Shown here piece after piece: positions 1 to 64,000 of a stretch of 64,000 nt of DNA. The notes beneath the pieces are model-generated. The model was given only the letters and a program-made list of their open reading frames with translations, searched no databases and was not told the origin of the DNA. Each line of letters begins with the position of its first letter. The first letter of the stretch is position 1. This DNA is from Antedon bifida (lineage: Eukaryota > Echinodermata > Crinoidea > Comatulida > Antedonidae), in the NCBI GenBank assembly GCA_963402885.1, contig OY727100.1, positions 23,655,665 through 23,719,664 on the forward strand, given 5' to 3'. Made by a program: the position numbers and the translations under genes.

Positions 1-70
1 CTATCATGATGCAAACTTTATAATTTGTTTTCTTATTTTATATCGACTAGACACTTCTTTCAATCATCAG

Positions 71-2250
71 CATGAGAAACAGATCAGTAAAAACGGATTC
101 CTGGGAAATAGCCCGAAACAAATTGGTGTTGAAAGATGTTTTAGGAGAAGGATTTTTTGGAAAGGTGATACGAGCTGAGTTTTACCGTAAGGGTAAAAAG
201 AGCAAAACTACGGTTGCTGTCAAAACTATCAAAAGTAAAAACACATAACCAATTATATACCTTGTCCATATGTTTATATTATTAAGTTTAAATAAGCAGA
301 GTTTTGAAATCCAAGATGGAGGCCAAAATAGGGTCCGGAAAATTGGCCCTAATTGCAATGAATTCTAATAGTTCCAAGGTTTCCAAATTTTTCAAGACTC
401 GATTTGAACAGTAAAATCTCACAGAATTACATTAGGCTGGTACCTCTATCCCTAACAATATAAAAGTTGTTTATATTAAATAAAACTATATATAAAAAGA
501 AAGGAACTTAAAGTAAGGAATGAATGCAATCTGGCCTATTGACTAATTTTATTTCTATCATTTCTTTTTTTAGAAAATTGCAATAATTCAGAAAAGTTCA
601 GATTCCAAGATGAATTAAGTTTGATGAAAACATTTAGCAAACATCCCAACATTATAGAACTAATTGGATGTTGTACACTGGAAGGTAATAATATATTTTA
701 GATTAGTTGCAGAATTGTAAGTTAAAAAAGTTATAAATATGGCAAATACAAAAAGTAAGACACTTTCCACCCAACCGTAAATATATGAAATACAATCTCC
801 ATCAATCAAAGATATCTTAATTATATTGCGTTGCGTCCAAATGAGAAACAAATCTTTATTTTTCTTCTTAGATCCACTGTACATTGTTCTGGAATATGCA
901 GCTTATGGAAATCTGCGAGACTACTTATTAAAATCTCGCAAATCTAAAAACATTTTATCGGTACCAAACGTTCATCAAGAATGTGATGATGACGCCGCCT
1001 ATGAAGTTGTCAATATCGCGCCTGTCGCCCTCACTCGGCCAAATGCTGATGATTTGACGTCATTTGCTTGGCAGATTTCTAGGGCTATGTCATACCTGTC
1101 GTCCATACAGGTAAATGTTACAAATATTCAAAGTTAAGACAAGTATAATGAATAATACAGAGGTGGGATCCAGAGAATGGTAAAGGTAAAAGCCCCTTAA
1201 AAAAGTAAGAACATCGTTTGCTTCTGGTCCCGCTTCTCGTCTAATTTCTTACTTTCATTTTCCAATAACATTCCAGAGTTCTGATTGGTTGGGAATTTTA
1301 TCGAATCACAAATAGTTGATAACAATTGTATACGTACAGTGTGTAGTAAGGGCGCATTCAATTCTCGTTAATAAATGTCAAACTACATAGATCATTACAC
1401 ATAATAAATGTCAAACTACATAGATCATTACACATAATAAATGTCTCCATTAAAATTATAAGGTGACAGATCGATTTCTAACAAAAGTTAATTAAATTAA
1501 ATCAATTCATTTCCTAGTGCATTCATCGTGATTTGGCAGCAAGGAACGTTTTGCTTACTTACGATAAACGATGCAAACTGTCAGACTTTGGAATGGCGTA
1601 TACTAAGGAACAGAGTGGACTTTACGAGGACCTCAACCAGGTAGATTAATTATATACCTATCAACCTTTGCAAATTTAATTTCACGGTCAGAGAGGAAGA
1701 GGAACGATTTATACTGTTACGATCTCATATACTCATTCTCATTCTCATACCTATTCTAAATACACATCTATATAACGGTTAGGGGGAAATGAAAAATCAG
1801 CACTGTGGTCATGTTACAAGTGTTGTCAAACAATATAGATTATCTGATAAAACTCCTAGAAAGTAGGAAAGCTTTTTGCCATTTTCCCCTGACTGATAAC
1901 ATAACATGAACTATGCAGGGAGTTGTAAATATTTGAATTTATTTTATCCCTCTGATGTGATTTTATGTTTTTGTAGCCTCAACTACCCATTCGTTGGATG
2001 GCACCTGAAGCTGTCCTGGACAACGCATACTCCACGAGTTCTGACGTATGGTCCTTTGGGATTACACTGTGGGAGATTATCACTTTAGGTAAGAAGAGAA
2101 CAAAGTGGAGAAGATGATGATGATGATGATAATTATGATGGTGATGATAATGATGATGAAGATGATAATGATGATGGTGATGATAATAGTGGTGATGATG
2201 ATAATGATGATGATGATGATGATGATGATGATATGATGATGATAATGATA

Positions 2251-2288
<38 letters not shown>

Positions 2289-3935
2289 AATGATGATGAT
2301 AATGATGATGATGATAATGATGATGACGACGATGATGATGATAACAGCCTATGTTGATCAGATCAGATGATTATATATAGTTATAATACGATAATGATAT
2401 GACTTGTTTACAGGAGGGCACCCGTATCCAGGCATATCAACAGGTGATCTTATCGTAAAGATAAAAGAAGGATTTCGGATGCCTAAACCTGATCATTGTG
2501 AACAATCAATGTAAGAAATAAAATAATAACATACTCATATGTCTAACTTATTACTAATCTGGAAAATGATTATGACTCATGGAACGCCACAGAACACGTA
2601 TATACTAAACGTTGCCACAAATTATATCTTGCAATGGTATTAATGTATCAGTGTTTTTGTTTAGATATGAACTTATGATATGGTGTTGGAGTCTTGACCC
2701 AGAAGACAGACCATCGTTTGACCAGTTGTCAGGGCAGTTGGACACTTTATTATCTGAAGACAAGGTAAAGTTTTTATTTTAACACTAAAAATTTCAGACT
2801 CTTCGATATACACCCACAGAATGTAATATCTGATAATTGATTAATACAAAGTTGCTGTGAAATAATGCGTCGGGCTTATAGTTCGATTACTGTATATGGA
2901 GTCAGTTCAAATGCTATAGTTGGCCGCTAAAACTAATACAAGACAATTATACCCCGGCAAGGAATGGATGTTTCAAACTATTTATTTGATTATTCGGGTA
3001 TTTTTTTATAGGATTATATTGATTTTACACACTTTCGGGAAAGCATCTATGAAAACATTCAGTGCAACCAAAAAATGATGCCACCAAACACACAGGGAGA
3101 TCGGCCTCATGGTATATACGATAACCGCCACAATGACGAGTGCGATGGTTGTAATAAAGACCAACACACACAGGGAGATCGGCCTCATGGTATATACGAT
3201 AACCGCCACAATGACGAGTGCGATGGTTGTAATGAAGACCAAAACACACAGGGAGATCGGCCTAACGTACACGATGACTACCACAATGACGACGAGTGCG
3301 ATGGTTGTAATAAAGACCAACACACACAGGGAGATCGGCCTAACGTACACGATGACTACCAAAATGACGAGTGCGATGGTTGTAATGAAGACCAAAACAC
3401 ACAGGGACATCGGCCTAGTGTGCAAGATAGCTACCACGAAGACGAGTGCGAGGATTGTAATGAAGACCAAAACACACAGGGAGATCGGCCTCATGGTATA
3501 TACGATAACCGCCACAATGACGAGTGCGAGGGTTGTAATGAAGACCAAAACACACGGGGACATCGGCCTAACGTGCACGATAACCGCCACAATGATGAGT
3601 GCGAGGTTTGCAATGAAGACCAAAACACACGGGGACATCGGTCTGGTGTGCACGATAACTACCACGAAGACGAGTGTGAGGACGAGAAAGGAAATCGTAT
3701 TGTGTGTGCTGATGAGAGTCACCACGAGAATGAAAGGAAAACCACGAATAATGAAGATGAAAAACAAAAAGATGATGAAAACGATTTAACGGAAGACAAC
3801 AAAAACCAAAATGTATATGAAAATAACGGTTTCCACAAAGACGACGACGAGGGAGATGAAAATGAATCTCACATGAACGAAATCAGAAACCCATTGTATG
3901 ATTACAGTGTTAATGACACCAACACGTCATCTTAA
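71..3935 (+). CDS. Receptor tyrosine kinase, 3' part (kinase domain and repeat tail)
   Basis: Partial gene; the ectodomain and membrane segment lie left of the window. Exons 71-234, 574-684, 872-1110, 1518-1640, 1977-2088, 2414-2510, 2665-2764 and 3012-3935 all have GT/AG borders and join in frame. The catalytic set is intact: glycine loop [15 protein letters not shown] lysine, HRDLAARN loop, DFG, and WMAPEA with SDVWSFG. A kinase insert of about 45 residues (exon 872-1110) and the sequence [12 protein letters not shown] place it nearest the FGFR/VEGFR/PDGFR split-kinase group. The activation loop has a single tyrosine (GLYEDLNQ) rather than a YY pair. After the kinase come DYIDF and IYENI, likely phosphotyrosine docking sites, then the repeat tail. 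An active membrane receptor kinase is well supported; the exact subfamily is not. Confidence -1.
1371..1442. repeat. 33-bp direct duplication in a kinase intron
   Basis: The segment AATGTCAAACTACATAGATC plus ATTACACATAATAA occurs twice head to tail, followed by a third partial start. Confidence -1.
1778..1898. mobile_element. MITE-like element, family 3, copy in a kinase intron
   Basis: About 120 bp with imperfect inverted ends (TTAGGGGGAAATG... and ...CATTTTCCCCTGACTG). It shares a long internal stretch (AACAATATAGATTATCTGAT, CCTAGAAAGTAGGAA) with the copy at 48315-48448. Short, non-coding and dispersed, hence a small DNA-transposon derivative. Confidence -1.
2111..2345. repeat. (GAT)n microsatellite in a kinase intron
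   Basis: Imperfect GATGAT array of about 230 bp with scattered AAT and GGT variants, lying wholly in the intron between exons 1977-2088 and 2414-2510. No coding role. Confidence -1.
3075..3690 (+). repeat. In-frame 75-78 bp tandem repeat in the kinase C-terminal tail
   Basis: About eight copies of a 25-27 residue unit with the frame NTQGDRP...[13 protein letters not shown]. Every unit length is a multiple of three, so the kinase frame stays open, as do other frames on both strands. Three units carry IYDN, a pYxN motif of the kind bound by the Grb2 SH2 domain; others read VHDDY or VHDNR instead. Most units also keep a D/E-E-C-x-x-C pair of cysteines. Beyond the repeats the tail is acidic and ends with further tyrosines (VYENN, NPLYDY) before the stop at 3933-3935. 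Confidence -1.
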
Positions 3936-4377
3936 TTAGCAAGCTATACAAGGTTAAGTAAGGCATGGAGTAAGTCTTTACTCCATGAGTAAGGCATGTA
4001 ATGAGTTGAAACAGCCTACGGTGTTATGATATTTGGTCAGAACATTGAACAGATTAAACATGATCGACTCAAGACGGGACTCAAGACAACTAGTAGGGGC
4101 CTAATATAAAGTGGTACCTAAAATGTTTAAAGGTGGTTTTTTGTTGGCTGGCTTTGGGCCTGTTATAAAATAGGCGAGGACCGATAACTTTACTGTAATC
4201 AATACTAAAGGGTTTTTTATACGTTTAATGTTATTATATATAATGACTGTCAATCTATATACCAATGGTGAAATAATGTACGCTGTAGATTGTAATATGA
4301 CTTATAACGAATTTATTTTGTAGCTAAATGATGTAAATATTAGTTAATGACTAGGCTATCAACATATCACATATTGA

Positions 4378-4383
4378 AATAAA
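4378..4383 (+). terminator. Polyadenylation signal of the receptor kinase
   Basis: AATAAA about 440 bp past the kinase stop, followed by T/GT-rich sequence. It is the first clear signal in the 3' region. Confidence -1.
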
Positions 4384-6203
4384 GTTGTCATTCAATAAAC
4401 GAACGAATGGTATTTAAATTCAACGAAAAGTACTACTTCACACCAAAAAAAAACGTACACATGCACGAAAATTAAAAATAAAGATTCATTAAAATGTAAA
4501 TTAGGAACTATGTATGATGATCCAAATTAAGTCGTGATTAGCGTACCATACAGTCGTAAGTGAAAAAAAACGATTTATGAGCAGTTGAGTGGCACGCCAT
4601 ACCTATGTATGTTATCACACGGTCTGGTTACCTTGGGAGTAGAGTATTAGGTGCGGAGTAGTCAGAACTTAAAATCCATTCAACCGAAATTAAGCAAGCT
4701 AACAACATCAACAAGATCCAAGGTGAGTTTTAAAAAGTATTTTTTAAAGTATGTTAGTCGCGCAACAGATAAGTTTAAAAAGAGTCAGTAATAAATAAGT
4801 TTATATATTGGTTTAATGGAGAATTTTAGAAGCAAAATCTGAAGAATACTCCCTCGTACGAGTACTGTCAAATTATGTTGATGTGGTGTGGATATTTAAA
4901 AACGAAGGTAAAACAATCAGTAGTAGTCTATGTAAAAGACGTATAATAATTGCCTATAGTATGCCTGTATATCAATGTACGTAATAATTACAGCAACAAA
5001 AGACAATTGCTAAGTATTCTCGTCTTTAAAATGAATAGACCAAACGACTAAACTTTGTTAGAAAAGGGCCGCTAATTCCTAATTTTTTATGACACTTTTT
5101 AACACAGACAGAAACTATATATATAGAAAGATTGGCAATTGATAATATATAGTTTTTATAGGCCTACATATCTGTTTGTCTCTTTCATTGACATTGTGAA
5201 TTTTGTTGATGCATTTCTTGGCTCCTAACACATGATGACAACACGATGTACGTCATTTGACGAGTAGGCCTAAAATAAAACTTTATTTTGTTGACAATAC
5301 AAAATATTTTACCTTCCTGAATTGAACGTTTGATCTTTAGATTTCCCTAAAAAGGGAATTGTTGAAAACAAAATGAAACAAAAAGATATTATATTTTTCA
5401 AAATATTTATGAAAGGAATTCGATAACTGGATTTTTGTAAATGCATTGAATAATTGAAGTAGACACTAACAGAATGGTGTAGAATGGAATAGTTGTTAAG
5501 ACCAGTAAATCTAGTTAATGATTACACAGGATTAGCGTAACATTCCTGTGTTTCTATTGGCTAGAAGAGAATACCATCTGGACCTCATTGCTTGGTTAGT
5601 AATAAAAAAAAACCGCCATACAAATGACCTTTAAATACGTTTTAAATTAGTCCAACCCATGTCATTGTTTCTCATAAGTTAAATAAAGATGATACAAAAA
5701 AAAAATCTCTCGACGAAAAAAATAAACATCCATCACGAACTCATATATCATGGACTATGCATTACTGCTACATACAAAACGAAAACATTCACAATAGTCC
5801 CTCTACTAACTTTCAGCGTTTCTGATAAATTTAAGCTTAATTCTACAACCGAAGAGTAGAACATTGATTGCGACTAAACCTAATCCTACACAACATTCTA
5901 AAATTCTCTTTTTGACCTGAAAACAAACAAACTCAAGACAAAACTATGGAAACGTATACGGTAACCAAATATATAAATGTCAATTCTGTAAAACAAAATA
6001 TCCAACAGCACTAGACAGAACAATTGATAGATTGAACATGTTAATCTAAGAACGAGGATTTAATGACTTAAGTATTAAATAAGTAGATAGATAAGATAAG
6101 GGTCCCACTGTGCATGTAACGATATACCTTTTGTTTCTTAGTTAATTAGTAAAAATTCCAATCTCCAGTTACACAACGTACACAATCATGTATGGTTGTA
6201 CTA

Positions 6204-6292
6204 AAGCTTGGTTCCCACTAGGACGCAACGCGAGAGAATGTGCGTTGCGCGTACTATACGTCCTTGCGTTGCATGCTAGTGGGAACCAAAGT
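6204..6292. mobile_element. MITE-like element, family 2
   Basis: A near-perfect hairpin. It starts AGCTTGGTTCCCACTAGGAC and ends CTAGTGGGAACCAAAG, with GCAACGC and GCGTTGC in the arms. The same ends recur at 53103, 54180, 56798 and 61873. Confidence -1.
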
Positions 6293-8344
6293 AGGTATAC
6301 ACAGCCAAGAAATTATACTTCTTTTTCTTCTACTACTATGTTTTGTATTCATCCATAAATCATGAATGCTCACTGTTTACATTTTACGTACGCACTAAAT
6401 TTACGGTTGTGATAATTTGATATGGCATAATTATAAGAAAATCTATTAGACATAATTCTCTCCAAGATAGAGAATTTAGAGAAAACGTGTGAGGAAAAGT
6501 TCGATAAACCTATAAGAAACGAAATGTTTCTAGTTCTAAGGACACATTTAATGAACTGATACTTTTTCAATCATAAAAATGTAAACCAATAAAAACTAAT
6601 GTGCATGAGAATCACCAACCCGACGGATGGACCACCGTTAGAGGTATTATTTCTACCTCCACATAGTTTGGGAACATTTATTTTAGACCACAGAACATGA
6701 TTGTCTGATGCTTGTTTGTTTATAATTTGCGAAACTACTGTACAAACATTTTGACATGCTTAAATGTAATTCATAAAAATTGAAGGATTAACCAGATTCC
6801 AGATGTTGAACTAAAACAAATACATTTTCTCCAAGCTCTGATTCATAATACAACTATATTAGGCCAATTTTACAATTATTATTTATTTTAAATTTTACTT
6901 AACAGTCTTTATTAAAACCATTTGCAACAAAATGATTTAATTTTCATTTTTCTTTACATTATTTCGATTTGTCTCCCTAATACCGGTGACCATGTGGTAG
7001 AAGTTCGAACTCATGGTGATTTTAATATATATTTACATTTACCTAAAATGTGTTTGTAAGGTACACCCCTTTAACACAAGCCACAAGCATTGAGTGTTTC
7101 CAGTCAACCCTAATACACACACTCACCGACCAGGCGTGTTTACATAAATAATTGTATTAAATTGACTGAAAAAGAACAATTGTTACAGGAATCTAAACCT
7201 ATTATTCTGCATATTTATAACTATGCCATACAATGAAAGACAACTTAAAGAATGAAACTTTCTTTTGGTGGTAAATATCTCGCTATTAATAATGGAAACC
7301 AATATAACTGTCTATTATATAAAATTATTCCTGGAAAAGTACTGTACGGTAGGCAATAGTGCAATACTGTGGCATTCTATAATATCTGCTGATACAATTG
7401 CTGAAATATACTGCTTGGTGTAACTAGCTATTATAATGTACAGTATTTTCAATTCAATTTGTCTTTGTTGAACCATTGATCAACTCATGCAGCACTACTC
7501 AATAGGTTAAAAAACACATCTCGTTGATTGAGGGTTGTAATTGTTGGCGGAGGTGAGATAAGGTAGTAAATCTGGATAGTGGAGGTATCAAATAGTGGCA
7601 AGCCTCTAACCCTAAGCCTAGTTTAAATGTCCACCATTTACGCTAGTCTACACGCGGTACAATCCACTCTCATGGGAATTATTGGAACCCTCCTATAACT
7701 GTACCATTGACAAATGCTATATACATCGCCAAAGCGATAAAGTATCATCTCTTTAATATAATAAAATGAAACTGTAATCTAATTTTGTTGAAATATACAG
7801 TGGTGGTTCCCTTGTCAATTAATTATAAAAACACAATAATCTTACAAAGAGTTTTGGAAGCATTTCAAAGCTGTCATAACGCACTGTTTATTATTGTAAC
7901 GTAAAAGTGTCCTTCGTGATCACGTGAACATCGTTACAAAATGTGGTGATCCGTAATAAAGATTGGATTGATCACTCCCTTGATCATTCAAGTATGCTGT
8001 AAGGAGTGACGTATGGGCTCTAGAGTCTAGACTCACGTATCAAGGTCAACTTTTATAAGAGATGAATGTTCTATTTTTGCTCCTTCTAAATTGTAGTAAA
8101 ACTTTAATGTACAACATTGCATGCACATAAATGTAACATATTAAAATAATGATGGCGATAAGACTACTGATGATCAGTACCACCATTGATAAGACAGCAT
8201 GATGGAAAATAATCAAGTATTATATTGATTCTGTGTGGTTCAAAGAATAATGTTGTTTAGTATTTTATCATTAAAACTACAATAATTATTATGATAAAGA
8301 ATGTTACAGTGCGCTAATGGTTTTTATCGTACATAAGTACAGGG

Positions 8345-8720
8345 ATGACAATACTGTACAGATCTATACTTATTTTTACTCGCATATCTTCCATATCAAT
8401 TATATAAAAAACAAGATAAGTGCAATAATAGCAAGACAATATTTTGCTGATATTAATTATGATTTAGATCATCACCTTCCATGATACAGCCACCACATGT
8501 TTGTGATATAAATAAATGAGATGCTGTATTACCAAATATTCCTAATGATAATACTTTGGAAATATATAGTATTTGGAGATACAGCACTGGGAATCGGGTG
8601 GGTACGGTACTACTGTACAGAGTACCTATTTCTACTCATACATATTCCAATATACAAAAAAACATTATGTACATAATGCAAGTAAAAATGATAAGTGTAG
8701 CTAGATATTAGTTTAGATCA
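8345..8720. repeat. Diverged direct duplication
   Basis: Two segments about 265 bp apart share TACTGTACAGA, TATTT.TACTC, ATATTCCA, a TATA/AAAAAACA run and a TTTAGATCATCA tail. An inverted pair (ATGCTGTATTACCAAATATT against its complement) lies between them at about 8520-8590. Origin unknown. Confidence -1.
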
Positions 8721-9041
8721 TCAGCTCTAAGGCCATGGTCATAGAAGAACGTCAGATTATTATCGTTTACTTTCGTTATATACGAGTGATTTTTGACAAA
8801 ACTACCGGGTCAGTGTAGCGTGGTGTACAATTGTTACTTGTATTGTTGAAGACAACGAGGAAGGATTTTCATTCTAAATCATAAATATTGTATTTTCCGC
8901 TCTTTCATTACAGGTATTCAGTAGAGACCGCACTGGGTTCGAGCGTCGTGCACCACTAAACTATATAGGGCGTTCATTCAATGATTACAGTGCTGAGTGC
9001 AACTAGAGAAATATCTAACGTACAACTGTAAGGAAATAAAT

Positions 9042-12000
9042 ATGACGGATTTAACTAGTGGATTTAGATTGTACTTGCTTGGGTTGTGTTATCTGTTTGT
9101 AATTGAAGGTAAGTTTGCTTCACAATCTTTTTTTATATCAGCCTAAGAATGTTACGTCACAAGCTTGTGACTGTAAATACACATTCAGGGGTATTTTTAT
9201 GAATAAGGACATCCGTCCTATTTTGGACAAATTACAGATTTGAAGAAGACAATTTTAAGATATTCTGAAACAGATAAATATATGGTAGAAATCAGAAAAC
9301 AAAGATGTGTTATGTAGTTAATATAATATTGAATAAAACATTAGATTAATTAAGTAGAAATAACAGTCTTATTTTGTCACTAGACACAAAAATCATTCAA
9401 AATAATAGAGATAACCTTCATATACTTTCAAGTTGATTGTCATACTATTATTGCGATTAAAGTGTTTATATACGAAATGTATACACGTTTGTTATTTTAA
9501 GCCACTTTTATTTCTGTCTAATGGTGTAGTACAATGTATTATAACAACAACAGCGATCTTGAACCTCTTCAAATCTATCGTTAAACACATCAACATTGAA
9601 ATCTAAACTTTTGGTTCGAAGAATTAGCGCAGGTTTCAACATTCCTCCATGGTTTAAACAGGGTTTTCTTAACAGGTACTGCAGTACCATCTTATCAAAT
9701 TAAAAGCAGAAGCTTATCAATAAACAACATTTAATTTCGGCCTACACCCATGGAACCCACCCATAAATAATAGCTATGAGTATTGGATTAGATTTTCAGT
9801 AACTTTTTCTCTACTATATGTTGTATTCACTTAGTACCACAAACAAAAGACAATTTTACAATGTGTCTTGATTTACCGGTGTCAAGATATTTAAAAATTG
9901 GCACTCAACATCCGGGCCTTACCATGCATGGGCTATTATTCATGGGCAATTTGGCAATATGTTCATAGCATTTGACTTTCGATAAGTGCGTCTCTGTCGG
10001 GTTGATGCACATAATTGCGCCCACGCATCGGTCGCTTAGCGCAAATAAGGGTGAGATAAAGTAACTTTAGTTTATATATAAGATGTGGTATATGATATAA
10101 ACATATATGGGTATATATAGCCTTACAAACGATTTTGTGTGTGATTTTGAGAAGTGTGCGTGTTAAGAAACGCAAGACACCTGTTGGAATATACACACGT
10201 ACGTGTGTGTCCTCCCTACATACGTCACGTGTTATAATAAGGTAATTCTGTGTTTATTGCTTTAGTTCAGAACCTCATTCCGTGACTTTTTAACACATTT
10301 CAAGATTTATTACTTTACAGTACGTCTGTATATATTCGTTAGGATGTTTCATTTTTCCGTGATATATCTGTATTTCACCTGACTAGCTCGTGTAACTCGG
10401 GTATTACAATGCATGAGTCCTGTAACTATTACTATATACATACAAATATATGGACAGAGGTGCCTGTAATAGTACTAGTATACTAGACTACATATTATAG
10501 ACCCAGACTAGATAATCTACCCCACCTCTATCTACAGACCGAGGAGAATCTGTATAGGCCTATCTAGGCCTACCATGGTATCTAATACCTAAAACGTCTA
10601 AAGCTCTGTCTACACTATCAAACTTTATGTGACACCAAAATGTGATGTGCTCATAATATGGACATGATGATGTCATATCACTACCGTATTTGGGAATATC
10701 ACTACCATTATAGGAACATCAAACATTTTTTGTCAAACTAGTTTCATAGTGTAGACATAGCTATAGCAACTTTACAACTAAACCGTAATACTAGTTAAAA
10801 CGTCTATGGATGTTTCTATTGGTAAGTGTATTGTTCTTAGTGCCTTTTATCTGGATGTCTGTCGACAAGGTGTCAACAATTTTTCTGTATAACAACCATT
10901 TTTCTTTTAGTAATAAAACATTATAAAAATAGGTCGAGTGTAACTTTCGAGTGACATTAAAACGACCTTCTTACTAAAATAGCAGATTAAAAGTGTGCTA
11001 GCGTTATTCATAAATCAACGCAAGCACGATTGTTACAAAGGATGTGAAAAGTTCAAGAACTTAACTATTATTATATTTAAAAAGCTGGATTTAGTTGTTC
11101 ATCTGCCCTATTCAATTTAGATAATTCTTGAGTATTTTAACTTTAACAAAATAAAAATGGGTTGTAACGCCGGTTTTATAAACCGTCTAGCCGACTATAT
11201 TGTCAATGGATACCTTTGAAAAGAAAAAATTGCATGTCATATCTACGGTAAACATTCCAAAATAAAAAAAAATCAAATGAACTGTATTTGTTCCATACCT
11301 ATATATAAATGGGTAAGTTACGTGACTTGTTTGTGATGTGTAGACTTAAGTCTTTAGGCCTACCTACATGTATTCTATTCTATTCGAGGATCACAGGTAT
11401 ATTAAAAGTCGTGCAGATACATGACTAATTTGCACTACACTGAGGAAATTAATGGCAAAGAAAACGTAAACTATTTGAGTTAATAGACGATTTATAATTT
11501 AAAAAAAATCAATAATTCAATTTTTTTTTTCTATAGTGGTTGTTGGTACGTCAGTAAATGTTGGTCAAAGTACAGAATCAATGGAAGGGAGTACAGTAGT
11601 TCTACGATGTACATTTAGCAAGAAAATTGCCAGTGTGAACTCAGAACCAATCGTACACTGGAGTCTACTAGATAAGTACGACAACCCACAACCAATTCTG
11701 ACCAAGACCGAGGGAACCACTCATAGAGAGGACGGCTACCCACGTCACAGCGTGTCAGGGGAAGCAGACTTGCAGATACAAAATGTACAAAAGGAAGACA
11801 ATGGAAAATACAGGTGTCGGGTTCAAATCATTGGGGATACACCAAATGAAGACTTTGGTGATATCAGTCTTAAAGTTTATTGTAAGTTTTGTTATATTAT
11901 ATTCAAATCATGGGGAGGTGGAAGAAAACAATATTGTAGACTAGACAGATTTTATAAACACAAACAAAATCAAGAATATTAGTTCACTGTGTCTTTCGTA

Positions 12001-15000
12001 CTACTACAAGGTTCGAAGTATTAAGTCACAGAAAAGGGTTTTTTTTCTTCTTTGACTTAGGGTTAAGTGAAGCTGTATCAAATGTGCCATCGCATGGCAT
12101 TGTTGTTGGGGGTAACGCTACGTTGACCTGTAGGGCAACTGGTGATCACATGCCGTCAGTCTATTGGAAGAAAGACAACACAGAACTTCCTTTAACTTCT
12201 AGAAGTCACATGATTCGAAGTGATCATACACTCATAATATACAGCGTATCACGTGCTGATGACGGAATGTACGTGTGTGGCGCGCGCAACAACGTCAGAG
12301 AAGAAACAAGTCCACCAAAACGACTAGAAGTATACTGTAAGCATTTTAAGTAAAATAAGAATCACAAATCAAAAATAAACATTAAAACATACTAACTAAA
12401 GAATGTGAAAGGAAGTCCAACTAGTTTGGAATCAGAATCTTGAACTTTCAAATCTGAAAAAACATAATCTGAAATTTAGCACATTCAGTAAAAACATGTT
12501 AAGTCTGACATGGAACAAGTTACTGTCTGTGAGATGATGGAATTCTCTAATTACTCTCTTGACGACGAGGATAAGGACAATCTATCTAAAACATCATTTC
12601 GGGAAAATTTATAGTATAAGCTTACTCGTTTAACGATTACTGTATTGTATTCTTCTTGTTACAGTTGCACCAGTTATCAATGACATAAGTGTCACAAAGA
12701 CAGTAATCAACCAGAACGTTACCGTTACGTTTGAGGTGGAATCAAACCCACCAGCAAGTCTGATGTGGACAAAGGATGGACAGGTAGTGGAAGGAATGAC
12801 GACATCATCTTTTACCTTCTACGTTCCTGAGGAAGAAGTTGGCAAGTCGTACGAACTGACACTGACTGCTACAAATCAAGTCGGGCACATGCAGAAAATG
12901 ACTAGTGTAATAATTGGAGGTAGGAGGCCTATTTATATAATTCGGCCGTTAGTGCGAATTAAAGTGTACTTTCCACATTCCTCTGAATTCTTACTGACTT
13001 TGTAAACATACATGTTAAAAAAATACGTCAAATAAAAGAGACACAACACATAAACCGATAGGTCCAAATCATCAAGTAAATAAAGTTCCTGAAAAAATGC
13101 AAATGTGTTGTATATCAACCCTACGTCATTCTATGAAAATTGTGAATCAAATCATCTCTATTGACTGTCAGAAAAGTGAAAATAAAGAGTGTGTGGGAAT
13201 TAAGAACTATAAAACAAGACGTAAGAATAAGATATCACCTCAGTTTTCTAGATCTTAGAACCATATGTACGTCTTAATAATATACATTTTGAATTCAAAA
13301 TCACTCAATTCTCTTATTATGTTTCTTTCTCTAGATTCCTGTGGGTATGCCACCGTACGTGACATGAAGACAGGTCGTACTATTGAGGGTGAATCGGTTT
13401 CACTAAAAGAAGGAAAATCAATGACGCTAGTCTGCAGTGTAAAAGAGTGTGAATCAGCAGATACATATTCGTACGAGTGGTACAAAAATGGAGTTAAATT
13501 GTCATCGTCTGCGAACATAGAGATAATTGATGCGAGCCTAATGGATGATAATATGAAATATACTTGTCGAGTGCGAGGCGGAATTCCGTTCCCAAGTTCC
13601 GCGAGTTTCCGTATTCACATAAAAGGTAATGGCATAGTCGTAATAATAGGTTTATCGAAATGGTACGAAATATAAATGTTAAAACGCTCTATAGTCTTAA
13701 CTTTGGTGGATAAGTGCGCATAAAAAATCTGTTATTATTTTGTTTCCATTGCAGTATTACAGTGCAGTTAATTATTAGTACTTCAGGCTCCCTACCTAGG
13801 GTTACAGGTCCCAGGTTTTTAGCTTTTTAATTAATTAGTGTTGACCTTCTCATCAAAATTAATGTCTCTCATTGTTGTGCTATGTCAACATAATGTCAAT
13901 GACGGCGAAATGTCTCCAATAATGGGGATAGCTATGCAAACAAGTAACAAGTAAGTAACTTATTGAAATCCAACGACGACGAAGGCATCTAACTTCGACG
14001 CGCGCGTTCAAATGTTGACAATACTGTATTGCTATGTATGTGTATTGTTATGTATGTGTATTGTTGTGTAATTGTCGGTAGAGTAAGATGACAAATTAGT
14101 TTATAATGAAAACATATTTTAATGTGATTTCTTTGTGTGTTTTTTAGTACCACTACTGGAGCCAATGACCATCATCATTATCTCAGCGTGTGCGACTGGT
14201 TTCATCTTTCTTATCGTTCTAATCATTTTCTGTCTTTTATTTTGTAAAAGGCGGTCTCGAATGCCAAAAGGATGTAAGTATGCATATCAATTTATATGTG
14301 AATTGTGAAAATTAATGTGAAAACTGTCTGTCAAGAACGTGTATTACCTTAATTCCTTTTGTACGTGCAAAATACCGTAGGAAATATTCGTAAAAGATTA
14401 TCGACTTCGTCACGGTAATTTTACCAAAATGTATTCTTTTGTGTAGATATGATAGTGTTTTAAATTGATATATTGTGTTTGTATGTGTATCAATCCTGTA
14501 ATTATTATGGATGACGTTATCTTCATACGGATTATCTGTTTCTTTTTCAGATAAATACGATGATTCTACGTAAGTTTATTTATTTGTTATAATATTTGAC
14601 ATTATCATCAATTCATTTAAACCTAGTTAAACGCCACTACTAGTACTAAACCTTTACTTTAGAAATTTCAGTAAAGTATACCAGAAAGTATTCCATAAAT
14701 TTAATTTTACTAAACTTTTACCGATTAATGTCACTTTGTTTCAATGTCAAATAAATAGAGTTTTCCGAAAGATTGGCACTTCTTTCATGCAGGTTTCAGT
14801 AAATTTGCCCTTTTTTGGATTTAGTTTAAATGCAGTATTTTGCCAATTCATGCTACTACTAGTAGTCTCGTATAAACCTACTATACATTATGACGTCAGC
14901 AATTATTATTATTTGATCCAAATTTTATATTCTAATATTAAGATATTTTCATTAATCCGTTATTAGTATGAAGTCTGGATTTTCCTACAATGAAATTGAG

Positions 15001-15516
15001 TTTGTTGGTCTAAAAGAAAAAGATGATTCATCGGACACAACGTCTGGGGTAAGCAAACTACTTTTACGTCTGGTGCAAGCAAACTACTTTCTGTGACTTT
15101 CTGTAGTTAACGATTAATGACAATAGAGGGATTAGTTAAGTGTGACGTTACTTAATCTAAGAATGGTATTTCTATTGATATTTATGAATCATTTTGTGAT
15201 GAGAGGCTCTTGAATTTACGAGATCTAAAGAATTATACTCAATAGGTTTCTGATGATGAATCATTTTCAAAAATATAGTTAATCAAAACGGTTTATGTAT
15301 GTTTAAGATACAAATTGGTTCTCTAATATTTAAATGTCCATATGAAACGGCCCTTGGAAACAATTTATTTTTTCAGTTTAGCGTAGTTTTACAAACTTAT
15401 TTTCGTAAATCATTAACATTATTTAACACTTTTTGTTGTAGATTGGCCCAGATATTTTGGAACAGTCAAGATTGTCAAACAAAAAGGCATACAAAAGCAA
15501 AGCAGTGCATTTGTAA
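9042..15516 (+). CDS. Immunoglobulin-superfamily single-pass membrane protein
   Basis: Nine exons in frame: 9042-9108, 11537-11881, 12061-12336, 12665-12919, 13335-13625, 14148-14273, 14551-14569, 14967-15048 and 15442-15516, giving 511 residues. Exon 1 encodes a short start and hydrophobic signal peptide (LYLLGLCYLFVIEG). Exons 2-5 each hold one Ig-like domain bounded by phase-1 introns, the usual module for exon shuffling. Domain 1 is V-like (LRCTF ... DNGKYRCRV), domain 2 is I-set (TLTCRA ... DGMYVCGA), domain 3 lacks both core cysteines, and domain 4 is Ig-like (TLVCSV ... KYTCRV). Exon 6 gives a transmembrane helix (IIIISACATGFIFLIVLIIF) followed by basic KRRSR. The short cytoplasmic tail has YNEIEF. 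Probably a cell-adhesion or recognition receptor; I cannot name an orthologue. Confidence -1.
10600..10762. mobile_element. MITE-like element, family 1, in Ig gene intron 1
   Basis: About 160 bp with inverted ends AAAGCTCTGTCTACACTATC and its complement (TAGTGTAGACATAGCT). The inside shows the family words AATGTGATGTGC and CATATCACTACC. The rest of this 2.4-kb intron (9109-11536) shows no other recognisable feature. Confidence -1.
14551..14569 (+). other. 19-bp microexon of the Ig membrane protein
   Basis: ATAAATACGATGATTCTAC sits between TTTTTCAG and GTAAGT. It enters in phase 1 and leaves in phase 2, which is exactly what the next exon (14967) needs. It adds YKYDDS to the cytoplasmic side. 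Confidence -1.
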
Positions 15517-15918
15517 AAACAAAAAGAGAACATTCGTTACAAAGATTCATCACGAATATCTGGATGGTGTCATTTATTGTTAATGATATCTCCTAGTGTT
15601 AATGATATCTCTAGTGTTAATGATGTAATTATATCACGTCACAATTTGATGTAACAAATTCATCAACATAAATGTGAGAACATGATCACCTCTTGCCATT
15701 AATGAACAATACCCAGAGGTACTATTTGTGTAAAATGTTTTGGTTCAGGTCATTCGACTTCGGAAATGCACAAAGACGCCAATAAACTATGCAAATGAGG
15801 TACCTGCAGTTCATTTAGCTAAGTCGACATCACTTTATGTACTTAGTACATACTTAATTAAGGTGATTATGTAACTACTGTACAAGTGTAAATTTTTTGT
15901 TTATTTACAATTCTTATT

Positions 15919-15924
15919 AATAAA
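15919..15924 (+). terminator. Polyadenylation signal, Ig membrane protein
   Basis: AATAAA about 400 bp past the stop. Another AATAAA at 15781-15786 is an alternative. Confidence -1.
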
Positions 15925-16280
15925 ATGTATAATTATGATACGATATATTGGATACTGGATGAATTTTTCAATAATAGATGTACAGTACATCATATTCTAG
16001 TGGTGCTACGTTCTTTTTACGTTGTAATTAAAGGTAAACGTGAATAACGACGATTCACATAATATCTACGCGTAGTATGCGTCAAGCGTCCACGAACGCT
16101 CAGCGCACATGAATAAACACTGCTCCAGTGTGTACTAACCGTAACAACAGCATCTATTGTTATAGACAATGCATTGTACTGTATTACTAACATTGAGTGG
16201 AGTTAAAAATTAAAGTAATAAAAAAGAGTCAATGCAACAACAGTACAGTACTGTATATAAACATGAGTTCATGATTAGCT

Positions 16281-16388
16281 AAAGCTCTGTCTACACTATC
16301 AAACTATCAAAATATGGTAGTAATACAGTATGACATCATCGTGTCCATATGGGCACATCACATTTTTTGATAGTGTAGACAGAGCTTT
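16281..16388. mobile_element. MITE-like element, family 1
   Basis: Starts AAAGCTCTGTCTACACTATC and ends TGATAGTGTAGACAGAGCTT. Shortened internally compared with the 160-bp copies. Confidence -1.
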
Positions 16389-16399
16389 ATATGCAAAAT

Positions 16400-16545
16400 A
16401 GACATTATGTTTCAGATTTGACCTGTCAGTACAATACAGTACAAATAGACATTATGTCTGATTTGACCTGTCGGTACAATACAGTATAAATAGGCATTAT
16501 GTTTCTGATTTGACCTGTCAGTACAATACAGTACAAATAGAACAG
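16400..16545. repeat. Tandem repeat, about 48-51 bp, three copies
   Basis: Unit contains TGACCTGTCAGTACAATACA then GTACAAATAGACATTATGT. An open reverse-strand frame across it is a by-product of the repeat. Confidence -1.
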
Positions 16546-16724
16546 AAAGGAAGATATAGTATGCAATTAAAATCGTAATGCAAACGTTGTACCTATATGT
16601 GTGTATTTTAAATGTACAGTAATAATGCTTCACAATCATTAAACTTTTTTTTAATAAATTCTATTTTTATGTTTCCATATGAATATGATACTTGTATTTC
16701 ATTAAATATTTGTTAGCGTGTTAT

Positions 16725-16850
16725 AGCGTGACATGACATGACTTGACATGACATGACATCACTTGACATGACATGACATCACTTGACATAACTTGACCGA
16801 CCGACCGACTAACCGACATGACTTGACCGACCGACATGACTGACTCGCCT
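16725..16850. repeat. Short tandem array (ACATG / ACTTG / CGACC words)
   Basis: Pentamer-based low-complexity array: ACATG and ACTTG alternate, then CCGACCGACCGAC runs appear. No coding potential. Confidence -1.
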
Positions 16851-17099
16851 CTGAACTTTAGATTTATTTAATAAAATAAAAACACTTTTCAGTAGACAGA
16901 TTCAATAACAAATAAACCTTTATAAATTCTTTTCAATCATAAATATACAGACTTTTGAACAAATATATACACAAATTTTGAAGAAGAAAACAATATTGGA
17001 AAGAAGCATAAACCTATAAATATTTGAAAGATTTTCCAGCATTAAATTCTGGCATTTCAAACTGTCTTTTGTTGTTTCAATATACAAGCTCTGAAATAT

Positions 17100-17460
17100 T
17101 ATGTAACAATGTTACAGTGGACGGCATTACTTTTGGAATGTATTGGTGAGATTTAAGTACACTTACTTAAAAGTGATGTAATATTATTATATAACAAACC
17201 AGAACACATGTTCTAAAGATAATATATTACAGTATTAATATCCCAAAAATATTATGTAACAGTAACTACGTTACCAGTGGACGGCATTACTTTTGGAATG
17301 TATCGGTGAGATTTAAGTACGCTTACTTAAAAGTGATGTGATATACTACTGTAACTGGAATATGTGTAATAAAAATATTTTCTATCCTAAAAATATTATG
17401 AAACAGTAACTACATTACCACTGGACGGCATTACATTTGGAATGTATCGGTGTTGTAAAG
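17100..17460. repeat. Three direct repeats around a GGACGGCATTAC core
   Basis: The core GGACGGCATTAC followed by TTTGGAATGTAT recurs at about 17119, 17280 and 17422. The first two copies also share GGTGAGATTTAAGTAC and CTTACTTAAAAGTGATGT. Spacing is about 150 bp; no known family recognised. Confidence -1.
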
Positions 17461-17739
17461 ATATCATATTTACATTCTAAACATCAACTACAACTTAAAA
17501 TCTGTATATTATATATATTTTTATAATTAACAATTAACTATTTTGTCGAAGAATTTCAAATTGGATATGAAATTATTTACAAAAATGGGTGTGTGAATCA
17601 ATTTATTTACTAATTTATTTAATTTAGTAATTGATTTGGTCATTTAATTTATAACTATGAGGCTTTTTATAAATTAGTCATTAAATAAAATAATATTGCA
17701 GAACAAGTAAAGCCTAAATTAAATACATATTTATATTTG

Positions 17740-18035
17740 TGCTAATATATATTCATGTTTGTATGCATATTCATGTAAGTGCTAATGAATATTCATGCCT
17801 TTTATGCACATTCATGTATTTTTGAAAATTCATGTATTTTTGCATAGTAATGTATTTATGCATATTCATAGTTGTATGCATCATCATGAATGTGCTAATT
17901 AATATTCACGTATTTATGCATATTCATGTTTTTTTTGCATATTCATAGTTGTATGCATCATCATGAATGTGCTAATTAATATTCATGTATTTATGCATAT
18001 TCATGTATTTATGCATATTCATGTTTCTATGCATA
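17740..18035. repeat. TGCATATTCATG-type degenerate tandem array
   Basis: Around twenty degenerate copies of a 12-15 bp word (TATGCATATTCATG and variants), ending just past the predicted stop codon of the NDK-module gene, so in its 3' region. Confidence -1.
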
Positions 18036-18044
18036 TTCATGTCC

Positions 18045-21000
18045 TTACTTTTCATGTGTAATTTCTCCATGACTGGAATTACACAACTCATCGAAGAAAA
18101 ACCCAAGAGCAGCGTGTGCCTATAATAAAGTTAAAAATGTTTTTAGTGCTGCTTAACATTCTTACTTTCAACTTATTTTAGGTTTTTGTGACTAAATCAA
18201 TTTAAATCATCAAGAATTGCTGTTTCATGCTATTTTGTTAATGTATTTATGATACAGAAGGAAGAGCATCCTTCCCGTGTACTTGTTGTTAAATGTGTTT
18301 AAATTTTTTTTTTTTAAGTTTTCGGAATTAATTACTAATTGTTTTATACACGAGAAGATTCTTTTAGTATCTGAATTGGTTAATTTATATTTCATATATC
18401 ATCTGTTAAATTTCATATATGGAAATGTTAAAAGTAAACAAAAAATATCTGACCCTTAACAAAATTAAAAGATAAGTAGTAATTTTGAAAGTACAGTTTA
18501 TAAGAAACGTTTTCGATTTCAAGCTGGTCATAAAATAAGATAATAATTCTATGAATATATAGTTTCTCTTGTATGAAACGAATCCAAATACAATATACAG
18601 TAAATAGAAAAGAGATAAATTACCCAACAATTAAGAAAAAATTTGTTACTGCCAAACTCATACAATGTTAATGCTGACTGGAAATAAAATACACATTTCA
18701 CATGGAAAAGATAAAATGAAAAAAAATACCTGAGACTGTGTAAGTGGTCTCAAAATGTCTTCTGCATATTTTGTTAGAATTTCAGATGATACTACAGAGC
18801 TGTGAATGTTTAGAAATGTATTAAGCTCTGGCTACACTATCAAACTTTATGTGATAAACAATGTGATGTGCCCATATATGGAATCAAATCACAACCATAT
18901 TTGGGGATATTAATACCATATTTGGGTACATCACACTTATTTTTGTCATAGGGCTTACTAGTTTGATAGTGTAGACAGAGCTTTAAATGTAATAATGTAA
19001 TAAATATATAATAACTTTTACAATATATAACAATATTTAAGAAGTAGACAAAGTTTATGATAAAGATTACGTTGTTACCTCTTCAAAATTGTGTCCCAGC
19101 AAGAAACTGCATTGTCCCTTTCGAGGGCAAGCACCAAAGATGGCTTAGTGTGGACAGACACCTAAGGGAGCAAACACACAACAATGTAATGTAACTATTT
19201 GAACTCTAAATGCAGTCAAATATCGAATGTTTCTAAAATTAAAGATGTTATCAGATGAGCTATACTAGCTACAATAGCTAAATGTTTAGAAAAATGTAGA
19301 ATTGCCTACTGTAATACTAAACAGTTCCAAAGAAACATTTATTAAATTACTGAATTATTTTACTTTTCTCCTTTATAAACTATATACAGTATTGTATGTC
19401 TACAGTTTATAATCCCAATTTGTTAGGGAATGAAGTAGCAACAAGCACTAGTTCAGGACTTGAACCCTAGACTTTATACATCAAGCATGGTAATCACCAA
19501 GCTCCAACTCCATGCCATGTTACTCACCAACTTGTCCATCGAACTCTTGTAAATATTCAAAACTTTCCCAGCTTGTTTTTCCGTCAGACAAATCATACGA
19601 GCTCCAACAACCTCAAATCCAACAGCAACTAACTTGTCCAAAATGTCAACATACATGTTCTGGTTATTCTGATTGATTCGTATGATTAGGGGAGGAGTCA
19701 GTACGACGCAAGTTGTTTCACAGAGGCCACTGTGAGCTAAAAGTGGAAACATGTAAGCACATTAATATTTTTCAAAAACATAGGTGGAAGCCCCTTCTTT
19801 CTTTTTTTTATTTTAATTATGCAACAGATAGAATTAGAATTACATTTTGTATTCTCTGGCCCCACAAAAACCTAGTAAGCAGTATATCCTTAAAATATTT
19901 TTAAAAAACAATATTTCAAAATGTACCTGCTAGGAACACGTAATCTTCCTTATTTTCATTCTTTGTATTTTTCTTTATAAACTTCTGTCCTTTTGCTCCA
20001 CACATCTTGTCTTGTGATGGACAATGGATCTACAAAAACAACAAACTATTTTTCAAGATCAAGGTATATCAATTTATGCTACAGATATTTCTACTGTTAA
20101 ATATCTATTATGTTAAGGTTTTTAAGTTTCTGTTCTTACCCCATCTGCTACAAGATCTGGAGTTGATTCACAACAAAGTCCAGCTGGAAAAAACAGCTTC
20201 TCTTCTTGTACAGCGGCACTATAACTATTGGAAACTACATAAAAGAAAAAATTAAATTACAAATAATGGTGCATCATTTTGTGTATCTTGTGTATGTTGA
20301 TATAAAGTTTGCAGTACACCACATATATATATATAGTTCTTAAAAGTAATGTTGAGAGAGAAACGCAACAGTTCTTTTCAGAACTCTTCAACATATTGAT
20401 ATATATTTGTATTTCTTTTTAGGCATGTGGTGAAAAGGGATGGGTGCGACATTTTTTAATAAATTGAAATTGCAGGTATTTTTTTAAGACACAGACACTT
20501 TTACATGTTTATTTTGGTGTTGGTCTTACTTTCGGAGTCTAGGATAGAGGCTTTCTTAAATCTTGCATACAAAATCGCACTCTCCATTCTTTAAATCTTT
20601 AAGTAGGTACTTGTATACTCATTAATAACATCCATTTCTTACCGTGAAGACCATTCCTAATGACGTCCTTTCCAAAGATGCCTCTCCACAGAAACTGGTT
20701 AATAGATTTACAGTGTTTTGGATCCTCAGGGCCGCATAAGTCTAACAGTTTCTTGACCGCATTCTCACGTTGAAGACACAAAACCATTGATGGATTTGTT
20801 GTCAATAATTCAGTATGGAACTCTATGTACCGGTCAATCTGAAATGTATATAATAATAAAGTAATAATAAGTCTTTGTGATTGTAATTGTTATATTTTAA
20901 TTTATGACTTGGTTTAGTGATTCAGTTTACCTTTGGGTGTGCCTGCATATCATTTCAGTCTTTATTAAATTAATTTTTTTTTAGTAAGTGCTGTTGAATT

Positions 21001-24000
21001 TATTTATTTAAGAGTTTTGTTGTTGAATTGTTTTATTCTCTTCCTGACTTATATTTATTTTTTGTTTTGTTTATTTGTTTTTTTTTGTTTTGATTAATTA
21101 AAAAGACCATTTTACAATAATACTGCAGTAATAAACATGTGTTATTACCGTCTTGAATGAATTAGGAATCAAAGCAAGCGCTTGGTCTCTGCTCATTTGT
21201 ACCAGTCTTAATCCTACAACTTTGAACCCTTCACGTGTCATGTACTTTAAGATCTTCACTAGATTACGCTCAATTGAGTATGGCTTGATAACAGCTAATG
21301 TTGTTATTGGTCTTGGACCTGTAAAATGGAAATTGTCAATTATCAAATATACAATACAATACAAATCAAATATGGTTACACATTTGAACTATCCCAAAAT
21401 GACAGTTTAGTGTAATCTAGTCGAATGTAATCTACAGTAGCTTTAATTCTAGTCTAGCTTAGTCTAATCTAGTCTAGCTTAGTCTAATCTAGTCTAGCTT
21501 AGTCTAATCTAGTCTAGCTTAGTCTAATCTAGTCTAGTGTAATATACAGTAGCTTTAATTCTAGTCTACACTGTAGTCTAGCTTAGTCTAATCTAGTCTA
21601 TTCTAGTTTAGTCTAATCTAGTCTATTCTAGTTTAGTCTAATCTAGTCTAGCTTAGTCTAATCTAGACTAGTATAATATACAGTAGCTTTAATTCTAGTC
21701 TACAATGTAGTCTAGCTTAGTCTAATCTAGTTTAGTCTAATCTAGTCTAGTGTAATCTACAGTAGCTTTAAGTTTAGTCTAGTCTAGTTTAATCTAGATT
21801 ATTCTAATCTAGCTTTAGTCTAGTCTGGCTTAGAGTATAATGTAGTTTAATCTAATCTAGCTAGTCTATTTACCAAAAGCTTACCTGCTGTCATGGACTT
21901 GAAAACAGATTCCTCCACAACAAACGATTTCTTCCCCGACTTTCCAACACGTCCTCTACTCTTCCCCGGCGATGACACAGGGTCATCTGCCCACATGAAA
22001 CGAGCAGTAGACACTGATTGGAGGTTTGGGTTTCGTAGTGGTGGCTGATATTGCAAATTAATGCGCACTGTTGGGTCGGAAAATAGTTCACGATCCGAGA
22101 AGAAGACAGCGGTTTGACGATAAGCCAGTTCTGCAGTTGGCGATATCAGTTTTTCAAGACATGGAAGTTGAGAACGATTGATTGATGTACTTAAGTTGAT
22201 TCCAAGAATAGAGCGCAGACGTTGGAACGCATCGACTCCACGCATTACATTAATAACAACAGGGTTAGAGGTCAAAGTTTGTAGGCTTGAATGCCAGTGG
22301 CGATCTCCAACTTCAAATGGAGTAATCTCCTTAGCTTGAGCAGATGTTAAAGATGGAAGCCATTTCATACCAAGTAACTCTATACCCTAAACGAAGCATA
22401 AGTTACTACAAATCATAATTTAAACCAAAACAAAGTAGAAAATTATTTTTAAAAATTTAGTCTTCCGTATTTAATGTACTGAATGAGTCTGTACCTAGTA
22501 AACTATTAAATTAGTTCATGCTTAAATGATCAAGAGTGACTTACTGTAGTAGAAAATCCAAGAATCTTATCCACATAAGCACCAGTCAACTTCATAGCTT
22601 CAACACCAATCAAAGTCACCACAACAATTTGTTCCAATTCTGGATTTGTGTAAAACCTACCCTGATTGAGGAGACTAATGTGTCGGTCAGTGTCCGACAC
22701 GCGGCAAATGTCTCCCCCTAGGTTGGCCATCAGAGACTCACTGTATGGCACAACATGAAAACATGAACTGGAGATCAGTTTAGTGTTAATATTGTTCTGA
22801 ATGGGGAGCAGTAAACCTAAAAATGAAAATGAAAGTTCTTTTTTATAAAATGTTTTTGGAAACAACTTTTAAAGGTTATCCAGGCAAAGATATCTGAATT
22901 TTTATTTGTTGTAGGTTTGCTGTTTGTCAAAATAAAAAAAGGATATTGTGTAATAAATAACCATTCAATGTATTATTATAAGTAGTACCACATGTGTTTT
23001 TAAGCAAGAGCTTGTATACCAGTAGTGAATCAGCTTTACAGTATGAATGAGACACAAGACTTACCCTGTAGTGCAAGCTGGACCATGAGACCTTCAATCA
23101 ATGCATTCCCTTGACCATAAGCATTCTCCTTCCTCAACAAAATCAGTAGCGATGGCATGGGGGATGGTGGCGCTGTTGCAAACCCTTGTTCTAGCTGCTC
23201 TCGTAACTCGTGAGTCTGAGGGGAGGTGGGTGTCGTGCACGACAATGGACTGAAAACCTTTGATTGAATTCCTGTCATTCCTAAAAATGGATATTTTACA
23301 CAATTTCACTAATTGAAACAAACATTTTTCAAGCACACATCTAAAATCAAAGGATGGGTGCCTTGTAAAATCTCTGCAAACTTCAGATAGCTAGATTACA
23401 GGATTATGATAACGGAACCAGTTTTAGCCATTTTGTTACGGAGTGCAGAATCTTTAAAGCTCTGTCTATACTATCGAACTTTATGTGACAAAAAATGTGA
23501 TGTGGCCATTATATGGACATGATGTCATATCACTACCATATTTGGGCACATCACACTTTTTTGTCAAACTAGTTTGATAGTGTAGACAGAGCTTTACAGA
23601 AAGACATTTTATTGTACAAAACATCAAACCAATCAAATCAATAAATTACTTATTTAAGTCACTTACCTAGTACCGAAGTGCGCTTAAAATTGAGCCTAAG
23701 TCTTCTTAAGCCTCTTAGTTGGAATCCTCGTTCTGAGCATGTTGACAGTATGGTACCAATGCACATTGGAGGAATGATGGGAGAAACAACAAGGAAGATG
23801 TCAGATGAAGAGGATGCTGTGAGCAATGCTGGTGGGATGGAACTAAAAAAGGAAACAAAAAATTGTTGAATGTTATAATAAAAAGATATTTATCTGATGT
23901 GGTACACTGTTATATACTATGAGAGGATGGAACTGAAAAAAGGAAAAAAAAAATTGTTGAAGGTAACCTAATTGCAGATACTTATGTTATCTGACATGGT

Positions 24001-27000
24001 ACACTCTTATTGCAAAACAGCTTAGAACTTCCATTACGTTTGAGATACATTTGGTATTGTCTTATAATTGAACAATAAAAATAACAGAAATAGGAAAAGA
24101 ACTATCAGATTATAGAGATTTACTTGTTTTTGGACCAGTGCTTTGTACAAGCCAAGTTTCATAATATTTATTTACATACTCTGACATACAAATGTTGATT
24201 AATATTGATGTTTCTATGGAGAGGATGTGTTCAGTTTTACAACTAACTTTTGTTTTAGAAATATGTACCTTAGTGTTGTCTGATCTTCATTACATTCACT
24301 CTCATCACTGGAAGCACTCTTAGCTTGCTTTCTCCTATTGCTTAAACCTTGAGTCTTCTGAGATCTTGAAGTTATTGAACCCACATCAACAACACCATTA
24401 GGTGGCACTCTTCCACCAAACCACAATGCTAATTCATAGTTGACACGACCTTCATTTCGAGGGCAGTATATGGCGACCTCTGACCTACTGTCTCCTCCAA
24501 AAAGTGCAATCAACGAGTTGGGATCTGTTCGACGAGCAATCTGAGGATCAGACGGTCCGACAATATTCAACCACTTTATCCGTGCGTCAGCACCTCGTAA
24601 CGCAAATGCCAGAATTGGACCGACATTATTAAGGTCATCTATAATCATTTGATCTGACCCAGTGCGTGGAGAATCTGCTGCTTGTTTGCGTCCAACACTA
24701 GCAGCAGGAACTTCTAAGCTCATGTCTTCCGGTGTGTATATCAATCTCACTCCACAAACATCAATGCCCTCATAAATGATACGATTAAGAATACTCAGCA
24801 TGCAGATTTGATCTTGGTATATAGATTTATAAATCAGAGACATTGTGTTTTGTATATCATTGACATTATCATAGGATTCACTGGATTCTGTGTCAGATGA
24901 AAGGTTTTCAGATTCCAATGTCTGCCAAAAGAAACCAACCGGAGTGTTGAATACACGATCTATGACATCTGTGTTGCTTTGAACGCTTATAAATGTGTTC
25001 AAAGGCTTACTGCTGATGAACGGAAGTTCTGGTATGTAAGTACCGTCTGAGAACAGTCTTTTCCGTGATGGGTTTGACATAAGTACAGCAGGTTCACCAG
25101 AACTGTTTATTATCAATGAGAATGCTTTCTCTGCTTCTGGACAAACACTACACAACGTGTTCTTATTTAGAAACTCAACTACTGATGATTCAAATTGTGA
25201 ACAGTTTCGTTTCAAATCTTTCTTTTTGCGTTTGTGTTTGGTTGTTGTTGAGTGCACTTTTCCTGCTAGTCTGATGGCAGCCATAAGCATCAACTCCCCA
25301 TCCATCAAGATCTGCTGTAGGCCGACCACATAGAAGGGCAAAGCTGATTCACCAGCCGCTTCTGTCTCCATCAAGAAATCGAAATTGTGTGGTATGCAAG
25401 ACAAAAGCCAGCTTAAGAGCGTGATGTACGTTGCAGAGATTCCAGAATGATTGCTGGTGTCGATAACCTTACCACCAGCACTACTGTTAGCTTTCAGTCT
25501 TAAACTGCTTGTTAAGCAAACACTTAGGAGTAGTGTCTCACCACTGTAGCTTGCAACCGGTGGTAAACAGTCAGGCACCTTGGTATAAGAAGCTTCCTAT
25601 AGGATAAACATATATATTAACTATAACACATTTATTTCTTTGTACAAGTTTACTTCACCATGAATATTACAATTTGCGAAATCTTAGCAGAAATTGGAAA
25701 CAACAGTTCTATGTGACTTGTAAATGGCATGGTTAAAGCAATATATGATATTTGATAGCTACAGTAAGTAAACGTACCAAGTCAAATACAATATCAGTAG
25801 AAAGGCAGCTCCTATTCTTTCCACCAATCGAATGCGTTGGTCTCAACGCTTCAAGTTGGCTCTTAAGTCTGAGCTTTGTAGCCTTCTCTTCCTCACGTTG
25901 TTTGCGTAGTTTCTTTAAATCTGCTTCTTGACGTTTCTTAATAGATTGACTTGTTTCTTGGCCGTTACTCGCATCTTTACTACTTGGTATGTCAGAGTTC
26001 ATTCTTGGTGACAAGCTTTCTGACTTTACCTGAAGGAATAATAAACATTTTGTAAATATAAGTTAAAACTAAATACAACTAAAAAATAAAAATGTTGCTG
26101 AGATAAGATCATCAAAATTGATTTAAATTTCTATTTAATATTAAAGTATGATAAGTAAATATGTAGAAAAAGAAAACACAAACCTTATTTTCAGGAATTA
26201 TTTTTGGCGGAAGATGCATGACTCTAGGTGGCGGTGTTACTTTACTTGTTCTGAAAAAAATATATAATTGTTCATAAGTTCATTAGAATAATAATCACCA
26301 CAAAAAATTGCCCTTAAATATGTAAACTGGATGGACATTTCTATATTTCAACAATTTTATAAGTAATATTTTACCTAATTACTTTGCGAGGGCTTGGCAA
26401 GTCGTTACATGTCTTTATAGATTGGCCTTCACTTAGGGCTTCTCTGATTTGTTTCCTTTGTTTTTGCCAATCTACAACATCATCGTCATTGTCATCAGAG
26501 TCATCGGCCACATTGCTAAAATGGGTATAATAATAAATAAATAACTTACCATATTAGTTAGTAAGTATTGTATGGTTTATACTGTATAATCAAATAAATC
26601 TGTTGACTTAATATCATGAGCAAGCATACTTAACCATACCAAATGTATTTGGAATCTATCATGTGATTTAAAGTTCATATAGATACAGTAGTTTATTTAA
26701 TGTAATATAATAATTATTTATTTTCCATGCAACAGCAAATAATACATGAATACAAAAGTTGTATGGAAGGAGACAATAAAACTTAGTACCTAGTGTGAAC
26801 TAAAAAAAAATGAAAACTTACGCATCTGGATCAACTCCAAGAATTCTTTGAATAGCTTGAAATCCTGCTGAAGGCTGAAAAATGACAATCAAATATGTTA
26901 CAATAGTGTTGTACCAATAGCGGTACAGTACAAAAGACCCACGTCTACCCAACTCATACATGAACAACACAACCATTTTTTGTGCACATCAATGGAAAGA

Positions 27001-28847
27001 GGAATAACAAAACAGACATAATTATGTTACCTTGAAACATACATAGATGAGTTTGTATGTTTGCAATAATAAAAGAAACATTTTTTCAACTTACTTCATC
27101 TACTTTGTCCATTGGCTGTGGTTTATCTTTCACTCTCAAATCCAAGTAAATTGTTTGTCTATTTGCTGTTTTAGAATTTGAATTGTTTGAGCTAGAACAT
27201 GCCGATACACCTTTACTACAAGTTGTCACTGGTAGAGTTTCAGTAGAGACATCTGTAGACACACCCATAGACACACCCATACTGGTGGATGTTGATTTTA
27301 TCTGAGTATTACTAAAAAAAAAGACTTTCTTTCTTAAAAGATTATGATGGCAATTGTGAGGGTTACAATAAAGATAATAACAAAAATAATGATAATAACA
27401 ACAGATGATGTTTTATTAGTTTTATTATTTTATAGTCACTTACCTAATTTCTGTTCCTACTTTATTGACCTTTACATTCTGTCCAGCATCAGCATATTTT
27501 GTTACTTTGTATTTTGAAGATGATGAAATATTTTTAACCTCATCTGCTTGTGACATACAGAGCTGGGCGAGTTTATCCATTAACGATGCGTTACTAGCTT
27601 GTACTGCACCTACAAAATGTAAGCAATATATTTAATATAATTACAGCATCACAAGGGTGGCACTGGCAGGGTCACTAGAATGGTGATGGGTTGATTGCAA
27701 ACAACATTTGCTGGGTGGACCAACCTGGAGGACAACCCAATGGAACACAGATCGCTTTATATTTATCCAGGAGCGGATCCATGATATTTTAAATGGTTTT
27801 ATATTAATATGTCAAAAGTAGAAATCAAAAGTAGTGCATAATTTTATTTTAGCTGTCTTAAGATTGGGAGCCTTGATCCTAACGATACCACATTGAATCC
27901 GCTCATGCTATATAGTACATCTTTAATAATACTTACAATTTTCATCTTCATCAGCATTTAAATAATGTGGAGTATCAAATTGGTGAGAGTCTAATCTAGA
28001 ACCAACAGAAAGGTCTTCCAACAGCTGATCCAAATTCTGCTCTTTCACTCTTCGAAAATCTGGTACAGGGGCTTGATTAGTTATGAACTTTGACACGATT
28101 CTTGACGGTAAACTTTTCATTATAATATCTTGTTTTCTAATTTCATTGTTGTTTAATTGTTTGTTGTTATTTGCCTCCAAATTGATGGCATCCAACTCAA
28201 GTACGTCATCTTTGGTACTTAAATGTAAGTTCACATCTGATAAATCTATTGTTTCATTAGTGTTGCATCCCAATACATCATAATCAAAACAATCTGTAGT
28301 AATAGGTGAACTTCCAAAATCTTTCATCTTAGCTTGAACAACTTGTTCCTTGTCTTGTTGGGTATCATCAATAACCAATGCTGATTGCCAACTTGTAGGA
28401 GAAAGCAAATCATCACGTCCAGAACCACCTGAGGGACTTTTCATTGACCAGTTGAAGATGCTTAATTCCTCATCTGAACTTGCCTTTAAGAAAAAAAAAA
28501 TATTAAAGAAAGAAACATTGCTGTCCTGTGTGCAGTATTCACTTATTCCCACTATAAAAATAAATTCTAATAAATAGATAGTAGTAATACAGTAAGTACA
28601 GCAGTTTGTAAATATGTTATATATATCTCTATACTTACATCAGATAGGTCAAATTGATAATGATATCTCTATACTTACATCAGATAGGTCAAATTCAAGA
28701 GACGGTAGCTTTTCTTGAACTTCAGTGAATATATTACTCAGTTCTTTATGTAAGTTAGACCCTTCACCGTCTTGCTTTGCCATGATGTCATAACACAATC
28801 TGATTGCCAAATGTAATACTTTTTCTTCTTTTAAATGATCTTGATTG
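18045..28847 (-). CDS. DNAAF8: DNAAF8-like protein with multiple NDK-like modules
   Basis: Twenty-one coding exons on the minus strand join in frame (about 1,700 residues, first exon not certain). In transcript order: 28847-28679, 28483-27937, 27609-27444, 27311-27095, 26874-26822, 26515-26375, 26250-26184, 26029-25778, 25596-24269, 23842-23667, 23280-23065, 22816-22545, 22386-21885, 21318-21149, 20838-20643, 20234-20140, 20029-19927, 19736-19528, 19161-19079, 18799-18730, 18119-18045. The N-terminal part has KLPSLEFDLSDASSDEELSI, like the QLPSIDSDGS acidic start I recall for human C16orf71 (DNAAF8), a factor for axonemal dynein preassembly in cytoplasmic foci. Next come TIYLDLR, an acidic DDSDDNDDD stretch and a coiled coil (exon 26029-25778). 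The rest is a row of NDK-like modules. Its position beside ANKS3 supports the naming. The human protein is, as I recall, much shorter (about 520 residues), so the name is firm only for the N-terminal part. Confidence -1.
18822..18985. mobile_element. MITE-like element, family 1, in a DNAAF8-like intron
   Basis: Full-length, about 160 bp. Begins TTAAGCTCTGGCTACACTAT and ends TTGATAGTGTAGACAGAGCT. Lies between exons 19161-19079 and 18799-18730 and close to the acceptor of the latter. Confidence -1.
20140..21318 (-). other. Best-preserved NDK-like module of the DNAAF8-like protein
   Basis: Exons 21318-21149, 20838-20643 and 20234-20140 together spell a nucleoside diphosphate kinase fold in order: TLAVIKP (first strand and lysine), GFKVVGLRLVQMSRDQA, the PSMVLCLQRENAV strand, RG.FG.D, then NGLHVSNSYSAA and LFFP. 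In active NDKs this last block is NxxHGSDS..SA..E..FFP with the phosphorylated histidine. Here the N and H remain but the following glycine is valine and DS is NS. Activity is therefore doubtful; nucleotide binding or a scaffold role is possible. Confidence -1.
21417..21870. repeat. TCTAG-rich minisatellite in a DNAAF8-like intron
   Basis: About 450 bp made of TCTAGTCTAGCTTAGTCTAA-like words, with a longer-period unit marked by TGTAATCTACAGTAGCTTTA recurring four or five times. It ends only about 15 bp from the donor of exon 22386-21885. Confidence -1.
21885..25596 (-). other. Three degenerate NDK-like modules
   Basis: Module 1 in exon 25596-24269: ICMLSILN, GIDVCGVRLIYTPEDM, GPILAFALRGADA, then RTDPNSL. 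Module 2 across 23842-22545: SDIFLVVSP, GFQLRGLRRLRL, PSLLILLRKENA. Module 3 across 22816-21885: IVVVTLIG, GIELLGMKWLPSLTSAQA, VINVMRGVDAFQRL, AELAYRQTAVFF. Each follows the NDK order (strand 1, GF.v.G, ..QA, strand with Rg/kE.A), but none shows the NxxH catalytic block. A fifth C-terminal module lies in exons 19736-18045 (TTCVVLTPPL, GFEVVGARMICLTEKQA, LVLALERDNA, AHAALGFFFDEL), also without NxxH. Confidence -1.
23455..23595. mobile_element. MITE-like element, family 1, in a DNAAF8-like intron
   Basis: Begins TTAAAGCTCTGTCTATACTA and ends TTTGATAGTGTAGACAGAGC. Internal words ATGTGATGTGGCCAT and CATATCACTACCATATTTGG match the family. Confidence -1.
28624..28700. repeat. 40-bp tandem duplication of a splice donor
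   Basis: ATATCTCTATACTTACATCA plus GATAGGTCAAATT occurs twice. It copies the end of coding exon 28847-28679 together with its GTAAGT donor (minus strand). Using the outer donor would add a short reading frame ending in a stop, so the inner donor at 28678 is the one that keeps the frame. Confidence -1.
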
Positions 28848-29479
28848 CTATAGAATAGAAAGTAAGTTTTAATAATTAATAATACTTGTTTATTTGTTTT
28901 CCGTACACTTGCGTCTATGGGACCGAGGCGAAGCACTCAGTGCTTAAAAGCCCCTCTCTTGAAAATAATTAAAGGTACTCTCTCGATATATGGCGAAAAA
29001 TTAATTTAGTGTGTTTTGGATAGGACTACTATGTATTTTATGACTCAAAAACCAGAAACAATAAAATAAGCAAGGAGTTTACACTGCTGCAGCCAGTATA
29101 TATCTCAAACTCAGTCATGGAAAGAAATAAAAATTAGACAATGAAATGCAGTTGACACCATCTTCATGAGCATTTCCCCAACATCACACTTACGTGCCTA
29201 CAATGCTAGTATAGTAGAGCAGAGTAACCGCCAGGTCAGGCCCGATCTGTTCTCAGCAGTTCTGGGCCTAGATCGTCGTACCTAGGCCTACCTACTAGTC
29301 CTAGGCCTAGGCTAACTATTATACTAACTGCCAGCCTAACTATCGTTTGGCGTCCCTAGATACCAACCTAAAGACTACTATAAAAGGCTATTTTCTAGTA
29401 TGTATATTTAAAATTAACATCACATAATATTCTTTTATAAATGAATTGTATAGGCCTAATTTTCAAATAATTAACGTTT

Positions 29480-29537
29480 ACCCAGGGCCTTAGTTTCGTA
29501 AAAACAGTGAATAAGAAAGATCGTCATCCGCCATTTT
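29480..29537 (-). promoter_or_regulatory. Probable 5' exon and start of the DNAAF8-like gene
   Basis: On the minus strand AAAATGGCGGATGACGATC (ATG at 29534-29532) is a strong start context, opening MADDDLSYSL. A donor-like CTGG/GTAAAC lies at 29479, but the MADDD frame stops before it. A weaker donor (CACT/GTTTTT) would give the phase 2 needed by exon 28847. Another small exon between 28848 and 29479 is also possible. The start codon is therefore a candidate only; I see nothing else in 28848-29479. Confidence -1.
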
Positions 29538-29749
29538 GAGGTATATTCAGAGCGTCATTTCGACGATCGAGCGTTCTCTACTTCTCTACGGAGCGCCATT
29601 TATGCCTTTATTAACTTCAATAATAGAAATAGTACTACGGTAACTGCTCAAGTGGACCCAATTTAGCACCAGGGTAGCACACCGATATAAAATAGAAATA
29701 AAAGTCACTACTTTTAATATCGTTTCGTATATACCCATATCACAAACTG

Positions 29750-30350
29750 ACAAACAGAAACATCTTGGCATTCACATTGATTCAAAGTTATCTTTTTCTT
29801 TTCATGTAAATAAACTCCGTTCCAAACTGGGCTTGTCCATCTCCATCTTATCGCGTGCCCGTCATTTCACACATCCATACTCCTCTATAACACTATAATC
29901 CTCCCACACATTGACTATTGCTGTAGTGTTTGGGGAATCAGATCGAATATTGACCGAATACAGACCATTCAAAATAGAGCATTTCGCATTATCCTTAAAG
30001 CTAATCCTCTCACACCACGAACTAACATAATTTACAACACCTTAAATCTTCATACAGTCCAAGATCCATGCATCTACAACTGGGCTGCCTTGCCTACAGG
30101 TCTGCAAATGGTCTTGCTCCGGAATACCAATACCTTGAATTCCAAATCATTGATGTATCCGAAGTGTCAGTGAGAGGAAATTTGTCGTCCCTTTCCCTAA
30201 AACTGAAACTTTTAAGAACAGCTTCATCTATAGAGCACCAACTGAATTTGCTACCCACCAATCTAAGAAATGCGGTAACAATAAATAATTTGAAGTATGC
30301 TCTAAAAAAATATTTAATCCCAAAAGAAAAAACTCAACGTTTTGTATAGT
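29750..30350 (+). pseudogene. Broken LINE reverse-transcriptase C-terminus in left arm
   Basis: Translated pieces read HLGIHIDSKLSFSFHVNKL, then IDYCCSVWGIRS, IQTIQNRAFRIIL and later NLLPTNLRNAVTINNL. These are the familiar end of a CR1/jockey-type RT ORF (yW G...l..iQ.ra.R and a closing LP..lr). Stops and frame changes break it in both arms. It forms part of the inverted arm rather than a free-standing insert. Confidence -1.
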
Positions 30351-32139
30351 ATTGTAGGCTATATTTTTGTATTTAAGTACATATATATTATATATTTTTA
30401 TATTTTTTGAACATAGTTCATCCGTTTTTCTTTTTCCATATATGTTTTTGACTGTCTGCATTTGCTGTTTAGGGTCACCCTCACTAAATAAGGTTTAATA
30501 AAAAAATAAAATAGAAATAAAGTCACTAAGTTTTAATATCTTTTCGTATAAAACACTGTGCTCAAGTGGACACAATTTGGCACCAGGGGAGCAGTGATAT
30601 AAAATAGAAATAAAGTCACTCAAGTTTTAATCTTTTCGTATGTTAATACACTGTGCTCAAGTGGACCCAAATTTGGCGCCAGTGTATTTTTTTTAATGGA
30701 AAATAATGAATATTTTTAAAACAAAGTTGCATGGCATTATTTTCCATTAAATAGACTGCCATAAAAACCTCGAAAAGAAGCCCATGTGCTCCTTCATTTT
30801 TAGTACTCTTGGGTGGGCTTCTTTTCCACATAGAGTTCTTTTCGAGATTACTTTTGCAAACTAACCGAGGGGAACTGCTAGCTTCTCGCCCGGAAAATAT
30901 TTTATTTACATGATTTGAAAAATCTTCTAATGTAAATAATTAACAGCATCAAAATTTAACAGTGTGGCGTGTTGACCGCGAATGACTAACATACCATCTT
31001 CACCATAATACACCTGTACAAACTCATTTGCATAACAACGCAGGGCTTACCAACCTGTTTAAAATAGCTACAAGGTCCCCAGAAATGACACATATAGTAT
31101 TTTGAAACATGATATATAAGAGTCTTCACTACCCCACCATGATTGGGGCTGAGCAAAGACAATTTTGAAAAAATATTTATTGAAATATGAGATTAAATAT
31201 TAAGTCTCCAGTTAAGCTCACCATGGTTGGGGCAGAGCTAAGAATGAAAGCTTAGTCCCCGGAAATTATGAAACGAAATATAAGTCTTCAGCACCAGCCA
31301 TACAATGGTGATTGTTTCCCAAGTGTGAGACGTGCAATGCACGCGGCCGTGACGGTAATTCAACAAAAGAAAATTATGAAATACAAACAGAGCTAGCACA
31401 CAAAAGCCTACTTACTAATTTTAATATTTTTCTATAATTTAGAAAACAATGACAATTATCATATCACCTTTGATAATTATAATGTTAAATTTCAACTATC
31501 CAGATGGGAATTTTAGGTTGGGTTTTAAAAAACTCGACTTCATAATTATGCTTCAATTTCGAAGATCTGCTTAAAACATATTTATTTATTTATTCTGCCA
31601 TAAACTTTTATTCACAACATATTAGTAGGCCTACAATACAATATCTTGCATGAAACGGATATTTGAAAATACACTATAATGTGTAACGGTAGAATTATAA
31701 TTCTAATGTAAAAAATTAACAAAATAAAAATTGAACAGTGTTGTGTGTTGATCGCGAATGACTAACAATACCATCTTTCCCTCAGCACATGTGCACACTC
31801 ATTTGCATAACAAACGCACGGCATACCAAACTACGATGAGATAAAATTAATTCTTTTCTAAACACGTAACGAAGAGAATTAATTCCTTTTTTTTTAACAT
31901 TAAAATAAATTGAGGGCGCTAAACATAAAATTTAAACCATCAAAGCAGTTGGCGAGAGCCAAAAAAAAAGATGGTAAATGTGCTCTCCCTGCCTCAGCAC
32001 TAAGGCCCTGCCACAGCCTTTTGGGGTCGTTTCCACCACATCAATTGATGTTGTCGCCTCATGATGTGTGGTGGAAAGGGGGACGTATGATCTGTGAACC
32101 CCAAACACAGTGGCCGCATGCCTTTAACTCTATTCCACC

Positions 32140-32211
32140 GACCAGCGTGGGAATCGAACCCACGACATACGTGTTGTTAACACGACGCTCAGACGACTGA
32201 GCTAACTGATC
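32140..32211 (-). tRNA. tRNA-Val(AAC)-like gene, copy A
   Basis: 72 nt that fold as a complete cloverleaf. Acceptor GATCAGT pairs with GCTGGTC (two G-T pairs), D stem is GCTC/GAGC, the anticodon arm has loop TTAACAA (anticodon AAC), variable loop is ATGTC, and the T stem is GTGGG/CCCAC around TTCGATT. One T-T mismatch tops the anticodon stem. Internal A and B boxes are good. It sits in a repeat, so it may be a tRNA-derived promoter rather than a working gene. Confidence -1.
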
Positions 32212-32307
32212 ATTTTGGTTTAAGCAAGGTTAATAAGATATATATGACGTAATGATGAATTACGTAATACACGTATAAATAGACTATTATCAGCTTTTCA
32301 GTCATGT

Positions 32308-32376
32308 ACTTGGTGGCGTAACGGGTAATGCTCAGTTTTGAGTGCTATCGGCTGGGGTTCGAACCTCGACGGATAT
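32308..32376 (+). ncRNA. Second Pol III-type A/B-box module, copy A
   Basis: TGGCGTAACGGG resembles an A box and GGTTCGAACC is a perfect B box, 38 bp apart, followed by a T run that could end Pol III transcription. The T arm can form but acceptor and anticodon arms pair poorly, so I call it tRNA-like only. It points away from the tRNA-Val-like gene about 100 bp to the left. Copies: about 34049-34117 (+), 36728-36796 (-) and, degraded, 36124-36190 (-). Confidence -1.
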
Positions 32377-32429
32377 TTTTTTTTTATGAATATTGTTTTT
32401 TTTTTTTTAAGAGAGATATTTTGAGGATT

Positions 32430-34160
32430 GTAAATGTCAAGTGGACCTTTTTTAAAACAAAGTTGCATGGCATTATTTTCCATTAAATAGACTGCCATAA
32501 AAACCTAAAAAAAAAGCCCATGTGCTCCTTCATTTTTAGTACTCTTGGGTGGGCTTCTTTTCCACATAGAGTTCTTTTCGAGATTACTTTTGCAAACTAA
32601 CCGAGGGGAACTGCTAGCTTCTCGCCCGGAAAATATTTTATTTACATGATTTGAAAAATCTTCTAATGTAAATAATTAACAGCATCAACATTTAACAGTG
32701 TGGCGTGTTGACCGCGAATGACTAACATACCATCTTCACCATAATACACCTGTACAAACTCATTTGCATAACAAAGCAGGGCTTACCAAACTGTTTAAAA
32801 TAGCTACAAGGTCCCCAGAAATGACATACAGTATTTTGAAACATGATATATAAGAGTCTTCACTACCCCACCATGATTGGGGCTGAGCAAAGACAATTTT
32901 GAAAAAATATTTATTGAAATATGAGATTAAATATTAAGTCTCCAGTTAAGCTCACCACGGTTGGGGCAGAGCTAAGAATGAAAGCTTAGTCCCCGGAAAG
33001 AAATATATAAGTCTTCAGGACCAGCCATACAATGGTGATTGTTTCCCAAGTGTGAGACGTGCAATGCACGCGGCCGTGACGGTAATTCAACAAAAGAAAA
33101 TTATGAAATACAAACAGAGCTAGCACACAAAAGCCTACTTACTAATTTTAATATTTTTCTATAATTTAGAAAACAATGACAATTATCATATCACCTTTGA
33201 TAATTATAATGTTAAATTTCAACTATCCAGATGGGAATTTTAGGTTGGGTTTTAAAAAACTCGACTTCATAATTATGCTTCAATTTCGAAGATCTGCTTA
33301 AAACATATTTATTTATTTATTCTGCCATAAACTTTTATTCACAACATATTAGTAGGCCTACAATACAATATCTTGCATGAAACGGATATTTGAAAATACA
33401 CTATAATGTGTAACGGTAGAATTATAATTCTAATGTAAAAAATTAACAAAATAAAAATTGAACAGTGTTGTGTGTTGATCGCGAATGACTAACAATACCA
33501 TCTTTCCCTCAGCACATGTGCACACTCATTTGCATAACAAACACACGGCATACCAAACTACGATGAGATAAAATTAATTCTTTTCTAAACACGTAACGAA
33601 GAGAATTAATTCCTTTTTTTTTACATAAAATAAATTGAGGGCGCTAAACATAAAATTTAAACCATCAAAGCAGTTGGCGAGAGCCAAAAAAAAAGATGGT
33701 AAATGTGCTCTCCCTGCCTCAGCACTAAGGCCCTGCCACAGCCTTTTGGGGTCGTTTCCACCACATCACCAGATGCATTGATGTTGTCGCCTCATGATGT
33801 GTGGTGGAAAGGGGGACGTATGATCTGTGAACCCCAAACACAGTGGCCGCATGCCTTTAACTCTATTCCACCGACCAGCGTGGGAATCGAACCCACGACA
33901 TACGTGTTGTTAACACGACGCTCAGACGACTGAGCTAACTGATCATTTTGGTTTAAGCAAGGTTAATAAGATATATATGACGTAATGGTGAATTACGTAA
34001 TACACGTATAAATAGACTATTATCAGCTTTTCAGTCATGTACTTGGTGGCGTAACGGGTAATGCTCAGTTTTGAGTGCTATCGGCTGGGGTTCGAACCTC
34101 GACGGATATTTTTTTATTTTATGAATATTGTTTTTTTTTTTAAAGAGAGATATGTGAAAC
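32430..34160 (+). repeat. 1.74-kb unit, copy B
   Basis: Direct copy of unit A with a few small indels, for example an extra ACCAGATGC near 33769 that A lacks. It joins A directly, with no spacer. Confidence -1.
33873..33944 (-). tRNA. tRNA-Val(AAC)-like gene, copy B
   Basis: Same 72-nt sequence and fold as copy A, in unit B. No substitution seen within the cloverleaf. Confidence -1.
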
Positions 34161-34599
34161 TGTATTGTCGAACATGTATGGTACCATACCGGTAGGTATT
34201 CAAATATGCTTAATCGATGTAAAAATACTTTTAAAATAATAATTCATCAATTCTCTTCTTTTATTATCTCGTAAAAACGTTTATTACAATTTCTTGGAAG
34301 TCATTCTAAGAAATAATACATCATCTGAAACCTGTAATAATTGTATAATATAAAATATTACACATTTTCTGTATGTAGTAGGTTTAAGCGTATACACACA
34401 TTCTCACGTGTATGTCATTGCGTACACATTGTGATGACAGCCTGGTTATGAAGACGTGTCACATGACAAACACAGTTAAAGATTCCACCAATCCGGTCGG
34501 CCTACACATTCAATGTCCGTACGTATACACTTGTTGATGTGTATAGGCTATGGGGCATGGCCTTTTATCGTTTCTAATTTTTCTTTTGCATTACGAATG

Positions 34600-35046
34600 G
34601 AGTAACCGATATTGAACTTATATACCAAGTTTGAAATATTTTTGAATTCGAGAAATATTTTTTCTAGAAAAAAGAAAAAATATGGCGCCAATATTGGATC
34701 CACTGAAGAACAGTGTATTAACCTTTTTTTTTTGTAAAAAAAAAATATTCCCCGATTTCAATATATATTTCTTGGTATATTTTAAATTTAAGTTGCTCAA
34801 TTTACAGGAAAAAAATCGAATTCCTAACCGGTTTTTTTTGTCAAAGTCATTATTAGAGTTTAACATAGGCCTATGTTTCGGAATTGTATGTTCTTTCATA
34901 AGTATTATCTTAAGCAAACGCAACTTATTAAAATCACTGATGTGGCTTGAAATTATTATTTTTTTGGTTTACAGATGGAGTAACCGATATTGAACATATA
35001 TACCAAGTTTGAAATATTTTTGAATTCCAGAAGTATTTTTTCTCGA
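34600..35046. repeat. Direct repeat pair in the element core
   Basis: ATGGAGTAACCGATATTGAA plus TATATACCAAGTTTGAAATA recurs about 375 bp apart (34598 and 34976), each followed by a degenerate copy of the 100-bp GTCCACTTGAGCAC unit. Open frames here on both strands are low-complexity and look non-coding. Confidence -1.
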
Positions 35047-35084
35047 TGTTTCTGTATGTGACTATTTCCCTGTGTCCCATTGGT

Positions 35085-35430
35085 GCCAAATTGGGTCCAC
35101 TTGAGCACAGTGTATTAACATACGAAAATATATTTAATTTTAGTGACTTATTTCTATTTTATATCACTGTGCTCACTGGCGCGCGCGCCAAATTGGGTCC
35201 ACGTGAGCACAGTGTATTAACATACGAAAAGATATTAAAATTCAGTGACTTATTTCTATTTTATATCACTGTGCTCCCCTGGCTCCAAATTGGGTCCACT
35301 TGAGCACAGTGTATTAAATACGGAAGGATATTAAAATTCAGTGACTTTTTTCTATTATTATATATCACTGTGCTCCACTGGCTCGAAAGTGGGTTCCACT
35401 TGAGCACACTGTATTAACATACGAAAAGAC
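35085..35430. repeat. About 100-bp tandem repeat, four copies
   Basis: Unit GTCCACTTGAGCACAGTGTA ... GTGACTTATTTCTATTTTAT ... CACTGTGCTC at about 35095, 35198, 35294 and 35392. The same unit in the other direction flanks the inner ends of both arms (30510-30690 and 38460-38560) and recurs at 39370-39425. Confidence -1.
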
Positions 35431-36290
35431 GGCCGCGTGCATTGCACGTCTCACACTTGGGAAACAATCACCATTGTATGGCTGGTCCTGAAGACTTATA
35501 TATTTCGTTACATAATTTCCGGGGACTAAGCTTTCATTCTTAGCTCTGCCCCACCCATGGTGAGCTTAACTGGAGACTTAATATTTAATTTCATATTTCA
35601 ATAAATAAATTATATATCATGTTTCAAAATACTATTTATTATGTGTCATTTCTGGGGACCTTGTAGCTATTTTAAACAGTTTGGTAAGCCCTGCGTTGTT
35701 ATGCAAATGAGTTTGTGCAGGTGTAATGGGGAAGATGGTATTGTTAGTCCTACGCGGTGAACACGCCACAACATTAAATTTAAAAGTTAAATTTTGATTT
35801 TGTTAATCTTTATTAGAAATTCAAATCATGTAAAGATACAATTTTCCGGGCCGGAATCTAGAAACTTCCTCCTTTAGTTACACAAGTAATCTCGAAAAGA
35901 ACCCCATGTGGAAAAGAAGCTTATCCGTTGAAAAGAAACCACCGTACCCAAGAGTACTAACAAATGAGGAACACATGGGCTCTTTTTGGGGTTTTATGGT
36001 GTCTATTTAATGGGAAAATGAATGGCATACACGTTTGTTTATGATTTAAGGTCCACTTGCCTAGGCCTGACATTTTCAACCCTCCAAATATCTCTCTTTC
36101 AAAAAAAAACAATTCATAAAAAAATATCCGTAGAGGTTCGAACCCCAGCTGATAGCACTCAAAACTGAGCAGTACCCGTTGCACCACAAACTGAAACATG
36201 ACTGAACAGCTGATAATTGTCTATTTATACGTGTATTATTCATCATTACGTCATTAATATCATTACGTCATTAACATGTTCGACAATACA
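35430..36290 (-). repeat. Degraded, deleted unit D (inverted)
   Basis: Starts at the GCCGCGTGCATTGCACGTCT block, keeps the octamer-containing block (GTTATGCAAATGAG at about 35698) and the A/B-box module (B box GGTTCGAACCCC at about 36135), but has lost the tRNA-Val-like part. More diverged than A, B or C. Confidence -1.
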
Positions 36291-36699
36291 GTGTCACATA
36301 TCTCTATAATATTGTATTGTAGGCCTACTAATATTATGTTGTGAATAAAAGTTTATGGTAGAATAAATAAATAAATATGTTTTAAGCAGATCTTCGAAAT
36401 TGAAGCATATGAAGTCAAGTTTTTAAAACCCAACCTAAAATTCGCATCTGGATAGTTGAAATTTAACCTTATAATTATCAAAGGTGATAATTGTAATTGT
36501 TTTCTAAATTATAGAAATATTAAAATTAGTAAGTAATTAGCAAGAAATTGTAATAAAAGTTTTTACGAGATAATAAAAGAAGAGAATTGATGAATTATTA
36601 TTTTAAAAGTATTTTTACATCGATTAAGCATATTTGAATACCTACCGGTATGGTACCATACATGTTCTACAATACAGTGTCACATATCTCTCTTTAAAA

Positions 36700-38400
36700 A
36701 AAAAACAATATTCATAAAAAAAAAAAATATCCGTCTAGGTTCGAACCCCAGCCGATAGCACTCAAAACTGAGCATTACCCGTTACGCCACCAAGTACATG
36801 ACTGAAAAGCTGATAATAGTCTATTTATACGTGTATTACGTAATTCACCATTACGTCATATATATCCTATTAACCTTGCTTAAACCAAAATGATCAGTTA
36901 GCTCAGTCGTCTGAGCGTCGTGTTAACAACACGTATGTCGTGGGTTCGATTCCCACGCTGGTCGGTGGAATAGAGTTAAGGGCATGCGGCCACTGTGTTT
37001 GGGGTTCACAGATCATACGTCCCCCTTTCCACCACACATCATGAGGCGACAACATCAATGCATCTGGTGATGTGGTGGAAACGACCCCAAAAGGCTGTGG
37101 CAGGGCCTTAGTGCTGAGGCAGGGAGAGCACATTTACCATCTTTTTTTTTTGGCTCTCGCCAACTGCTTTGATGGTTTAAATTTTATGTTTAGCGCCCTC
37201 AATTTATTTTAATGTGTAAAAAAAAGGGAATTTTCTTCGTTACTTGTTTAGAAGAGAATTAATTTTATCTCATCGTAGTTTGGTATGCCGTGCGTTTGTT
37301 ATGCAAATGAGTGTGCACATGTGCTGAGGGAAAGATGGTATTGTTAGTCATTCGCGATCAACACACAACACTGTTCAATTTTTATTTTGTTAATCTTTTA
37401 CATTAGAATTGTAATTCTACCGTTACACATTATAGTGTATTTTTAAATATCCGTTTCATGCAAGATATTGTATTATAGGCCTACTAATATGTTGTGAATA
37501 AAAGTTTATGGCAGAATAAATAAATAAATATGTTTTAAGCAGATCTTCGAAATTGAAGCATAATTATGAAGTCGAGTTTTTTAAAACCCAACCTAAAATT
37601 CCCATCTGGATAGTTGAAATTTAACATTATAATTATCAAAGGTGATATGATAATTGTAATTGTTTTCTAAATTATAGAAATATTAAAATTAGTAAGTAGG
37701 CTTTTGTGTGCTAGCTCTGTTTGTATTTCATAATTTTCTTTTGTTGAATTACCGTCACGGCCGCGTGCATTGCACGTCTCACACTTGGGAAACAATCACC
37801 ATTGTATGGCTGGTCCTGAAGACTTATATATTTCGTTTCATAATTTCCGGGGACTAAGCTTTCATTCTTAGCTCTGCCCCAACCGTGGTGAGCTTAACTG
37901 GAGACTAAATATTTAATCTCATATTTCAATAAATATTTTTTCAAAATTGTCTTTGCTCAGCCCCAATCATGGTGGGGTAGTAAAGACTCTTATATATCAT
38001 GTTTCAAAAACTATATGTCATTTCTAGGGACCTTTTTTTAAACAGTTTGGTAAGCCCTGCGTTGTTATGCAAATGAGTTTGTACAGGTGTATTATGGTGA
38101 AGATGGTATGTTAGTCATTCGCGGTCAACACGCCACACTGTTAAATTTTGATGCTGTTAATTATTTACATTAGAAGATTTTTCAAATCATGTAAATAAAA
38201 TATTTTCCGGGCGAGAAGCTAGAAGTTCCCCTCGGTTAGTTTGCAAAAGTAATCTCGAAAAGAACTCTATGTGGAAAAGAAGCCCACCCAAGAGTACTAA
38301 AAATGAAGGAGCACATGGGCTTCTTTTCGAGGTTTTATGGCAGTCTATTTAATGGAAAATAATGCCATGCAACTTTGTTTTAAAAAAGGTCCACTTGACA
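36700..38400 (-). repeat. 1.74-kb unit, copy C (inverted)
   Basis: Reverse complement of A/B and the inner part of the right arm. It keeps the tRNA-Val-like gene (now plus strand) and the A/B-box module (now minus strand). Confidence -1.
36892..36963 (+). tRNA. tRNA-Val(AAC)-like gene, copy C
   Basis: Same 72-nt cloverleaf in the inverted unit C. Sequence unchanged between copies although flanking bases differ, which suggests recent copying or selection. Confidence -1.
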
Positions 38401-38749
38401 TTTACAATCCTCAAAATATCTCTCTTTCAAAATAAAAGAAAAACAATATTTTCCATTAAAAAAAATCCACTGGGGCCAAATTGGGTCCACTTGAGCACAT
38501 TGTATTAACATTAACATACGAAAAGATATTAAAATTTAGTGACTTTATTTCTATTTTATTTTTTTATTAAACCTTATTTAGTGAGGGTGACCCTAAACAG
38601 CAAAAGCAGACAGTCAAAAACATATATGGAAAAAGAAAAACGGATAAACTATGTTCAAAAAATATAAAAATATATAATATATATGTACTTAAATACAAAA
38701 ATATAGCCTACAATACTATACAAAACGTTGAGTTTTTTCTTTTGGGATT

Positions 38750-39330
38750 AAATATTTTTTTAGAGCAGACTTAATTATTTATTGTTACCGCATTTCTTAG
38801 TTTGGTGGGTAGCAAATTCAGGTATGTTGGTGCTCTATAGATGAAGCTGTTCTTAAAAGTTTCAGTTTTAGGGAAAGGGACGCCGGACAAATTTCCTCTC
38901 ACTCTGACACTTCGGGTACATCGATGATTTGGAATTCAAGGTATTGGTATTCCGCGGAGCAAGACAATTTGCAGACCTGTAGGTAAGGCAGCCCAGTTGT
39001 AGATGCATGGATCTTGGACTGTATGAAGATTTAAGGTCTTGTAAATTATGTTAGTTCGTGTTGTGAGAGGATGAGCTTTAAGGATAATGCGAAATGCTCT
39101 ATTTTGAATGGTCTGTATTCGGTCAATATTCGATCTGATTCCCCAAACACTACAGCAATAGTCAATATTGTGTGGGAGGATTATAGTGTTATAGAGGAGT
39201 ATGGATGTGTGAAAATTAATGACGGGCACGCGATAAGATGGAGATGGACAAGCCCAGTTTGGAACGGAGTTTATTTAAAGATAAATTTGAATCAATGTAA
39301 ATGCCAAGATGTTTCTGTTTGTCAGTTTGT
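38750..39330 (-). pseudogene. Broken LINE reverse-transcriptase C-terminus in right arm
   Basis: Inverted copy of the left-arm fragment: HNIDYCCSVWGIRSNIDRIQ and NRAFRIILKAHPL are readable on the minus strand. It carries different small indels from the left copy, for example near the VNKL region where 12 bp are missing. Confidence -1.
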
Positions 39331-39590
39331 GATATGGGTATATACGAAACGATATTAAAAGTAGTGGCTTTTATTTCTATTTTATATCACTGTGCTACCC
39401 TGGTGCTAAATTGGGTCCACTTGAGCAGTTACCGTAGTACTATTTCTATTATTGAAGTTAATAAAGGCATAAATGGCGCTCCGTAGAGAAGTAGAGAATT
39501 CTCGATCGTCGAAATGCTCCGAAATGACGCTCTGAATATACCTCCCATTTTTTTCCAGAGCATCTGTGTTTTGTTTTCATGTGTAGCTTA

Positions 39591-39628
39591 CGTCAACCAA
39601 GTGTCAACAATTGTCAATCAACCGTCAA
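39591..39628. promoter_or_regulatory. Four helically spaced GTCAA sites upstream of ANKS3
   Basis: GTCAA occurs at 39592, 39603, 39613 and 39624, spacings of 11, 10 and 11 bp, close to one DNA turn. The sites lie just outside the right end of the foldback element and 0.55 kb before the ANKS3 start, so within what would have been the shared ANKS3/DNAAF8 promoter. The binding factor is unknown. Confidence -1.
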
Positions 39629-40173
39629 CTTCATGGATTACGACGGAAAGAAACCAAAATTCAAACTCTGCCAATAGAGGGCCAAACTAAACTGATGTGT
39701 TTATAATTTTCTGTACGTACTGCAAAAAAGACGTGAAAATGTAATGAAATTCCCTGACTATTTGTGCCAATAAAATGTGATTGATGTAACTGAATGTAAG
39801 TTTTGAATAATATACAAATTACCACAAAGGTAAAAAGAGATAATTACGATTTTATCATAATAAAAACGTAGCTAGGCCTAGCCCTAAGTTTGCAGTGTGA
39901 GTGAGTGTTGATGACTGGGGGGAAGATCACAAAAAACTCCTTTGTTGTTGTTTGATGTTAGGAGTCTTCACAGAGAGATCCCATCATCACATTTACAGTA
40001 CTCGGCCATCATTTAAAATATAGTAATATGCTTAAAATATTTTATTATTAGCCTAGTAATATTTGTAATGCAACCAACAGTGATTGTGAAATAGAGCAGA
40101 TACTCTGAGATAGAGATGTCTCTAAATTATAATGTTTATACAATTTCGTTATAAATTGTTTACTTTGATAAAG

Positions 40174-43100
40174 ATGGCAACTGCAGCAGCTGGTAACCTT
40201 GACTACCCTTATGAAGCAAGTGATGAAGCCAGCGAGACAGAGTTTCTGGATCGAAGTCTATCAGTTTGGCGTGGTTATGATTCGTTGCAAGACCAATTCA
40301 ACCCTATTCCTCTTGACCTCTACACTGCCTGTTCCATTGGTCATTACGAAACTGTTCATGCATTTATCCAAAGGTCAGTTTTATCGTTAAATGACATCAA
40401 GGAGTGAGTGGCCGAGCGGTTAAGACAGTGGAACCGTAATTACGTAGCCAGAACATCGGCAGGGGTTCGAGGCTCACTCACTCCATGGTTCTGGTGGTGG
40501 AACGAGTCTTCTCGGATAAGGACTATAAACCGTAGGTCCAGTGTACACATCTAGCTCATGTGCACTTTAAAGAACCTAGTACATCTTTCGAGATGAGTAA
40601 GGGGTTACCCCGGTGTATTAGTACATCACAGCCACTGATCACCAACTGGGCCCTCTGGGAGACCAGTCTTTGACTGAAGAGGTCGCCCAGTATAAATATA
40701 TATTTCAATTCAATATTTCAAGACATTTGTTTATATATTGCAATTAGATTAAGTGTGTATTTTTTCCAAAAACTCTTTTGATTAACTTGACATCAAAATG
40801 TTATTTTTCAGTGGTCAAGTTGATCTGAATCAAAAAAACAAAGGAAGCTGGACACCCTTAATGTATGCATCATATATATCACATGACAACATCGTCAACT
40901 TGCTATTGGATGGTGGAGTTCAAGTGGACATACAGACCGAGAAAGGCGCTACAGCGTTTATGCTTGCAGCGAGTTGTGGCAATGAAAGCGTTTGCTACTT
41001 TTTACTCCAAGTGAGATTAATATTGTTAGGTGTTAATTCACATTCATGTGTATCTTTTTAAACTCCACCTGAGCAGAGTAGTTCAGTCATTAAGTCAAAC
41101 ATCAGACAACTTTTTATCTCTGTCTACACTATCAAACTTTATGTGACAATAAAATGTGATGTGCCCATATATGGACACGATGATTTCATATTACTACCAT
41201 ATTTAGGAACATCATACTTTTTTGTCAAACTAGTTTGATAGTGTAAACAGAGCTTAAGACAAACAAACACCGGTGACCCATGGCTGACCCAGTATTGCAT
41301 GATGGTCCTAGCCACTCTGTATCCTCCTTGTAAATAATTATTGTTCACCATTTTCATTGCTTGTAAACTGTTGATTGTGTATTTACAGCAAGGAGCAAAG
41401 ATAGATCAGAGAGATACCAAGGGATGGAGTGCCTTGTTCTATGCTACAAATGCTGGACATCAAACTATGGTACAATTTTTACTAGACAACAAAGCACAAG
41501 CTAATGTTGTGTGAGTTCAATTGAATAATTCATGCTTTAAGCTCTGTCTACACTATCAAACTGTCCATATATGGACACAGTGACATCATATCGTTGAAGT
41601 TGTTAAAAAGGCCAACTCTAGACTTGGTTTAATTAAGAGAACCTTTGAATATTTAGACAGTCATTTAGTGTCTATCCTTTATAAATCAATGGTTAGACCG
41701 ATTTTAGAATATTCTAGTACGGCTTGTCTTCCTCAGTTTGTTGGTGATTCTATTCTCTTAGAAAAAGTTCAGCAAAGAGCCACAAAACTTGCTGTGGAAA
41801 TTAAAACTCAACCATATAGTGACCGAATGAAATTTATGAAACTGCCATCATTAGCATTTCGAAGAAAGAGGTCTTGCTGCTTACAGATTTTTAGAATGAT
41901 ACAAAAGTATGATAATGTTAATCCGGGTGTCTTTTTTGAATTAGCACCATCTACTGTAACTAGAGGCCACAATTTTAAAATTAAAAAAGTTCATAGTAAA
42001 TCGAAACACAGACAGAAATTCTTTTCAATATCTGCAGTAAATGATTGGAATAGTTTGCCATATCATATAGTAAATGCATCCTCTATAAATAATTTTAAAA
42101 CCCATCTTGAAACACACTGGAAAACCCACAACCTAAAGTTTGAGCCATATAACTAAGATGTCCAAAGAGGGACTCACAAACCTTAACAGGTTTATAGTCT
42201 AAAGGTCAAGGTAAATCAAGGTAAATATCACTACCATATTTGGGCACATCACACTTTTTTGTCAAACTTGTTTGATAGTGTAGACAGGGCTTTACATCAT
42301 TGTGTCCTGTCCTTTGTGAACATTGATTTATTATGGTATTCTCGAGGTCTGGCTGGCAATTAGCTACACTCCTGTAAGTTCATGATCTTTGGCAATGTTG
42401 ACTTATTATGGTAATCATCGAGGTCTGGCAATTAGCTACACTCCTGTTCCTGGTCTTTGGCAATGTTGACTTATTATGGTAATCATCGAGGTCTGGCAAT
42501 TAGCTACACTCCTGTTCCTGGTCTTTGGCAATGTTGACTTATTATGGTAATCATCGAGGTCTGGCAATTAGCTACACTCCTGTTCCTGGTCTTTGGCAAT
42601 GTTGACTTATTATGGTAATCATCGAGGTCTGGCAATTAGCTACACTCCTGTTCCTGGTCTTTGGCAATGTTGACTTATTATGGTAATCATCGAGGTCTGG
42701 CAATTAGCTACACTCCTGTTCCTGGTCTTTGGCAATGTTGACTTATTATGGTAATCATCGGGGTCTGGCAATTAGCTACACTCCTGTAAGTTCCTGGTCT
42801 TTGGCAATGTTGACTTATGGTAATCATCGGGGTCTGGCAATTAGCTACACTCCTGTAAGTTCCTGGTCTTTGGCAATGTTGACTTATGGTAATCATCGGG
42901 GTCTGGTAATTAGCTACACTCCTGTAAGTTCCTGGTCTTTGGCAATGTTGACTTATGGTAATCATCGAGGTCTGGTAATTTACTACACTCAAGTCCCTGG
43001 TCTTTAGCATTTATCATTTGCAGGAATTGGGCTCTTTATCTTCCTCTGTCTTTCCATCAATTTTCAAATTAATAATTTAGTTTACATACTTGAACAAGAA

Positions 43101-46100
43101 TGATCCTTGTACTTTAACTCTCCAATCCTGAATGAGGATAAACACGGTTCAAATATGATTTGTTTACAGTGACTATCACCATGGAATCACACCTCTGATG
43201 ATGGCGTCGGCCGAAGGTCATGAAATTATCGTCAACAAGTTACTTGAACATGTAAGTTATTAATACAGTTAATTGTAAAATGTCCTTCATTCTATGAAAT
43301 AAAAATTCATATGCCACCAGTTTAATTATTTAAGCAGTTGTTGATTTTAAAACGACTAAATAATTTAAATAATATATTTCAGGGTGTGAACATTGAATAT
43401 AAGAATGCAAAGGGAGATACAGCGAGGTCACTGGCCATTGTAAATGGACACATGAAGATTGTTAGCCTCATTGACAATCATACAATGGCGTCAATTTCAT
43501 TACGGTCAGAGCCAGGTGAGTACTTACATTACTAATTTCTTCATTGTTTTTTTTTTATTCCTTTCAGTGAAACATAAACATAAAAAGGGAGCACTGTGGA
43601 GTGGCAAGAGCAGTCACAGACAACTATCGCCAAAGGGCGTGTCTCTCCAATTCCAGACAAACAAATAAATGCAAAAATAATATATTTCTTTAGTTTACCG
43701 ACTTTAACTTCAAGTTGTATATATTCATTCCTTTTATTTCATTCCTTTTTCTGTAGGGCTTGGTTCAGGCCTCGATTTTAGCTCATCTGATGAGAATTTT
43801 CAAAGACCCAGACATCATGGTCGTACCTCTAAGTTAAAAAGTAAAGGACCAAGTATACGAGATGGTCCAGATGCTGTGGCTAAGATGCTTCAGGACAGCA
43901 GGCAGACTGAGGGTGTAAGGAAGCCTAGCAAAAGTAAGCCTATCAAATCCCATGGTGCTATTAAAGTATTATGGTTTCTTATCTTCCCTTGTTTTCTTCT
44001 TTTCCCTTGTTGTCTTATTTTCCCTTGTTTTCTTCTTTTCCCTTGTTGTCTTATTTTCCTTTGTTCTCTTCCTTTCTCTTGTTAAAATGGTAGTCTTTTA
44101 TCTCCTTTTATCCAGCTTGTACCATTACTTGGTACTGGCTTTATAAACAAAGGGACATTACCACATATTAATATTGATTTAATTTTCATAGATTCAATAA
44201 TTCCAAGTGGATATGTTACATTTGAAGACAATCTTCCATTTGTAACTGACCCTGTTTCCAATCGTGAGGTCATTTCACCTATAAACCCTAAGGAACATGA
44301 CTTTGCTGTCTTAGACAGCAATGATCAAGGTAAGATCATACTAATATTCATACAATTAATTTACATTTCATACATTCATATTAAAGTGAACACGAAATGT
44401 CCTCATAAAGGGGTTCTCCCAGAATAAAAGTTGATTGTAGTGATCAAACATTTTGCTTTTCATTCAGCAAGCCCGTAGCCAGGGGGTTCGTAGGATTTGT
44501 GTGCCCTTTTCAATCTATAGACCAACTGAAGAAGTGCTAGTAAATAGATAATAATAGATAAATAGTAAATGATATTAAATTATTTCATCTACTAGGCTAG
44601 GCCTAAATCTATGTTTTCTTCCGTTGCTTACACTTGCACTTTTCCCTTGTAAAAAATAAGCTCCTGTAAAAATCCTGGCTACATGCTTGATTCATTCTAT
44701 GGGAAAGTGTTTCCTTAATAGGGTTGTTCCCTTAAAAGAGGTGTCGCCTCAAAGATACTACAGTACATTTGCACTGTATGACACTAACAATGCACATGTT
44801 ACATATGTTCATATTCCAGGTTCCTCATGGTTTGAACATTATGAGAATGCTGGTGATGGCAGCTCTTTCTTTGATGCTGGAGATGTCACAATTAAAAGCT
44901 CCAATTCATCCAGCTTGAGTGGCAGCACCGGAGGTCTTGCAGGATCGGTTGGCATCAGTCGTGAAAACAGCATCTCAAGCAACGATGAAGAGGATAAAGC
45001 AAACAATGTTGACCATGTGGAGAAGTCATCCAAAGAGAATGGAAAGAAAGAAAACTTGCATCATGCTCATATAGGAACACCGTCACATGTTCCTCATCTC
45101 TATGGCAACATTCCACCAGAGAAGGTTGTGAACATTTTTAAGGATGACGTTGAGGAACCTTACCCTTACTCAAACCTTGCAATGTTGCTGGAGAGTCTTA
45201 ATCTTATTAAATATTACGCATTGTTTGAGGAACAGGATGTTGACTTGAGGGTGTTTCTAACACTCAGTGATACAGACCTCAAAGAAATTGGTATCAAGTA
45301 AGTATTGTGTCTTTCTCAGCAATGTAAGCTGTTAACTAAACTATATTTTCGTTCAATGTCATTATGAAGCTTTGATAGTGGTGGTGTCTTTTATTACAAT
45401 TTCAAACAGATTATAATTAGCTTCATGGCTTGACGTCGTGAAGTGTACGATAGAAACGGTACTGGTATGATCAACTAGCGTTCATGTTCCCACCTAATAA
45501 CTTTAGAAACCAAACCCTTCTAAGTCATTATGAGGCTTAGATAATGGTAGTTTTTTATAGAAACATCCAGGTAATGAAAATTACAATTTTAAACCAGGAA
45601 TAAATAGTTCGACTAGAAGCTGTGATAACTATAGAACACAATGATCACAAGAAAACCAAGTATGGAAATCACCAACCAAGTCACCAGTGAATAATGAAAC
45701 AACATCAATGGCTCAGCCATAAGTGATATCTCCAGGGATTTTAGAAGCAATCATACCCTAGAGATATAGAAGCATAACACCTACTAAGCTATTAGCTAAT
45801 GACAACATTAATCTTTCAATTAAATTTAACAAATAGATAATTTTCTTACAGATTATTAGGACCACGTAAGAAAATGACAAATGCAATAGCTAGGAAACAT
45901 AGTAAAGCGCCACCTTTCAAAGACAATCTTGAACAAACATACGCTGACAGGGTCGAGTCTATTATGCAGGAAATGGCTCATAAATATCAACAGGTAAAAA
46001 TCGTGATGTGCCCATATATGGCCATGGTGATGTCATATCACTACCATATTTAAGCATATCGCTACCATATTTGGGTACACTTTTTTGATAGTTTGATAGT

Positions 46101-48242
46101 GTAGACATAGCTTTACGTTGATGATCTTTCCAAATATTGTAGTGATATGACATCATCATGTCCATATATGGGCACATCACATTTTGTTGTCACATAAAGT
46201 TTAATAGTGTAGACAGAGCTTTAAGGATCATGTCAAATGTATTCTACTGCAGGAACTGTTTTTATACTGCAGTAACATGTCAAGTTTATTTCAATGTATA
46301 CAGTATTGTTATTAGTCACTGCAATAGACAGTGTGTATGAAATACTTACTGTAAACAAACTAGGTTAAAAAGTAAACAAGATATAGTTACTGCAGTAACT
46401 GCAGAACATTATTGTGACATGATCCCTACTGTTCTCTGGTATATTTGTTTTTAAGATTTTACTAAACAAGTAAAGAATATAGCAGTTCTTTACCAGTAAT
46501 TCAATATGTTTACATTGTCATGCTTCTAACAAACCGCTTTATCATAGTAATGCTATTATATCATATAGTCATAGAACATTAAACTCTCTTGTCCAAACAT
46601 TAGTAGTTTACATTAAACGTCCTTTATACCTAATCAATTGTAGGCTATCAGTATTTCTACTATCACACCCTTATTGTCAACATACTACTACTGTATAATC
46701 ATGTTACTTTTTTATGTTAGAATTGTCCTGACTACAAAAATGTTATATGAAGTATATGATTATTTCAATACTTACATAGCAAGTTGATCATGTCCATTTT
46801 GGCTAACTTTAATAGGAATCACAACCTATCAGTAAATAAATAAAACAAAACAATATTAGCTGTTTCAGATTTTCCACTCTTGCTCTACACATATTACCAA
46901 TAATATTTTACTTTGATACATATATGTGATTATAAAATAAAATAAAACGATACAAGAGGAACTAAGATGACTTCATATCTATTCACTACAAGGTTGTTTC
47001 TACACCTTTCTACACCTCTTCAGATGAATTACAAAACATATATATAAATCCAAAGGCAAATTACTGAAAAAATGTGGCTGGATCTCAATGGAGATACAAA
47101 AAAAATAGCGAAAAGCTAAATCAAAACGATACGTAAAACAGCCAGAAAAGTTAGCAGAGCTTTCGGGCAACACTAGCCCTTCATGAGTGCAATTCAATTC
47201 AATTCAATTCAATTCAATTCAATTCAAAATTCTTTAATCATCCCACACGGGGCAATTCAAATAAAAAGGTCTGGATTAAAATGATCTTACAAAATATACA
47301 AAATATCACAATACACAGTACAAAATAGAAAAAAAGTCAAGGTTCAAGAATTTAAGAGTCGAATAGCCACTGGCAAAAACGAATTCCTTTTCCTTCAAGT
47401 GAAGGAATTTGGATAACGTCATAGTATAAGAGCTGGCAATATATATATTGATTTCCGTTGGCCTTACAACCAATATTCTTATATTTGTGTGCTGTATATT
47501 TATATTTGTAAACATTTAAAAATTTGACTTTTATGATTTCCACTGCCTCTATTTTACTCTATTCAATTATGTTTACTTTGATACTTCAGTTGTCTATATC
47601 AAACAGTAAGCTTGAGGCCCAAGTGCATGAGGAACGCGAGTTGCGAAGTGTTGCAGAAAGCTGCTTGATGTCAGACCGTACCAGTTGGCAATATGTTCAA
47701 GATCTTATAGTGGAAACTTGTAAAATGAGTCATAATATTAGACTCTGCTATGACCATATAAGGCAAGTTTAACATACTCTATAATTCCACTGTTTTAATA
47801 CATTCATACACATACCCATCGTAATTGAAACATGCTAGCTTGCTCTGCAAAATGTTAAATATATTTACCACAACAGAATTAATGAATAAATGTTGTGTTT
47901 ACATACAGGGTATACCAAGCAGAGCTGTTGAAGCGTTTTCATAGCAACAAAACAGAATCATCAGGGTCAGAGGTCATGTCAAGTGCAATCAACTCAAATT
48001 TAACAGAAGACGAAAGTGGAAATAAGAAAGAACAGAATGCAACAAATTACCAATTGTCCGCAAACATTCCATCAGAACAAGAACTTTCAGAAGTTACTCT
48101 GGAAAATCTTATTCAAAATCTTAATCAATATATGTATCAGCTTGGGAGATCTGTTGCTACGGCAACTAATAATATGGACAAAATAAGTGATGGACATCAG
48201 GTTGTATTTTCACCCAATTCTAGTGGCAATTCACTACCTTGA
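40174..48242 (+). CDS. ANKS3: ANKS3, ankyrin repeat and SAM domain protein
   Basis: Eleven exons in frame, 725 residues: 40174-40373, 40812-41010, 41389-41510, 43170-43251, 43383-43515, 43757-43933, 44192-44329, 44820-45297, 45852-45993, 47590-47762 and 47909-48242. The start has SDEASETEFLDRSLSVW, like the human N-terminus as I recall it. About five ankyrin repeats follow (GSWTPLMYASYISHDNIVNL, GWSALFYATNAGHQ, GITPLMMASAEGHE). Then come DFSSSDEN, SGYVTFEDN and SPIN motifs shared with human ANKS3, a SAM domain (SNLAMLLESLNLIKYYALFE, VDLRVFLTLSDTDLKEIGIK) and a coiled coil. ANKS3 is a scaffold that links nephronophthisis proteins such as NEK8 and ANKS6 at the cilium. The in-frame ATG at 40132 is a possible earlier start. 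Confidence -1.
40400..40712 (+). mobile_element. tRNA-derived SINE in ANKS3 intron 1
   Basis: The head (40405-40488) folds as a class II tRNA: acceptor GAGTGAG pairs with CTCACTC, A box TGGCCGAGCGG, long variable arm, B box GGTTCGAGGCT, so Leu/Ser-like. The body has CTTCTCGGATAAGGACTATA and AACCGTAGGTCC, words I associate with a conserved core in marine invertebrate SINEs. It ends in a TTCAATTCAAT tail like the (AATTC)n array at 47190. Inserted about 30 bp past the exon 1 donor. Confidence -1.
41117..41256. mobile_element. MITE-like element, family 1, in ANKS3 intron 2
   Basis: Ends TCTGTCTACACTATCAAACT and AGTTTGATAGTGTAAACAGA. Internal TGATGTGCCCATATATGGAC as in other copies. Confidence -1.
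41536..42294. mobile_element. MITE-like element, family 1, split by a LINE insertion
   Basis: Left part 41536-41592 and right part 42225-42294 together make one family-1 copy. The break is within CATATC/ACTACC, where ATATC is present on both sides (41588-41592 and 42225-42229), a 5-bp target duplication. Confidence -1.
41593..42224 (+). mobile_element. 5'-truncated LINE (RT C-terminus and 3' tail)
   Basis: Carries an intact C-terminal RT reading frame (about 41593-42156) with LYKSMVRPILEYSSTACLPQ, LEKVQQRATKLAVEI, NDWNSLPYHIVNASSINNFK, typical of non-LTR elements. The 3' end is two copies of CAAGGTAAAT, like the short terminal repeats of CR1/L2 elements. 5' truncation plus the target duplication point to target-primed reverse transcription. 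The frame is still open over about 185 codons, so the insert is fairly young. Confidence -1.
42320..43015. repeat. 65-bp minisatellite in ANKS3 intron 3
   Basis: About ten copies of TTGGCAATGTTGACTTATTA then GGTAATCATCGAGGTCTGGC then AATTAGCTACACTCCTGTTC. Later copies gain AAGT or lose TTAT, giving two sub-types. Open frames across it on both strands are by-products. Confidence -1.
43570..43669 (+). other. Possible alternative last exon of ANKS3
   Basis: A long pyrimidine tract and TTCCTTTCAG precede an open stretch that accepts the phase of exon 43383-43515. It encodes about 30 basic residues (VKHKHKKGALWSGKSSHRQL and so on), then stops at TAA, with AATAAA overlapping the stop. There is no good donor. 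If used, it would make a short isoform with ankyrin repeats but no SAM domain. The main transcript skips it to 43757. Confidence -1.
43965..44092. repeat. 40-bp pyrimidine-rich tandem repeat in an ANKS3 intron
   Basis: TTTTCTTCTTTTCCCTTGTT and GTCTTATTTTCCCTTG alternate about three times directly after the donor of exon 43757-43933. Confidence -1.
46000..46223. mobile_element. Two partial family-1 MITE copies in ANKS3 intron 9
   Basis: 46000-46114 lacks the left end and finishes GATAGTGTAGACATAGCTTT. 46135-46223 reads GTGATATGACATCATCATGT and finishes TAATAGTGTAGACAGAGCTT. They lie back to back just after the donor at 45993. The rest of this intron, to 47030, shows nothing recognisable. Confidence -1.
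47035..47190 (-). mobile_element. Retroelement remnant with hammerhead-like motif, copy 1
   Basis: Shares AAAGGCAAATTACTGA, GGCTGGATCTC and TTAGCAGAGCTTTCGG..ACACTAGCCCTT with 62168-62275. On the minus strand it reads CTCATGAAGGGC, loop TAGTGTT, GCCCGAAAGCTCTGCTA. That resembles a hammerhead core (CUGAUGA, stem II, GAAA, tiny stem III, UH), as found in Penelope-like elements, but with one core base changed and an extra A. Confidence -1.
47188..47540 (-). mobile_element. Retroelement 3' end with (AATTC)n tail
   Basis: Seven AATTC units (47188-47227), then TCTTTAATCATCCCACACGG. The minus strand has open pieces but no protein I recognise. The AATTC tail matches that of the SINE at 40400-40712, so a LINE/SINE pair with a shared tail is possible. 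It ends about 50 bp before the acceptor of ANKS3 exon 10. Confidence -1.
47763..47908 (+). other. GC-AG intron of ANKS3
   Basis: Exon 47590-47762 ends ATATAAG/GCAAGT. No GT donor nearby keeps the frame. With GC the join gives DHIRVYQAELLKR, which lines up with the QLRACQAELSSR that I recall in human ANKS3. The GCAAGT context is the usual one for GC donors. Confidence -1.
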
Positions 48243-50230
48243 TTTAAAGCCTTGTTTCACTAAGCACCTGTTCCCTATTTTAAGTAGATTGTTAAAGAAT
48301 ATTAGCTGGTTGTTAAGACTATAAGCAGTTAGAGGGAAAATGGCAAAATCAGCTTTGTGGTCATTACAAGAGTTGTCAAAACAATATAGATTATCTGATA
48401 AAAATCCTAGAAAGTAGGAAGCATTTTGCCATTTTTCCACTGACTGCAAGACCAACTTGTAGTTACTATATGATAGCGTCAAAACACATACACCAGTTTG
48501 ATCATGGAGAAGTTACTTTGATAGTAATATATCAAACAAAATTTAGCAATCAGAAACTGATCAAAATTCTTGTTCGATATTTTGGCCCATATTGAAGATA
48601 CAGATAACTTTAGTGGAGATTTTAATACACTTTTAGGCACCAATAAATTGATGTTCTTGAAAAGGCTGTTCCATGGTATATAGGTACACTATTTGCAAAG
48701 GCTGTTGGTATATAGGTACACTATTTGCAAAGGCTGTTCCATGGTATATAGGTACACTATTTACAAATCCAAAACTTCAATATTGTGGGCGTTCTTGTTC
48801 AAACAAACAACTTATATGCCTACACACATACAAAGCAAGTAATGTAGTATACTTAGCACATGTACTACTTCGGGTGTATCCAGGACTTTGCACAAGAGCC
48901 TAAACATTGTAAAGTGAAGTGCTATGTGTCCTATCTTTTGCATTGGAATCTCTGGATCCACCCTTGCTAATGTACTTTAATTACAATTCATAATTGTGGC
49001 AATTACCCAATTTTATCAAATAGAACTTAGCACATTTGTTTATCTGTATTAGAAATAAGCGATAGCACGTCATTTTATTCCATGGGAAGCTAAACAAATC
49101 TGGACTAGATTTTAATTCGCGAATTATAGGTGATCTTTATGCTGAACCACAGTGCAGTAGGTAATTTATTGTAGTACAGTATCACCTCGTTTTATGGGCT
49201 AAGTATTTATTTTTATTGCCGTCGTGTATATCTTGAGATTCAAATTGCACAAGTTAAGGAACGAGACGCGCTTGTGTCGAGCGCGTCTATTGTAACACAT
49301 TGCTACTTTGTTATTGTACATATATTTATGAATAAATGTTCATCTGACATCAAATGTATACATTCAATAATGTGTGGTTTGTTTACAGGCTACATCCGGG
49401 TTGAAAAGTGCACATTAAAATGTGTCAAATAATGTGTAATACGTTATCAAAATTTTGTAAGTTCATACTTAACATGAAGTTGTATTCTAAGCAGCTGCTT
49501 GTAATAAAAGGAACTATATCCTAGATAGATATTCCCACGCTGCTCTTAGAAAGTTATCAAGTAATTTTTACGACCAGTCACAAAAAAACAAGTCGTTTTC
49601 AAATACCAACAACTAGATGTCTCACGTGAATAAAAATTCGAATAACAAATTTAAAGAAAATGTACCTAACCTTTACCAAGAGAGATGAAGAAAATGATTG
49701 ACTAATTGGAAAGAATATACAGGAGAACACAAGCAGCCTTTCCCAGTAGCGTTTATCCACAGTGTTATTCGTACAGTGGGTGTTGTTTATTAAAATCATC
49801 ATCCCGGTTGAATAAAACTTTTAAAGTATCTATAAAGCAAAATCTATGGCGAAAACGACGTCAGTAGACTTTATGAAACGAAATGAATGGAAGGCAAGAG
49901 AAGTATCATAGAGAAAGGTTACCATGGTGAGAGTCACAGGATGATTTCAATGATTAGACGCCATCCATAACGGACTATTTAACTGATTACGTCAGTTTTT
50001 AATACAAAGAATCGGATGATTTTCTTTTATCTTTTGAGAAACCCCTCATACGTATCTAAAACATGAAGTAGCATTGTATTAATTAGACTTCAGAATCTAT
50101 AATACATATACGGTAGTTGATTACTGTCGCTCTTACCGTAGACTGTTAGGTCGTGGCCCATGACGAGTGCAAACATTGAAAGTATACCAGTTACAAAGTC
50201 TATTTGATTTATGGTGGTATTTGTACAAGG
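48243..50230. other. ANKS3 3' region and intergenic span
   Basis: Apart from the family-3 element, it holds a 46-bp tandem repeat at 48660-48770 (GGTATATAGGTACACTATTT, three copies). An AATAAA at about 49331 may be a distal polyadenylation signal. No further gene seen. Confidence -1.
48315..48448. mobile_element. MITE-like element, family 3, in ANKS3 3' region
   Basis: About 130 bp. GTTAGAGGGAAAATGGCAAA at one end and TTTTGCCATTTTTCCACTGA at the other form the inverted ends. The inner part matches 1778-1898 closely. Confidence -1.
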
Positions 50231-50279
50231 GTCCTTATGACCCCCTACAATCAATCACGAACTGTATGATATTAAAGAG

Positions 50280-50520
50280 AGCAAGTCTGAACAACCAAAT
50301 ACCACTGGCATTATTTCACTGCGAGATCGTGACAGCGGCAGTCGGGAAATCACACTAAATAACACTGACGTTTTAGACTGCGATATCGTGACAATCAGAC
50401 GGGAGACCAACCAAATATACCACTGACATTTTCGACTGCGATATCGTGACACAGTTGACGGGAGACCAACCAAATATCCCATTGAAATTTTAGACTGAGA
50501 TCGTGACACAACCAGACAAG
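50280..50520. repeat. 64-bp tandem repeat just upstream of the SLC5A start
   Basis: About four units of ACCAACCAAATATACCACTG then ACATTTTAGACTGCGATATC then GTGACAC...GACGGGAG. It ends 40-60 bp before the ATG at 50559, so it is likely part of the promoter or 5' untranslated region. Confidence -1.
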
Positions 50521-50558
50521 AGTACTTTCAAAGAGCAAGATACTTCAAAACCTTAAAA

Positions 50559-53500
50559 ATGACGAAGCATACGAATGAGTTCCAAGTTTGGGATTATATA
50601 GTATTTTCCTTGATGTTATGTGTGTCTGCCGGCATTGGAATTTACCATGCATTGTGTGGAGGCCGACAGAAAACATCCAAAGAATACCTGATGGCAGATA
50701 GACAGATGGGAGCTCTGCCAGTTGGCCTTTCGCTCTTAGCTAGCTTTATGTCTGCTATTACCGTTCTTGGTACCCCTGCTGACGTGTATGTCCACGGAAC
50801 CATGTTCTGGTGGTTTGGTCTTACGTATTTATTCGTCTGTCTTGCCGCTGCGCATCTCTTTCTTCCCGTTTTCTACAAACTTCAACTCACAAGCGCCTAC
50901 GAGGTAAGTCACTTGCGATTATTGTTGATAAAACATTTAACATTTAATTTTTAATTGAAAACAATTTATATAAATTTATTAACGCGTTTTTATTGCATTG
51001 CAAATCACATAATTGCATGTACAACCATGTCGTACAAAAGTTCAGATGTATGTCTCATTATACTATTTGCTAACTTGCTAATTCAATTTAAAACTGTGGA
51101 TAATTTATGTTTACGATGATAACACACATCGTCGATACACCATTAAGTCCCTACGAAATGTAGGCCCTAATACGCAGCACATATAGATAACATATAGATA
51201 TATATAGATAACATATAGATAAGGTGTTTACATTATAATGATAAACTACAATATCTGGGCGTTTACTTCAAACAGGCCATTGTTCGTCAAGTTCCACACT
51301 TAAAGAAATCTTTGATAAATATCATAATTATAATTCCTCTCAACCTAAAGGCCTACGTCGACATTTACCAAACGATATTAATACAAAACATTGTCTAAAA
51401 ATTAGGCTTACTAGGAGCATAACTGAAGCTGCAGGGCAATATATATAGGCCTCATTGACCGTTTTTTCCGCATTTTCATTAGTGTTTGGTGAGATAAAAA
51501 ACATTACTATGGGCCAAACCATTCCACTCATTCATAACAAAATTATTTTAATATCCATCGTTTTATTTGTAACAGTACATTGAAAGGCGTTTTAATCGAG
51601 TCGTCAGACTGTGTGGTACATTTACTTTCTTCGCTCAAATGGTAAGTAAAGTTGTAAACCCGATTCTCCTACAGCTGTCAGTAGATAGAGTCTAACTAAC
51701 TATCGCAAGTCATCTAGATACGTGTCTTGCTGTATTAAATACTTATAAAACACGATATCGTTGTCAGTAGGTTCATAATCTAGTACAATGTATGATATAT
51801 GTGTATTGCGATAGTCATACGCCGATATCTAATTGTAAAAAGTAATCACTTAAACCGTTACACTAAACGTTTATGGAAAAAAGATAATTTAACTTTATGT
51901 GTGGGGTTGTTTTACTAAACACGAATTAATCACTAAGCCTATACAATTCAACAGAGGAAAACGAATTACAGACCTGATGCAGATAACAAGATTACACGCG
52001 CGCGTAATAATAAAAAGTTCCTTTTTTTATTTCAGTTGCTGTATCTTGGGATCGTTATTTATGCTCCTGCTTTGGCGCTGAATCAAGGTAATGGCGAAAT
52101 TTCATTTTCACGCAGCTAGCTATTGCGTCTAACAGTCATTGCTCACACATGTTTCTGAGCTGCATGCGCAGAACGACTTTTCGAATTGACAAAGACAAAA
52201 GAACTGTAATAATAATTAGGCCTATGAGTGATATTCCATTAAACTAGAATTAACATATTTACAAATCTGAACGATCGAATATAATCGTTCATAATATTAG
52301 TGAGCTTTATTTGAAATGTATTCATAATCAATTAATTGCGTGTTTATGATTACTTAGTAACTGGATTTACGCTATGGGGCGCCGTTTGGGCTTGTGGCAT
52401 TGTCTGCACTTTTTATTGCACAATTGTAAGTATAATATTCATGATTATAACACACGTGAATAACCGTTCATCTCTCACTTCATGAAATTATTTGTACCAT
52501 TGAACTTACCGGTATAAACATTCATTTAGGGACCACAGCGTTTTGTACTTTTCTGTGTTTTTTTCCTATACTAATATGGCATGCCAATTCCGACAAAAGT
52601 TCTCAGTCCAACCCGTAGGTAGTGGTGATGGTGATACAAAAGATTGTTTGTTAAAATGTTTTTGTTATTTGTTAGGGTGGTTTAAAAGCTGTAATATGGA
52701 CTGACGTGTTCCAGGTGACTGTGATGATAGCTGGTTTCCTGGCGGTAATCATCAAAGGATCGGTAGATTTGGGAGGATTCGGTAACATTTGGGAATTTTC
52801 TAAAGAAGGTGGACGAATTGAATTCGATGAGTAAGTAGGCCTATATGCACACAAGAATCGGTAGAATATTTCGTCACAGTGATATAATAATATTTTGAAA
52901 TTTATGGTTACAGATTTGGTGCGGACCCTCGTATACGTCACTCATTTTGGTCGATTTTAATTGGAGGATTTTTCACGTGGATCGCCATATATGGAGTAAA
53001 CCAATCACAAGTTCAACGCTATCTCAGTTGTAAAAGTATGAAAGATGCTCAAATGTAAGTGGCCATTTTCTCTACCATTACTAAAATGTATGACCTTCAT
53101 TAAGCTCGGTTCCCACGCAACGCAATGACGAAGACGCAACGTAAGCGGATTGACCAATGACAAGAGACAGCTAGCTCACAATTATAATCCTTCTTCCTTA
53201 TAATCCTGGGTGCGAACCCAGCTATAGTTTTTCGTTCAATTTTTTTTTTTTTGCAGAGCATTGTATATAAACGCATTCGGTTTATTTACTATTGTATCAT
53301 TAGCTACTATGTGTGGGTTAGTGATGTATGCAGTGTACAGAGATTGTGACCCGTACACAGCAGGTTATGTCATGCAAACGGATCAGGTATTTACTCTTAT
53401 TATTTAGCTGATTGAGGGAACAATAATGATCTTGACTCTACGACCGCAACCAAGGACGTAGACGAAGTGTAATTAGTCACGGGGCTCACGAGTCGTCGCT

Positions 53501-56500
53501 TGTAATTGTGATTGGCCAAATACTTTAGCGTTGAGTTTACGTCCTCCCTTGAGCTGCGTCCTGATTGGAACAAATATAAATAAGATGTTTATTCAAGATA
53601 TGACCAACATGGAAAAAGAACCCAGCTTGTGCCATTCTCAGCATGCACCATGAGCGCGGCGGCGGCAAGGAGGTTGACTTGTCATTATTCTGACATTATT
53701 TCTTGCTTACTCTTATAGCTGATGCCGTACCTTGTAATGGACATCCTTGCGGAATTCCCCGGCATACCGGGACTTTTCGTTGCAGCAATGTTCAGCGGTG
53801 CTTTAAGGTATCAATATACGAGGCGCCGTTCAGGACATTATTTATGTGTCATATAACTGTATTATGTTGACATAGTATTCCAAACGGCGCCCCGTACCAA
53901 TGCAACTCTTCTATTGTTTGTAATTAAACCTCAGTTCCCATTAGGGCGCTTCGGGCGTTGTTTGACGCATACACAGTGAACAGTATTTCTCAGTATGAAC
54001 ACATTAATGTTAACGCACAGTTTGATATAGTTTATTGTTCTGTTACAGTACAGTGTCTTCTGGACTGAATTCATTAGCCGCTGTTTTAGGTGAAGACGTC
54101 ATTAAACCATTTTTTAATCCCACCGAGGAAAAGTATACGAAGATTAGTAAAGCAGTAGGTAAGTGCATTATAGTCATATAATCATGATGGTAAATTAAAG
54201 TACTTATGCGAAGTAGCGTTGTGTGAATGGAGCTGCGTTGATTGGTCAAATGTTTTGACATAGTAGGCCTACTCTGACGTATTTGAACTGGATCATGAGA
54301 CGCAAAGCAAGCGAGTTGACCAATGGCAAGCGACAGTTCGAATAATCCATCTCTTGTGATTGGTCAAATCACTTACGTAGTGTTCGTCCTTGTGTTGCGT
54401 CTCTAGTGGCAACCAATTATTAGTTTCGGTTGCTCATTAACTTACTACCAGTATACCAAATGCCTGGATTACCTTTATTATAACTTTTAAAGAATGTTTT
54501 TCTGCATTTGAATTGTTTCCAGTGTGTTCGTTTGGGTTGCTGTCGATTGGTATGGCTTACGTCGCTTCTCAACTTGGTGACGTTCTTCAAGCTGCACTTA
54601 GTATATTTGGAATGATTGGCGGTCCGTTATTGGGGGTCTTTATGCTAGGAATGTTCTTTCCTTGGACCAACTCAATCGTAAGTTTCATTTCACTTTTATG
54701 TTTCTAAATTTTCAAACATTCTAAGCGACATTTGTTTGGACGCGATACAGAATGTTGTGGGTTTTAATTATCGTATTATGAGGCAGATGTACAGTATATC
54801 TTCCTGGTATGATCACTCTCATTTTGTTCACTTTTGTTTCCTTTGTTATTGTACAAAATAGGCCTAAATTTAAATATAATGTACCGTATATATGGGATGC
54901 ACTGTAATTGTCTAATCGGAAGACCTTCGAGAGGGACCCACGACAGCGCCAGGATTGCCACTCATTTAAGATAATGCACACAGTGCGATTTCTGTCTACG
55001 AAACCAACGGCTTTACGACAAATCCGAAGGACGGTGGGTAATAAAAGCCAGCACCTTGCTTAAGGTTACAAACACCGTGGCTATAAACCAGTAGTGTCGC
55101 ATTCATAACAAACTTTATCAAGTAGGCCTACTGTATACACGTCGATCAAATATCTGTTTTTCTTTTAAGGGTGCGGTTGTTGGATTATTTTCTGGATTAG
55201 GTTTTTCGTTTTGGGTTGGAGTTGGCGCTCAATTCTACCCACCATATACTAAATGGCTTGGCAACAAACCAATCTCTGTGGCCCTCTGTAACGATACTAT
55301 TACAACAATATCACCGTTTGATACAACAATGATACCAACTACGCCAGAACCATAGTAAGTTTTCAATCTTTTTATGGGTTACTTGATGTGCTAGTGTTTG
55401 TTAGTTGTTGATTGGTTGGATGATTGGTTGGTCGATCGGTTGGATCGTGTAAATTTGATTGGATGATTCTGTTGGTTGTCTGATCGACTCATTGGTCAGT
55501 TTATTGTTTGGTGGTGTGTTAGTTGTCTGTTGATTGGTTACTGATTGGTCAGTTTGTTAACAGAAGAGTGGCGTATTAACCAATGACAATCTAGTGAGAT
55601 ATACCTTATGTACGGTAATCAATAAGGGACGCACATTATAATAATTTGGTATTCAGTTACTATACCACAACATACGATATTCTAAAATGTATCATAAAAC
55701 ATATTACGACAATATAATTTGTTTTAAGGCATTTAAGTTGGGTTTATGACGTTAATTTTCAGCACAAATCTAGCTGAAACGTGGTATTCTATGAGTTATC
55801 TATATTATAGCGCAGTGGCTGTTTTATCAACTCTATTCTTTGGCTTAGTAACGAGTTTCATTACAGGTACGTGTAGTGAAATATATAAATCAAGTAAATT
55901 TTAATTCTAATCCCAGAATATCGAACATCAGTCTATTTCAATTTAGAAAAAGGCGCAGCCTGAATTTATTCCACTTATTATTACTTATTCCTACGGGGTG
56001 CCGTTCGGGACATAACTAATTGTGTCAATATAGTATACGTACGTACGTGTCCATCATGTTTTTATTAGACAAACCAAGACTATCATATGAATACATATCA
56101 AAGTTCGCTCCACATCAGAGCAAAAAAATGAAAAAGATCTTATCCAACATTGTATTCCATAATCTACCATGTTCTTTTTCAATAAATTCCAAATGATCTT
56201 GATACGTAACAACGAACGCCATCCCATCGGACATAGAAGATCAGCAGCTATAACAATTTCACTTGTTTTTCAGGAGCACAAGATCCAAGCGAACTGGACC
56301 CTGGCTTAATATCACCAGTCTTCGATATCATGTGTTGTTGTCTGCCTAAAAAATGGCGGCAAACATTACATTGTGGTGTTCCACAAGACGAGGACGATGA
56401 CAGTGTCCAGGTAAGTAACAAGTCGTCACACAGAAATATAGTATGACAATAGAATGAAGTTGACCAACAGCTAAACGTCCCTCATTTGCAATCAAACACA

Positions 56501-57054
56501 TATGTCATGTTTTTCAGGAAATGACAATGCAAACCGGAGATTACAACAAAACGATGATGGAAACGAAAGGTGTTCAGGCCGACTTTGACGATGATGGTTA
56601 CATTAACGGACACGTTATGGTTGTGACGTCACAATCAAACGAGGTACTCTACAAACTCTCATTTTCAAAAACAAACTCATCATCATTGCTGGCACTATTA
56701 CCATTCTTTGTCAAATACGCTTCATTTAAAATGATGGTATAATCTACCGTGGACTGGACTGGTTTGATCCAATGACGCTTACGCTAAATATAGCAGCTTG
56801 GTTCCCACTCGGACGCGCAACGCACGCTCGTAAGCGCACCGCAAGTAGCTGGAACCAATCACGACGCATGGATCATCTGTTGCTTGTGTCAGGACAACCC
56901 ACTTGCATTGCGCACCGAGTTTTCGTTGCGTCCAAGTGGAAACAAAACTTAAACTCTAAGTATACTTACTTACTTGTCAGAGTTTGTAAATAAATGAAAT
57001 GAAATTGTATTTCCACAGGAACCAAAGATGAAGGAAGAACAGACAGGCATTTGA
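50559..57054 (+). CDS. SLC5A8: Sodium-coupled monocarboxylate transporter, SLC5A8/12-like
   Basis: Fifteen exons in frame, 632 residues: 50559-50903, 51576-51641, 52036-52087, 52358-52425, 52676-52830, 52914-53054, 53257-53386, 53719-53807, 54049-54158, 54523-54677, 55170-55354, 55763-55866, 56274-56410, 56518-56643 and 57019-57054. Length is close to human SMCT1 (about 610). Family signatures: [115 protein letters not shown]. It should be a plasma-membrane Na+-driven carrier of lactate, pyruvate or short-chain fatty acids; SLC5A6- or SLC5A12-like substrates are not excluded. The tail ends -TGI, a class I PDZ-ligand form. The donor at 56643 (GAG/GTACTC) is weak. The symbol marks the subfamily, not strict orthology. 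Confidence -1.
53103..53165. mobile_element. Partial family-2 MITE in an SLC5A intron
   Basis: AGCTCGGTTCCCACGCAACG at the left; also carries GATTGACCAATGACAAG as in the copies at 54300 and 61915. The right end is lost. Related GACCAAT/GACGCAA words at 53440-53580 suggest another decayed copy. Confidence -1.
54180..54415. mobile_element. Family-2 MITE in an SLC5A intron
   Basis: About 230 bp with GACGCAAAGCAAGCGAGTTG, TGACCAATGGCAAGCGACAG and TGTTGCGTCTCTAGTGGCAA at the right. A longer form with internal CCAAT-type words. Confidence -1.
55390..55570. repeat. TTGGTTGGAT-type simple repeat in an SLC5A intron
   Basis: Degenerate array of GATTGGTTGG, TTGGTCGATC and GTTTGTTAGTTG words, about 170 bp. 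Confidence -1.
56798..56946. mobile_element. Family-2 MITE in the last SLC5A intron
   Basis: Begins AGCTTGGTTCCCACTCGGAC and ends GTTGCGTCCAAGTGGAAACA, about 150 bp, near the final acceptor at 57018. Confidence -1.
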
Positions 57055-57417
57055 TCACATTCAGCCCGACTTCACAGCTGCTAGGCCAATTAGAGGCAAA
57101 CATATCACATTTATTGTAGGCATCAACGGAATAAAATGTATTTCCAAGATTATGGTCTTTCAGTAACGGTAGTGAACTGTATTAGCATTTTTAGCACACT
57201 GTGATCATCATTATTTGTATGGGGTTTCGTGTACACAGAACAACTTCTAAATAGCTATACAAATTGTCAAATTTAGACAATTAGAAATATTTGACAATAT
57301 TTAAGAAGTTCACGAAATATAGGAATAACCTGATAATATACATATCTACGATGTAGTCTGATGTACATATACATTTTTTTTAAATAAGAAATTAGATTAA
57401 TTGACTTCCCTTCTTCC

Positions 57418-57504
57418 CATCATGTGCCCATATATGGATATGTCATATCACTGCTATATTTGGGCACGTCACACCTTTTTTGTCTAACTAGTTTCAGAGC
57501 TTTA
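57418..57504. mobile_element. Partial family-1 MITE in the SLC5A 3' region
   Basis: ATGTGCCCATATATGGATAT through ACTAGTTTCAGAGCTTTATA; the left end and part of the right end are missing. It lies before the AATAAA, so it may be transcribed in the 3' untranslated region. Confidence -1.
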
Positions 57505-57736
57505 TAGAGTATGTATACCAATCAAGATGACTGGCTGCTCCGAATCTAATACTAGAATATTGTAATGAATCGCTAACTTACTTGTTACTCCAGAATTCAT
57601 CTTGTATGTGAAGGTCTTCAATTTATTTCTAGTCTGAAAATCAAATTAAAAGTAATTTTCTAGTTTAGTTTTACCTAACTTGTTTTACCTCATTAACATT
57701 TTATAACTTTTTATTTTTGTATTGTAAATGTTGATG

Positions 57737-57742
57737 AATAAA
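57737..57742 (+). terminator. Polyadenylation signal of the SLC5A gene
   Basis: AATAAA about 680 bp past the stop codon, with T-rich and GTGT sequence (TTTTCTGAATTATTGTGTTT) downstream. Confidence -1.
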
Positions 57743-59468
57743 TATAAACTGAACTTAAAATGTTTTCTGAATTATTGTGTTTTAGTTTTTTATTATTTTT
57801 AGTCTTAAAGTAAAGAAAGACTTATAGTGAATAATACCTGGAAATGAAGATGCTAGTTTTTCTTCTACTTGCAACTCTTTGGTTTAAATCCAGGCCACAC
57901 ACTTTATTGCTGTGAGGAACCTACTATGTTTGATGCACTACTTGCCTATATGTCTAAATGTTTAAAATCAAAAACACGTAATTATTAAGTACCGTTGATG
58001 AACAAAACCCATCTTTGAGTTGATAGTGATGCCTAAATTTGTAAAATAAAAAAACATATTAAGTACAGTAATGAACAAACTTATTTTTGAATTGATACTT
58101 TTATTCATTGTAATGTAATCATAAATTCCAAACAGGTGATTTAGAATTTCTAAAATCTTGAGAATATTATATTGGTATTGTTCACAATAACATTAGAAAG
58201 AGCTATTAGAATCTCCTTTTAAAAAAAACATAAAACAAACATGTTTTGTTAAATGTATCCTTATAGTATCAGACACTTGGCATTAACGACAACATTAGCA
58301 CATTAATGTTTACATTAAAATGTATTTCTATTGAATCACCAACACATGAATGTCATTATTATTGCATTTTGTAAATAATAAAAATAATGAAATAAAGACC
58401 CTATAAATAATGTAGTATACAAATTTGAGCCTTCGGAAATAAATACACCAAAAACAAAATAATGTTACATAAAAACAAGATTCTTTGTGATTTTCTAGCT
58501 TGCAACTAACACATGGCCTTGTATATATCAACGTTTGTATCATAACAGTAACACTAAAATAAATATGAGATGTTTATATTTTAATTTGGCAAATTCTATA
58601 ATACAGTGTATGTACATATTATAACATGTGACACCTTCATCATAGGGCATAAACATATTACCCTAACCTTACAGTGCAATACAGGCATCACATGTGATAC
58701 ATAAGTGACACTGTATTACAGAATTCACCTATTGATACTGGACATGTTATGCATTATGTGGAGATACAGTACAGACAATTTGGTTGTGGATCATTATCCA
58801 CAATAACAGTTTTAAAATATTGAAATCGCAAATCTTACTGTTTATATATTTTATGTTTATTATACTATTCATTTGAAATCTTTATGGTCAATAATTTAAA
58901 CACAAAATAATAATTATTTCAAACACATATAACATGATTGAAACCTTCAATGCATTATGAAGACAGTTAAACCATTTATTATACATTTAAATTGATTCAT
59001 ATATATTAATAATTTCTTCAAATAAATTTTATTCATATGCATTCATGCATACCATTTCAATTAGGACTGTAAACTTTCTAAACACACATTCCCACAGTTA
59101 AATGGTATCTGTAATCACTATTCTTTAGCATAGTCATATTTCAGTGAAAATAAAAAAGAATATGTAGAAAATGTATGTGTAATTCAGCTTTTCTGTGTTT
59201 CTTCATTGTTTTCTCCTATTCGCGTACGTAGGTCTTTTATTGTTAAACCAAGAAACTAAGAAAGCTGAATTAAACATACATTTTCTACATAACTGTAACA
59301 AGTTCAAAGTTCATCCAAAATAAAAAAGTATATATATATACTGTAATATCATTCTATCATCAATTACTTATTTCAATATATTCCAGTATTTAGAATTGGA
59401 TCAAAGGTTAAATGCTAAGTTACTGTACTTAGCAGGTGGTAGAGTAAGACATGAAGAGGTGTGAAAGT
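57743..59468. other. Intergenic span between convergent SLC5A and TBC1D23
   Basis: Very AT-rich. An inverted pair at 59157-59290 (AATATGTAGAAAATGTATGT ... CTGAATTAAACATACATTTTCTACAT) makes a long hairpin. Nothing else identifiable. Confidence -1.

Positions 59469-64000
<4,532 letters not shown>

Follow-up and report, generated by a model that had tools for sequence, protein, structure and literature searches.

The locus raises the question of what has come to lie within a divergent gene pair, in which some 0.6 kb separated the nearest ATGs before the insertion, and how this DNA acquired its long inverted arms. The window analyzed here is the whole stretch of 64,000 nucleotides from Antedon bifida, and the features discussed below are collected in Table 1. 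We consider it highly probable (roughly 0.88) that the insert is a foldback-type transposon that encodes no transposase itself, built as an inverted dimer and moved in trans into a short divergent-promoter region.

Table 1. Coordinates of the element, its internal parts and the neighbouring genes (positions of the window)
Feature	Position	Strand	Remarks
Whole element	29538..39544	.	10,007 bp; palindromic (inverted-dimer) TIR-family member
Target-site duplication (TSD), left copy	29531..29537	+	CCATTTT, within CCGCCATTTT (29528-29537)
TSD, right copy	39545..39551	+	CCATTTT
Left 22-bp terminus	29538..29559	+	GAGGTATATTCAGAGCGTCATT, common to the family
Right 22-bp terminus	39523..39544	-	Sequence identical to the left one
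Left-end module	29538..30682	+	1.1 kb
93-bp repeat	30506-30682		x1.9, inside the left-end module
B module, first copy	30713..32419	+	
B module, second copy	32449..34153	+	Direct; 98.0% to the first
tRNA-Val(AAC)-like sequence	32138..32212	-	In first B module; no T-run terminator
tRNA-Val-like sequence	33871..33945	-	In second B module
tRNA-Val-like sequence	36891..36965	+	In reversed B module
Right-end-type tandem array	35063..35429	+	Units of about 97-102 bp; ends at the dimer junction
Dimer junction	35429..35430	.	Right-end array abuts reversed B-like sequence
Second element's reversed left half	35430..39544	-	Diverged B-like part, B module, left-end module
Ankyrin/SAM (ANKS3-like) gene, first coding exon region	40174..40404	+	ATG at 40174
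Minus-strand gene, proposed exon 2	28682..28847	-	
Likely translation start ATG in exon 2 of the minus-strand gene	28783-28781	-	MAKQDGEGSNLHKEL...LPSLEFD

The inverted ends and the direct CCATTTT flanks reported in the initial annotation were recovered exactly: the start of the element at 29538 reads GAGGTATATTCAGAGCG, its end at 39544 reads CGCTCTGAATATACCTC, and both 7-bp flanking repeats in the window sequence are perfect; a pre-insertion (empty) site would read CCGCCATTTTTTTCCAG. The left flank (29081-29537) is single copy in the genome except for one 44-base stretch. The inverted arms (29538-32419 and 36684-39544), judged by eye to be more than 90% alike, indeed show 93.2% identity by BLAST over 2935 columns including gaps; a global alignment puts them at 96.5% over 2810 aligned positions, with 99 substitutions and 21 gap runs. 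A single 200-column block holds 39 of the 99 substitutions and 50 gap columns; because this block falls on tandem repeats, part of the arm substitutions may represent register differences. Mirrored or chimeric reads could in principle have produced the palindrome, the assembly of long inverted repeats being generally difficult, but the arms differ by the substitutions and gap runs just given and have unequal lengths, the two ends of the element meet the identical 7-bp repeat but distinct flanks, and the dimer junction recurs at a second locus; we regard such a misassembly as extremely improbable. The likeness of the arms had also been read as a sign of recent insertion, and this is not supported: the copy on contig C15 has an identical dimer junction and, over the terminal 480-500 bases, its right end stands at 2.1 and 1.9% from the two window ends, which stand at 1.9% from each other. 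It is as close to either of them as they are to each other, and arm identity was rejected as a means of dating the insertion.

The termini of the element are those of a dispersed family. Allowing at most 3 mismatches, the left-type tip has at least 334 matches in the 315.6-Mb genome, and allowing at most 2, the right-type tip has 106, two counts that overlap since the left-type set takes in exact right-type tips (3 differences); the reversed-pattern controls of both searches gave 0 matches. The family has TIRs of 22 bp to 47 bp with GAGGT ends, and its termini are enriched near contig ends. A perfect 7-bp TSD flanks 15 of the 18 two-ended copies, the window copy included, that were found in the 26 sequences scanned, and the duplicated sites are varied, with no strong motif. 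The recurrence of the terminus at 334 places, together with these perfect repeats, argues against a chance arrangement, and the TSD and the dispersed termini rule out a segmental inverted duplication without transposition. Long inverted arms, a TSD of constant length and tandem repeats in the arms, by which foldback-type TIR transposons are recognized, are all present. No description of the family was found among the matches listed from the openly licensed PMC literature; this large and oddly built family looks undescribed, the insertion itself being ordinary.

The internal architecture can be read by comparison with four ordinary members of 4.9-5.2 kb, in which a left module, B and a right-end array follow each other in the same order as in 29538-35429 of the window, and all of which have internal duplications of their own. 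This part of the window copy is a nearly complete left-to-right element, minus the last roughly 110-200 bp and the right terminus, and its direct 1.7-kb duplication of the B module had escaped the initial annotation. The right-end-type array, which lies just inside the right terminus in ordinary members, is found at the dimer junction in the window copy, and the right terminal stretch of the ordinary members matches the outer ends of the window copy only, and not its centre (4/4). The outermost 31 bases of its left end match the right-type tip exactly. Since a right-type tip thus sits on a left-end module, tips have been exchanged in the subfamily of the window copy, whose history is more mixed than that of a simple dimer with two left ends. 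The open-frame pieces of the left-end module look like the C-terminal portion of a reverse transcriptase of the non-LTR class; BLASTP gave a weak match (5e-4 over 21 aa), and the LINE label is unconfirmed by Pfam, which gave nothing above its cut-offs for the open frames of the arms.

When 40 of 660 candidates were scored, the dimer junction was found elsewhere at C15:9247246 alone (95%, 179/201 bases), and is therefore common to two loci. The flanks of this sister copy differ (TGTCACA and TAAATAT) and provide no matching TSD, so that its spread by transposition is not established. Five members with two right-type tips were fetched: tandem repeats make up terminal inverted arms of about 0.6-1.4 kb in L038, L040 and L041, and the inverted matches of L037 and L039 are internal arrays, not terminal arms.

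In our reading, the plan of ordinary members starts with the left-end module of 1.1 kb, continues with a B module that contains the tRNA-Val-like sequence and has tandem repeats just within the right end; in the window copy a near-complete element (29538-35429) runs into a reversed left half (35430-39544), making both outer modules left-end modules. The dimer may have formed by template switching at repeats, during gap repair or replication; the finished palindrome, as the target duplication suggests, would then have been mobilized by a transposase supplied in trans, for which large members such as that of 33.5 kb (C14:4011573-4045033), with its C48 (Ulp1-type) exon, are candidate sources. Its landing site was the short divergent-promoter region between the ankyrin/SAM (ANKS3-like) gene and the NDP-kinase-domain gene, with the likely consequence that the promoters are 10 kb apart, the main coding exons intact and CCATTTT kept on each side.

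As for the helper, the 33.5-kb member, whose directly read sequence consists of its two 30-base ends, has a perfect TSD (CAAAGGG on both sides) and carries a C48 peptidase exon, and a 14.4-kb member combines a C48-peptidase exon (PF02902, E 1.2e-6) with a PHD-like exon (E 9e-4, below Pfam's cut-off). Strong matches to the subterminal DNA of the large element number four (on C11, C9, C14 and C8), three of which have a C48 exon within 20 kb. As possible sources of the helper, the 33.5-kb and 14.4-kb members rank first. Profile searches found no transposase in the large members on C11 or C14, since none of the 58 genome matches of the P-type profile (PF21787) and none of the 76 matches of the MULE profile (PF10551) at E<=10 falls inside them; the Zisupton/KDZ profile (PF18758) had no match in the genome, nor in any of 14 controls.

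It is possible, although we would give this somewhat less than even odds, that the family belongs to Mutator (MULE), its foldback derivatives being mobilized by an animal Mutator transposase with a C-terminal Ulp1-PHD part. The 7-bp TSD does not fit the 8-10 bp, usually 9 bp, that are the rule for Mutator, and the large members lack MULE matches, as stated above. On C7, a MULE match with a 412-aa frame does lie 22 kb from a 73%-identical C48 relative, but the two share a strand and the MULE match is downstream, instead of upstream, of the C48 exon, and no termini were seen on C7. The assignment is favoured by the C48 and PHD-like exons of one large member: according to PMC2836005, Ulp1 domains are reported in hydra and lancelet Mutator elements, and the transposases of Ginger1 and Mutator can be aligned over Ulp1 and PHD. 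Most foldbacks are also considered to be Mutator elements (PMC4079207). The order of a C48 peptidase followed by a PHD finger recalls the animal Mutator and Ginger1 transposases (PMC2836005), but, unlike in these, no DDE domain was seen in the large members. Ginger1 itself, described in PMC2836005 with a 4-bp CCGG/CCGT TSD and TGTNR ends, was rejected, the family having a 7-bp TSD and GAGGT ends. Dada, which targets multicopy small RNA genes and has no TIR, was rejected as well, since here TIRs are present and the target sites varied.

Membership of the P superfamily in a Galileo-like form, with a 7-bp TSD, long internally repeated arms and recombinant long-TIR derivatives, appears unlikely. 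The termini of Galileo presumably differ from those of this family, and the P element has an 8-bp TSD. P-type transposases are common in the genome (the 58 matches mentioned above), but none lies in the C11 or C14 members, and the family terminus, allowing up to 6 mismatches, is absent from the eight best P-type loci and from L042, nine loci of 3.4-4.8 kb which may stop short of the ends of those elements. The P-type 642-aa family was rejected as the source, no matching termini being seen in the loci scanned. What does agree with Galileo is the TSD length and the kinds of derivative: the 2RT (recombinant-TIR) copies of Drosophila, described in PMC3573991, likewise have a 7-bp TSD and long arms with internal tandem repeats, which have grown longer by taking in inverted internal sequence; transposase-less copies outnumber nearly complete ones, and chimeric copies with non-matching 7-bp flanks occur too. 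Their arms reach about 1.26 kb (PMC3573991), whereas those of the window element measure 2.9 kb. A further difference is the lack of P-type matches in the large C11 and C14 members.

Foldback transposons are also known from echinoderms. In the sea urchin TU elements, which have an 8-bp TSD, the long inverted repeats combine a repeated outer domain with an inner one, and long inverted repeats are what they share with the present element; PMC4079207 cites these elements. Foldbacks of the Tetris and Tm1 kind, as portrayed in PMC4079207 and PMC3169594, likewise have long, modular, tandemly repeated inverted arms, a variable middle part and many non-coding copies; their TSD is of 8-10 bp instead of 7 bp, and the present family adds to the arms a tRNA-Val-like sequence and a LINE-like piece, and has 14-33-kb relatives with a C48-peptidase exon. 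Foldback transposons often lack a known mobilizing enzyme, as the authors of Tetris say of their element (PMC4079207).

The genome offers a series that runs from giants carrying a putative helper gene through ordinary left-right members to two-right-end foldbacks and inverted dimers, which makes the origin of long inverted arms directly testable. A bolder and rather improbable scenario would have an undescribed giant (about 33-kb) TIR lineage, with 7-bp TSDs, a C48-PHD gene and a transposase of neither P nor Mutator type, drive many smaller derivatives, which would repeatedly become palindromes, contain the tRNA-Val-like sequence and build up towards the chromosome ends; one such palindrome would have parted two divergent genes and left each of them with a YY1-type core.

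Concerning the gene pair, 625 bases separate the candidate ATGs once the element and one repeat are removed, close to the roughly 626 bp of the initial annotation. The plus-strand gene has ankyrin repeats and a SAM domain downstream (40786-41058 and 44660-45298), which fits its ANKS3 label; the frame 40174..40404 itself has no Pfam match. In the minus-strand gene a domain search revealed NDP-kinase-like domains, PDB searches confirming NDP-kinase-like parts only, and the DNAAF8 label presumably reflects an N-terminal resemblance only. Scanning the flanks for RFX X-boxes returned only matches with 2 mismatches.

An insertion of this kind is a clean natural experiment on a divergent promoter pulled 10 kb apart. 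The insert might itself act on the two genes, by having duplicated a YY1-type core (CCATTTT) for each or as an insulator or source of double-stranded RNA. CCGCCATTTT (29528-29537) is one of two exact matches in the window to CCGCCATNTT, which we take as a YY1-type consensus (0.29 expected; two or more in 1 of 100 shuffles). In many promoters YY1 sites, with the core CCAT/ATGG, overlap start codons (PMC3429435). However, the choice of CCATTTT as target may be accidental, because the 7-bp duplications of the family show no strong motif; an effect of this kind is, in our opinion, quite doubtful.

The start codon of the minus-strand gene had been placed in the duplicated repeat. An ATG does lie there, reading MADDDLSYSLFLRN and then TAA on the minus strand, but with a stop after 14 codons it is doubtful as a start unless its frame is preserved through the weak splice donor ACT/GTTTTT, the donor of better consensus (TGG/GTAAAC) lying beyond that stop. 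To judge from the sequence, a non-coding first exon, with translation starting at 28783, is at least as likely.

The insertion was re-read in the window (C13:23655665-23719664), and both ends of the element and both flanking CCATTTT repeats were found as the initial annotation had stated them. The element has the end of contig C13 about 346 kb away, in an assembly of 315.6 Mb in 27 contigs. The observed insertion is real and ordinary in kind; the interesting part is the transposon family to which it belongs, which in one genome grades from giant members into inverted dimers. The two arms (29538-32419 versus 36684-39544) are 93.2% alike, gaps counted, with 99 substitutions over 2810 aligned positions, 39 of which fall in a single 200-column block that includes 50 gap columns, in tandem repeats near 30506-30682, and may represent register differences in these repeats. 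On the left side, the 1.7-kb inner (B) module is present twice in direct orientation (98.0% alike).

A search with the first 363 bases of the element gave 632 candidate genomic places, and all of the best 40 of the 632 that were scored matched. The 30-base left-type tip occurs 334 times at up to 3 mismatches, a count that includes exact right-type tips because the two tips differ by 3 bases, and the 31-base right-type tip 106 times at up to 2 mismatches; reversed-pattern controls gave 0 in both searches. Among 26 fetched or joined sequences scanned for both ends, 18 had both in the stretch examined, and a perfect 7-bp flanking repeat was found in 15 of these 18, the others being L022, L025 and the dimer on contig C15; the target repeats show a weak preference at most, at their outer bases. 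Of 93 exact left-type tips, 48 stand within 2 Mb of a contig end, versus 13.5% expected (C1, C7-C15), as do 23 of the 60 exact right-type ones, counts that leave out four left-type and five right-type sites on C16 and C22; since paired ends of one copy are non-independent, P-values exaggerate the significance of this enrichment. At L011:3943-3949 two family ends stand 5 bases apart (CCTC TAATA GAGG), possibly a nested or abutting insertion.

The four ordinary members compared (L012, L013, L017, L023; 4.9-5.2 kb) all show, with some internal duplications in each, the order left-end module, B module, right-end tandem array and right terminus, which is also the order of window 29538-35429; in all four, the right terminal stretch matches the outer ends of the window element and not its centre. 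There, the tandem array stops at 35429 and reversed B-like sequence follows, 35430-39544 being the reversed left half. The window element is thus an inverted dimer that has a left-end module on either side. The picture is complicated by its left end and the two C15 ends, where the outermost 31 bases match the right-type tip exactly, which means that tips have been exchanged in this subfamily; in the left-end tree the window and C15 ends group with L011 and L024 (support 1.0).

Among the best 40 of 660 candidates scored, the junction query (35330-35530) matched only itself at full length, plus C15:9247246, 95% alike over 179 of the 201 bases, the remaining matches covering one side or repeats. 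The C15 element measures 10.05 kb between its ends, with arms 95.6% alike over 1.9 kb. The common junction implies the same dimer at two loci, for which transposition is the simplest account, because the left flank of the window element is not duplicated. Against this, the C15 flanks, checked for a target repeat, showed no matching pair; in this the C15 dimer resembles chimeric Galileo copies, which are described as likewise having target repeats that differ between the two ends (PMC3573991). Palindromes probably formed at least twice in the family, since the two ends of another one, L021 on C10, are nearest neighbours on the left-end tree (support 0.84). Five members with two right-type tips were compared: L038, L040 and L041 end in inverted arms, about 0.6-1.4 kb long and built from roughly 97-bp repeats; in L037 and L039 the inverted matches listed are inner arrays.

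The likeness of the arms had been taken as a sign of a possibly recent insertion, a reading that is not supported: the two ends of the window element are 1.9% apart in their terminal 480-500 bases, and the C15 right end differs from them by 2.1 and 1.9%. Arm identity is therefore a product of family descent and conversion, and says little about when the window copy landed; the intact target repeat would fit a young insertion, without proving it.

Coordinates of family members, candidate partner sequences and cargo
Feature	Position	Remarks
Large C11 member (L044, L045, L046)	C11:19841740-19856132	14.4 kb; 47-bp perfect terminal repeats; TSD CATAGTT
C48 relative and MULE region on C7	23988992-23989285 and 24010953-24011111	same strand
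tRNA-Val(AAC)-like sequence	window 32138-32212, 33871-33945, 36891-36965	one in each B module

As a candidate partner, the C11 member carries on its minus strand a C48/Ulp1-type exon (E 1.2e-6) and a PHD-like exon (9e-4, under Pfam's cut-off). A frame at L046:900-1356 (minus), which we take to resemble GIY-YIG, had no Pfam match; the member also contains a 98-bp repeat in 20 copies. The C48 exon has 16 genomic matches, including four copies at 98% identity or more and one at 73%. One of the four sits in C14:4011573-4045033, which has family ends (L049, L050) and, because a perfect CAAAGGG flanks both of them, can be regarded as one 33.5-kb insertion, read at its 30-base ends. A search with the large member's inner right-end DNA gave 17 matches, four strong (100, 97, 95, 85%) and 13 short, and three of the four strong ones have a C48 exon within 20 kb. 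Ginger1 and Mutator transposases are known to carry Ulp1 with PHD C-terminally (PMC2836005). Inside the C11 and C14 elements lay none of the 58 genomic matches to a P-type transposase and none of the 76 to a MULE domain. On C7, a MULE match with a 412-aa frame lies 22 kb from the 73% C48 relative, which, as a clue to the superfamily, is a lead only. P-type transposase frames of equal score occur at 15 genomic places (e.g., L042), 642 aa long in 14 and 638 aa in one; they form a separate, apparently very young P-like family, of which one copy was read.

As for the cargo, the tRNA-Val-like sequence of the window forms a full cloverleaf (50.4 bits versus a cut-off of 29). The window and 29 other loci gave 33 calls; 31 were aligned, two outside elements (in L018 and L028) being left out, and removal of three calls that represent another tRNA-like sequence (in L010 and L023) left 28 copies. 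Non-consensus bases amount to 0.9% in the tRNA part and to 4.0% and 2.1% in the 150-base flanks, some 25-base flank windows being equally low (0.4 to 1.2%); the tRNA part is better conserved on average, but may not be specially conserved. No T-run directly follows the window sequence, which may therefore represent the head of a SINE instead of a working gene. In the outer modules lie broken open frames that we presume to resemble a non-LTR reverse transcriptase in its C-terminal part; one weak BLASTP match (5e-4 over 21 aa) points that way, and Pfam did not support it.

Concerning the flanking genes, the plus-strand one, from 40174, encodes ankyrin repeats and a SAM domain, which fit the proposed ANKS3 identity. 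Its region includes a frame presumably resembling reverse transcriptase (window 41584-42153) and a minisatellite (68 bp x 10; window 42323-43009). In the minus-strand gene, labelled DNAAF8-like, NDP-kinase-like parts are indicated by three Pfam NDK matches, one of which is above cut-off, and by PDB matches to NDK7 and others; the label is tentative because human DNAAF8, according to a review, is largely disordered (PMC12633730). The start codon said to have been duplicated does lie in the repeat, but its frame meets a stop after 14 codons and exon 2 offers another ATG, at 28783, which tilts against a true start. The better-consensus donor (TGG|GTAAAC) comes after that stop; a weak one (ACT|GTTTTT) would hold the frame into exon 2. 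A non-coding first exon seems somewhat the likelier reading; the duplicated ATG would then amount to no more than an upstream ORF, and the main start codons would have stood 1376 bases apart before the insertion.

Finally, CCGCCATTTT at the target repeat fits CCGCCATNTT, which we take to be the YY1 consensus, with two matches in the window against 0.29 expected. After the insertion, the side of the minus-strand gene keeps CCGCCATTTT, and the opposite side has CCATTTT. Start codons overlapped by YY1 cores have been described (PMC3429435). A second exact AAAATGGCGG / CCGCCATTTT, at window 56350-56359, perhaps marks another gene start.
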